From a virus, in IMG/VR virus record IMGVR_UViG_3300029397_000032, positions 1 to 40,006 of that record: a stretch of 40,006 nt of DNA; one strand, 5' to 3'. Below are positions 1 through 40,006 of the stretch, piece after piece. The notes below the pieces were generated by a model that saw nothing but the letters and a program-made list of their open reading frames with translations, ran no database searches and was not told the DNA's origin. The translations under genes and the position numbers were made by a program. Within the stretch, counting starts at the first letter, position 1; each line of letters opens with the position of its first letter.

Positions 1-762
1 ATGAGCATCAAGCCCGAGACCATTGGCTCCGACATTGAGAAGGACGTTGACGAGGTGGTTGTTCCCGCCCAACTCCTCCACTACGACGATGCGAGGGTCA
101 TCGATCTATTTCACAAGATCGATAAGCTCGAACAGGCTGATCACGACAGCGCGGCTCGCATGCGCGGCTACGTACACCACATGTGCGGGAACATTGATCA
201 AGCGCTGGAATCGATTGGGCTGAAGAAGGGGGAGCCTGCGGACAACGCCGAGCAGGCTCTGCACGCGTGCGCCTTTTTGTCCAATTTGGGCTATGCATCG
301 GATGCCCAATTGCACTACAGCACGGCCGCCCACCCGCAAACTGGGAAGTTCACCCAAGCTCTTCCACTCGGGCTCGCAACCGGATCATTCCAGACGATGC
401 ACGAGTTTGTCGCACTCGCTCGCAAGATGAACCTGAGTAACTTGGATCGGGTGCCTGTCGACTCACTTGAAGATGCTGCGAGAATTCTGCGAAACGCCGA
501 AATCGACGACGCTCTTCTGGGCAAATTGATGAGTATCGTAGGCACTGTTTTGCGTGAACATGGCTTGATGTTCCACGGATCAGTTGGACTCGAGGTTTTC
601 GACGTTCCGGACGAAGCAACGACAGTCCGCCTCCGATATGACGTGAATGCTTCAACATCCGAAGCACTTGGCCTTGAGATGGCTTTTGTCGATAAGCTTA
701 CCGAGGACAATATCTTCTTGCCCCCGGAAGTGACCTTCTCCATCCAAGGGATTCACGCATGA
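1..762 (+). CDS. Hypothetical protein with TPR-like helical repeats
   Basis: The reading frame is open from the first base of the window, so the true start could lie upstream, although the ATG at 1 is plausible. The 253-residue product has no signal peptide or membrane segment. Residues about 40-140 look like paired helices of TPR type (repeated small/aromatic residues around HMCGNIDQALESIG and ALHACAFLSNLGY). The C-terminal 60 residues are acidic and beta-rich. Its stop overlaps the start of the HEPN-like gene (ATGA at 759-762), so the two are translationally coupled and probably act together. I do not recognise a family. Function unknown; a toxin-antitoxin or stress-response pair is only a guess. 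Confidence 0.7.
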   Translation: MSIKPETIGSDIEKDVDEVVVPAQLLHYDDARVIDLFHKIDKLEQADHDSAARMRGYVHHMCGNIDQALESIGLKKGEPADNAEQALHACAFLSNLGYASDAQLHYSTAAHPQTGKFTQALPLGLATGSFQTMHEFVALARKMNLSNLDRVPVDSLEDAARILRNAEIDDALLGKLMSIVGTVLREHGLMFHGSVGLEVFDVPDEATTVRLRYDVNASTSEALGLEMAFVDKLTEDNIFLPPEVTFSIQGIHA

Positions 763-1271
763 GCGTGACTTCCTTGGATTTGATGCCCGTCGTCAACAAG
801 GCACACCAAACAGCAGCCTGCGAAGCCGAATGGCGAGGCGTGTGCGCACGCGCCTACTACGCGATCTTTGACGACATCAAGACTTTCCACTGCAGCCTAC
901 CCTCTCCTGGCAATGCTCCAGGACACCTTACGGGCATGCACGAAGTTCTTCATGGGCAACTTCAGAATCCCGGCGTGAAGTCCGAAGATCCGCGACACGT
1001 CCTCTCGCGCAAGATTGGCATCATTGCCAAAAACATGCACTTGAATCGCATCAAAGCGGATTACAAGCGCGACGAAACAATGACCCTGCAGGATGCCAAC
1101 ACGAGCGTCCAGCAAGCAAATACGATTCTGGGCCTGCTTGCGGGTGGTCAGCCGCCACTGCCACCGCCCAAGCATGTTGTGTCTAGCAAGGGCAGCCAGT
1201 CACCTGACACCAAAATGCTTGACGGGGTCCCAAGGATCGGCGGCAAGCCCTCCCTCAAGGTCGTGAAGTAA
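759..1271 (+). CDS. HEPN-like domain protein
   Basis: 170 residues. The N-terminal helix carries RAYYAIFDD (31-39), very like the SRAYYAxFH helix of HEPN proteins, and RIKADYK (97-103) resembles the R-x-x-ADY motif near the end of that fold, followed by a helix of alternating Ala and Gln. HEPN proteins are helical, often RNases or nucleotide-binding partners in toxin-antitoxin and defence systems. The RxxxxH catalytic signature is not clear, so it may be inactive or only a structural relative. The last 40 residues (PPLPPPK onward) look disordered. It overlaps the upstream TPR-like gene by 4 bp and is followed by a strong terminator, so this is a two-gene operon. Confidence 0.65.
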   Translation: MSVTSLDLMPVVNKAHQTAACEAEWRGVCARAYYAIFDDIKTFHCSLPSPGNAPGHLTGMHEVLHGQLQNPGVKSEDPRHVLSRKIGIIAKNMHLNRIKADYKRDETMTLQDANTSVQQANTILGLLAGGQPPLPPPKHVVSSKGSQSPDTKMLDGVPRIGGKPSLKVVK

Positions 1272-1278
1272 GCAGATT

Positions 1279-1300
1279 GGCACCTACGGGTGCCATTTTT
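1279..1300 (+). terminator. Intrinsic terminator after the HEPN-like gene
   Basis: Perfect 6-bp stem GGCACC/GGTGCC (1279-1284 and 1289-1294) closed by a stable TACG tetraloop and followed by ATTTTT. It lies 8 bp after the HEPN-like stop codon and ends the two-gene operon. Confidence 0.85.
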
Positions 1301-1325
1301 GCAGGTCGACCACTATCACATCCGC

Positions 1326-1523
1326 TCAAAGCACCTCACCTACAAGCTTCAGCGCGTCATAGGCGCGTTCGCAGGTGAGGCCGGCGATTTTGAGTTTATC
1401 GGCATATTCGCCAAGCACATCAACAAGCGGGCCTACTGCCGCCCGCGCAGCCCCCCCCCCCACGTAGTAACGATACGATGGGAATCGCAACAACAGGGCC
1501 CACCAAGCATCCCTTCCCGCCAA
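1326..1523 (-). pseudogene. Relic of an i-spanin (Rz-like, DUF2514-type) gene end
   Basis: The minus-strand frame here ends with LGEYADKLKIAGLTCERAYD, close to the end of the intact i-spanin at 3210-3725 (LGEYADNLKVAGLACERSYD). About 60 bp of DNA align with roughly three quarters identity by eye, so this is a diverged homologue, not a recent duplication. Upstream the frame runs through an 11-base G run (minus strand) and loses all similarity; there is no membrane anchor or coiled coil. I read it as the 3' remnant of the spanin gene of another phage, left by recombination. No Shine-Dalgarno site is seen, so expression is unlikely. Confidence 0.6.
1451..1461. repeat. Homopolymer of 11 C
   Basis: Eleven consecutive C on the plus strand, inside the spanin relic. 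Such tracts slip during replication, so this may be where the old frame was lost. The rest of 1301-1600 holds no gene I can support. Confidence 0.85.
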
Positions 1524-1604
1524 TCCATGGGGGCCGAGCTAACCATCAACTAGCGCAGCCCAAACTTTCAACCTAATAGGTACAATTTCTGTTGCAAATC
1601 AGGA

Positions 1605-1633
1605 TTGACTCGCGTAGACTCCAGTACATTAAT
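1605..1633 (+). promoter_or_regulatory. Candidate sigma70 promoter for the XRE/ImmA pair
   Basis: TTGACT (1605-1610), 17-bp spacer, ATTAAT (1628-1633). The -35 has one mismatch and the -10 two mismatches to consensus. Transcription would start near 1640, immediately before the AAGGGG ribosome binding site of the XRE gene. Confidence 0.55.
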
Positions 1634-1652
1634 TGGGTTGAAGGGGTAAATC

Positions 1653-2048
1653 ATGGCACTTACTGAATTCGGAAAGACCGTTCGGAAGGCCCGAATCGAT
1701 ACGGGCCAGACCTTGCTGTCCATGGCCCAGGAGCTGGGCGTCACGGCATCGTTTCTGAGCGCAATGGAAACGGGGCGCAAGAAGATCAGTGCCGAGTGGG
1801 TTACGCGGATCACGGGATTTTTTGATCTCCACGGAGCGCCAATCCCAAACCTCGACACTTTGGCCGCAGCCTCAAACGAGGTGGTACCAGTGGACGGCCT
1901 GCCGCTCCAACACCAGCTCCTTGTTGCTGGCTTTGCAAAATCCCCATATAGCGCTGAGGAGTTGAAGGAGATAGCGGCCTTCTTGGAGCGCGTTAATTCC
2001 CGCAAAAACGACAAGGTGAAGCATGCGGTACCGGTTGAAGGGGAATAA
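1653..2048 (+). CDS. XRE-family helix-turn-helix regulator
   Basis: 131 residues. The N-terminal 65 residues form a classic five-helix XRE/Cro-CI DNA-binding domain: FGKTVRKARIDTGQTLLSMA, then LGVTASFLSAMETGRKKIS as the helix-turn-helix. The C-terminal part ends in a short helix ERVNSRKND. AAGGGG (1641-1646) sits 6 bp before the ATG. It overlaps the downstream ImmA-type peptidase gene by 26 bp. Such pairs are known from mobile elements, where the metallopeptidase cleaves or inactivates the XRE repressor (ImmR/ImmA of ICEBs1). It probably represses its own promoter. It is separate from the phage immunity region at 30.5-31.3 kb. Confidence 0.85.
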   Translation: MALTEFGKTVRKARIDTGQTLLSMAQELGVTASFLSAMETGRKKISAEWVTRITGFFDLHGAPIPNLDTLAAASNEVVPVDGLPLQHQLLVAGFAKSPYSAEELKEIAAFLERVNSRKNDKVKHAVPVEGE

Positions 2049-2493
2049 GGTGCATCACCTTAACGAAAGCGACATCCAAGAAACGGCTCGCCGCTTTTGC
2101 CGATACTTGGGAATCAATAACTTAACGCCCGGGAATTTTGCTCAATTTCTGGAGCAGCTATCACGCTACAAGATATGCATTGACCCCGTGGATGACGGTG
2201 AGTGGCCCTGGTTCGTTGAAGCCACGTGTGACCCTCGGGAATTTCACATCATGTTGCCGAATAGCACATATGAAGAGGCTTGCCGAGGTGACCACGCTGC
2301 CATTTCAACGCTATTCCATGAAATTGGTCACATCATTCTCGGCCACCGCGCCCTACTCCACAAAGCTGGAAGCGCCCCACCAACACGGGAAGAGGATGCA
2401 GAGTGGCAAGCAGATGAATTCGCAGCTTGTGTCGCACGCCGAATGAAAATTGTCCCGTGGCAATTGAGTTTTGACTTCGGCGGTGACAAATGA
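2023..2493 (+). CDS. ImmA/IrrE-family zinc metallopeptidase
   Basis: 156 residues. FHEIGHIILGH contains the HExxH zinc motif (His99, Glu100, His103), and the downstream helix AEWQADEFAACVA supplies the third ligand region typical of the ImmA/IrrE family. The family degrades partner XRE repressors. The start at 2023 lies inside the XRE gene, preceded by AAGGTG; an overlap in a different frame is usual for these pairs. There is no signal peptide, so it is cytosolic. Expected role: removing the upstream regulator on a stress or induction signal. Target and signal cannot be read from sequence. Confidence 0.85.
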   Translation: MRYRLKGNKVHHLNESDIQETARRFCRYLGINNLTPGNFAQFLEQLSRYKICIDPVDDGEWPWFVEATCDPREFHIMLPNSTYEEACRGDHAAISTLFHEIGHIILGHRALLHKAGSAPPTREEDAEWQADEFAACVARRMKIVPWQLSFDFGGDK

Positions 2494-2494
2494 A

Positions 2495-2526
2495 AAGACC
2501 CCAAGCGTTGCAGCGCCTGAGGTCTT
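2495..2526 (-). terminator. Hairpin after the ImmA gene, possible leftward terminator
   Basis: AAGACC (2495-2500) pairs with GGTCTT (2521-2526), with an inner GCG/CGC stem. On the minus strand the arm is followed by TTTT. It could stop leftward transcription that runs past the lysis genes. Moderate evidence only: the stem has internal loops. Confidence 0.4.
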
Positions 2527-2676
2527 GGGAAAATGTGAAGCTCAAAGGACTCCATGAGCCACACATCTTGATGCCGTGTAGCAACGGGATAGTAGGCTTT
2601 GAACAAGTCAACTGTCAACGTCAAGTTTCATGTTGGGGTTCGCACGTTGGATGCAAGAAACATCCAAGGAGTGAAC

Positions 2677-2802
2677 ATGCAACAAAACGCAGACGAGCAG
2701 GTCATCTATCGTATGACCATCACCGTCAAGGGCAAAGTGATCCGCCGCCCTAACGGTCAGCCGTTCCGGATTGTGCTGCGCAACAAGCAGCCGAAGCAGT
2801 AA
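2677..2802 (+). CDS. Small basic hypothetical protein (41 aa)
   Basis: ATG at 2677 is preceded by AAGGAG (2667-2672) at ideal spacing, so I prefer it to the in-frame ATG at 2599, which has no binding site. The product begins MQQNADEQVIYRM and ends in a very basic tail (KGKVIRRPNGQPFRIVLRNK). The alternating pattern suggests a small beta-sheet protein, perhaps nucleic-acid binding. No family recognised. A perfect hairpin follows directly. Confidence 0.6.
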   Translation: MQQNADEQVIYRMTITVKGKVIRRPNGQPFRIVLRNKQPKQ

Positions 2803-2810
2803 GAGAGGTG

Positions 2811-2841
2811 ACGCTCTGGGCTCCTAGCTCAGAGCGTTCTT
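2811..2841 (+). terminator. Intrinsic terminator
   Basis: Perfect 8-bp stem ACGCTCTG/CAGAGCGT (2811-2818, 2830-2837) with an 11-nt loop, followed by TCTTTATT. It lies 9 bp after the small gene. Confidence 0.75.
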
Positions 2842-2887
2842 TATTGCCAATCACAGATCCGCCCACCCGTTTCATCGGAGTGAAGAC

Positions 2888-3223
2888 ATGCGTTATCCAC
2901 TTGCAATCGTCGCAGTTGCGGCGGCAGCCGCTTCCGTCTGCAACGCTCACGCACAGGTTGCCAACCTCCCCATTTCCGACTTGGCATTGGTTATGACACC
3001 GGCTGGCCTACCTGCGGTTCAAGGAGTCATGCTCAACGATTCTGGGCAAAAGACGCGCCAAATTTTCGTTACCTTTGCCCTCCTCGATGCTGCCGGCACG
3101 CAGTTGGGGATCACTATGGCAAATACAACGGGACTTGAACCCGGGCAATCCTGGCGCTTCCAGGCTATGTCACCGTATCGGGACGTGACCACTGCAAAGG
3201 TGATCGAAGTCAAGGCGTACTAG
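2888..3223 (+). CDS. Exported hypothetical protein with FxLYD-like fold
   Basis: 111 residues. Residues 1-22 are a Sec signal peptide (MRYPLAIVAVAAAAASVCNA, cleavage after AHA). The mature part is about 85 residues of beta strands with LNDSGQKTRQIFVTFALLDAAG, the pattern of small immunoglobulin-like FxLYD/DUF3426-type domains that sit in the periplasm. CGGAG precedes the ATG by about 7 bp. It is convergent with the spanin gene and overlaps its 3' end by 14 bp. Probably a host-benefit (moron) gene expressed from the lysogen. Function unknown. Confidence 0.65.
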   Translation: MRYPLAIVAVAAAAASVCNAHAQVANLPISDLALVMTPAGLPAVQGVMLNDSGQKTRQIFVTFALLDAAGTQLGITMANTTGLEPGQSWRFQAMSPYRDVTTAKVIEVKAY

Positions 3224-3725
3224 CAGCTAAGGCATCATAACTGCGCTCGCAGGCGAGCCCGGCAACCTTGAGGTTGTCAGCATATTCGCCAAGCTCTCCC
3301 GCAGCGCCGTCAGTCCGGCGGAGCACGTCGACGAGCACATCGAGGGGGTCTCCACCAGGCTGACCCGAGCTTGCGCCGGCAGCGGCGGAATCGCTGGCGG
3401 CGCGACTTGCGGCGACGAGTTGATCAACTCGTGCGCGCAGGCGCTCAGCAGCAGCACCAGCAGCGCGAGCATCAGCACGGGCGACAGCAGCTTGTTTTGT
3501 GGCTTCATTGGCAATCTCCGATATTTGCTGGGCACGGCGCTGCTCCTCGATGCGCGCATCGTCCACAGCTTTTATCTGCACGCGTGCCGCATCGAGCGCT
3601 GCGGCTGTGCGCTCGGCCTGGTACGCCCTTGCATCGACTCGATGCTGCTGGAAGCGCCCTGCTCCGTACGACAGGCCCAGGGCCAGCAACACGGCCAGCC
3701 ACACGCGGGGATCGAGTAACGTCAT
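3210..3725 (-). CDS. Inner-membrane spanin subunit (i-spanin, Rz-like)
   Basis: 171 residues starting MTLLDPRVW. One N-terminal membrane anchor (WLAVLLALGLSYGAG) is followed by a long alanine-rich coiled coil (about residues 25-115) crossing the periplasm, and a C-terminal domain with GEYADNLKVAGLACERSYD, as in DUF2514 phage proteins. With the o-spanin it fuses inner and outer membranes at lysis. The start at 3725 overlaps the holin-like stop (ATGA). A separate o-spanin frame is nested inside it. A decayed copy of its 3' end lies at 1326-1523. Confidence 0.85.
   Translation of the reverse strand: MTLLDPRVWLAVLLALGLSYGAGRFQQHRVDARAYQAERTAAALDAARVQIKAVDDARIEEQRRAQQISEIANEATKQAAVARADARAAGAAAERLRARVDQLVAASRAASDSAAAGASSGQPGGDPLDVLVDVLRRTDGAAGELGEYADNLKVAGLACERSYDALAASTP
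3227..3508 (-). CDS. Outer-membrane spanin lipoprotein (o-spanin, Rz1-like), nested
   Basis: 93 residues, entirely inside the i-spanin gene in a different frame. It starts MKPQNKLLSPV, has a hydrophobic signal and the lipobox LLSAC (Cys about residue 24), then a proline-rich stretch (APPAIPPLPAQ), the hallmark of Rz1 proteins. GGAG lies about 8 bp before the ATG. The Cys would be lipidated and sorted to the outer membrane, and the protein would bind the i-spanin C-terminus. Embedded Rz1 genes are usual in lambdoid phages. Confidence 0.85.
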   Translation of the reverse strand: MKPQNKLLSPVLMLALLVLLLSACAHELINSSPQVAPPAIPPLPAQARVSLVETPSMCSSTCSAGLTALRESLANMLTTSRLPGSPASAVMMP

Positions 3726-3988
3726 GTCGTGCTCCTGCTTTTGAAGCGGCAGCGCAGTTCGAGTCGCCAGAACCCCCATAGCACGCCCATGGCCACCGCC
3801 ACATTCAGCGCGACCTCGGGCACGCTGTGGCATGCCCCCGGTGCGACCATGTTGCCCAGCGCCGCTGCGTTGACCAGCGCCAGCACCACCGCGCCGCCCG
3901 TGCGCGTGGGGACCTTGTGCGTGAGCACAGCCCACAGCGACCCCGCGAAAATGACGGCGTTGGCCGCCACGTTGATGGATGCGAGCAT
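3722..3988 (-). CDS. Small membrane protein, second holin or antiholin candidate
   Basis: 88 residues starting MLASINVAANAVIF. It has two or three hydrophobic segments (VAANAVIFAGSLWAVL, GGAVVLALVNAAALG, VALNVAVAMGVLWGFW) and a short basic C-terminus. GGAG is placed just before the ATG at 3988. It lies between the holin and the i-spanin and overlaps the latter by ATGA. Position and topology suggest a lysis-timing partner such as a second holin or antiholin. A longer frame upstream of this start is a shadow of the endolysin and holin genes. Confidence 0.65.
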   Translation of the reverse strand: MLASINVAANAVIFAGSLWAVLTHKVPTRTGGAVVLALVNAAALGNMVAPGACHSVPEVALNVAVAMGVLWGFWRLELRCRFKSRSTT

Positions 3989-3990
3989 GC

Positions 3991-4302
3991 TCACTCCTTC
4001 GCGCCAATCACGCGCCGGCGCACATCGTTGAGAATTTCCGGGATCTGCTGCATGGCGTTGTTCACGATCGCCAGACCGAAGACGGCTGCCGAAGCGACGG
4101 CCAGCATGTGCGTGTAAGAGCCCGGCACCAGAGCGAAGCGCTCGACGGCCGCGCCGCCGGCCAGGCAACCAATGCCGAGGCTGCTGACGAACGACAGCAT
4201 CCGCTGCCACCAGCTGCCGGGCAGAAACCGCAGGGCGATCACAGAGCCAAGCGCGGCCGCACCGCCCACTTTTGCGGCCACCACGATTTCCTGTTCCGTC
4301 AT
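3991..4302 (-). CDS. Holin
   Basis: 103 residues beginning MTEQEIVVAAKVGG, with three hydrophobic stretches (VGGAAALGSVIALRFL, MLSFVSSLGIGCLAGGAA, MLAVASAAVFGLAIV) and a charged cytoplasmic tail (DVRRRVIGAKE). These are class I holin features. It starts immediately after the endolysin stop. It would form the inner-membrane lesion that releases the endolysin, which lacks a signal peptide. Exact family not identified. Confidence 0.7.
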   Translation of the reverse strand: MTEQEIVVAAKVGGAAALGSVIALRFLPGSWWQRMLSFVSSLGIGCLAGGAAVERFALVPGSYTHMLAVASAAVFGLAIVNNAMQQIPEILNDVRRRVIGAKE

Positions 4303-4794
4303 TTACGCCGCCCCCTCGTTGCCGCCGCACATTAGGTAGCGCGCGCGCAGTTGTTCGAATGTGTGTTCGTGCTGGCCGTAGCCCGCCCCCGGCAGGCTGG
4401 CCCAGATATTTCGGCACTTGCCGATCGCGTCGCGCAGGCGGCCTGCCTGAATATCGGCCAATGCGCCGCGCTCGCGAATCTGCTGCAGGGCGATCGCGTC
4501 TTGCGATGCAGGGCTGAAATCCGGCAGCTTGAGCAAGCGCCTGTAGGGGTCGTACCACCGGGCCAGCAGCTGATAGCGCCCGGCTGCCGTGGACTTGATC
4601 CCCAGCCGCGGGAGATCCACCAGCACGCGCGGGTGATCGGCATAGCTGTTGAACAAGCGGCCTCCCACCAGGACGTCATACCCGTGGTCGCGCGTTGACT
4701 GTCGCCCGTCGTCAGTGCCCTCGCTGAATCCGAGCATGTCGAGAAAGGCGGCCACGTTCTGTCCACCCAGCAGAGCCGGGTCTGTAAATGGCAT
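4303..4794 (-). CDS. Endolysin, lambda R-type lytic transglycosylase (GH104)
   Basis: 163 residues starting MPFTDPALLGGQN. The sequence matches the lambda R pattern closely: FLDMLGFSEGTDDGR (catalytic Glu in SEGT), HGYDVLVGG, STAAGRYQLL, LPDFSPASQDAIALQQI, NIWASLPGAGYGQ. It cleaves the MurNAc-GlcNAc glycosidic bond of peptidoglycan by transglycosylation. There is no signal peptide, so export needs the holin. CGGAG supports the start at 4794 instead of the longer frame. Here the endolysin precedes the holin genes in the transcript, the reverse of lambda. Confidence 0.92.
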   Translation of the reverse strand: MPFTDPALLGGQNVAAFLDMLGFSEGTDDGRQSTRDHGYDVLVGGRLFNSYADHPRVLVDLPRLGIKSTAAGRYQLLARWYDPYRRLLKLPDFSPASQDAIALQQIRERGALADIQAGRLRDAIGKCRNIWASLPGAGYGQHEHTFEQLRARYLMCGGNEGAA

Positions 4795-4811
4795 GGTTGC
4801 TCCGAGGAAAG

Positions 4812-4832
4812 AAAAACCCGCCGATTGGCGGG
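4812..4832 (-). terminator. Terminator-like hairpin upstream of the lysis genes
   Basis: CCCGCC/GGCGGG stem (4817-4822, 4827-4832) with a GATT loop; on the minus strand it is followed by TTTTT. It lies 17 bp before the endolysin start, so late transcription must read through it. Confidence 0.7.
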
Positions 4833-4962
4833 TGTGGAGAGGCAAGAAAGACGGCACAAAACGTTGCAAATGGCCGTGTTTTGTTTGCGGTGTACGACCT
4901 AGAATCCAGCCGCGCCCTCTAACTGGAAGGGCAACAGCAAAAACAACATTGAAGGGGGTCCC

Positions 4963-5232
4963 ATGCAAGCTCTCCGCATTGCAGCTCTATCGGCGCTCAC
5001 GGCCGTGGCGGGCTGCGCAACACTTGGCAACAACGAAGAGCCGATCGCCTGGCGCATGGAGCGCGCGGAGCACGCAGCGCGTGTCCGTGTATTCGAGTGT
5101 CGTGACGCGGTGGCTCGAGGCGATCGCTCCGACTGCAAGCCGGAGATTGCCGCGCTCGCGAAGGTTGAAGCCGCGCGCCGTTACACCACGTACTCAGACG
5201 TCAGCAACATCGGCAGCATGCATATCGAGTAG
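4963..5232 (+). CDS. Small lipoprotein, opposite-strand moron
   Basis: 89 residues. MQALRIAALSALTAVAGC is a lipoprotein signal with lipobox AVAGC (Cys18). The mature part is charged, with two further Cys (FECRDAVARGDRSDC). AAGGGGG lies just before the ATG. It faces opposite to all surrounding late genes, fitting a moron with its own promoter; a possible -10 (TAGAAT, 4900-4905) is weak. Its stop abuts the convergent tail gene at 5233. Phage lipoproteins often alter the surface or exclude superinfecting phages; here that is inference. Confidence 0.65.
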   Translation: MQALRIAALSALTAVAGCATLGNNEEPIAWRMERAEHAARVRVFECRDAVARGDRSDCKPEIAALAKVEAARRYTTYSDVSNIGSMHIE

Positions 5233-5928
5233 TCAGATATTCGACACGTCGATGAGCAGCACTTGCCGCGAGCGCTGATCTACAAATAGATCGCCGCCGC
5301 CATTCCCGCCAACTGCGTTCACGAGAATTTGCGTCCAGCGCATCCGGACGCCATTGGGCAATGCGCGCAACCCCTCTCCGCACGAGATTGCGAATTCGGA
5401 TACCCAATAATAGGTATCCATCCGCTCCATGGATAAAACCACTGCATACGTACCCGGTGGGAGGCCCGTATAGTCGTTGTAATCAGTCAGCGTGTAGGGC
5501 TGCCCACCCACCAACGTAAATGCCCCGACAGGGTTGAAATATTTGTAGTTCGAATCAAAGGTGCAAACACCGTCGCCGCGAAACACTTGGAGGCCGATGC
5601 CGTGCGGGACGGCAGGGACCTGGTCGAAGATGTAGTAAGTAAGAGCCGTGCCGTCCCAATCCGTCGTGGTATTCACGCAAAGACGGAACGTCCAAGTGGC
5701 TCCGTTTTGCCGAACATCCCCCAGTGCAACTGCATAGTTGGCTCGCACAGCAATGATCGGCGCCACACCATTCGCACTAACCTCCGCCATCCTGAATGCA
5801 CCGAGATACCCATCAGGGGTCGGCGCGGACGGCATCACCTGACCCGTGGCGACAAGGCCCAGATTGACGTAGTTCTCGTCGATCTGAAGGACACCACCTG
5901 TATTGAAAGCCTGAAATCCTGCCGGCAT
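5233..5928 (-). CDS. Tail-tip-associated hypothetical protein
   Basis: 231 residues beginning MPAGFQAFNTGGVLQIDENY. It is rich in Tyr, Gly and Thr and strongly beta-patterned, with no signal or membrane segment. The start at 5928 overlaps the stop of the upstream 95-residue gene (TAATG), which favours it over the longer frame. Being last in the J-tip gene set, it is probably a virion accessory such as a receptor-binding or tip-decorating protein. A similar opening (M-P-x-G-F-x-x-F-x-x-x-G) is common in small proteins downstream of gpJ. No specific family recognised. Confidence 0.7.
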   Translation of the reverse strand: MPAGFQAFNTGGVLQIDENYVNLGLVATGQVMPSAPTPDGYLGAFRMAEVSANGVAPIIAVRANYAVALGDVRQNGATWTFRLCVNTTTDWDGTALTYYIFDQVPAVPHGIGLQVFRGDGVCTFDSNYKYFNPVGAFTLVGGQPYTLTDYNDYTGLPPGTYAVVLSMERMDTYYWVSEFAISCGEGLRALPNGVRMRWTQILVNAVGGNGGGDLFVDQRSRQVLLIDVSNI

Positions 5929-6215
5929 TAGTACACCCCCACATACACGGTTACGGACTGCGCTCCGCCCCCAGCGGCGAACGACCAACTGACGGTCGTC
6001 CCTGAGATTGAAATCTGGGGCAATGTCACCGCCCCTCCCGCCACGTGCCAGCCGGTTTGCACCACATAGAACGGTGTGCCTCGAGACAATCCAGGAAGGT
6101 TGATCGAGCCCGAACCGGTGCCAGTGTTAAGAACGCCGACGATGGCACCCATCCGATCAGTGAGCCGAACGATCGGACGCCCCGACGCGTCATATACCTC
6201 GAGACCTACAGGCAT
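5928..6215 (-). CDS. Small tail-tip-associated protein
   Basis: 95 residues beginning MPVGLEVYDASGRPIVRLTDR. It is Gly/Ser/Thr-rich and beta-patterned and ends SVTVYVGVY. The ATG at 6215 overlaps the gpJ stop (TGATG); a GTG codon directly before it is a less likely start. The opening resembles small proteins encoded after gpJ in many siphophages that carry an evaluated-in-context tail motif (GLEVxDxxGxxxL). Likely virion-associated. Function unknown. Confidence 0.7.
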   Translation of the reverse strand: MPVGLEVYDASGRPIVRLTDRMGAIVGVLNTGTGSGSINLPGLSRGTPFYVVQTGWHVAGGAVTLPQISISGTTVSWSFAAGGGAQSVTVYVGVY

Positions 6216-9200
6216 CACCAGCTCCCCAAGCGCACACGTAGCACGCCGTTCGCGTCAAACACCTGCACCACCTGGTCGGTGATGCGGAGGCACCCACCGC
6301 CCGCCACACCATTGAGTTCCAGCGTTCCATTCTTGTCGAGCACCCAGCGCGGCCGACCGTTGGCGCCCAGCGCGTTGGACTGGATCACGTTGCCAATCTT
6401 GGCGTTGGTGATCGCGCCGTCCTGAATAAACGCCGAGTCCATGAACACCTGGCCGCCCTGGATCAGGAACGGCGTGAGCACGCTGTTCCCGTTCGGATGG
6501 ATGACGCCAAAACGGTCGGCCGCGATAAGCACCTGGCTTTCGATGACGCCCTGATTGTTCTCAACGCCAATCCCGATGCCGGCCAGGTACGTCCGGCCAT
6601 TGGCAGCAATCTGCGTCTTGATGGTGTACATCGCGGCCAGCTTGCCGTTCTGATCTGCAACGGCCTGCTGCGCGACCTGCACGGCCGCCGAGTTTTGCGC
6701 GACGGTGGCCTGCATGGTGTCGACGCGCTGCGCCACCGCCCGGCCCGCCTCCTCGAGGACAGATTGCGTCGACACGATGCCGGCGAAAACGTGATCGTCG
6801 CCCGCATAATCGTTGTCGCTGCCGGCCATTGGCGGTTCGATGCTGTCAATCGCAGACAGCAGGTCCGCCCCGAGCTGCGTCTTGCCGATCTGGCCGTTGA
6901 GATAGTCCAGGATGTCGGAGGCCTGCGAGCTGCTCGAGCCCGGCACGCCAAGGCCGCTGGGATACCACGCACCGATATTCCCCGACTTGTCGACCAGGCG
7001 CGCCCAGAAGAAAAACTGAGCGCCGGCCGCCAAGCCCATCATCGTGTGCGTGTTCGCGGGGAACGCGAAATCCCCCAGCTTGATGGCGTCGTCGCGACTG
7101 GACGTCTTGCTGTACCAGATCTCGGTGCGCTCAACATCCAGCGGCCCGGTGGGAAATGCCCAGTCGAGCCGGATGCCGAACACGATAGCCGTGGCCAGCA
7201 GCGTGCCCACGACCGGCGGCGGGCTGGTCTTGCCCTGCAGCCGGGTCTCAGCTGAGTAAGCAGGCGCCGAGGCCACGTCGACCGCATTGATGGCCCGCAC
7301 GCGTGCGACGTACGTGCCGGCGCAAATGCTGCGCACCTCGATACTTTGTGAGCCCGTTCGGCCGACACTGACCCATTCGCCATTGTCGCGGCGCCAGTCA
7401 ACCGCGTAAGCGACCGCTTTGTCGGCCGGCCGCCACTCGATCACCATCGTCGTGACTGCGATCCCTTGATCGACAGCGCTATAGGTGCTTAGCGTTACGT
7501 CCGTGGGCGGCGGCTGAACGGAAGGCGGAATCACCGAGATCGGGCGCGCATCGATCCGCGTCCCGTGATCAATGGCCGCATATTTCGACGGATTCTGCTG
7601 AAGCGCCGAAATCTCGAACGTAATGCCATCCTCCTCCGTGATGTCCACAACGCGGAAGAGCTGCGTTTTGAGCTCGGCGCTCTCAATGGACCACACGGCC
7701 TCGGGCTGCACGTCGTGCGACCAGTCAGCCGAGACTGTGACGGCATTGCCCTCGACCCGGTTGATCGTGCGGCGCTGCGCGGCCCCGTCGACCATATTCA
7801 CGACCAACGTGTCCCCCACTTGGGCTACTGCCGGCCTGTCAAGCGTGACCGTGCGCCCGGCCGCCGCGCGCACGCGACCGCCATTCGAGCGGCCCGCCCG
7901 CGCAGGATCGGCCACCTCGATAATCGAACCGGGCATCACCACGGCGGCGTCGAGGCCAACTTTGAAAGAGACGGTTTCAGTCTCCAGACGACTCGTTAGC
8001 AGCAGCCATTGGCCCACTCGCTGCGCCTGCCCCTGCGATGTGCACCCGAAGGCCGATATCTCGGTTTGCTGGATGCCGTAGCGGGCGATGCCATCGGGGT
8101 CCTGCACCGGCTCAACCTTGGCGACGTAACGGTCCGCCGGGTCGTTCCAAGACACCAGCGCTACAGTCTTGCGGGCCCGCCTGGAGCTGCCGGCATAGGT
8201 GAACTTGCCATCGACCACGTTGCCCGCATGAAACAGGTAGGACGCCGTTGTGGGCATGTCTGCCGCCGCAACAACGTTGCCCGCCGCCCAGAACGCCATG
8301 CCGCGGAACACGCTCGCCAGATCCTGCAACACCGGGTAAGCATCGTTGCGCTGTTGCAGGTAGCAATTGCAGGTGAAGCGCGGTTCCTGCCCACCGCGGC
8401 CGTCAGGCACCGGCTCGTCGCAATACTGGCCGATCTGGTAGAGCGACCATTTGTCGATCATGCCGGCGTTGACGCGGTCGCCCAGGCCGTAGCGGACGTG
8501 CAGCACCAGATCGTAAAAAATCCACGCCGGGTTATTGCTGTACGCGACCTTGAAAGTCCCGTCCCACAGCCCCGAGTAGGTGCGTGCCACCGGGTCGTAG
8601 TTGCTCGGTATGCGGATGATGCGGCCGCGCAGGTGAAACGCCCGCGTCGGGATATTGTTGAATTGGCGCGCATCGACACGAAGGCCGATCAGCGCAGAGT
8701 TGGGATAACGCAGCTTGGCGTCGATCACCTCGGCAAACGACTCGACGCGCGTTGTATCGGCAATCGTGCCGCTGTTGGCGTTTGGCGTCAGGCGGCTCAC
8801 GCGCACGGTCCAGCCGTTGACCGCCGGCGGAAGGTCAATCCGGTGCGTGCGCGCGTATTTGTTCGTCTTTTTGCCATCGAAGGCACTGGACATTACGCGC
8901 TGAAACGCCCCGCCATCCGTCGACAGATCGATCGCGTATTCGACGCGGTAACCGTTGATATTGCCGTTGCTCGTGTCCGCCTTGGACAGGCCGAGCACGG
9001 AGAGCTGCACGCGTACGGCCGAAATCTGGGTGTTGGCGATCGCACGCGTCCACGGCGTGGTGTAGGTCAGTTCGACGCCAACCGTTGTTTCGTTATCGAC
9101 CGATGGAAACCCCGGGATGTGGTCTTGATCCTGCGTGCCGGATCGGTAGTCAACGGCGACGTTCTGGAAATTGAGCGAACCGTCTGCGTTGGCCAGCGGC

Positions 9201-9373
9201 GTGCCATCTAGGTAGATGCTCTGCAATCCATTGACCAGCCCGGCAATTTCCCCTTCCGACACCAGATCCAAAATGCGCGCGTAGGCGATCGAGTGCAGGC
9301 TGTCTGGCGACTCGATCGGCGTGCTGCCGCCACCGCCGCCTTTGCCGCCGCCGTAGCCAATGATGTTGTTCAA
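6215..9373 (-). CDS. Tail tip attachment protein J (host specificity)
   Basis: 1052 residues. The Gly-rich opening (GYGGGKGGGGG) and the segments SLHSIAYARILDLVSEGEIAG and GLQSIYLDGTPL are typical of lambda gpJ. The middle contains fibronectin III-like repeats (around residues 600-790). The C-terminal 250 residues hold a helical segment (about 830-900) and a DUF1983-like region. The C-terminal tip normally decides host range. The start is TTG at 9373 because no ATG or GTG fits; the binding site is weak. A terminator-like hairpin lies 18 bp upstream. It ends overlapping the next gene. Confidence 0.92.
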   Translation of the reverse strand: MNNIIGYGGGKGGGGGSTPIESPDSLHSIAYARILDLVSEGEIAGLVNGLQSIYLDGTPLANADGSLNFQNVAVDYRSGTQDQDHIPGFPSVDNETTVGVELTYTTPWTRAIANTQISAVRVQLSVLGLSKADTSNGNINGYRVEYAIDLSTDGGAFQRVMSSAFDGKKTNKYARTHRIDLPPAVNGWTVRVSRLTPNANSGTIADTTRVESFAEVIDAKLRYPNSALIGLRVDARQFNNIPTRAFHLRGRIIRIPSNYDPVARTYSGLWDGTFKVAYSNNPAWIFYDLVLHVRYGLGDRVNAGMIDKWSLYQIGQYCDEPVPDGRGGQEPRFTCNCYLQQRNDAYPVLQDLASVFRGMAFWAAGNVVAAADMPTTASYLFHAGNVVDGKFTYAGSSRRARKTVALVSWNDPADRYVAKVEPVQDPDGIARYGIQQTEISAFGCTSQGQAQRVGQWLLLTSRLETETVSFKVGLDAAVVMPGSIIEVADPARAGRSNGGRVRAAAGRTVTLDRPAVAQVGDTLVVNMVDGAAQRRTINRVEGNAVTVSADWSHDVQPEAVWSIESAELKTQLFRVVDITEEDGITFEISALQQNPSKYAAIDHGTRIDARPISVIPPSVQPPPTDVTLSTYSAVDQGIAVTTMVIEWRPADKAVAYAVDWRRDNGEWVSVGRTGSQSIEVRSICAGTYVARVRAINAVDVASAPAYSAETRLQGKTSPPPVVGTLLATAIVFGIRLDWAFPTGPLDVERTEIWYSKTSSRDDAIKLGDFAFPANTHTMMGLAAGAQFFFWARLVDKSGNIGAWYPSGLGVPGSSSSQASDILDYLNGQIGKTQLGADLLSAIDSIEPPMAGSDNDYAGDDHVFAGIVSTQSVLEEAGRAVAQRVDTMQATVAQNSAAVQVAQQAVADQNGKLAAMYTIKTQIAANGRTYLAGIGIGVENNQGVIESQVLIAADRFGVIHPNGNSVLTPFLIQGGQVFMDSAFIQDGAITNAKIGNVIQSNALGANGRPRWVLDKNGTLELNGVAGGGCLRITDQVVQVFDANGVLRVRLGSW

Positions 9374-9390
9374 TTCTGGCCGCCCAAATG

Positions 9391-9414
9391 AAAAAGCCCC
9401 GCGACATGCGGGGC
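9391..9414 (-). terminator. Terminator-like hairpin before gpJ
   Basis: Perfect 7-bp GCCCCGC/GCGGGGC stem with a 5-nt loop (9403-9407), followed by TTTTT on the minus strand. It lies between genes I and J inside the late operon. Confidence 0.75.
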
Positions 9415-9448
9415 CGAGAATTTGATGTGGGGTTGTGGGGCCGGGCGC

Positions 9449-10045
9449 TTAGACCTGGTCCTCCGCGTAAATGCCGCCGGAGATGACGGCCGAACCAACC
9501 AGCATTTCGCCGTAAAGCAGCGGCACTGGGTTCCCCTGGGCGCTGGTGTTGACTGCACCGTTGAAGTTGTATGAGGCGCCGTTCTGCGGCGCATCCCTGG
9601 CCGACAGCCCTTGTGGCTGCGGCGACAGCATCTGCACGACACCGCCGAACATCATTGCCGCGCCCATCTGCATCAGCGGCGTACCGGCGCCGCCGCCATA
9701 GACGCTGATAACGGCGCCGACCACCACCAACACGGCGCCAAGAATGGTCTGCAGGATGCCGCCCCGCTTGCTCCCCATCAGCACAGGTGCAATGCGGATC
9801 TCGTCGCGCCCGGGCGGCAATTCCAGCTCTTCCTTGGCGAGGTTGCGCTTGCCCACGAAGACGGCGTAGGTGACTCCCCTGTCGCGACTGGTGAGGAGTT
9901 CGCGCTTGAAGCCAGCGAGCAGCACGCACAGCGCTTGGATGGCTTCGGCCGGGCTGGCGACAGCCAATTCAAAACGGCGGCCGAAGCGCGCGCCCAGCTT
10001 GCCGTACAGGCGCACGGTTCTCAATTTTTCCGATGTTGCGCACAT
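9449..10045 (-). CDS. Tail assembly protein I, ubiquitin-like N-terminus
   Basis: 198 residues. Residues 8-90 (VRLYGKLGARFGRRFELAV... IRIAPVL) form the beta-grasp, ubiquitin-like domain of the lambda gpI/TAPI family. It is followed by GSKRGG (91-96), then a hydrophobic Gly-rich segment (ILQTILGAVLVVVGAVIS) and a conserved end with PLLYGEMLVGSAVISGGIYAED. Family studies have suggested that the JAB domain of gpK could process this protein near the Gly-Gly. The ATG start has no good Shine-Dalgarno site: the nearest G-rich stretch is inside the upstream hairpin. It is needed for tip assembly but not found in virions in lambda. Confidence 0.88.
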   Translation of the reverse strand: MCATSEKLRTVRLYGKLGARFGRRFELAVASPAEAIQALCVLLAGFKRELLTSRDRGVTYAVFVGKRNLAKEELELPPGRDEIRIAPVLMGSKRGGILQTILGAVLVVVGAVISVYGGGAGTPLMQMGAAMMFGGVVQMLSPQPQGLSARDAPQNGASYNFNGAVNTSAQGNPVPLLYGEMLVGSAVISGGIYAEDQV

Positions 10046-10050
10046 AAAAC

Positions 10051-10069
10051 AAAACCCGCCGAAGCGGGT
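10051..10069 (-). terminator. Terminator-like hairpin before gene I
   Basis: CCCGC/GCGGG stem (10055-10059, 10064-10068), read on the minus strand with a stable TTCG tetraloop, followed by TTTTGTTTT. It ends 5 bp before the gene I start and shares its G-rich arm with the only possible ribosome binding site. Confidence 0.75.
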
Positions 10070-10090
10070 CCCTTTTGTCGTTGATACTGT

Positions 10091-10525
10091 CTAGCGCTGC
10101 GTGGTCGCTTCCAGCGCAACGCCGTCGCCCGGCCTGTTGACCATGCGGTAATAACGTTCCTGCCCAACGGCAAACTCAGCGGACAGCTCGCGCAGCTCGC
10201 CGCCGTGCATTGCGCAGAAGCCCCTCCCCTTCGGGAAGCCCGCGCCGAGCACGTACTCGCCAGGCGGCAGGAAGAAGCGCGCCGTCTCGCCTGCCTCAAA
10301 TGACCCCGCGAGCTTGCCGTCCACATAGAACCCAAGCAAACAGCCTCTGCCGGCGAAACCGTCGTCGCGCGTTACCGTGACGCGCCCGCCCGGTTGTTCG
10401 CTCGACGCTTGGTAGGCAAACAAGCGGTCCTGCGGCACTGTAGCCGCCTCGCGCGGCGACACAGAGGACGTTGCGCACGCCGCAACCAACGGCACCACAC
10501 ACGCGACAGCGAAGGATCGAAGCAT
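10091..10525 (-). CDS. Lipoprotein inserted between tail genes K and I
   Basis: 144 residues. MLRSFAVACVVPLVAAC is a lipoprotein signal with lipobox VAAC (Cys17). The mature domain has FYVDGKLAGSFEAGETARFFLPPGEYVLGAG, a pattern of small periplasmic DUF2846-like beta domains, and three further Cys. In lambda, K and I are adjacent and overlapping, so this gene is an insertion in the tip cassette, followed by its own hairpin. Phage lipoproteins can block receptors or exclude related phages; that role here is inferred. The orientation agrees with late transcription, but a private promoter cannot be excluded. Confidence 0.75.
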   Translation of the reverse strand: MLRSFAVACVVPLVAACATSSVSPREAATVPQDRLFAYQASSEQPGGRVTVTRDDGFAGRGCLLGFYVDGKLAGSFEAGETARFFLPPGEYVLGAGFPKGRGFCAMHGGELRELSAEFAVGQERYYRMVNRPGDGVALEATTQR

Positions 10526-10554
10526 TCAGGGCTCCCAAGACTTGGAAGCCGCGA

Positions 10555-11265
10555 TCATAACGCCGACTGGTGGCGCAACACGCAGCGCGTGATCTCCTGC
10601 CAATAGCCGCCGTACACGTCGCGGGAAGACAGCCGCCCGTGCACGTGGTGCAGCATGTGCCCATCGCCAAGGTAGATGCCGGCATGATTCGGCACCGGCG
10701 CCCTTAGCTGCATCAGGATGACGTCCCCCGGCTTGTCGGGCACGTCTTGCGAGACCACGCGGAACCCCGCCTCGGTGTAATGCTGCATGTAGAGGTCGCC
10801 ACCCTCCGCCCACCAGTTGTCGTGCCGCTCAAAATCCGGCAGGTACACGCCGCGCTCGCGGGCGTACCAGTCGACCACCAGCGAGTAGCAGTCGAGAATG
10901 CCGTGCGCAAATTGGCGCCCCACAAGCGGTGCCTGATAGCCGCACGGCTCAATGCTGCGCACGTCGTCGGCCGGCCAAGCGATGATGTGCCACGGCACGC
11001 CGGAAGCCTCGCACGCGACTCGGTCGGCTTGGCTGGGTTCTGCGCTGGCGTTCGGGTGGCTGTGCACGACGGCCATCACCTCGCCCAGGTCTTCGGCGGC
11101 TGCATAGTCTTCGGCCGGCATCTCGAAATGCTCAGTACCGACAGCCACATTGCGGCATGGCACATAGCGCTCGCGCCCCTTGGTCACAATGACCAGGCCG
11201 CACGCCTCGCGCGGGAAATCGCGCGCGGCGTGGTGGCGCGCGTCTTCTAACGTTTTCTGCTGCAT
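10555..11265 (-). CDS. Tail tip assembly protein K, JAB peptidase plus NlpC/P60
   Basis: 236 residues starting MQQKTLEDAR, 1 bp after the gene L stop. N-terminal JAB/MPN+ domain with E20, H68-S69-H70-P71, S78 and D81, the full JAMM zinc-binding set. C-terminal NlpC/P60 cysteine peptidase with LDC (Cys126) and NHAGIYLG (His194). This two-domain layout is that of lambda gpK. The JAB half may process gpI, and the NlpC half may cut peptide cross-links during entry; both are family-based inferences. The longer upstream frame overlaps gene L and is rejected. Confidence 0.9.
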   Translation of the reverse strand: MQQKTLEDARHHAARDFPREACGLVIVTKGRERYVPCRNVAVGTEHFEMPAEDYAAAEDLGEVMAVVHSHPNASAEPSQADRVACEASGVPWHIIAWPADDVRSIEPCGYQAPLVGRQFAHGILDCYSLVVDWYARERGVYLPDFERHDNWWAEGGDLYMQHYTEAGFRVVSQDVPDKPGDVILMQLRAPVPNHAGIYLGDGHMLHHVHGRLSSRDVYGGYWQEITRCVLRHQSAL

Positions 11266-11266
11266 A

Positions 11267-11968
11267 TCAAGTCCGCACCAGGTCTGCTGCTGGAAATGCC
11301 CCAAACGGCAGCGGGCTGTTGGCGCCGAAGCGGCATTTGCACGACGACAGCCGACCACCGCACTTATCGAGTGACGGGTCGGCGACCGGCTTGTCATCCC
11401 GGTCAAACATGGCCGCGCCTGTATAGCCGCATTGCGGGCCCCGATAGCCGCCGATCATGAGCCACATGCACACGTTGGCGACGATCTGCCGACGCGGCAA
11501 CTGCACGCCATTGAAGTCGAGTGCGCTAGAGAGCTCGAACTCGACGGTTTCGTTGGTTTCGGCGGCTTTTTGCTCGACGAACCACTCTTCGAGCGGCAAC
11601 TCTTCGGAGGGGTCCGCCTCGGGGTTCCCATCGGGGAAATTGCGCGCATCGAGGAAGCGCCCCAGCGTGCGCCGGCGTCGCAGCTTCGCGCCGACGAGGT
11701 CGTTGGCGTACAGGCACACCGCCGAGATCGAGCCATCCACGTTGCCAACGGTCAGGCGCGGTGCGGGCTGTTGCCCCTGGCCGGAACGAGCGAAGCCCTT
11801 CCCCTCGATCGGCCACGGGCTGTATTCGTTGCCCTGCCACCAGATGGAACCGACTTGCGTGTAGCCGTGGAAGCGCAGCATGTCGGCGCCGATTTCTGTC
11901 GCATCAAGCTCAAACAGCTCGACGAGCGCGCTGGGCTCCAGGCGCTGGATGTCAGCTGTGATTTTCAT
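11267..11968 (-). CDS. Minor tail protein L, iron-sulfur type
   Basis: 233 residues. The C-terminal third has the Cys pattern of lambda gpL: GPQCGYTG, then DKCGGRLSSCKCRFG, four cysteines that in lambda bind a [4Fe-4S] cluster. The N-terminal half is a beta-rich domain joining the distal tail to the tip (ITADIQRLEPSALVELFELD). It overlaps the upstream S74-domain fibre gene by ATGA and lies 1 bp from gene K. It acts in the tail tip complex between M and J. Confidence 0.88.
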   Translation of the reverse strand: MKITADIQRLEPSALVELFELDATEIGADMLRFHGYTQVGSIWWQGNEYSPWPIEGKGFARSGQGQQPAPRLTVGNVDGSISAVCLYANDLVGAKLRRRRTLGRFLDARNFPDGNPEADPSEELPLEEWFVEQKAAETNETVEFELSSALDFNGVQLPRRQIVANVCMWLMIGGYRGPQCGYTGAAMFDRDDKPVADPSLDKCGGRLSSCKCRFGANSPLPFGAFPAADLVRT

Positions 11969-13065
11969 GGCATCCGCGACTCCAACTGTGCGATACGCTG
12001 ATATGCGGCCTGCAGCATCGCGTCCAGCTCTTGAATCGCCGCGCCGAGGCGGGGAACCATCTTCGAATAGTCGACCGCTTGGGGAAGAATCGCCTGTTCG
12101 ACGCCGACGACGTCGTCTGGCTGGACATCGTGCGGGTCGGCTCCCTCTCGCAAGATCGGATATTCCTGAACGGCGTCCTTGCTGCCGCTCACAACGAAAG
12201 CCATCTCTTCCTGCACTTCATGGGCGATGCAGTAGTCGACGATCTTGCCCGGATCGGCCTTGAACTCACCAGCGTAAAACCCAATGCGTCTGAGCGACTC
12301 AAGTGCCCCGTTGATCGGAGCGTAGTTTTGCTTCAGGCGATAGTCAGACGTCGTGTAGAAGGTGGTGGCCGTGTCGCTTGTGCCGATTGAGCCAACGGTG
12401 GCCCCACCGGAATTACTGAACACAATGACGCTGGTTGCCCCGGCATAACCGTTCTTGAACCACAGGGGCCATTGCGAATTTGCGTAGCCGCTGAGTTGTA
12501 AGTTGGCCGCCCCAAGGACAAAGTTTGCTGCCAGTAGAGATAGCGTCCCTTTGCCCGGCGTCGAAGTGCTGCCGCCCGACGCTATGAGCCGGACGTCGCA
12601 ATCGACGGGCCCGCCGGAGCTATGAAAGTCAACGAACGGTGTATTGGCGGCGGCCTGATTTCCCAGCTCGATACCCCCGTTCGCCTGGGACAAAGCGAGA
12701 CCGCTTTGCATGACCACGCCCCCGGTAAACGTGCCGCCTGTCGTTTGGACGGGATTTGGCAGGTTCCCGGCATCCCAGATGGCTTTCCCAGCGACCGTGG
12801 GTCTGACAGAGAAACTGACTGGCCCGGTAAAGTCGGTGCCGGTGGTCTGCGCGGGCGACGGAAGATTCCCCGAGTCCCAGGGCACTTCGCCACTGAAGGT
12901 GACAGGCCCAGTGAAAGCGCCGCCTGCAAGGTCGACCTTTCCATTCACGGCCGTTTGGATGGCCGTCATGTTGGAGTTGATCTTGCTGTTTGCTCCGCGC
13001 TGGGTGTCCCCGTCTTTACCCAGCGGAGCCGTACCCAAGTTGATCTGTTCGAGCTGGAGGCTCAT
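11965..13065 (-). CDS. Tail fibre with C-terminal S74 intramolecular chaperone
   Basis: 366 residues. Residues about 45-120 carry repeated fibre motifs (GAFTGPVTFSGEVPWDSGNLP, FTGPVSFSVRPTV, GTFTGGVVMQSGL; W/IWDxGNLP twice). The C-terminal 120 residues are a peptidase S74 domain: TTSDYRLKQNYAPI has the Ser-Asp-x-Arg-Leu-Lys signature of the Ser/Lys self-cleavage site, followed by AHEVQEEMAFVVSGSKDA. Such domains trimerise the fibre and are then released. It sits between M and L with 4-bp overlaps on both sides, an unusual place for a fibre gene. Likely a receptor-binding side fibre. Confidence 0.88.
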   Translation of the reverse strand: MSLQLEQINLGTAPLGKDGDTQRGANSKINSNMTAIQTAVNGKVDLAGGAFTGPVTFSGEVPWDSGNLPSPAQTTGTDFTGPVSFSVRPTVAGKAIWDAGNLPNPVQTTGGTFTGGVVMQSGLALSQANGGIELGNQAAANTPFVDFHSSGGPVDCDVRLIASGGSTSTPGKGTLSLLAANFVLGAANLQLSGYANSQWPLWFKNGYAGATSVIVFSNSGGATVGSIGTSDTATTFYTTSDYRLKQNYAPINGALESLRRIGFYAGEFKADPGKIVDYCIAHEVQEEMAFVVSGSKDAVQEYPILREGADPHDVQPDDVVGVEQAILPQAVDYSKMVPRLGAAIQELDAMLQAAYQRIAQLESRMP

Positions 13066-13403
13066 GGTGCGAAACTCTCAACGAAGGTTGCAGAAAGTGA
13101 ATACACACCGGCGGCCTCGACTGCTGGTGTGTATTCGCCAATTCGATAGCGTCCCTGCACCCCAAGCGGAGGCGTCCACAGGAACGATTTGGCGCCGGCA
13201 TGCCGATCAATGAAGGCTTGGATTTCTCGGATGCGTGCCGCGCCACCGACAAATTTGAGTGGCCAGGAGCTGGTGCGATTGTTGATGCCGTCTGGCGCTA
13301 CCTGCTGGTAGCCATCGCCAAACTGCGCTGACCGCGTGCGCAGCTTGACGCTGCCCTGTGCGCTGCTGCCGACGGCGCGCCAGGTGAAGGTTTCAAGTGC
13401 CAT
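13062..13403 (-). CDS. Minor tail protein M
   Basis: 113 residues starting MALETFTWRAVGSSAQG. AQFGDGYQQVAPDGIN and a Trp/Phe-rich middle (SFLWTPPLGVQGRYRIGEY) match the phage minor tail M family, which links tape measure and tip. AGGA precedes the ATG at 13403. It overlaps the fibre gene by ATGA. Confidence 0.88.
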   Translation of the reverse strand: MALETFTWRAVGSSAQGSVKLRTRSAQFGDGYQQVAPDGINNRTSSWPLKFVGGAARIREIQAFIDRHAGAKSFLWTPPLGVQGRYRIGEYTPAVEAAGVYSLSATFVESFAP

Positions 13404-13413
13404 GGGATTCCTG

Positions 13414-16338
13414 TCAGTTGCGACGGCCGGACAACACGCCGCCCTGCAACGTTGCACGCTGCAGCCTGTCGTCGATCCGCCGGTCGACTTCCTTGAAGAT
13501 CAAATCGATCTGCGTTCGGCCGTCCTGGTCGGTGGACTGCTGCACCTCCGGTTGGCTGGGCGCGCCGATTACGTTCACCACCACCCCACCCCCGCCCAGC
13601 GCGTGGTTTGGCACGATCGATCCAGAGCCGCTGGGCCGAAATAGCTCCGGCCCTTGCTCGCCCACCAGGTACAAGCCGCCAGCGGACACCGGTCCGCCTG
13701 CAGCTCGCGCACCGTCGACGAACAAGCCGCCTCCGTAAGAAGGAGCCGGTATGCTGCCTCCGTAGAGCATGTCGCCAGTCACCGGCACGGTGCCGCTACC
13801 GGCCGCCGCCGTAGCGGCACCGTCGAATGCGCCAGCGCCGTCGGCCATACCCGCGCCAGCAAACATGCTGCCGACGAAGCTGATTCCCATCTGCGCCAGG
13901 CCCGAAATTGCGGCCCGCGCCTGGATGCGCGCAAGATCGGCGATAACGCTCTGCGCGAAGCTCTTGAAATCCAGCTTGCCCGTTGTGGCGAACTTGGCGA
14001 CGGCGTCTTCCATTGACTGAAACGCGTTGGAGAACAGCCGCTCAGCGGAAGCCGCCACATTGGCTGCCGCGTCCCGGTAGTCCGCCAGCGCCGACAGCGC
14101 TCCGAATTTCCAGTCGGATTGCTTGGCGGCCAGTTGGTCGTAATACGCACCCAACTGACCCAGCGCGGCCCGCTCGCTGTCGTTGATCTTGGCGAGCTCC
14201 TCGTTGTAGAGGTCAGAGCCGACGAGCCCGCGCTTGGTCATCGACTTGTTCCAGTCGGTGCGCATGCGCTCGAATTCGCGGTAGATCGACTTGGCGGCGT
14301 TGACCTGCTCGTTGGCGCGCTTGCCCAGGCCAAAGGCGTCGAGCTGGCGGCCGAACTGATCGCTGCGCGCCTGCGCGGCATCCGCAATGCGAACGTCCAT
14401 GCCATCTGCCTGCTGGCGTGCGTCTTCGAGCAGCTTCTTTTGCTTTTCCAGCTCGGCCGTTTCGTCCTTGCGCTTCTGAATCGCCTGTTCCGCAGCAATA
14501 TTCAGGTCGAACTGCGCCCGAATCTGGTCCTGGTGCGCCAGCAGGCTTTTCTGGTCCGCCGTGAGCGTCTTCTTGCCCTTGATGTCGGCGATCTGCTGCT
14601 CGAACTCGGCGCGTGCTTTCTGGCCGGCGGTGAGCTGATCCTCGACGGCCTGCTGCGCGGCCAGGGCGGCGCCGGTCTTGCGCAGGTTTTCCAACATGCG
14701 CGCGCCAGCGTCTTCGGTTGCCGCCTTCGGCGCCTTGTCCTTGTACTTCTCGTTGATGGCGGCAACGCCCTTGGCGTATTCCTCCGCTGACAGCCCTGCC
14801 TTTTCCGCGTCAGACTTGAATTTCTTCAGATCGTCATCGCGGATCTGCTGGCGCGACCGGACGCTCTTCATCAGTGCGTCGATCGAAGCGCGAGCGCCGA
14901 TCTTGTCGTCTTCGGCGCGCTGCTTCGCGGCCTTGTCGGCAGATTGCTTCGCGTCGGCGACGACCGCATCGTTGTACTGCTGCAGGCGAGCGCGATTGGC
15001 GTTCAACGCTGCTTCGAGCTGGACGGTGTTGTAACCCTTGGCGCGCGCCTCGGACAGCTCCTTTTCCTGCTGCGCCATGGCGCGATACAGGCCATTGAGC
15101 TTGTCGCCCGCAGTCTCGGCGCGGCCGATGCCGGCAATGGCGTCCCAGGCCTTTTTTGCCGTCTCGGTCAGCCCGATCCAGGCGAGCTCCATGTAACCGA
15201 CGTTGCGGCGCACCTCAAGCGCGCGATCGCGCAGTGCGTCCGCGAACGTCTTTTGCGCAAGCGCCGCCGCCTCGTCGACCTGGCCGGCGCGCTCCAAGGC
15301 GGCGATCTGCTCATAAACCGCGCCGGTCAGGTAGTGGAATTGCTCGTTCAGCTTGACCGAGGCCTTGGCGGGCTCTTCGGCGAGCTCAACGAAATCCTTG
15401 ATGGTTTCGTCGATCGACTGCCCGGTCGCCTTTTCCATGGCAATGGCAGCTGACGAGACTTCGACCATCTGTTCACTGGCGACCCGCCCGGTCGCCGTGA
15501 TGCGCGTGAGCACATCGGCGGCCTGGTGCTGGGTGCCGATGACGCGCGAGACCGACTCGGCCATGGCCGCCATCTGCCCGCTCGACACGCCGGCATAGTG
15601 GCCGGTCATAATCAGCGCGTTGGTGTAACCGCGGGCCTCCTGGGCGCCCGTCATCCATGCATAGGCGAGAGCACCAGCCGCGGCAGCGGCGACCGTCGTC
15701 GGCGTGATCAGGCTGGCAACGTAGGACGCAACGCCTTTGAGTGCCGGCCCGACACCGCCAAACATGTCCTTGAGCTGGCCGCCTTGCTGCGTGAGCACCA
15801 GCATCGGGCTCTGGCCGCCGGCGAGCTGCGTGACGATATCGGTGATCTGCGGCGAGACCATGCGCATGGCCGCCGCCGTCTGGCGCGCCGACATGCCGAG
15901 GTTCTGCTGCGCTGTGTCGCTCGCCTTGCTGGCGACTTCCACGGCACGCAGGCGCTCGATGTACTGCTGCGCCGCTGCCGTCACGCCGAGCTGCTCGGCG
16001 CGCAGCGCCGCGTATTCAGCGGCCGTCTTCCCCGCTCGATCCGCCTGACGCTCCAGGCCGCGCAAGAAGCGCGTCGCAGCGGCGTCCATATTGCCCGCAG
16101 CTACGGTGGCGGCTTGGCCGATCGTTTCCACACCGGCCGCCGCTTTCCCCCCCTCCTTTGCCACCGAGGCTGCGGCCTGACTGATCGTCTCGATGCCTTG
16201 CGCAGCGCGCCGCCCTTCGGTGGCGACGGTGTTGGCGAGACCGGTTACTGCACTGCGGGCCTCGGACACGCCGGCGCGCACGCCGGACACGTCCGCGCCC
16301 ACCTCCAGCGTCGCTTTACCGACGACGGACTCTGCCAT
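13414..16338 (-). CDS. Tail tape measure protein
   Basis: 974 residues. The N-terminal 130 residues have a regular coiled coil (ATLEVGADVSGVRAGVSEAR). A hydrophobic segment lies near residues 208-230 (LITPTTVAAAAAGALAYAWM). A long charged helical rod follows (400-700), and the C-terminal part resembles the lambda gpH C-terminal domain (FKSFAQSVIADLARIQARAAISGLAQMG). It sets tail length, and the tail tube polymerises around it with the G/GT chaperones. By the usual 1.5 angstrom per residue rule the tail would be roughly 140 nm. Confidence 0.93.
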   Translation of the reverse strand: MAESVVGKATLEVGADVSGVRAGVSEARSAVTGLANTVATEGRRAAQGIETISQAAASVAKEGGKAAAGVETIGQAATVAAGNMDAAATRFLRGLERQADRAGKTAAEYAALRAEQLGVTAAAQQYIERLRAVEVASKASDTAQQNLGMSARQTAAAMRMVSPQITDIVTQLAGGQSPMLVLTQQGGQLKDMFGGVGPALKGVASYVASLITPTTVAAAAAGALAYAWMTGAQEARGYTNALIMTGHYAGVSSGQMAAMAESVSRVIGTQHQAADVLTRITATGRVASEQMVEVSSAAIAMEKATGQSIDETIKDFVELAEEPAKASVKLNEQFHYLTGAVYEQIAALERAGQVDEAAALAQKTFADALRDRALEVRRNVGYMELAWIGLTETAKKAWDAIAGIGRAETAGDKLNGLYRAMAQQEKELSEARAKGYNTVQLEAALNANRARLQQYNDAVVADAKQSADKAAKQRAEDDKIGARASIDALMKSVRSRQQIRDDDLKKFKSDAEKAGLSAEEYAKGVAAINEKYKDKAPKAATEDAGARMLENLRKTGAALAAQQAVEDQLTAGQKARAEFEQQIADIKGKKTLTADQKSLLAHQDQIRAQFDLNIAAEQAIQKRKDETAELEKQKKLLEDARQQADGMDVRIADAAQARSDQFGRQLDAFGLGKRANEQVNAAKSIYREFERMRTDWNKSMTKRGLVGSDLYNEELAKINDSERAALGQLGAYYDQLAAKQSDWKFGALSALADYRDAAANVAASAERLFSNAFQSMEDAVAKFATTGKLDFKSFAQSVIADLARIQARAAISGLAQMGISFVGSMFAGAGMADGAGAFDGAATAAAGSGTVPVTGDMLYGGSIPAPSYGGGLFVDGARAAGGPVSAGGLYLVGEQGPELFRPSGSGSIVPNHALGGGGVVVNVIGAPSQPEVQQSTDQDGRTQIDLIFKEVDRRIDDRLQRATLQGGVLSGRRN

Positions 16339-16339
16339 G

Positions 16340-16651
16340 TCATTCCCCGTTCATTTCCGCCAGCGCGGCGTGTTCCATGATGCGAATGCCCGCGAAAACC
16401 TCGGCGTGCTGGTCGGCAGCGACCTGCAGAAGCTGAAGCACGACCGGAATCGCCGCGTAATCCAGCCCGATGGGACCACGCGCCCCGATCCGCCACTGCG
16501 TACCGAGATGCGCAAACACCTCGACCGTCGTGGCGTTATCCGGCCACACGGCAACGGGCTCGGGCTCCAGGTCTTCCGGCGTCAAACCGAAGGCGGCAAG
16601 CTGATCTGCATCGTGCGACCGCATGTACAGTCGGCGCGCCGCCTCGATCAG
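16340..16651 (-). CDS. Tail chaperone T part (GT fusion by -1 frameshift)
   Basis: In the -1 frame after the slippery site the codons read LIEAARRLYMRSHDADQL and continue to the stop at 16340. The last 94 residues from ATG 16624 resemble DUF1799 proteins (FGLTPEDLEPEPVAVWPDN). It is made mainly as the tail of a roughly 207-residue GT fusion, as in lambda. A separate start at 16624 is possible but has no strong binding site. GT recruits tail tube subunits to the tape measure and is not part of the virion. Confidence 0.8.
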   Translation of the reverse strand: MIEAARRLYMRSHDADQLAAFGLTPEDLEPEPVAVWPDNATTVEVFAHLGTQWRIGARGPIGLDYAAIPVVLQLLQVAADQHAEVFAGIRIMEHAALAEMNGE

Positions 16652-16962
16652 TTTCCCCGGCGCTGCCCCATCAGCTCCGCTGCGTATGCGTCAAAGATGG
16701 CGCGCGGCGCGCCGGGGTAGTTCTGCACGACCTGATTGAGCGCCTCGCGCGAGAACTCCGCGTCAACGTCCTCCCAGCCCGCGATGATTTCGAGCAGCAC
16801 AGAGGCGTCGTCTTCGCCCTCGCCGGCGGGACGCCGCAGGTATTCGAGCGCGTCGTCGCGGGTCTTGTGCTTGAAGGTCAGCTTCAGCTTCTCGACGCGG
16901 CCGCCGGCCACCGGAATATCGACCGTTGTGGTGAACGTCGGATTCGGGGTGATCTGGAACAT
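16648..16962 (-). CDS. Tail assembly chaperone G
   Basis: 104 residues, MFQITPNPTFTTTVDIPVAGG, with FKHKTRDDALEYLRR and a helical C-terminal half ending QRRGN. Size, place between tail tube and tape measure, and the terminal slippery heptamer identify it as the lambda gpG equivalent. It coats the tape measure before tube polymerisation. Most ribosomes should stop at the TGA at 16648, and a few percent shift into T. Confidence 0.85.
   Translation of the reverse strand: MFQITPNPTFTTTVDIPVAGGRVEKLKLTFKHKTRDDALEYLRRPAGEGEDDASVLLEIIAGWEDVDAEFSREALNQVVQNYPGAPRAIFDAYAAELMGQRRGN
16651..16657 (-). promoter_or_regulatory. -1 programmed frameshift slippery site GGGAAAC
   Basis: The last two sense codons of gene G are GGA AAC preceded by G, giving G GGA AAC followed at once by TGA. 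This is a canonical X XXY YYZ heptamer, one base from lambda's GGGAAAG. After a -1 slip the ribosome reads CTG and enters the T frame, which stays open to 16340. Confidence 0.85.
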
Positions 16963-16966
16963 CGGT

Positions 16967-17620
16967 TTAGGCTCCTGCGTAGCGGGTGACTTCGCCGGTC
17001 AGCGACAGGGTCACGTTGATAGCCATGGCTTCGTTCTTCGTGGTGGTCGGCACCTTGGAGGACGAGACGTAGGCGCGGAAATAGATCTTGGATCCGCCGG
17101 GCAGCGTCATCTCAATCACTCGCGGCTCACGGTCGGCATCGGCCGCCTCGATGAGTTCGTAGTGCGGCAACGTCGGGTCGTCCGCAAGCGTCAGAGCGTA
17201 CGAGCGCGCGCTGCGGATGGTCGGGATCTGCTTTTCGTCGCTCGTGTCTTCGAGGAACGAATAGTTGTAGAACTGCTGATCCCCACCCGACGCAGCAGAT
17301 TGCAGCACCTGAGTGATCTGCTGGAAGGTCAGCACCTGGCGCACGCTGCCAGCGCCCGTTCCCGCGGGGTAGTCGTTCGTGTTGGCCGTGTCGAATTTCT
17401 CGAGTGCGAAAGCGTCTGCAGTCGACGTGTCGATACGGGATACGCGGCCATCGAGGCGCCCCCAGCCCGAAGCGATTTCGACAATTGCAGCATCGGGCAA
17501 CCCGTGCGCGACGCTGCTGAGCTGCGGCGGCTTAGCATTGGTGATGGCCGCAAATGGAACCAACGCGCCGTACGTGGCGGCGATGGCGAATTTCGTGCCA
17601 TTGGGAAGGCGAACTGCCAT
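16967..17620 (-). CDS. Major tail tube protein
   Basis: 217 residues from MAVRLPNGTKFAIAATYG. The ATG at 17620 has GGAG 8 bp upstream, which is better than the GTG at 17635. Beta-rich sequence with the tail-tube pattern IEIASGWGRLDGRVSRI and a C-terminal SLTGEVTRY. Position directly before gene G fits the lambda gpV equivalent that forms the tube hexamers. A terminator-like hairpin lies just upstream. Confidence 0.88.
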   Translation of the reverse strand: MAVRLPNGTKFAIAATYGALVPFAAITNAKPPQLSSVAHGLPDAAIVEIASGWGRLDGRVSRIDTSTADAFALEKFDTANTNDYPAGTGAGSVRQVLTFQQITQVLQSAASGGDQQFYNYSFLEDTSDEKQIPTIRSARSYALTLADDPTLPHYELIEAADADREPRVIEMTLPGGSKIYFRAYVSSSKVPTTTKNEAMAINVTLSLTGEVTRYAGA

Positions 17621-17640
17621 GGTGGTGATCTCCACAAAAG

Positions 17641-17662
17641 AAAAAGCCCGCGTTATGCGGGC
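17641..17662 (-). terminator. Terminator-like hairpin before the tail tube gene
   Basis: GCCCGC/GCGGGC stem (17646-17651, 17657-17662) with a 5-nt loop and TTTTT on the minus strand, 21 bp upstream of the tail tube ATG. Confidence 0.75.
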
Positions 17663-17686
17663 GGAAACATGCGGGCGCGGCGGGCG

Positions 17687-18040
17687 CTACCGCGAAAACC
17701 AGATCGAAAAATCCTGCGTGGCGCCGCGCAGCTTGGTGATGGGCTCCAGCGTTGCAGCGAGCTCGCCGAGCGGCGTGGCCTGCAGCACATCGTCCAGCTC
17801 GAGCGTGTCTGCGATGGCGCGCATCAGCGTGCTCGCCTCATCGCGGGTCTTCGCCCACACGTTGAACTGAAACCGACCGTTGCGTTTGTCGGGCAGCCCT
17901 TCGAGGAAGGTGAACGGCCGGCCGCCGATCTGCGAATAGGTCGCATATGGCAGCGGCGTATCGGCCGGCGCCTCGTCGGGGAAAAGACGGTCTTCGACCA
18001 TCGGTGCAACCGCACGCTGGATTTCCGCCTCAACTGTCAT
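17687..18040 (-). CDS. Tail completion protein, DUF3168 family
   Basis: 117 residues starting MTVEAEIQRAVAPMVEDRLFPD. LPYATYSQIGGRPFTFLEG and RFQFNVWAKTRDEASTLMRAI are the usual DUF3168 motifs. AGGTG supports the ATG at 18040, and it overlaps the HK97 gp10-like gene by 11 bp. Family members act as tail terminators (lambda gpU-like fold) at the head-tail junction. Confidence 0.88.
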   Translation of the reverse strand: MTVEAEIQRAVAPMVEDRLFPDEAPADTPLPYATYSQIGGRPFTFLEGLPDKRNGRFQFNVWAKTRDEASTLMRAIADTLELDDVLQATPLGELAATLEPITKLRGATQDFSIWFSR

Positions 18041-18530
18041 AGGGCACCTCTGCGGCAACGGCGTTGCCAAAATCGTCGATCACGGAGCGCCGCAACGCCT
18101 GCGCCATCTTTTCGATGGCTCGCTGGCGCATCGCTTCCAGGGCGGCGGGCGCCTGATCATAGGCGCGCCGGATAAATGAATGCGGCGGCACCCATTGAAT
18201 GCGCTCCTTGCGCCCAGCTACCTTGCGCACAAGCCAGTGGCCGTTTTCGATCAGGTGGCCGTGCGGCGCCTTCTTGGCATTCCAGGAAACGCGGTAGACC
18301 GCCTCGGCAGCGGTCGATTTCTCCTCTGCATAGGCCCGGTAGATCGCCGCGCGCAGCTGACCGGGTCGCACGCCCTTTTTCTCAGTGCCGCGGTAAACCG
18401 GCGCAAGGTTGCGTGCTTCGTCGTAGAACACCAGTGCGCCGGCGTGTGCCACGGACCTCACCACGTGTTCCTCCACATCGTCTGCAAGATGCTCAAGCCC
18501 TGCCAGCACATCACCGTGCAACTCGAACAT
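18030..18530 (-). CDS. HK97 gp10-type head-tail protein
   Basis: 166 residues. VFYDEARNLAPVYRGTEKKGVRPGQLR and HLIENGHWLVRK... VPPHSFIRRAYDQ are typical of the HK97 gp10 family, related to lambda gpZ tail completion proteins. The C-terminus is helical. It lies between head closure and DUF3168 genes, the standard order. Confidence 0.9.
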   Translation of the reverse strand: MFELHGDVLAGLEHLADDVEEHVVRSVAHAGALVFYDEARNLAPVYRGTEKKGVRPGQLRAAIYRAYAEEKSTAAEAVYRVSWNAKKAPHGHLIENGHWLVRKVAGRKERIQWVPPHSFIRRAYDQAPAALEAMRQRAIEKMAQALRRSVIDDFGNAVAAEVPYDS

Positions 18531-18532
18531 GA

Positions 18533-18859
18533 TTACCCCTCACTGGCACCGAGCGAAACCACTAGGTCGACGTGCTCGCGATTGATCTCATCCGGCAGGA
18601 CGGCTTGGATGTCCGCGGCGCTTCCGCGATAGATCACCCGCCAAGCAGCTGTCACGTCTGCCCGGTACCGGATCCGCAAGCTTAGCTGCCTGGTGGCGGT
18701 CTCGCGACCGGCGGCGATCACTTCGCGGCCCGACTGCCCAAGCGGTCGAGCCCACGGCCGTGCGACTGTCTCCCAGGTATCGGTTGGCTGCCCCGATGGC
18801 GTCCGCCCCTTCACACGCCGCTGCAGCTCGATACGCCGACTATTGCGTCCGAAATCCAT
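18533..18859 (-). CDS. Head closure protein (SPP1 gp16-like)
   Basis: 108 residues. RRIELQRRVKGRTPSGQPTDTWETVARPWA and RQLSLRIRYRADVTAAWRVIYRGSAADIQ match the phage head-tail joining family. It closes the connector below the portal and forms the tail-docking surface. Confidence 0.9.
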   Translation of the reverse strand: MDFGRNSRRIELQRRVKGRTPSGQPTDTWETVARPWARPLGQSGREVIAAGRETATRQLSLRIRYRADVTAAWRVIYRGSAADIQAVLPDEINREHVDLVVSLGASEG

Positions 18860-18862
18860 TCG

Positions 18863-19417
18863 TCAGATCTCCACTAGGCGAAACGGGTCGAGCAAGCGGC
18901 CAACGAACGGGCCCGGCACCGCGAACGTCTGGCCGTAGGTCACGCTTTGCCGAATCTGCGACAGCGTGCCCAGCTGCAAAAGCATCCACTGCACTACGGA
19001 ACGCGGCACCACCGCCGGCTCCGCCCATGCACCGCACTCGAACGTGACACGCACCGACGTGGCGTCCTTCGGCAGATCTCCGCGCAGCACCAAGATGCCG
19101 GCGTCACGGACGCTGCACCGATCAAGCGGAAATTGCTGTTCCTCACCGTTGCCGTCGCGATACTCGACTTTCGTCACACCGGTAACGTCATTCCACAAGC
19201 GCAGCTGAGCGGAGAGGCGCTCGGCGCGCACCATGCAGGTCTGTGGCAGCAGCGGCCGGATCAGCTCGTTCTCGGCCATTTGGCGCACGGCCTCGATCGC
19301 GGCAAGCAACAGCGCTTCGCCGCCGGAATCCAGCTCGCCGTCCTCGATACGCAGGTGCGTCTTCGCCGTGGCGAGGCTGATTGCTTCCTCGGCAGGCGGC
19401 TGGATCACGATGCGCAT
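18863..19417 (-). CDS. Head-tail connector (HK97 gp6-like)
   Basis: 184 residues. ISLATAKTHLRIE and ALLLAAIEAVRQMAENELIRPLLPQT are the standard opening of gp6-like connector proteins, and the C-terminal helix (VPRSVVQWMLLQLGTLSQIRQ) also fits. It assembles as a ring below the portal. Confidence 0.9.
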   Translation of the reverse strand: MRIVIQPPAEEAISLATAKTHLRIEDGELDSGGEALLLAAIEAVRQMAENELIRPLLPQTCMVRAERLSAQLRLWNDVTGVTKVEYRDGNGEEQQFPLDRCSVRDAGILVLRGDLPKDATSVRVTFECGAWAEPAVVPRSVVQWMLLQLGTLSQIRQSVTYGQTFAVPGPFVGRLLDPFRLVEI

Positions 19418-19420
19418 GGC

Positions 19421-19777
19421 TTACTTGAGCGACAGTGCGTAAGCAACAGAGGCCGGGTGCGCGCACAGCTCACCAGCGGCAGTAGCGAGCGTGTCGTCGT
19501 CGACTTCGACCACGTCGTTCGGCACGCCAAAGCGCCCCTCCACCAGTACGCGGGCACGAACCCGTTTCTGCGTCGTCTGCTGCCGAGTGGCCGGCTTCGT
19601 GCTGCCAGGACCTTCGCGCTGCACTGGCTCTTTGCTTGCGTCGCCGGTACCGGGCTGACCCGCTTTGTCGTTCGCCTCCTCCTGCTTGCCCGATTGCTCT
19701 TGCAGCGTTCCTGCTGCACCCGCCCCACCCGATTGGGCCGAGAGTGCCGCGGTCGCAGCAGCTTGGTTTTTTGCCAT
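19421..19777 (-). CDS. Hypothetical protein of the head-tail region
   Basis: 118 residues. Residues 1-65 are low-complexity, rich in Ala, Gly, Gln and Lys, and likely disordered. The last 50 residues (VRARVLVEGRFGVPNDVVEVDDDTL) form a small beta domain. AAGGAA precedes the ATG. Genes in this position between capsid and gp6-like connector often encode small structural or decoration proteins; no firm family. Confidence 0.75.
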   Translation of the reverse strand: MAKNQAAATAALSAQSGGAGAAGTLQEQSGKQEEANDKAGQPGTGDASKEPVQREGPGSTKPATRQQTTQKRVRARVLVEGRFGVPNDVVEVDDDTLATAAGELCAHPASVAYALSLK

Positions 19778-19845
19778 GTTCGAATTCCTTGTTCTCGGTT
19801 GGCGCGGTCACCTGGACCGCACCGCGCTTTCGGATGGCCGCGCTG

Positions 19846-21102
19846 TTACGCGGCCGGGTTCTGGAAGGTCTTCACCGCGCCACCACCATCGACCAGATTG
19901 CCGCCCTGACGGTTGAATGCGACGAAGCCGATCTGGCCGTATTCGATGTACTTGGAGTCGGCCATGCGGAACATGGTCAGGTCCATCACTTCGCGGATCA
20001 TGTACTTCGAGTAGTCGCCGAAGGCGATCGACTTGGCGTTCGCTTCCATCGTCGGCATAGCCTGATCCACGGTCAGGGGACGGTTGAGGAGGCGATCCGG
20101 CGCGCCGCCCGGATTGCCCTGCTCGTACCCGGGCACGAAAATCGGGCGACCGCTCGTGTCCTTGATCTTGCGCACCGCCTTGATGGTCTGGTCGTGCATC
20201 AACCAGCCCGCCTTCGGATTCGCGCGGTAGATCGGATCGACACTGTGCTCGAGGTCGACCAGGTCGTCGTAGAGGACGCTGGTCACCTGGCCGGCCGCTC
20301 CGACCTTGCCAACGGGCGAGGCAGTCACGATGCCCATCGGCTGGGTCACACCGTCGCCGATGACGTAGTGCTTGCTGGTGATCCGGCCCAGGCGCATCGC
20401 GAGCAGGCTACGGATGTAGAGCTCGATGTCGAACATGCTGTCCTGGATCAGCTCGAACGGAACGGCGATCGACTTCGAGCTGTACTTGAACACCTTCAGA
20501 ACGGTGTTACCGAACGTGGTGTCTTGCTTGTTCACCTGGGCGTTCTGGCCGACGATCTCGCCTTCCTCAGATGTGGCGTCGGCCGTCGGGAAATTCATGT
20601 CGGCGCCGGTCGACGTCTGGATCACGGTAGCGAGGTTGCGCAGCCCACCAAAGGCGCGCATGGCCTCGGTCAACTGGCGGTAATACTCCTGCGCCACGGT
20701 GTAGCCGCCTTCGGCCGGGTTCGTCGTCGACATGGCCGCTTGAATGTCGGGGCTGCGGCGGGCGCGCACGCGCCGCACGTCCTCTTGCTCCATGGCTGCA
20801 TAGCCGCCGGTCAGGTATGCGCGCAGGGCGCGCGATTCCTCACTGTGGGCGCCCGGGGTACGCACTGCCGCGTCGATGAGGCCGTCCGGGCGGCCGTTTG
20901 CGGCTTCTTCGCCCAGGCGGGCCAGGTAGTCTTCGTGGCGCTTGATCTCGGCATTGACGTTGTCGAGATCGCGCATGCCATCGTCGTACACCTTTTGCTG
21001 CTCGGGGCCCCACTTGTCGCCTTGATGGTTCTCCATCAGGCTGTTGATGTTCTTCGCGATGGCGTCACGGCGCTCCCGCAACGCTTGGATGCTTTTGGAC
21101 AT
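19846..21102 (-). CDS. HK97-fold major capsid protein
   Basis: 418 residues. The N-terminal helical region (SIQALRERRDAIAKNINSLME, to about residue 105) is a delta domain acting as scaffold. The HK97 core follows, with GGYTVAQEYYRQLTEAMRAFGGLRNLATV, FPTADATSEEGEIVGQNAQV and MHDQTIKAVRKIKD. Cleavage by the upstream protease is expected after the delta domain. CGGAG precedes the ATG. Confidence 0.95.
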   Translation of the reverse strand: MSKSIQALRERRDAIAKNINSLMENHQGDKWGPEQQKVYDDGMRDLDNVNAEIKRHEDYLARLGEEAANGRPDGLIDAAVRTPGAHSEESRALRAYLTGGYAAMEQEDVRRVRARRSPDIQAAMSTTNPAEGGYTVAQEYYRQLTEAMRAFGGLRNLATVIQTSTGADMNFPTADATSEEGEIVGQNAQVNKQDTTFGNTVLKVFKYSSKSIAVPFELIQDSMFDIELYIRSLLAMRLGRITSKHYVIGDGVTQPMGIVTASPVGKVGAAGQVTSVLYDDLVDLEHSVDPIYRANPKAGWLMHDQTIKAVRKIKDTSGRPIFVPGYEQGNPGGAPDRLLNRPLTVDQAMPTMEANAKSIAFGDYSKYMIREVMDLTMFRMADSKYIEYGQIGFVAFNRQGGNLVDGGGAVKTFQNPAA

Positions 21103-21124
21103 GAAATCTCCGGAGGTAGAAAAG

Positions 21125-21147
21125 AAAAAAGCCGCCCAATGGGCGGC
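21125..21147 (-). terminator. Terminator-like hairpin before the capsid gene
   Basis: Perfect 7-bp stem GCCGCCC/GGGCGGC with an AAT loop, followed by TTTTTT on the minus strand. It lies 22 bp upstream of the capsid ATG and 21 bp after the protease stop. Confidence 0.8.
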
Positions 21148-21168
21148 CCAGGCCGACGCGGGAGCGCG

Positions 21169-21927
21169 TCAGGTTCGTTGTGCCAGGTCGAGCCGGCGGC
21201 GCATGGCCGAGAAATCCGGCGCCTGTGCGCGCGTCGTCGGCGCGTGCGCGTTCACTGGCGCAGAAGGCTCATTGCTGGGGGGCTTCGGAGCGTTTGAGTA
21301 GGCCTGCAAATTCCAGGCGGAGGCCTTCGCAGACGGCTGCGCCGTAGCATCGGCCTTTCGGTCAGCGAAGCCTTTTTCGACGGCCTCGTCGGCGCCGAAC
21401 CACGTTTCCGCCGCCATCCAAGCAGAAATGTCGTCGACGGACTGGCCGCTGCGCTGCCCGTAGGTCCTGACAAGCGTTGCATCGATCTTGTCGAGCAAGT
21501 CGGCTTCGGACCGGAGGTCGTCAGCATTGCCCCACAGCGCCGTCCAGGCCTTGTGGATCATCAGAAATCCGCCGTCCGAGATCTCAATCTCGTCGGCAGC
21601 CATGATCAGGAAGCTCGCCGCGCTGGCGGCCAGGCCGTCCACGTGCGCGATCACCTTGGCTGAGTGCCCACGCAACGCCGTTTCCATGGCGCGCGCAGCG
21701 AACACATCTCCGCCCGGAGAATTGACGCGCAGGTGGATCACGTCCGCCGTAATGCCGGCGAGCTCCTTGACGAACGTAGTGGCCGATACACCGCCCCACC
21801 AGTCGTCGGAAACGATGTAGTCATACAGGTACACCGTCACCTCGTTATCGCCGCTGGCGACGACGTTGAATACGCGCGCGGCGGCGCAGTTGTCACTCAG
21901 CAGCTGGAGGATTTTGTTTTGGCGCAT
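21169..21927 (-). CDS. ClpP-type (S14) prohead maturation protease
   Basis: 252 residues. The ClpP fold shows NSPGGD (69-74, oxyanion loop), GLAASAASFL with catalytic Ser102, MIHKAW with His125, and an acidic residue near 146-149. The C-terminal 70 residues are low-complexity and may be removed. It digests the capsid delta domain during maturation. It overlaps the portal gene by 35 bp; AAGGAAAGGG precedes the start. Confidence 0.92.
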   Translation of the reverse strand: MRQNKILQLLSDNCAAARVFNVVASGDNEVTVYLYDYIVSDDWWGGVSATTFVKELAGITADVIHLRVNSPGGDVFAARAMETALRGHSAKVIAHVDGLAASAASFLIMAADEIEISDGGFLMIHKAWTALWGNADDLRSEADLLDKIDATLVRTYGQRSGQSVDDISAWMAAETWFGADEAVEKGFADRKADATAQPSAKASAWNLQAYSNAPKPPSNEPSAPVNAHAPTTRAQAPDFSAMRRRLDLAQRT

Positions 21928-23206
21928 CGCCCTTTCCTTCGTTGAAAATGTCGCCCGCCTTCGGAGCCGGCAGGTTGAAGCGCCGACGAACTTCTGTTCG
22001 CGTCATCCAACCGGGCTCTCCGGCGCGCCCGTATGCGATACGCGCCCCTTCGAGACGCGATTTCAGGTCGCCGCGCTCGAGCGTCTCGGTGTCGAACTCG
22101 ACGAATACACTACGGTTGCCACGGTAAATCTTGCGGTTGAGCTCCTGCTCGATCTTCACAAGGTGGCGCTGCATCGTGTATTTGACGAAGCCGATGCCCA
22201 TTTGCTCGACGCCGCTCCCCCAACCGGAAGTTTTGTCGGTGTAGCCGATCATGTACGGCGGCACGCCGAAAATCCGTGCGGTGTCTTCCACCGAAAGCTG
22301 AAGCATTTCCAGCAGTTGGGCATCCTCGGGAGTGATGCTGATCTGCTTGATGTCCATGCCGCCGGTGAGCACCACGGGCGCGCCGTTCTTGCCGGCCGGC
22401 CCGCTGTAACGTTGCAGCCATTGCTCGCGCAGCTTGTCGATGTCGCCGCCGTCGAGCTTCTTGGACTCTTTGTCCTGGGTGAGGACAAGGTCCGGGCGCA
22501 TGTTGTCGAGCATGGATTCGGCCTGCTCTCCACCGACGTTTGCCAACGACACGGAGCGCCGCAAAACATGCCGGATCTGCGACATGCCGCGTCGGCCGTC
22601 GAATCCTGGGCCAGGCACATGAATCATGTCGTCCTGATCGACCACCTCGACGCTGCCATCCTCATCCCAGAGGTAATAGAGGAGCCGCTCCCTGTCAGTG
22701 CTCGGCTGGGGGTCAACCTGCAGCGCGTGATACGGCTTGAGCGAAACAACGTTCGGTGAATATCGGCTCGGGCGACCAATGCGCATGAACATGTCGCCGT
22801 GCAGCAGGAGCGATTGCGCACCGAATTCCCACCCGACCGGCGCAGCCCAGCGCGGGTGCATTTCCTCATTCAGCAGCCACCAGAGATCCGGCCGATGCGC
22901 TTCCCCAATGCCGTCGACCAGCTTGTAGGTCTCCAGCGTGAGCGATGCTAGCGCGCCGCCGATGAGCGATACGCATGCATACACCGCACCGATGCTCATG
23001 GCCGTACGTTCGGAAACTGGGCGGCCTGCACCGCCCACACCACCCGTGAGCCAGCCATAAGCTTCGGTGCCGGAGCGGATATCCGACACCGGCACCGGCT
23101 TTGCCTGGGCCTGGGCGCGGTCCGCCTGGCGCTGCGCACGCCAGGCATTCAGCACGACCGACCCCGGCTGGCGCACTCGCGCTTCGTTGTACCAACTTTG
23201 TGTCAT
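21893..23206 (-). CDS. Portal protein (HK97 family)
   Basis: 437 residues. SIGAVYACVSLIGGALASLTLETYK, LLLHGDMFMRI, MIHVPGPGFDGRRGMS and FGVPPYMIGYTDKTSGWGSGVEQMGIGF are standard HK97-type portal motifs. It forms the dodecameric DNA gate at one capsid vertex. It starts overlapping the terminase stop (ATGA) and ends within the protease gene, so the three are coupled. Confidence 0.95.
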   Translation of the reverse strand: MTQSWYNEARVRQPGSVVLNAWRAQRQADRAQAQAKPVPVSDIRSGTEAYGWLTGGVGGAGRPVSERTAMSIGAVYACVSLIGGALASLTLETYKLVDGIGEAHRPDLWWLLNEEMHPRWAAPVGWEFGAQSLLLHGDMFMRIGRPSRYSPNVVSLKPYHALQVDPQPSTDRERLLYYLWDEDGSVEVVDQDDMIHVPGPGFDGRRGMSQIRHVLRRSVSLANVGGEQAESMLDNMRPDLVLTQDKESKKLDGGDIDKLREQWLQRYSGPAGKNGAPVVLTGGMDIKQISITPEDAQLLEMLQLSVEDTARIFGVPPYMIGYTDKTSGWGSGVEQMGIGFVKYTMQRHLVKIEQELNRKIYRGNRSVFVEFDTETLERGDLKSRLEGARIAYGRAGEPGWMTRTEVRRRFNLPAPKAGDIFNEGKGDAPKQNPPAAE

Positions 23207-24915
23207 AGCACGATGATTCCGGATTCGGGTTGCTGGGGCTCGATGGCAACGGCGCGACTCAAACCGATGACCGTGGCCACGGCTGGGTCAATCCGTCCGC
23301 GCCCCTTCGAACGCTTCTTGTCTGGCCGGAAATTGCCATTCGTATCGAACAGCAAGGCCACGTTAAGCGTCGCCCAGCGCAACACAGGGTTGCCGCCGTG
23401 GCGCAACTGCTTGTTGTAGATGAGCTCCTCGAACCGGCGAGCGCCCGGGTACATACCCTGCGTGTTCTGCGGCACCTTGACCATCACCAGCCCCTCTTCG
23501 AGTAGCTCGTTCACCAGGTGAGCGGCGTTCCATTCGTCGTAGCCGATCTCGACCACGTCGAACATGCGCCGCGCTTCGAGGATCCGCGCCTTCACCGGCC
23601 GGTAGTCAACGATCACACCCTCGGTCGCCTCGAGCCAACCGTCACGGACCCACCGGGAATAGCGCGCACGCTCGTCCTTCTGGTCTGACTGCTGGTCGAC
23701 GCGCTCCTGCGGACACCACGTCCAGACAAGCACGTGCCACTCGCCATCGGGATCGTCGTCTGCTGGTGGGAACACCAGCGAGAACGCGGTCAAATCCTGC
23801 GTCGCCGAAAGATCGAGACCGCCATAGCACTTGCGCCCGGCCAGCGTCGAGATATCAAACGGCTTGGCGCCCTTGTCCCATGCCTGCGGGCTGATCCAGC
23901 CGTCGGCCGAGTTGACCCAGACGTTGAGGTCTTTGGTGAGAAAGTTGACTAGCGCGCTCGGCAGGAACGCGGCCTTGCGCGCCATATCGCGCATGTACTC
24001 GATGCGCTTTGAGCTGCAGAGGCCCGGATTCGCCTTGATCCATACGCGCTCGTCGAATGGATCGTCGTCGACGTCAATTGTGTAGACGTAGCCGAAATAC
24101 GAGTCGTCGGTGCGCTCGCCGCGAAGCACCTCGATGAGGTATCTGCGCTGATCAACGCAAATGCCGTCGAGAATGAAGCCCGCCGTGGTGATTGCTGATA
24201 GCAGCGGCTGATCGCGCGCACCGAGCGCGGTCTCCATAACGTCCCAGACATCCGGTGTCTTCTGTGCGTGCAGTTCGTCGAACAGAATCGCGTACGGGTT
24301 TAGACCGTCGAGCGATTCGGCGTTGGCTGGCAGCGGCTTGAACACCGCGCTGTCGAACGTAATCTGTTCGAGGTTGCGGCCCTCATGGATCTTGAACGAG
24401 CGCTTCACACCTGCCGAGCGCTTGGCCCATCGACGGAAATTGTCGAATGCCGGCTTGAACACCGACATGGCCTGGTCGCGGGTGGTGGCCACCGCGTATA
24501 CCTCGGCGCCAATTTCCCCGTCCATCATGAACAGGTATGCGCCCTGCGGACCCTTCCATGTTGACTTGCCGTTCTTGCGCGCGACTTCTTCGTAGCCGCG
24601 CGTAAAGCGGCGCAGGCCCGCGGCGGTTTTCCAACCGTAGAGGACTGCCGTCCAGAATTTCTGCCAGGGGTCCAGCAGGATCGGCTCGCGCGCCAACGGC
24701 CCCTTAATGTGAACGAAGAATCGTTCGATGAACTGGATGACGTGCCAGGCCGCGGCCGTGTCGAATTGCAGGCCGCGCTTCGCGCCGTCGATTAGGTCGC
24801 GGTAATGTCGCTCGACGGCGAGGTAAACGTACTCGCAAACAACAATTTCGCCGCGCAAGACTGGTAGGCCGTACGCCCGGTCCCACTCTTGCAGCGATTC
24901 GGGCGGCGGTGTCAG
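23203..24915 (-). CDS. Terminase large subunit
   Basis: Packaging ATPase and nuclease. Walker A ARKNGKST, Walker B ILFDEL, and a nuclease domain beginning YGGLDLSATQD identify the HK97-type (Terminase_1) family. The start is unclear. The frame runs up to an ATG at 25080 (625 residues), but that would overlap the small subunit gene by 169 bp and add about 55 Arg/Gly-rich residues. A CTG at 24915, overlapping the small subunit stop as CTGA and preceded by GGAAG, gives 570 residues beginning LTPPPESLQEWDRAYGLP, a more usual opening. I list the CTG version; the 3' end is certain. Confidence 0.92.
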   Translation of the reverse strand: MTPPPESLQEWDRAYGLPVLRGEIVVCEYVYLAVERHYRDLIDGAKRGLQFDTAAAWHVIQFIERFFVHIKGPLAREPILLDPWQKFWTAVLYGWKTAAGLRRFTRGYEEVARKNGKSTWKGPQGAYLFMMDGEIGAEVYAVATTRDQAMSVFKPAFDNFRRWAKRSAGVKRSFKIHEGRNLEQITFDSAVFKPLPANAESLDGLNPYAILFDELHAQKTPDVWDVMETALGARDQPLLSAITTAGFILDGICVDQRRYLIEVLRGERTDDSYFGYVYTIDVDDDPFDERVWIKANPGLCSSKRIEYMRDMARKAAFLPSALVNFLTKDLNVWVNSADGWISPQAWDKGAKPFDISTLAGRKCYGGLDLSATQDLTAFSLVFPPADDDPDGEWHVLVWTWCPQERVDQQSDQKDERARYSRWVRDGWLEATEGVIVDYRPVKARILEARRMFDVVEIGYDEWNAAHLVNELLEEGLVMVKVPQNTQGMYPGARRFEELIYNKQLRHGGNPVLRWATLNVALLFDTNGNFRPDKKRSKGRGRIDPAVATVIGLSRAVAIEPQQPESGIIVL

Positions 24916-25445
24916 GCGTTCAACTTGCTTCCTTGTGCGGCGCGCGCGATCACGGCGCTCCGTTCGGCGCGTGCGTGATCCAGAAGATCCCCGAACAGAT
25001 CGTCCTGCATCCCCTCGTCGCCCAGCTTCGCCCGCGCCATCACCGACGACGGCAGTGTTAGGCAGCTCTCCGGCAACCATTTCAGCAGTTCCCCTTTGAG
25101 GTTGCGCGTGGCGAAATAGAGCTGATGCGGCTGGCTGTGGCCGTTCGGCGTTGTCACCATAAACGAGCCGTTATTGCCGGCCTCGAAGTTCTGCAGCTCG
25201 TGCTCAGCACGCACCCAGCGAATGAAGGTCTTGCAAACAACCGTGATGGCGATGCCGGCGGTCAGGTGCGGCAGGCCTTCCTCACGAAGGCTCTGGCAGA
25301 TGTAGTCCCACACCTTGCGCTCGGTCGGCGAGAGCTTCGCGCCCGGCGGCGGCGGAGGTGATCGAACTGCCTTTCCACTGCCATCGGCAGACGGAAACGG
25401 CTCGTCGGGCGCGTTGGCGCCCAGCAGCTTGTCTAGCGGGTTCAT
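24912..25445 (-). CDS. Terminase small subunit, P27 type
   Basis: 177 residues. The N-terminus is Pro-rich and disordered (PPPPPGAKLSPTERKVWDYIC). The helical core (VCKTFIRWVRAEHELQNFEAG) and HPQ/HQLYFATRNLKGELLKWLPES resemble P27-family small terminases. It recognises cos and recruits the large subunit. AAGGAA precedes the ATG. The probable cos region lies just upstream. Confidence 0.88.
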   Translation of the reverse strand: MNPLDKLLGANAPDEPFPSADGSGKAVRSPPPPPGAKLSPTERKVWDYICQSLREEGLPHLTAGIAITVVCKTFIRWVRAEHELQNFEAGNNGSFMVTTPNGHSQPHQLYFATRNLKGELLKWLPESCLTLPSSVMARAKLGDEGMQDDLFGDLLDHARAERSAVIARAAQGSKLNA

Positions 25446-25650
25446 AGAGCGTTCCTTTCGACGAATGGGCCGAAAATCGTGGCAGGCATTGAGATAGGCG
25501 CTCTCACGGCCTGCCAGTGAGACCCCCCCCTATTCCAAAATCGACCGTCTACAAAGCGAGCCTGGACGGACGGTCCCGGGCACCTCGGCCTCCAGACTTT
25601 CGATACCCCCCACCCCTCGGCGGCGGCGCACCAACCGTGCGCCGCCGCGC
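25446..25650. other. Probable cos region between HNH and terminase genes
   Basis: 205 bp without a gene, placed between an HNH nuclease gene and the small terminase gene, where cos lies in HK97-like phages. It holds a run of 8 C (25523-25530), a partly symmetric sequence CCTGGAC-ggacg-GTCCCGG (25561-25579) and a perfect 12-bp hairpin at the right edge. The cut site cannot be located from sequence alone. Confidence 0.5.
25620..25648. repeat. Perfect 12-bp inverted repeat next to the HNH gene
   Basis: GCGGCGGCGCAC (25620-25631) and GTGCGCCGCCGC (25637-25648) with a CAACC loop. It lies 2 bp after the HNH stop codon and has no T run on either strand, so it is not a standard terminator. Candidates: part of cos, or an RNA structure protecting the 3' end. 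Confidence 0.8.
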
Positions 25651-26088
25651 TCAGCGCCGCGATCGCGGCAGCAGGAAGGCACCGGCGACCCATCGGGCAG
25701 TCGGCGCACTGGATGTGTTCTTGGGCTTTGGCTTGCGCCGCTCGCGCAGCGTCTTCGCCTTGTGGCAATCCTTGTTGATTGCCTGCAGGTTGTCGTCGTC
25801 GTCCGATCCACCCTGCGCCTTCGGGACAATGTGGTCGACCTCGGTAGCAAGGCGAACGCGGCCAAGGCGGGCACAGTCCGCGCACTCGCACAGACCGCCG
25901 GCCCGCTCGAGGATGCGGTCGCGCTTACGTTCCCACGCCGCGTCGTATCCGCGGGCGTGACGCGAACCGCGCTCACTGTCGGCGCGCCAACCACCTGCCG
26001 GGCGCCGATGCTTATCGCAGTAACCCGGCTGCGGGATCGTCACACCGCAACCGGCTTGACGGCAGATTGAGGACGGGCGTGCAGGCAT
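25651..26088 (-). CDS. HNH endonuclease (packaging-associated)
   Basis: 145 residues. N-terminal zinc-binding Cys residues (CRQAGCGVTIPQPGYCDKH), then the HNH core: CECADCARLG, EVDHIVPKAQGG and NLQAINKDCHKAKT. HNH proteins beside terminase genes (HK97 gp74-like) help large terminase cut cos. No clear ribosome binding site; a terminator-like hairpin sits 17 bp upstream. Being just before cos, it is at the right end of the linear phage genome. Confidence 0.9.
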   Translation of the reverse strand: MPARPSSICRQAGCGVTIPQPGYCDKHRRPAGGWRADSERGSRHARGYDAAWERKRDRILERAGGLCECADCARLGRVRLATEVDHIVPKAQGGSDDDDNLQAINKDCHKAKTLRERRKPKPKNTSSAPTARWVAGAFLLPRSRR

Positions 26089-26104
26089 GGCGGGCGCAGA
26101 AATG

Positions 26105-26133
26105 AAAAAAGCCCGACCGGCGAGGGTCAGGCT
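26105..26133 (-). terminator. Terminator at the end of the early-right operon
   Basis: AGCCTGACC/GGTCGGGCT stem (minus strand; one U-G pair) with a 6-nt loop and TTTTTT. It lies between the putative late regulator and the HNH gene, a natural place for an antiterminated stop before the late genes. Confidence 0.75.
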
Positions 26134-26196
26134 TTGCGTTTGGTAGGGACGTGCGTCGTCCCACGGGGCGGAATATAGGCTCGCGATTCGATGATG

Positions 26197-26619
26197 TCAA
26201 CACTCGACCTCAACTTCGACACCACGCCGATGAAGGATCGGACGCAGCGCAGCCTTCGCCTGTGCGTACACCTCGTGCTGGCGAACCGGTGCACGCGGGT
26301 TCCGCCACACCTCGGGGCCACGACGATTGCGCATCTGCACGCGGATGGCGAGCTGGTAATCGCCGGACAGCTCGTCAACGCAGGCGTCGAGCTGCTTCAT
26401 TTGCCATGCACAAACGCTGTCCTCGAGGATGGCATCGGTGCTTTCCCATTGCCGTGAGCTGTCAGATGCGGCGCACGTCTTGTCGACTGATGAGAAGCCG
26501 CGCGTTGTGCTGTACGTGCACTCCCACACAAACCAGTCGTAGAGCAGATCGTCGAGTGCGTCGTACGGGTAGCCCTGCAACGCGGATGCACGCGGCGGTG
26601 CCGGATTAGCGGTGTACAT
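26197..26619 (-). CDS. Putative late-gene regulator (antitermination candidate)
   Basis: 140 residues from MYTANPAPPRAS; the ATG at 26619 has GGGGGAAAGGG upstream, preferred to a TTG at 26643. The pattern YDALDDLLYDWFVWECTY... MKQLDACVDELSGDYQLAIRVQ... VYAQAKAALRPILHRR resembles small helical late regulators of Q/RinA/ArpU type. It is the last gene of the early-right operon, directly before a terminator and the late genes, where Q lies in lambda. Family membership is not proven; the role is inferred mainly from place. Confidence 0.55.
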   Translation of the reverse strand: MYTANPAPPRASALQGYPYDALDDLLYDWFVWECTYSTTRGFSSVDKTCAASDSSRQWESTDAILEDSVCAWQMKQLDACVDELSGDYQLAIRVQMRNRRGPEVWRNPRAPVRQHEVYAQAKAALRPILHRRGVEVEVEC

Positions 26620-26920
26620 GCCCTTTCCCCCTGTGAAGGCCAACCATGGATTTGATCTCGCTGAGCCCGCGCTCAGCTGCTGCTAGCGACGGTGGCGCCC
26701 CGACGTGCGCGGCACCCGGGATCGGCGGCAAGTGCTCCTCCGATGCCACGGCCCAGAGCTGAGCCCATCGGTCGTGAACGTCTGCCCACGGCTGAGCGAG
26801 CGTCGCTGCGCCGGCACGGACAGCGGCCCAGAACACCGCGCGCGAACTCCAGGTGTCCGAACCGGAGGCTCGACGCGGCATCTGCTCAACGGCTTCGGCG
26901 AATGCTTGCTCCGGTGTCAT
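26606..26920 (-). CDS. Hypothetical protein of the replication operon
   Basis: 104 residues, MTPEQAFAEAVEQMPRR, helical, with WADVHDRWAQLWAVASEEHLPPIPG. It starts by ATGA overlap with the replication initiator and runs 14 bp into the next gene. This place often holds a helicase loader or a helper of the initiator, but I see no P-loop. No family recognised. Confidence 0.7.
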   Translation of the reverse strand: MTPEQAFAEAVEQMPRRASGSDTWSSRAVFWAAVRAGAATLAQPWADVHDRWAQLWAVASEEHLPPIPGAAHVGAPPSLAAAERGLSEIKSMVGLHRGKGHVHR

Positions 26921-27948
26921 TGCGTGCCTCGCGGCTTGACCAGCTTCCGCAGACGCTCGACCGCCAGAGAACCAACCGGAGCCGCGCTCGTTCCAACTGG
27001 CCCCTCGCGCTGCCGCTCCACCAGCGATGCCACCGCGCTCGCCTGCTTGCGACGCTCAGCCACTCGGTCGGCGTGCTCGGGCAGCCAGCCCGCTCTGCTC
27101 GCGCGGCCGACAACGCTCTCGAAGAACAACCACGGGCGCACGATCTGCCCGGTATCCATCGCACCGTCCCACTCGTCGAGCACCCGCTGACGCATCCCGT
27201 GCGGGAGCACAGAAAGCTGGTGCGCCACCGCCGTACGCTCATGCAACGGAATGCGTCGCGGCCACGCCAGCAGGGGCGACCACGCTGGCTCCGCGTCATG
27301 TTGACCTTCTGCAAGCTGGCCCGCAGGGCCATCCCCTACCACGTCAGCGTCGCGCTCGCGTTGCTCTGAGTGCTGGTGCCGTTGCCGCGCGTCGCCCTCA
27401 TGCATCACTGCATCGACCGGAGGGCGTGGGGCGATTTCTCGCTCTTCCTCCTCCGCCGAATTGGAAAAGGAAGGTGAGGAAGGATTAGAGGTTTTACCGG
27501 GGTTCGGATGTGTGTCGGCTTTTCGCGAACTGCGCTCTGTGGACAACCGCCGCTCACCCGCGCCAGTGCTGGGGCGCTTCGGCTTTTTCTCCCCTCTCGC
27601 ACCCCCTTCGGCTTTTTTTTGGACACACGAATCCGTCTTGGCCATCAGCATGCGAAATTGAAGGGAGAGCCCCACGCTGATGCGGCGCACGAGGCCGCAT
27701 TTTTCGAGCTGCTCGACCCGCCGGCGCAGCTGCATTTCGGAAGGCCGATAGCAGCGCACACCTGGGCGCCCGGGCACCTCGCAGTCTTCGCGCAGCGCCT
27801 GCCACGAAATGGCCTTGTGCGGACCGCCGACGATGCCGGTGCGGAAATCCATACAACGGCGTAGCGCCAGGTAGAGATCGCGCGCGAGGTGGTCGACGGC
27901 GCGCAGCGCTTGCCATTCGGCGTTGCTGGTGAGAAATCCGGCGCTCAT
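26917..27948 (-). CDS. Phage replication initiator, lambda O-like organisation
   Basis: 343 residues. The N-terminal 105 residues contain a winged helix domain (ALREDCEVPG... MQLRRRVEQLEKCGLVRRISVGL). Residues about 108-230 are charged, low-complexity and probably disordered (KKAEGG, EKKPKRPS, EEEEREIAPRPP). The C-terminal domain (RRIPLHERTAVAHQLSVLPHGM... RPWLFFESVVGRASRAGWLP) is like phage replisome organisers. In lambda O the origin lies in DNA encoding the linker; a similar candidate is listed separately. It overlaps genes on both sides by ATGA. Confidence 0.75.
   Translation of the reverse strand: MSAGFLTSNAEWQALRAVDHLARDLYLALRRCMDFRTGIVGGPHKAISWQALREDCEVPGRPGVRCYRPSEMQLRRRVEQLEKCGLVRRISVGLSLQFRMLMAKTDSCVQKKAEGGARGEKKPKRPSTGAGERRLSTERSSRKADTHPNPGKTSNPSSPSFSNSAEEEEREIAPRPPVDAVMHEGDARQRHQHSEQRERDADVVGDGPAGQLAEGQHDAEPAWSPLLAWPRRIPLHERTAVAHQLSVLPHGMRQRVLDEWDGAMDTGQIVRPWLFFESVVGRASRAGWLPEHADRVAERRKQASAVASLVERQREGPVGTSAAPVGSLAVERLRKLVKPRGTQ
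27538..27617. other. Candidate replication origin inside the initiator gene
   Basis: Within the linker-coding part: a DnaA-box-like TGTGGACAA (27538-27546, one mismatch to TGTGGATAA) and two copies of CTTCGGCTTTTT (27577-27588, 27606-27617), 29 bp apart, the second followed by a T run to 27620. The position copies lambda ori in gene O. The repeats also encode Lys-rich codons, so coding bias could explain part of the pattern. Confidence 0.35.
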
Positions 27949-28139
27949 GCGATCCCCCTGTAGCGGATGCGGTCAGCCTTGAATACGAGCGGTGAGAACG
28001 CATTCCGGAAGCCCGCGCGCCAAGCGAGCGCATGGTCAGAGTTGAGTGTGTACGGGCACTCGTCCTCCGCCACGCCAGAGAGCCGCGCGGCACGCCCCTC
28101 CTCGACGACCGTCGAGCGTGGTGCAATTGCGTAATCCAT
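27945..28139 (-). CDS. Small Rmf/CrpP-like protein
   Basis: 64 residues from MDYAIAPRSTVVEEGRAARL; GAGG precedes the ATG at 28139. The motif G-x-A-A-x-x-x-G-x-x-x-x-x-CPY followed by LAWRAGFRNA resembles the ribosome modulation factor/CrpP fold (CPY then W-x-x-G-[WF]). Rmf dimerises ribosomes; CrpP-like proteins are phage- or plasmid-borne with debated functions. Overlaps the initiator gene by ATGA, so it is made in the early operon. Assignment rests on a short motif. Confidence 0.6.
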   Translation of the reverse strand: MDYAIAPRSTVVEEGRAARLSGVAEDECPYTLNSDHALAWRAGFRNAFSPLVFKADRIRYRGIA

Positions 28140-28147
28140 AGAAAACC

Positions 28148-28558
28148 TCACTTCGGGCCGCTACCGGCCTCGCAAAGCACGTCGAACACCGCTAGGAATT
28201 CCGGCGATGTATCGGCGCTGACATGGTTGCGGTACGCGGCACGATCGGCCGCAATCGGAATAGCGCGCCAATGCCTGGCGCACACCACGGCCAGCGATGA
28301 AGATTCACCGGCCGCATTGAAGGAAAAGAACACCTCGCCAAGCGACCACCGACACGCAGTCAGAAGGTGCTCGGCGAACTGGATCAAGGTGGATTCGCCT
28401 CGGTGGCGCACAACGAGACGAATGTGGTGCCACGCGCAGCACTGTTGCTTCGGCCTGTCGCACGCCAATCCAACACTCACGCGCCCTGGCTTGCAGCAGA
28501 TGAGATCGGGGCCAAACCGTATGCCCAGCGTGTTCGCGCCAACTTGGCGTTGCGTCAT
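28148..28558 (-). CDS. Hypothetical Cys-rich protein
   Basis: 136 residues. It has paired and clustered Cys (DLICCKPGR, QQCCAWHH), a possible metal site, and a beta-helical second half (LIQFAEHLLTACRWSLGEVFFSF). It starts by ATGA overlap with the wHTH gene. No family recognised; early-right operon. Confidence 0.65.
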   Translation of the reverse strand: MTQRQVGANTLGIRFGPDLICCKPGRVSVGLACDRPKQQCCAWHHIRLVVRHRGESTLIQFAEHLLTACRWSLGEVFFSFNAAGESSSLAVVCARHWRAIPIAADRAAYRNHVSADTSPEFLAVFDVLCEAGSGPK

Positions 28559-28938
28559 GCAGCGCCCTGCCCAGGCCGCCAGCCCGCGGGCTGATCCAGG
28601 CGCCAGCGCGCGCCGCGAAGCGACATGCGCACTTCGGCCAAACAGAACAGGTTGTCGGTGTAGCCGTGCAAGTCACCTTCGCCACGAAGACACGGCCCGC
28701 TGATCTGCAGCGCCTGGTAGTGCCGAATGCAGCCACCACACGTGACGATGCGCGGGTTGTGTGCCATCAGCCAAGCCATGACGCGCTTGACGGCACCGCC
28801 GGTTAGCCCAAACAAGCGGCCGATCTGCGTTTCGCTGAATCGCTCGCCGGGATATTCTTCGAGATGCAGCTCGATTTTCTTGCGCACATGCCGCTCTTTG
28901 CGAGCTTGAGCGGCGAGGGTCGATTTGGTGGTTGCCAT
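28555..28938 (-). CDS. Small winged-helix DNA-binding protein
   Basis: 127 residues. Basic N-terminus (ARKERHVRKKIELHLEE) then a helix-turn-helix, FSETQIGRLFGLTGGAVKRVMAWL, followed by a Cys pair (VTCGGCIRHYQ). Probably a regulator or replication accessory. An 8-G run (28942-28949, minus-strand G) sits where the Shine-Dalgarno sequence should be. Confidence 0.7.
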   Translation of the reverse strand: MATTKSTLAAQARKERHVRKKIELHLEEYPGERFSETQIGRLFGLTGGAVKRVMAWLMAHNPRIVTCGGCIRHYQALQISGPCLRGEGDLHGYTDNLFCLAEVRMSLRGARWRLDQPAGWRPGQGAA

Positions 28939-28949
28939 CCGCCCCCCCC

Positions 28950-29462
28950 TTAGCGCTTGCGCGCCTGCGCCTCGGCCTGCACGCGAATCTCCGCATGCCA
29001 GCTCGCCAACGCGGCCTGCGCTCGGAAGAACACGGCCTCGATCTCGTCGAGCTCACGCTCGTCGATGACGCCATCCGCAGCAGCCTTCGCAACCGCCTCG
29101 GCCACCGCGCCGACCTTTGCCATCACCTGGCAGACGGTGCGCGCCGGGTTCGGGTCATTCGGGTCAACCTCGGGCACCTCGACGGCCACACGCCCGTGGC
29201 GCCAGCAAACCGCATCTAGTGGCTGCAGCGCGCTCTCGACACGGGCCTCCTCGCAGAGCTCCAGCACGAGCGAAAAATCCTCAAGCGTAATGTGGTGCGT
29301 GTCGATGCCCGGGCGCAGTTTGTTGCGGAGCACGTTGGGAGAAATGCGCTTACCAAGGCGCGCGCTCAATGCATTTGCGAGGCCATCGATACCGCCGGGA
29401 AATTTGCGCGCTGCGTTGTACAGCGCTTCGTGCTGGCTTGTGTCGGAATACAAGTAGGTCAA
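28950..29462 (-). CDS. CII-type phage regulatory protein (CP76 family-like)
   Basis: 170 residues from a TTG start (MTYLYSDTSQHEALYNAARK) preceded by a 7-G run at good spacing; the longer frame lacks a site. N-terminal HTH domain: FPGGIDGLANALSARLGKRISPNVLRNKL, then HHITLEDFSLVLELC, typical of the phage CII/CP76 regulators. The C-terminal 75 residues are helical (AVAEAVAKAAADGVIDERELDEIEAVF). It probably activates lysogeny promoters. Distal to cro, as in lambda. Confidence 0.8.
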   Translation of the reverse strand: MTYLYSDTSQHEALYNAARKFPGGIDGLANALSARLGKRISPNVLRNKLRPGIDTHHITLEDFSLVLELCEEARVESALQPLDAVCWRHGRVAVEVPEVDPNDPNPARTVCQVMAKVGAVAEAVAKAAADGVIDERELDEIEAVFFRAQAALASWHAEIRVQAEAQARKR

Positions 29463-29557
29463 CGCACCCCCCCTTACTTTTTGCTTACAGCGCGCGCTCA
29501 CTGCCGTGCGAATATCGACGAGTTCCACCTCGTCAACCCACACAACAGGAGCAACGC

Positions 29558-29740
29558 GTGAACAATGAACAAGCCCGCGCAGTGGCATTCGATATCCTCA
29601 AGAGGCTGATCGAACACCAACCCAATCTGATCAACATGGGCCCAAACAGGGCCGACAGGAGCACGGGCCAAGATGCGGCGCAGTTCTGCGCATCGTTTGT
29701 CAACACGTTTGCCGCAGAACTGATCAAGCAGCAGAGCTAG
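29558..29740 (+). CDS. Small protein (60 aa) opposing the early-right operon
   Basis: GTG start with AGGAG at 29547-29551. Product MNNEQARAVAFDILKRLIEHQPN, helical and soluble, ending AAELIKQQS. It lies on the plus strand in a gap between minus-strand genes, and its end overlaps the stop of the 29737-29907 gene. No promoter identified. No family recognised. Confidence 0.6.
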   Translation: MNNEQARAVAFDILKRLIEHQPNLINMGPNRADRSTGQDAAQFCASFVNTFAAELIKQQS

Positions 29741-29907
29741 GAGCTCGCCCGCAGTGCCAGCAGCTCGCTGGTCAGCGTGGCCCTCGTTTTTTTCACCAGA
29801 TGCAACAGATCACGCTCCGCCAGCGAGCAAAGCACCGTTGCAATGAGATCGGCATCGGCGCGTGAGAGCTTTTCATTGCTCTCGCGCGGAGTTCTTTCAT
29901 CAGACAT
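29737..29907 (-). CDS. Small helical protein (56 aa)
   Basis: MSDERTPRESNEKLSRADADLI, charged and helical, ending LTSELLALRASS. A strong GGGAGGG lies just before the ATG at 29907, so I reject the longer frame. It belongs to the early-right operon between cro and the CII-like gene. Function unknown. Confidence 0.6.
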   Translation of the reverse strand: MSDERTPRESNEKLSRADADLIATVLCSLAERDLLHLVKKTRATLTSELLALRASS

Positions 29908-29940
29908 ATCACCCTCCCCTCCCACACAACAGGAGTACGC

Positions 29941-30177
29941 GTGGAAGAAAAAATTAGAGAACTGCAGGCTCAAGTGGCCGCACTTCAGATGTTTGCGATT
30001 GCATTGATCGACGCCTTGCCTGACGGCGTTGCCGGCAAGGCCGGGCAAGAGTTTTCGAGCCTTACGCAGATGACGCTGCGCGACCTCAACGAAGCCGGCA
30101 AGGAAGACGAGGCTGCACACTTCGCAGACGCGGTCGAGTACATCAACTCTCGTTCGCCCGTCCATTTGGCCCTGTGA
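29941..30177 (+). CDS. Small coiled-coil protein (78 aa), plus strand
   Basis: GTG start with AGGAG and the same leader as the 29558 gene. MEEKIRELQAQVAALQMFAIAL is a short coiled coil; the rest is acidic and helical. It overlaps the 3' end of the 30143-30388 gene by 35 bp on the other strand. Function unknown. Confidence 0.65.
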   Translation: MEEKIRELQAQVAALQMFAIALIDALPDGVAGKAGQEFSSLTQMTLRDLNEAGKEDEAAHFADAVEYINSRSPVHLAL

Positions 30178-30388
30178 GGCCCCGCCGAATAGCCTCAAGA
30201 AGCCCTCCCGGACAGCCACGCTCCCGCCAGTAGCCAGAGAGCTCTGCGGAAGCGTGGAACAGCCCGCTGAATCCCCACGATTTGCAGAGCGCGGTAACGT
30301 GCTCGCTGAACTCGTCATCGAAGTGCTCGCGTAAATCCAAGGCCGGCGTTATCAGCCACAGCACCCACAGCGCATAAAGTCTTTTCAC
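30143..30388 (-). CDS. Small hypothetical protein with hydrophobic N-terminus
   Basis: 81 residues from a GTG start with a perfect GGAGG 6 bp upstream. MKRLYALWVLWLITPALDL is hydrophobic and might be a signal anchor; the rest is soluble (HFDDEFSEHVTALCKSWGFSGLF). Second gene after cro in the early-right operon. No family recognised. Confidence 0.6.
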   Translation of the reverse strand: MKRLYALWVLWLITPALDLREHFDDEFSEHVTALCKSWGFSGLFHASAELSGYWRERGCPGGLLEAIRRGLTGPNGRANES

Positions 30389-30484
30389 GGTAAACCTCCA
30401 GAAATTCGACCGTTTTCCTGCGGCGCGTCGGCCACTACGATTCAACTCATTGACCGGGCGCGTTCGGCGGCGGGTCATGTCCGG

Positions 30485-30703
30485 CTAGTGCGCGGCGGCA
30501 TCGCTAAGTGCGTGGTTGCCGGCAAGCACTATTGACAGCTGTGCACCGAGGTACAGGCGCGCAGCAGCAGCTACAACACGATCTTCAAGACGTGGCGGCA
30601 GGACAGCCGGCCACTGGGAGAGCGCTTGAGTCGTGACGCCGATTGCGCGAGCTGCGGCAACCGGCGTGCCTCCAAGGATTCGGATCGCGTGCGATTTCTG
30701 CAT
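30485..30703 (-). CDS. Cro-like repressor
   Basis: 72 residues from MQKSHAIRILGGTPVAAARAIG, with helix-turn-helix VAAARAIGVTTQALSQWP typical of Cro/YdaS proteins. The ATG at 30703 lies where transcription from the divergent promoter should begin (7 nt after the -10), so the mRNA looks leaderless; starts further upstream would lie inside the promoter and operators. Expected to repress the CI-like gene and commit to lytic growth. Confidence 0.8.
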   Translation of the reverse strand: MQKSHAIRILGGTPVAAARAIGVTTQALSQWPAVLPPRLEDRVVAAAARLYLGAQLSIVLAGNHALSDAAAH

Positions 30704-30710
30704 GCGGCGG

Positions 30711-30739
30711 ATTAAAGCATTCTTTCGAACAACCATCAA
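30711..30739 (-). promoter_or_regulatory. Early-right promoter (pR-like)
   Basis: Minus strand TTGATG (30739-30734), 17-bp spacer, TTTAAT (30716-30711): five of six matches at the -10 and five of six at the -35. The predicted start is the A of the cro ATG. It overlaps two operators. Confidence 0.7.
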
Positions 30740-30769
30740 CCATTCTTTATCGCTGCGTAAGTATGCTTT
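30714..30769. promoter_or_regulatory. Triple operator between cro and repressor genes
   Basis: Three copies of a 12-bp palindrome with consensus AAAGCATGCTTT: 30714-30725 (11/12), 30737-30748 (9/12) and 30758-30769 (10/12), spaced 23 and 21 bp, about two helical turns. The same sequence recurs at 31733 and 31756. Layout matches lambda OR. Confidence 0.75.
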
Positions 30770-30773
30770 ACTC

Positions 30774-31253
30774 ATGAAAGGAACGTACGGCGATCGCCTT
30801 CAGCACGCCCTCACCATTGCGAAGCGAACTCGACAAGAGCTCGCTGCGGCCCTGCACATCTCCGAGCAGGCGATTGGGCAGGTGCTGCTAGGCAATACGA
30901 AGGCTTTGGTCGCCGAGAACTCCGCACGCGCGGCACGATTCCTTGGTGTGGATCATTTCTGGCTCGCCACTGGCGAAGGTGAGCCCGTGGCGAGCACCAG
31001 CGCACCGACCACGTCATGGCCGTTTTCACGCGTCAACTTGGTTCGCGTGACGCAATTGCCCGCAGAAGAGTTGGCGTTTGTAGAGGCGAAGCTTGAATCG
31101 GAGATCGAGCGTGCAGAGGAGCGTTCTGCCGCTGCCGGCGCCAAACCAAGCGCAGCAGCATTCCCGGACGCGGGCACTGCTCCGACCGATGCCTATCTGG
31201 TGAACAAGTGGGAAACGCCTCCCGCAAAACGCCGTAAGAAAAGCGCCGCCTGA
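30774..31253 (+). CDS. CI-like phage repressor without S24 domain
   Basis: 159 residues from MKGTYGDRLQHALTIAKRTRQ. N-terminal HTH: ELAAALHISEQAIGQVLLGNTK, then FLGVDHFWLATGEG as in CI repressors. The part after residue 80 (WPFSRVNLVRVTQL, then a helical, Lys-rich tail) is too short for the LexA/S24 autopeptidase, and no Ser/Lys dyad is visible. No Shine-Dalgarno site lies before the ATG; TATGCT (30762-30767) 6 bp upstream could give a leaderless message, as for lambda cI. It faces cro across the operators, so it is the likely immunity repressor. Loss of lysogeny may use a mechanism other than RecA-stimulated cleavage. Confidence 0.8.
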   Translation: MKGTYGDRLQHALTIAKRTRQELAAALHISEQAIGQVLLGNTKALVAENSARAARFLGVDHFWLATGEGEPVASTSAPTTSWPFSRVNLVRVTQLPAEELAFVEAKLESEIERAEERSAAAGAKPSAAAFPDAGTAPTDAYLVNKWETPPAKRRKKSAA

Positions 31254-31260
31254 CCGCAAC

Positions 31261-31286
31261 ACCCGCTTCGTGCGGGTTTTCTTTTG
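31261..31286 (+). terminator. Intrinsic terminator after the repressor gene
   Basis: ACCCGC/GCGGGT stem (31261-31266, 31272-31277) with a TTCGT loop, followed by TTTCTTTT. It isolates the repressor transcript from the early-left operon. Confidence 0.85.
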
Positions 31287-31388
31287 TCTCCGGTCCGCCC
31301 AAAGAATGGGACGTTTTGGCCTCTGCGCGTGGACGCCTGCGATCTGGAAGTCTTGCCGCGCCTTGCCCAGAGCCAAATCGCACGCAGA

Positions 31389-31718
31389 ATGGGCAACGTC
31401 ATCAGCTTCCCGGTGGACCGCCGACAGAGAGTCGCGCGCACCGCAACAGACCACAGTTCCTTACAGACAGCTTATCGGCGCGACCTGCAGAGGGCTCTCG
31501 AAATCATCACCTCCCACGTCCAGTCCGGTGACTACGACGGCATCGTCGCAGTGCTACATCCGAAAAGCACCTCAGCCGCACCGGTGATCGCAGTGGGCGG
31601 GCAATACAGGCACGATCTTCGGGAAGCAGCCAACGCTAGTCGCTTTGCCCTGCTGTCTTTGCAGCGCCACCTCAAGGAACTACCGCCGGACGCACAAAGC
31701 GGTTCCTTCAGCGACTAA
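31389..31718 (+). CDS. Hypothetical protein (109 aa)
   Basis: MGNVISFPVDRRQRVARTATD is the probable start; the frame runs to 31284 but has no better site, and no clear ribosome binding site is seen. The opening VISFP-x-DR occurs in small phage and host proteins. HSSLQTAYRRDLQRALEIITSHV and REAANASRFALLSLQRHL are helical. Lies between the repressor terminator and the left operators. Function unknown. Confidence 0.55.
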   Translation: MGNVISFPVDRRQRVARTATDHSSLQTAYRRDLQRALEIITSHVQSGDYDGIVAVLHPKSTSAAPVIAVGGQYRHDLREAANASRFALLSLQRHLKELPPDAQSGSFSD

Positions 31719-31732
31719 ACGCACGCGTAAAT

Positions 31733-31770
31733 AAAGCATGCTTGATTCTTAACATAAAGCATGCTTTACT
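31733..31770 (+). promoter_or_regulatory. Early-left operators and promoter (oL/pL-like)
   Basis: Operators AAAGCATGCTTG (31733-31744) and AAAGCATGCTTT (31756-31767, perfect palindrome), 23 bp apart. A promoter overlaps them: TTGATT (31742-31747), 17 bp, TTTACT (31765-31770). Transcription would begin near 31777 and enter the operon that carries the PRTRC genes. Confidence 0.7.
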
Positions 31771-31799
31771 TCGTCCTGTTCAAGCACAGGAGAAATGTC

Positions 31800-31946
31800 A
31801 TGCGCCTAATCCGCCAGCTTCCGGGTTTCGTGAAGTACACCGCCGCGATCATCGTCGCTCTCGCATTTCACACGTTCGCACTGCACCTCGATGAAGAGGC
31901 GCAACTTGGAGGGCGCGCGCGCATCGCAAATCCTCGTGGCGTATGA
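31800..31946 (+). CDS. Small membrane protein (48 aa)
   Basis: MRLIRQLPGFVKYTAAIIVALAFHTFAL: one membrane segment after a basic start, then a charged tail. AGGAG precedes the ATG. First gene of the early-left operon. Function unknown. Confidence 0.6.
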   Translation: MRLIRQLPGFVKYTAAIIVALAFHTFALHLDEEAQLGGRARIANPRGV

Positions 31947-31954
31947 GGTCGGCT

Positions 31955-32407
31955 ATGGCAAAAAAGCATCTCACCCACGAAGAGATCAACGCGCTGCCGC
32001 TGGTCGACCAGGCGCTCTATTTGGAAGAGCGCCGCCATCGCAACCGACTGGATGAAATCAAGCGGATGCGCAAAGCCATGGAGGCAATCGAGTCAGACCG
32101 CGCAGCGCTCAACGCCGAAGGCCTCCATCTCACCGCAGACTCCATGACCCCCGTCTACGGCGATTCGATGCAGTTGCGCCTCTCATCGCTGTACGACGCG
32201 GTCGAAGTGCAAGCCTGCCTCGCCCTACTGAAATGCGGCTTCACCGTGGACTATCGCGATGATGACGGCAGCGGCCGCTATGCCTACAGCACCCCAATCC
32301 TTAAGAAAGGGCGGCTAAGGGTACGCCTTCTTTCCATTGCACTCAGTGCGCTAGCGCAAGCCGAGCGTGAACTCGCAGAGCACCTTCAATCGGAGGCCGC
32401 ACTGTGA
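31955..32407 (+). CDS. Hypothetical protein (150 aa), early-left operon
   Basis: From MAKKHLTHEEINALPLVDQ; GAGGT supports ATG 31955 over ATG 31943, which overlaps the upstream stop. Residues 1-60 are a charged helix (YLEERRHRNRLDEIKRMRKAMEAIE). The rest alternates helix and strand (CLALLKCGFTVDYRDDDGSGRYAYSTP). No family recognised. Confidence 0.65.
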   Translation: MAKKHLTHEEINALPLVDQALYLEERRHRNRLDEIKRMRKAMEAIESDRAALNAEGLHLTADSMTPVYGDSMQLRLSSLYDAVEVQACLALLKCGFTVDYRDDDGSGRYAYSTPILKKGRLRVRLLSIALSALAQAERELAEHLQSEAAL

Positions 32408-32547
32408 TTGCCACAGGTCGCCCCTCCATCGCCACGCGCCTTGCCCACGGCCCGCTCTCCAATCGTCCGGCGCTGGCGCTCACCCTGATCGTGCTGCTCT
32501 TCGGCCTGGCCGGAGCTGTCGCCCCGGACATCGCCAGCCTGCCATGA
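32404..32547 (+). CDS. Small membrane protein (47 aa)
   Basis: GTG start overlapping the previous stop (GTGA), with CGGAGG upstream. MIATGRPSIATRLAHGPLSN then ALALTLIVLLFGLAGAVA, one membrane segment. Ends by ATGA overlap with the next gene, so the tight spacing supports it despite its size. Confidence 0.6.
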   Translation: MIATGRPSIATRLAHGPLSNRPALALTLIVLLFGLAGAVAPDIASLP

Positions 32548-32759
32548 GCCGCGCGCGCTTTTCCCGTGCTGACCTCATCGCCGAATTCCACCGCGTGCGC
32601 GGCTCCGGCCGCGCCGAGGATCAGGTCGACATCCCGGCCATTCGGCGTCAGCTCGCACGGTCACTGCGCGCCTTCCGGCGGACGCAACGCACCGCACCCC
32701 GCCGCCGCATTTCCCCCGCCGTTGACCTGAAAAAGCTACAGGCCAACGACCTCGACTGA
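32544..32759 (+). CDS. Small basic protein (71 aa)
   Basis: MSRARFSRADLIAEFHRVRG, then ARSLRAFRRTQRTAPRRR: strongly Arg-rich, likely nucleic-acid binding or disordered. ATGA overlap with the upstream gene. No family recognised. Confidence 0.6.
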   Translation: MSRARFSRADLIAEFHRVRGSGRAEDQVDIPAIRRQLARSLRAFRRTQRTAPRRRISPAVDLKKLQANDLD

Positions 32760-32777
32760 CCCAACTGGAGCACCGAC

Positions 32778-33329
32778 ATGCTGATCGGACTTGCCGGCAA
32801 CGCCGGCGTTGGCAAAGACACGGCCGCAGGTTACCTGCGCGCCGCCCACGGGTTCCGGCAGATCGCGTTTGCCGACCCAATCCGCGCGATGTTGCTGGCA
32901 GCGCTGCCGCTAGAGCCGAAGGATTTCGAACACGGCCGCAAAGAAGAAATTTTGCCGGGCATCGGCAAGTCGCCGCGTCAACTCATGCAACTGCTGGGCA
33001 CTGAGTGGGGCCGCTATCTTGTGCACCCCGAGATTTGGGTGCGCCTGGCCGAAGACAAGGTACTGGCCGAGCACGTCGCACTCGGGCGCGCCCTGGTGGT
33101 CTCGGATGTACGCGAGGAAAACGAAGCCGCGATGATCCGCAAGCACCGTGGCGTGGTCGTCCACCTTCGTCGCAACGCTGCGCTCTGTGTTGTCAGCCAT
33201 AGCACCGAGTCGGGGATTGCGGTGTGCCCCGGCGACTGGGAAATCCAAAACGACCGTCGCCCCGAAGACTTGTTCGACGAGCTCGACCGCCTTGTCGAAG
33301 ACCAGCATTTCGTGCGGGTGCAGGGATGA
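32778..33329 (+). CDS. Deoxynucleoside monophosphate kinase-like P-loop protein
   Basis: 183 residues. P-loop GNAGVGKDT (7-15), FADPIRAML, SPRQLMQLLGTEWGR and a VSDVREENEAAMI motif match phage dNMP kinases (T4 gp1 superfamily). It would phosphorylate dNMPs to feed phage DNA synthesis. The usual acceptor-binding details cannot be judged. It ends in ATGA overlap with the next gene. Confidence 0.85.
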   Translation: MLIGLAGNAGVGKDTAAGYLRAAHGFRQIAFADPIRAMLLAALPLEPKDFEHGRKEEILPGIGKSPRQLMQLLGTEWGRYLVHPEIWVRLAEDKVLAEHVALGRALVVSDVREENEAAMIRKHRGVVVHLRRNAALCVVSHSTESGIAVCPGDWEIQNDRRPEDLFDELDRLVEDQHFVRVQG

Positions 33330-33565
33330 GCGCCAACACCACGTCGCTCGAGCAGCGCGTCTCTGCGCTCGAGGCTGAACTTGCTATCTGGCGTGCCGCC
33401 GCGGTTGCAGAGGACGACTACGCCAACTCGCGCGCACCAGCCGGAAGCCTCGCCGAGATGGCGCTTTTCCAACGTCTGCAATCCGCCATCCAACAGCGCG
33501 CGCCGCTGCGCTTGGCCGCCATTGCAACGGCCAATGCCCGCCCAAGCCTGCGCGCTGCCGCCTGA
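33326..33565 (+). CDS. Small coiled-coil protein (79 aa)
   Basis: MSANTTSLEQRVSALEAELAI has heptad spacing of a short coiled coil; Ala-rich helices follow. Overlaps the kinase gene by ATGA and precedes the PRTRC genes by 24 bp. Function unknown. Confidence 0.65.
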   Translation: MSANTTSLEQRVSALEAELAIWRAAAVAEDDYANSRAPAGSLAEMALFQRLQSAIQQRAPLRLAAIATANARPSLRAAA

Positions 33566-33589
33566 AATCCCACATCACCAGGAGAACCC

Positions 33590-34207
33590 ATGTTCACTGA
33601 AATCCATGCGCTTGCACGCGCTGCATCCCTGCTCATTTCGGTTGCCGCCGAGGGCGACGACCTGCGCGTGACAATCAACGCAGCGCCAACCAGCAAGAAC
33701 AGCTCCGCCATGCATCCGCTGGTGCTGGTGGGCACGCCGGAAGAGCTCGACGCGGGCTTTGCGCAGGCCATCGAGATCTTCGAGCCGTCTGCGCTGCCAC
33801 TGCTGGAACAGGCTCAAGCTGCCGCAAACGCCAATGGCAACAAGGGCAAGGGCACCGCCAAGGAAGCCACAAAGCCCAGTACCAAGACAGACACGCCAGC
33901 CGCTGGAACACCACCCAAGCGGGGCCCAGGTCGGCCACCCAAGAGCGCCAGCTCGAATGCGGCCGAGAAAGCGGATACCGGCGCTGCAGCCCATGGCGGC
34001 AACACCGATGCGGACGAGGACACGGGCGCGCCCGCAGTGGACCCGCGCCAGATGTCACTTGTCGAGCCCGCAGGCGATAGCAACCGGACCGGCACTGAAC
34101 AAGCTCATGCAGCGCAAACGCCGCAGGCAGAGCAGCCGACGGATGCGGCGCCCAATGCGCCGGCCAGCACCGACCCGCGCGACGTCGGCATCGACATGCC
34201 GATCTGA
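33590..34207 (+). CDS. PRTRC system protein E
   Basis: 205 residues. Residues 1-80 (MFTEIHALARAASLLISVAAEG, RVTINAAP, PLVLVGTPEELDAGFAQAI) are the conserved PRTRC E domain. The rest is disordered, with an AT-hook-like RGPGRPPK and acidic/Gln-rich tail. AGGAG precedes the ATG. First gene of the PRTRC block E-C-F-B-A-ThiF. Molecular role unknown; its domain may bind DNA or another cassette member. Confidence 0.85.
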   Translation: MFTEIHALARAASLLISVAAEGDDLRVTINAAPTSKNSSAMHPLVLVGTPEELDAGFAQAIEIFEPSALPLLEQAQAAANANGNKGKGTAKEATKPSTKTDTPAAGTPPKRGPGRPPKSASSNAAEKADTGAAAHGGNTDADEDTGAPAVDPRQMSLVEPAGDSNRTGTEQAHAAQTPQAEQPTDAAPNAPASTDPRDVGIDMPI

Positions 34208-34219
34208 ACGGAGCCACTC

Positions 34220-34624
34220 ATGCAAACAACCCAACTCACCCGTGAATTCCGATACAACGGCGTCCGCCTGGCCGACCCGTCGCCCAATTTCACGCTCGAG
34301 CAGGTGCGCGATTTCTACGCCAACACCTACGCGGGAATTCTCAACGCTGATATTGAAGGCCCCGCCGTTGAAGGCGCCCAGCAGGTGTACACGTTCCGCC
34401 GCGCCGTCGGCACCAAGGGCAACGACCTGGCCACGCTGCGCCAGCTGATCGCGGACGACGCCGTCGGCGGCGCACCGCGCGTCAAGCTGATCCCCACCAG
34501 CCAGCTCAACCACCCCGTAGCCAAACTCTTGCGGCAGACCACGCAGCGCTATCGTTACGGCAACAACCGCACGCGCAGCGCCTCACTCGTGCCGCCGTCA
34601 ACCGCCCTGCAGGTGCTGGCATGA
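34220..34624 (+). CDS. PRTRC system protein C, ubiquitin-like, with long extension
   Basis: 134 residues. Residues 1-67 fit PRTRC protein C (Prok_Ub): REFRYNGVRLADPSPNFT, VRDFYANTY, and FRRAVGTKG ending the beta-grasp domain. As I recall, family members usually end near this point. Here 67 further residues follow, including a Gly-Gly at 83-84 (DDAVGGAPR) and a basic end. If it is a modifier, it may need trimming by the JAB protein (A) to expose a glycine. The extension has normal codon use and overlaps the next start by ATGA, so it is not a frameshift. GGAG supports the start. Confidence 0.8.
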   Translation: MQTTQLTREFRYNGVRLADPSPNFTLEQVRDFYANTYAGILNADIEGPAVEGAQQVYTFRRAVGTKGNDLATLRQLIADDAVGGAPRVKLIPTSQLNHPVAKLLRQTTQRYRYGNNRTRSASLVPPSTALQVLA

Positions 34625-35667
34625 GCGCCCTGTCCCTGCCGCGTCTGAATGGCATTCCGCTCAGTCACGTATGCAAAGGCGGCGGCCAGGCATGGCACGC
34701 CCCCGCGCTCCTGGCCCTGCTGGATGCCGGCGCCCTGACGCTCGAAGACGCGCAGCCGAAGCCCAATAGCGCCGCTGCCTTGCTCAAGCGCACCCTGCAA
34801 CGGCACTGGAACGAAATTACCGCCGGCGAGCGCCTGCTCGTATGGAACCTGCATGCGCGCTCTATGTACAGCGATTGGCTCCGTCAGCCTGAACAACCGC
34901 AGCGCCTCTGGCTGTTCATCGGCGATGAGAGCGATCAGCCCCACGCCGTGCCGCAGTTGTACATTGGCCACGCGTTCGAGCGACTTGAATCCGTGCGCCA
35001 AGGCCTTGGCCAAACGGTGCTGGCCGTGCTGTACGACGCGCTGAGCCATCTGCCTAACGTGCTGACGCCACAGGAGTCGTTCTATCACGCCAGTTGGGTC
35101 CACTGGCACGGCACGGACGACGAAGAGGAAGCGATCGAGTGGATGTTCGGCGAAGGGGAATACAAGACCCGCGAGGAAGCCGCCGAGGCCTACGAGGGCC
35201 CCACACGCCTGGACTTCTTCGAACGCGTGCCCGAATGGGCCGTCCACCCCGAGCGCGTGCTAACGGATCGCCAGGTGCGCATTGCCGCGCGCAAAGACGC
35301 ACTGGCCGCGCAGGTTGTTGGCGCCGTGGACGACATCTGGCGCCACGCGCTCGCAACCGACGCCGCCGGTGGCTACGCCGACTGCAGCACACGCGACGCC
35401 GAGGGCGACTCGATCTGTTGGACTGCCGTTCTCATCTGGCACCCGGACGATCTGACGCTCCGCTTGGCCGACGATTTCCTGCAGCAGGTGTGTCAAGCCG
35501 AATACACCGATGCGGCAACGGTCAAGGCTCTCCCGATCGACAGCCACGATGCCGCCCAGTGGCTGCAGCAGATGCGCGCAAACGGCCAGCTCGCACGCCG
35601 CGTCGAAACCCTGCTAGATCTGCTTGCAGCGCAAAACCCGCTGCGCCAGCAGATCCGCGTGCAGTGA
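34621..35667 (+). CDS. PRTRC system protein F
   Basis: 348 residues, soluble, with LSLPRLNGIPLSHVCKGGG, SWVHWHGTDDEEEAIEWMFGEGE and DDIWRHALATDAAGG. Size, order and character agree with PRTRC F proteins, whose activity is unknown. It overlaps C by ATGA and precedes B by 7 bp. No catalytic motif is seen. Confidence 0.75.
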   Translation: MSALSLPRLNGIPLSHVCKGGGQAWHAPALLALLDAGALTLEDAQPKPNSAAALLKRTLQRHWNEITAGERLLVWNLHARSMYSDWLRQPEQPQRLWLFIGDESDQPHAVPQLYIGHAFERLESVRQGLGQTVLAVLYDALSHLPNVLTPQESFYHASWVHWHGTDDEEEAIEWMFGEGEYKTREEAAEAYEGPTRLDFFERVPEWAVHPERVLTDRQVRIAARKDALAAQVVGAVDDIWRHALATDAAGGYADCSTRDAEGDSICWTAVLIWHPDDLTLRLADDFLQQVCQAEYTDAATVKALPIDSHDAAQWLQQMRANGQLARRVETLLDLLAAQNPLRQQIRVQ

Positions 35668-35674
35668 GGCCAGC

Positions 35675-36403
35675 ATGGGCCAAGTTACCATTTCCGCCGA
35701 CCCCAGCAACAGCGAGCTCAAGCTGCGACACGCCGTGCTGCTGTACGACAACGCGTCGCCCGACGGCACGGTTTACGCCACCACGCACGACGTCGAATTG
35801 CTGCCGACCGGCGCGCAGTTGCTGCCCGGCCGCGCGCTTGACCTGAGCGAACTCAGCCAGTTTGTCGAGGCCGCGCAGGCGCAGACAGCGTATCGCGGTT
35901 TTATCGATTCGCGCTTGCTTTACGTCGCCCCCAACACGATGGCCTGGTGGTGCCCGGCTGCTTGCCGCACTACGTGGTTCCGCTCCGACCAGCCGATCGG
36001 CGAACGGCATGGCGTGACGCCACACCCGGCGCTGGTGTTCATCGCGCGCGAGCACATTTGGTTTGTGTTCGCGCTGGCCGAGAACGAGCGCCCCGAGCCA
36101 CGCACGGCCCTGCGTGTCGCGCCGTATTTCAACGTATGGAAGACCGGCCAGGTGTGCACGGGCAACGTATCGCTGCCCGACATACCAACGCCGGACGCGC
36201 TGCGCACCTACGAAGAAGCATTCTTCCGCAGCCGCTTCACGCACCCAAATCACCCGCGCATCACCCGATACAAGGGCGGTGGCCGCGCGCTTTGGGCGCA
36301 CCTGCTCGAGCACCCTGAAATTACCGAATTCCCGACAACTGCCCTGCTCCCGCAAAAGGAAACGCTGGAGCAGGCCATCAAGCGCATTTCTTCCGGAGCC
36401 TGA
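35675..36403 (+). CDS. PRTRC system protein B, E2-like
   Basis: 242 residues from MGQVTISADPSNSE. The core WWCPAACRTTWF and TGQVCTGNVSLP match PRTRC B (Prok-E2_D). Cys161 in the VCTGN motif is the expected thioester-forming residue; this is family inference. It would accept the ubiquitin-like C protein from ThiF. The long minus-strand frame across it is a shadow. Confidence 0.85.
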   Translation: MGQVTISADPSNSELKLRHAVLLYDNASPDGTVYATTHDVELLPTGAQLLPGRALDLSELSQFVEAAQAQTAYRGFIDSRLLYVAPNTMAWWCPAACRTTWFRSDQPIGERHGVTPHPALVFIAREHIWFVFALAENERPEPRTALRVAPYFNVWKTGQVCTGNVSLPDIPTPDALRTYEEAFFRSRFTHPNHPRITRYKGGGRALWAHLLEHPEITEFPTTALLPQKETLEQAIKRISSGA

Positions 36404-36404
36404 T

Positions 36405-37190
36405 ATGCAAGCCATCATCGAACAATTCCACGCCACGTCGCAGGAAGGCCTCATGCGCATTGCTGGCGCCCTGGACGATTTCGCGAAGGCAGCCGCCGAC
36501 AAGGTCACCAAGGCGCTGCGCAATCCGATCGCCGCCGACCAGGCCGACGAGAAATACGAGCTCGACTCGAAACTGTGGGACAGCGCGCCGACGGTGGCGG
36601 TGCCGAAGTTCGCCGCCTTCAAGGAGCTCGAAGAGGTAGGCCACCGGTTCCTGGCCACGGCCGAAGGCCTGTTCGTGGAAGTCCGCCGCCCGTGGCTGCA
36701 TGTCATTCAGCCTGTTGCGCCACTCAATGGGCAGACCGTCCGGCCGCCATACGGCTCCGTGCAGCCCAAGGTGAAGCTGGCATTCGAACGCCTCGGCACC
36801 ACGTTCCCCTTGGTGCGCCAATTCATCGAAGCCGCACAGTCCGCCTCCCCCAACGAGCATGCCGCGTGGGTGATCTGGGACAGCCGCACCGGAGACCTGC
36901 AGTATCGCGAACTGAATATCACCAATGCCTCACCCGACGCAGTTTCCTACGATCGACCAGTGCTGGAAGCGCACGAATCGCTGGTGCTCGACCTGCACAG
37001 CCACGGCGTAACGGCAGCCTTTTTCAGCGACACCGACAACCAGGACGATGCTGGTGAGGTGAAGATTTCCTGCGTGGTCGGCGACTTGGCCGACGGAAAA
37101 GCGCCAACGATTCGATTCCGCCTGTGCGCACTCGGGATGTTCCTCCCCCTCAACGTGCCCGTATCGGCAGTGATCGGAGACGGCGCATGA
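36405..37190 (+). CDS. PRTRC system protein A, JAB-type metallopeptidase
   Basis: 261 residues. The C-terminal domain has LDLHSHGVTAAFFSDTDNQDD with H198-x-H200, S208 and D211, and a likely Glu151 (EHAAWVIW): a full JAMM zinc site. JAB proteins act as deubiquitinase-like isopeptidases. The N-terminal 80 residues are helical. Starts 1 bp after B's stop and overlaps ThiF by ATGA. It probably processes or removes the C protein. Confidence 0.87.
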   Translation: MQAIIEQFHATSQEGLMRIAGALDDFAKAAADKVTKALRNPIAADQADEKYELDSKLWDSAPTVAVPKFAAFKELEEVGHRFLATAEGLFVEVRRPWLHVIQPVAPLNGQTVRPPYGSVQPKVKLAFERLGTTFPLVRQFIEAAQSASPNEHAAWVIWDSRTGDLQYRELNITNASPDAVSYDRPVLEAHESLVLDLHSHGVTAAFFSDTDNQDDAGEVKISCVVGDLADGKAPTIRFRLCALGMFLPLNVPVSAVIGDGA

Positions 37191-38002
37191 CGACGGCTGT
37201 CCATATCACCCCGCCGCGCATGCTGTCCGAGCGCGTTGCCATCGTGCTGATCGGCTGCGGCGGCAACGGCTCGCAAATGCTCACAGGCCTAGCCAGGCTC
37301 GACCACGCCATCCGCGCACTCGGCCACCCGGGCCTCGACGTGGAGGTGTTCGACCCCGACATCGTGAGCGAGGCGAATATCGGCCGGCAGTTGTTCAGCC
37401 CGGCCGACGTCGGCCAATTCAAGGCGTGCGTGCACACCCAGCGCATCAACCATTTCTTTGGGCTCGACTGGCGCGCGCAACCGCGCAAGTTCGAGCGCAG
37501 CAATGGCGCCCGCCCGGCAGCGCGGCCGGCCATTTTCATCGTTTGCGTTGACAGCAAGGCGGCGCGCAAATCGATTGACGCTGGCCTAACTAGCCGCGTG
37601 AACACCTACCTGCTCGACCTGGGCAACCGCGCCAGTGACGGCCAGGTGCTATTCGGCCAATCGCCGCGCACTGTAATCGAGGATGAGGAAGGCAACGAGG
37701 TTCACAACGCCCGATTCAATCCTGTCGGCAGCGTGCCGCTGCCGTATCCGTATGACGTGCTGCCCGAGCTCGTCGACACCAGCGAGCCGGAAGACGACAC
37801 ACCGTCGTGCGGCCTGGCCGAGGCGCTCGCGCGCCAGGAGCTATTCGTCAATCAATCCGTCGTCACGCCGGCGCTGGCCATTCTGTGGGAGTTTTTCCGC
37901 CACGGCCGCCTGACCTGGCATGGGGCGTTCGTCAACCTCAAGACGGGAAGCATGCGGCCGGTGGCAGTGCGCGCAGACCTGACCGGAGACAATGATGAAT
38001 AG
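37187..38002 (+). CDS. PRTRC system ThiF-family (E1-like) adenylating enzyme
   Basis: 271 residues. Nucleotide-binding loop GCGGNGS (24-30), FDPDIVSEANIGRQLF with the conserved acidic and Arg residues, and a catalytic Cys candidate, Cys208 (PSCGLAEALARQELFVNQ). E1-like enzymes adenylate the modifier C-terminus and form a thioester. Last gene of the cassette; ATGA overlap with A. No ParB or protein D gene follows in the window. Confidence 0.88.
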   Translation: MTTAVHITPPRMLSERVAIVLIGCGGNGSQMLTGLARLDHAIRALGHPGLDVEVFDPDIVSEANIGRQLFSPADVGQFKACVHTQRINHFFGLDWRAQPRKFERSNGARPAARPAIFIVCVDSKAARKSIDAGLTSRVNTYLLDLGNRASDGQVLFGQSPRTVIEDEEGNEVHNARFNPVGSVPLPYPYDVLPELVDTSEPEDDTPSCGLAEALARQELFVNQSVVTPALAILWEFFRHGRLTWHGAFVNLKTGSMRPVAVRADLTGDNDE

Positions 38003-38012
38003 CGCAAGCAGC

Positions 38013-38624
38013 TCAGGCCCAGATGGCTCCGCGAGCGGCCTGATCGCACTCTTTGCAAGCCGTATCGATGAGTCGAGATGCCTCACCCGTAATGGCGGCC
38101 AGTGTAATAGCACGCGTCTTTCTAGTTTCCGACATGTCGAGCCCGCCGGACGAATAATGCGTCAGCAGCCTGCGCGCAACAACGAGGCGGTCCTGCGCGC
38201 TAGCAATGGCGGATGCGCAGTTGCCGAGCGGAATCAATGGCTCAATTTCTGCCATGCTGAAAGTAATCAAACCGCTCAGGTGCTCTTGCCATTCCTCGAA
38301 CGCGGACGGGGCGCAGTCCATCTGACTCGCTTCGCGCATTTTTGTGTGCAGCCCCCGAACATCAACTGCCACAATCGAAAGCCTAAACGACAACGATGCC
38401 GCCGCCAGAGCCGCGCGCTCCCAGCCCTCCTTCTTTCGTCGGCGCGCATCTCTGTTGGCGAGAAGGAGCGCGACAACCGCAGCGCCAACCGTCCCGAGAG
38501 CGGTCAGTACATCCCAGAAATCCTTCTGTGGACCGAAGTGCCAAACGGTAGCGACCGCGAGGCCAGACACAAGCCCGGCGAGCAGCGCAGCAACCCACTC
38601 CTCGTGTCGTTCAAAGAACGGCAT
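38013..38624 (-). CDS. Two-TM membrane protein with cytoplasmic helical domain
   Basis: 203 residues. TM1 WVAALLAGLVSGLAVATVW and TM2 ALGTVGAAVVALLLA, a basic stop (RDARRRKKEGW), then about 140 helical residues. GGGGGAGG precedes the ATG. It faces against both flanking plus-strand genes and is convergent with ThiF. Orientation suggests an independent moron expressed in the lysogen; superinfection exclusion or defence is a guess. Confidence 0.7.
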   Translation of the reverse strand: MPFFERHEEWVAALLAGLVSGLAVATVWHFGPQKDFWDVLTALGTVGAAVVALLLANRDARRRKKEGWERAALAAASLSFRLSIVAVDVRGLHTKMREASQMDCAPSAFEEWQEHLSGLITFSMAEIEPLIPLGNCASAIASAQDRLVVARRLLTHYSSGGLDMSETRKTRAITLAAITGEASRLIDTACKECDQAARGAIWA

Positions 38625-38684
38625 TCCTCCCCCTTGATGTGGCCGCCGGTACGGCTACAAAACGCCCCACGCAGCTATTAAGCG

Positions 38685-38903
38685 ATGAAGCCGATTATCT
38701 ACCTCGATCTCCAGTCGGTCGCCGCAGCGGTCTCATTATCCGAGACGAGCGTGCAGCAACTAGTTCGCGAGGAGTCATTTCCAAAGCCGCGGAAAATCTC
38801 CGCCCGCCGTGTCGCTTGGCTGTTACGCGAAGTACAGGAATGGGCGGAAGCGCAGCCGATTTCGGATCTACCACCACCGCCCAACACTGGCCGGCGCACC
38901 TAG
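38685..38903 (+). CDS. Excisionase-like (AlpA/MerR-type) DNA-binding protein
   Basis: 72 residues. LQSVAAAVSLSETSVQQLVREESFPKPRKI is a short winged HTH as in AlpA/phage excisionases, then ARRVAWLLREVQEWAEAQ. It is convergent with and overlaps the integrase 3' end by 4 bp. Expected to direct excision. Weak binding site. Confidence 0.75.
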   Translation: MKPIIYLDLQSVAAAVSLSETSVQQLVREESFPKPRKISARRVAWLLREVQEWAEAQPISDLPPPPNTGRRT

Positions 38904-40006
38904 GACTTTGGCATGGCCGCGCACCGCTCCAGGTGCTCGGCCAATCGCGCCAACCACTCGCGCCGCTCGCGGTCGTAGGTGTGGCGGTTATAGATTCCTT
39001 CCACACCTGGCAGCATGTGCCCAAGAATCGATTCACCAACCTCCATCGGGCAGCCCAGCGCAGCAAGCATCGTCCTCGCTGTTCTACGCAGATCGTGCGG
39101 TGCCCACTGTGTCACCGGTAACCTCGGCCGACGCGCGTTCGGCCGCTCTTCGCAATAAGGCATGTGGTACCACACCAGTCTGCCGACCGTTTTCTGCGAA
39201 ACCACGGCCCCTGTTTTGGAGGGGAACAGATAGCCCTCACGATCCGCTAAGGCAAGGCGACGGCGCACGATAGCCTCAGCACGGTCAACAAGGGGCACGC
39301 GCAAATCCGTCGCCCCTTCCCGCTTCGCATTCTTGGTTTTGGCATGCGGCACAGTCCACCAGAGCCCATCGGGCTCCTCGGTAATTTCCGACGCCCGCAT
39401 CTCGACAATTTCGCCGCCACGCGCACCAGTCCACAGATAAAGCGCACACACATCGGCAATCAGCGTCGAGAAATTTGGGAGCCAACGAATCAGCTCGCCA
39501 GCCTCCGCATCCGATAGAACCCGCTTCACCTTGCCGATCGGCTTCCCGTTAATCGACTTGCCGACGCTACGCAAGCGGCCGCGCATGATTTCACGCCACC
39601 AGTTCGGCACAGTCTCGCCCAGCCGGCCGGAGTCGTGACCGTAACTCCAGGCGGCCCCAAGCTCTCTACGCAGTTTGCCCGCTTGCACAGGGATATGTGC
39701 GTATGAATTGAGAAGATCGAACGCCACGGCGCGCGTCACCTGTTCAGGCAAAAGATCTGCAATTGGGTCCAGCATCGTCTTGAACATGCGGCGAATCTCG
39801 CGCGCGCCCTTCAACGCGCGGTTTCTCTCGATGTGGCCCGTCACGTAGTCATCGCACATCGCGCGCACCGTGTATGGCTCTGCGCCGACCACACCCCTCC
39901 CGCCGACAGCCGCGCGCATGGCTCGCTTTTCAATAGCGACATCACGGCCAGCGTCGCGCGCCTGGCGTAGCTTTTCCCACTCGACAATCGCCGCTGCTAC
40001 CGACAT
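38900..40006 (-). CDS. Tyrosine integrase, N-terminus cut by the window edge
   Basis: 368 residues in the window; the gene continues right, because the first visible residues (MSVAAAIVEWEKLRQARDAG) resemble the interior of arm-type-domain integrases. The catalytic core has GARGGEI (Arg I), HAKTKNAK (Lys), HDLRRTART (His-x-x-Arg), LGHM and the Tyr in YNRHTYDR. It recombines attP and attB. The attachment site lies outside or cannot be identified here. Confidence 0.92.
   Translation of the reverse strand: MSVAAAIVEWEKLRQARDAGRDVAIEKRAMRAAVGGRGVVGAEPYTVRAMCDDYVTGHIERNRALKGAREIRRMFKTMLDPIADLLPEQVTRAVAFDLLNSYAHIPVQAGKLRRELGAAWSYGHDSGRLGETVPNWWREIMRGRLRSVGKSINGKPIGKVKRVLSDAEAGELIRWLPNFSTLIADVCALYLWTGARGGEIVEMRASEITEEPDGLWWTVPHAKTKNAKREGATDLRVPLVDRAEAIVRRRLALADREGYLFPSKTGAVVSQKTVGRLVWYHMPYCEERPNARRPRLPVTQWAPHDLRRTARTMLAALGCPMEVGESILGHMLPGVEGIYNRHTYDRERREWLARLAEHLERCAAMPKS

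Follow-up and report, generated by a model that had tools for sequence, protein, structure and literature searches.

To our knowledge, accounts of ubiquitin-like protein conjugation in bacteria have so far dealt mainly with host defence, and we know of no explanation for the function of PRTRC, the ParB-related, ThiF-related cassette, since it was named. In its described plasmid and ICE form (TIGR03734-03742; pMOL28, pHG1 and EbN1 plasmid 1), the cassette has the same six families in the same order as the locus considered here, with a small gene, X, between C and F. The plasmid form has ParB upstream and D elsewhere on the plasmid (as seen on pMOL28), whereas the phage form lacks both. Likewise, C of the plasmid form ends at GxKG or up to five residues further on, whereas C of the phage form usually carries a long tail. 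Among the papers searched, none connects PRTRC with phage genomes as a system of phages.

The window analysed here is an IMG/VR virus record of 40,006 bases whose right end falls inside an integrase gene. We suspect that it encodes a phage-borne, PRTRC-type ubiquitin-like conjugation system that works from a precursor, and we put the probability of this mechanism as a whole at about 0.62. Bacterial viruses themselves probably use ubiquitin-style tagging and, if the reading is correct, the full E1-E2-Ubl-protease set of roughly one hundred related phages and prophages would represent conjugation on the virus side.

The cassette and its phage operon

A minus-strand, lambda-like structural module fills the left three quarters of the window and includes terminase, a ClpP-like head protease, tape measure, and J- and I-like tail proteins. 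Divergent cro-like and cI-like genes lie at about 30.5-31.3 kb, and plus-strand genes occupy 31.8-38.0 kb, heading toward xis and the integrase (complete, at 444 aa, in the close relative L255). The features that matter for the argument are:

30777 to 31253, plus strand: cI-like repressor (phrog_2328, 1.7e-9)
31732 to 31768, no strand: two 14-bp palindromes (TAAAGCATGCTTKA) ahead of the operon, putative repressor operators (motif count)
33590 to 34207, plus strand: PRTRC E, 205 aa (TIGR03741, 6.7e-20; PF19556, 4.4e-7)
34220 to 34624, plus strand: PRTRC C, whole gene, 134 aa (TIGR03738 and Prok_Ub)
34220 to 34420, plus strand: ubiquitin-like core of C, residues 1-67 (TIGR03738, 9.7e-31; Prok_Ub, 1e-24)
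34421 to 34621, plus strand: C-terminal extension of C, 67 aa, the fused protein X (HMM of X genes, E 3.9e-6)
34621 to 35667, plus strand: PRTRC F, 348 aa, mostly helical (TIGR03742, 6.1e-59)
35675 to 36403, plus strand: PRTRC B, E2-like, with Cys161 in VCTGN (TIGR03737, 3e-73; PF14460, 1.2e-44)
36405 to 37190, plus strand: PRTRC A, DUF2016 and JAMM metallopeptidase (TIGR03735, 4.1e-75; DUF2016 and Prok-JAB in Pfam)
37187 to 38002, plus strand: PRTRC ThiF, E1-like (TIGR03736, 2.1e-96; Pfam ThiF, 8.5e-12)
38685 to 38903, plus strand: excisionase-like protein, distal in the early-left region (phrog_597, phrog_2790)
38900 to 40006, minus strand: tyrosine integrase, partial at the contig end (phrog_1, 5.3e-41)

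The six adjacent proteins, all encoded on the plus strand in the order E-C-F-B-A-ThiF (33590-38002; spacings of +12, -4, +7, +1 and -4 bp), exceed the curated NCBIfam cut-offs without exception (score/cut-off: E 71.0/38.0, C 105.7/46.0, F 199.7/58.4, B 245.9/131.5, A 251.6/101.8, ThiF 322.0/144.8). An earlier note on this DNA had described such a contiguous run of genes, and the profile search that it proposed as a check agrees with it, with matches to Prok_Ub (1e-24), Prok-E2_D (1.2e-44), Prok-JAB and ThiF (8.5e-12). Pfam matches are weaker for E and F, and F falls under the alpha-hel2 cut-off. Conservation in E covers the N-terminal 100 or so residues; the remainder is long, of low complexity and probably disordered. 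The model of F is helical and confident (pLDDT 88.5). Fold searches with it gave no clear solved fold (Z of 3.2 at best; E values over 1 with Foldseek against the PDB) and a single weak Foldseek match (3.2e-3), to an uncharacterised phage protein.

The E1 adenylation residues, the E1 catalytic Cys and the E2 Cys are all present in the window proteins. The catalytic Cys of ThiF is Cys208, within PSC, and is conserved in 169 of 171 loci. The VCTGN Cys that the note had recognised in the E2-like B is Cys161, conserved in 168 of 170 loci. Protease A has the JAMM residues Glu151, His198, His200, Ser208 and Asp211 (HSH..S..D), a motif found in 128 of 128 loci.

A complete E1/E2/Ubl/JAMM PRTRC set in a lambda-like temperate phage, in an operon downstream of the repressor, is therefore borne out as originally described. 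Upstream of the operon are the palindromes TAAAGCATGCTTGA (at 31732) and TAAAGCATGCTTTA (at 31755), and the interval between cro and cI holds imperfect copies at 30713 and 30736. Counting both strands, the palindrome matches seven times, at four places, where 0.46 matches would be expected, and the two copies at the head of the operon are likely repressor operators. No clear promoter for the cassette operon was seen in the sequence. A terminator-like hairpin lies 3' of cI (31261-31277), in a region where such hairpins occur at chance number. The layout fits a repressor-controlled early-left operon. Given this position and the operator-like repeats, which match the sites between cro and cI, expression early in infection or on induction, as suggested before, may fairly be inferred.

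The nucleotide kinase gene placed ahead of the cassette in the earlier description does adjoin it, but we rejected it as a component of the system: among PRTRC loci it is present only in the window and one other (L002).

In L255, whose flanks are 76-80% identical to those of the window and which has the same kinase, xis and integrase neighbours, genes for a C5 DNA methylase and for an HD-like protein (YfbR-like, below cut-off) occupy the position of the cassette. Judged from this one relative, the cassette may therefore be an exchangeable early accessory, and a slot able to hold an anti-restriction-type gene favours, on the same single comparison, host-directed action. We consider it most likely that the cassette acts on the host, in defence or takeover, and not in virion assembly. 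Host defence proteins, replication proteins and the phage's own tail had been listed as possible targets. The first two stand as candidates; the tail is disfavoured, since the tail modules that accompany the cassette are contractile in some phages and non-contractile in others. Of 49 records, 12 contain tail sheath genes and the rest none, which indicates that the cassette moves between tail types.

Ranked second, after host-directed conjugation, is a moron-type defence borne by lysogens, in which C would be conjugated to proteins of competing phages (compare Bil and type II CBASS) and would shield the lysogen from superinfection. An exchangeable accessory slot would suit such a role, and known bacterial systems that combine E1, E2 and JAB are antiviral (PMC10097602; Hor 2024 as cited in PMC13373217). 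However, an operon headed by repressor operators should be off in a lysogen, and the PADLOC models of Bil, CBASS and E1-E2 defence gave just weak similarity in the E1 domain (E 1.9e-5 or weaker), with C, B and A unmatched. We regard this explanation as unlikely.

The glycine boundary of C and the protein X

C had been taken as a ubiquitin-like protein, which holds for its core, but its C-terminal extension and gene X were overlooked. The model of C has the order beta-beta-alpha-beta-beta of a beta-grasp fold, with GTKG in a linker ahead of the tail. In a structural search, residues 6-65 superpose on ubiquitin 1-76 with a modest Z of about 5, and nearly all top chains in that search are ubiquitin or its relatives. 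Another search with the same model (Foldseek/VIA) gave E above 0.4 only, and the sequences of C, B and A matched nothing in the PDB.

We compared C across 171 loci, counting an extension of at least 20 aa as a tail. The core terminates in GTKG or a close variant (residues 64-67 in the window), and the glycine at this boundary is single, unlike Gly-Gly. At 134 aa, C of the window is twice as long as the family model (66 positions), with a second domain after GTKG, and Gly67 is internal, at the point where the protein naturally ends in relatives without protease A. In loci without A, C ends at GxKG in 41 of 41 cases (once as GTKA). A further 65 viral loci lack A and have a detectable C, which ends at a GxKG-type motif in 62 (one GTKA) and in a variant, ...QLG or ...RLG, in the remaining three. 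Taken together, C stops at the core end in all 106 loci without A, a few of them with a variant ending. The proteobacterial plasmid and ICE types that have A also end C at GxKG or at most five residues beyond (26 of 28), and within the phage clade C ends no more than three residues past the boundary in 12 of 95 loci and extends 57-100 residues past it in 83. Protease A is present at every locus with a tailed C (85/85; 83 phage and 2 others). The Fisher p for this association, 6e-17, is inflated by kinship among the loci; the association tracks clades, and the systems without A are mostly from Bacteroidota. As 22 systems with A carry a tail-less C, processing cannot be the sole role of A. Residues right after GTKG are freely variable, and the GTKG codons vary synonymously, so what is conserved is the protein sequence.

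An E1 enzyme adenylates only a free C-terminal carboxylate, and the plain reading is therefore that A cuts a precursor of C. Cutting of precursors by JAB peptidases was predicted by Iyer and colleagues for bacterial systems generally (PMC1779556), and the pattern of tails is, for PRTRC, evidence at the sequence level of the role that they predicted.

The sequence itself shows which genes are present, that their catalytic residues are intact, where the glycine boundary lies, that tails go with the protease, where the operon is placed and that the slot is exchanged; cleavage, conjugation, timing and target are inferred, as follows. C would be translated as Ubl-GTKG followed by a C-terminal tail, which in the window is the fused X. 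The JAMM protease A would cleave after Gly67, leaving a free C-terminal glycine and a free tail. ThiF would adenylate the glycine of C, then carry C as a thioester on Cys208 and hand it to Cys161 of B. B would in turn link C to target proteins through their lysines, with E, F and X serving as adaptors or specificity factors. This would take place early in infection or on induction, and A may also be able to strip C off again. The glycine boundary offers a concrete handle on PRTRC function. After tryptic digestion, a target lysine would keep just one glycine (+57.02), which equals the mass of carbamidomethylation, and such adducts could thus be overlooked in ordinary proteomics.

The phage C tails belong to unrelated families joined at the same residue: a HVCPLLDEEVAFI type (n=37), an X-like type (n=28), an LLHANWLD..DAEFIK type (n=16) and two singletons. 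None exceeded a Pfam cut-off; one of the singletons is zinc-ribbon-like (L074, a weak match). X itself is a small, unannotated gene of about 60 residues between C and F. The window and, besides it, about 27 phage-clade loci have X fused to C directly after GTKG; elsewhere it is separate. An HMM built from the separate X genes alone matches 24 fused tails at E <1e-3 (3.9e-6 for that of the window). X matches no Pfam family, and outside the phage clade its profile gave only one match at E <1e-3; in plasmids and Bacteroidota we recognise putative X genes by position and by a C-terminal motif. X proteins end in, for example, PSADMPVLP, LLPPPGALPLVF or APSGAVMLF, and outside the phages the motif is present in 18 of the 28 other loci that have A and in 9 of the 41 that lack it, compared with 0.5% of control ORFs. 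The last X codons vary synonymously, so the motif is more than an overlap with the start of F. X would supply a component that the PRTRC family definition has been missing.

Alternatively, the tail may be retained, with Ubl-tail as the final product and the variable tails as working domains recruited by the Ubl core. This would account for tails that form conserved families (37, 28 and 16 members) and for X as a separate gene elsewhere, but we think it improbable: the C-terminal glycine must be free for E1 chemistry, tails never occur at loci that lack the protease, and tailed and short forms of C alternate inside the phage clade of the E1 tree. Under the preferred reading, cleavage by A, we tentatively propose that the modifier is fused to interchangeable C-terminal proteins, and that the JAMM protease could both arm the modifier and free a second protein (X or another), which would tie the amount and timing of one to those of the other. 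X might then be a general PRTRC component that has been overlooked, and perhaps a cofactor of conjugation or its first substrate.

Distribution and relatives of the phage form

A ThiF scan of viral contigs returned 79 loci, mostly from records of about 40 kb; a first genome scan using B alone gave no match. Loci of the prophage type lie on genome contigs of Cupriavidus, Paraburkholderia, Caballeronia, Trinickia, Burkholderia, Massilia, Duganella and Janthinobacterium. Overall, the E-C-F-B-A-ThiF set occurs in about 95 prophage or viral loci of Burkholderiales and in one isolated phage, BgVeeders33, and all six genes are present in 94 of 98 phage-clade loci. The earlier note described the cassette, from a family known mainly in plasmids and integrative elements, in one prophage. 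It is no isolated plasmid cassette gone astray: 29 of the phage rows sampled for the E1 tree, the window among them, form a single branch (support 100/99), which adjoins the ParB-bearing proteobacterial plasmid and ICE types. This phage clade lacks ParB and D and includes the isolated phage. Further viral contigs carry a second, Bacteroidota-like lineage without A, in which 20 of 41 tested contigs have a recognisable terminase, so this lineage is probably viral at least in part.

A local profile for PRTRC ParB gave no match in the window. ParB was over cut-off in none of 47 phage records, whereas it was detected in the control plasmid pMOL28 and an ICE-like locus (L079). D was likewise not found in the window, which is incomplete at its right end, or in any of 49 viral records, with pMOL28 positive. 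By gene content, the window cassette is a ParB-less phage variant of PRTRC. An aid to replication or partition, as the name PRTRC suggests, would be in keeping with the proteobacterial plasmid and ICE relatives, which usually have ParB immediately upstream of E; with both ParB and D missing from the phages, we consider it less probable still than a retained tail. Least credible of all is a sulfur-carrier (ThiS/MoaD-like) or cofactor role in place of protein modification, which a ThiF-type E1 and a small beta-grasp partner would fit, but which sits poorly with an E2-like protein that has a conserved Cys, with the absence of a Gly-Gly end and of biosynthetic neighbours, and with an E1 profile whose best solved relatives are ubiquitin- and NEDD8-activating enzymes, ThiF and MoeB matching less well.

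Comparison with known systems

For host-directed conjugation, the reading that we prefer, BgVeeders33 (OK665841) gives an obvious experimental system. This Burkholderia phage, isolated on B. gladioli from sewage and with a complete genome, carries the complete cassette in an early position, annotated as hypothetical proteins and a 'dinucleotide-utilizing enzyme', with a ThiF 56.5% identical to that of the window. It differs from the window in its contractile tail, in a C tail of the HVCPLLDAEIAF type and in a separate X.

Bil (BilABCD), type II CBASS with Cap2/Cap3, and Bub are likewise bacterial Ubl conjugation systems with E1 and E2 and often a JAB peptidase. However, they are host defence systems built from other protein families, with fused or two-part E1s, and do not have the C, F and E families in common with PRTRC.

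In the lambda tail proteins I and K (TAPI/TAPK), a Ub-like domain was predicted to be cut by a JAB peptidase after its C-terminal glycine (PMC1779556). Unlike the PRTRC cassette, these genes belong to a structural operon and lack E1 and E2; the Lambda_tail_I match of the window is a separate gene (9449-10045), 24 kb from the cassette.

A parallel in logic to the mechanism proposed here may be found in eukaryotic ubiquitin fusions and SUMO and NEDD8 precursors, in which a Ubl with a C-terminal extension has its glycine exposed by a protease. The likeness would be convergent; the tails of phage C come from several unrelated families.

Cassette slot, flanking genes and operator-like repeats

The slot that holds the PRTRC cassette in the window has a different occupant in L255, a close relative of the window phage, and the window genes on either side of it are listed with that occupant:

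L255:8506-12039, C5 cytosine methylase and HD/YfbR-like protein, in place of the cassette
window 32778-33329, deoxynucleoside monophosphate kinase, upstream of the cassette
window 38013-38624 (-), uncharacterised membrane protein, beside the excisionase-like gene xis

The membrane protein is also kept in the cassette-less L255 (34% identity), again beside xis. The kinase is common to the window and L255, and among PRTRC loci other than the window it was found only in L002. Host mutS adjoins the L255 integrase.

Palindromic operator-like repeats, in a number far greater than expected by chance, lie at two places in the window:

30713-30749, between cro and cI
31732-31768, ahead of the early-left operon

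The window phage also encodes a member of a second ubiquitin-like protein family, one that has no relation to the cassette:

9449-10045, lambda tail-I-like gene

PRTRC systems in other viral contigs

Viral contigs L172-L243 carry Bacteroidota-like PRTRC cassettes from which the JAMM protease is absent. Given that about half of those tested have a terminase, PRTRC systems without the protease probably occur in a second phage lineage. Three different viral records with PRTRC (L005, L016 and L068) all come from one isolate genome (IMG 2687453415), and thus one host can harbour several PRTRC prophages.

Tails of the ubiquitin-like protein C

Loci L127 and L168, from Polaromonas and Nitrospiraceae MAGs, fall outside the phage clade and have tailed C proteins; both loci have the JAMM protease. 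Elsewhere, the tail of C in locus L074, which begins immediately after GTKG, resembles a small zinc ribbon:

L074:7049-7441, zinc-ribbon-like C tail with a CxxC...HCxxC pattern
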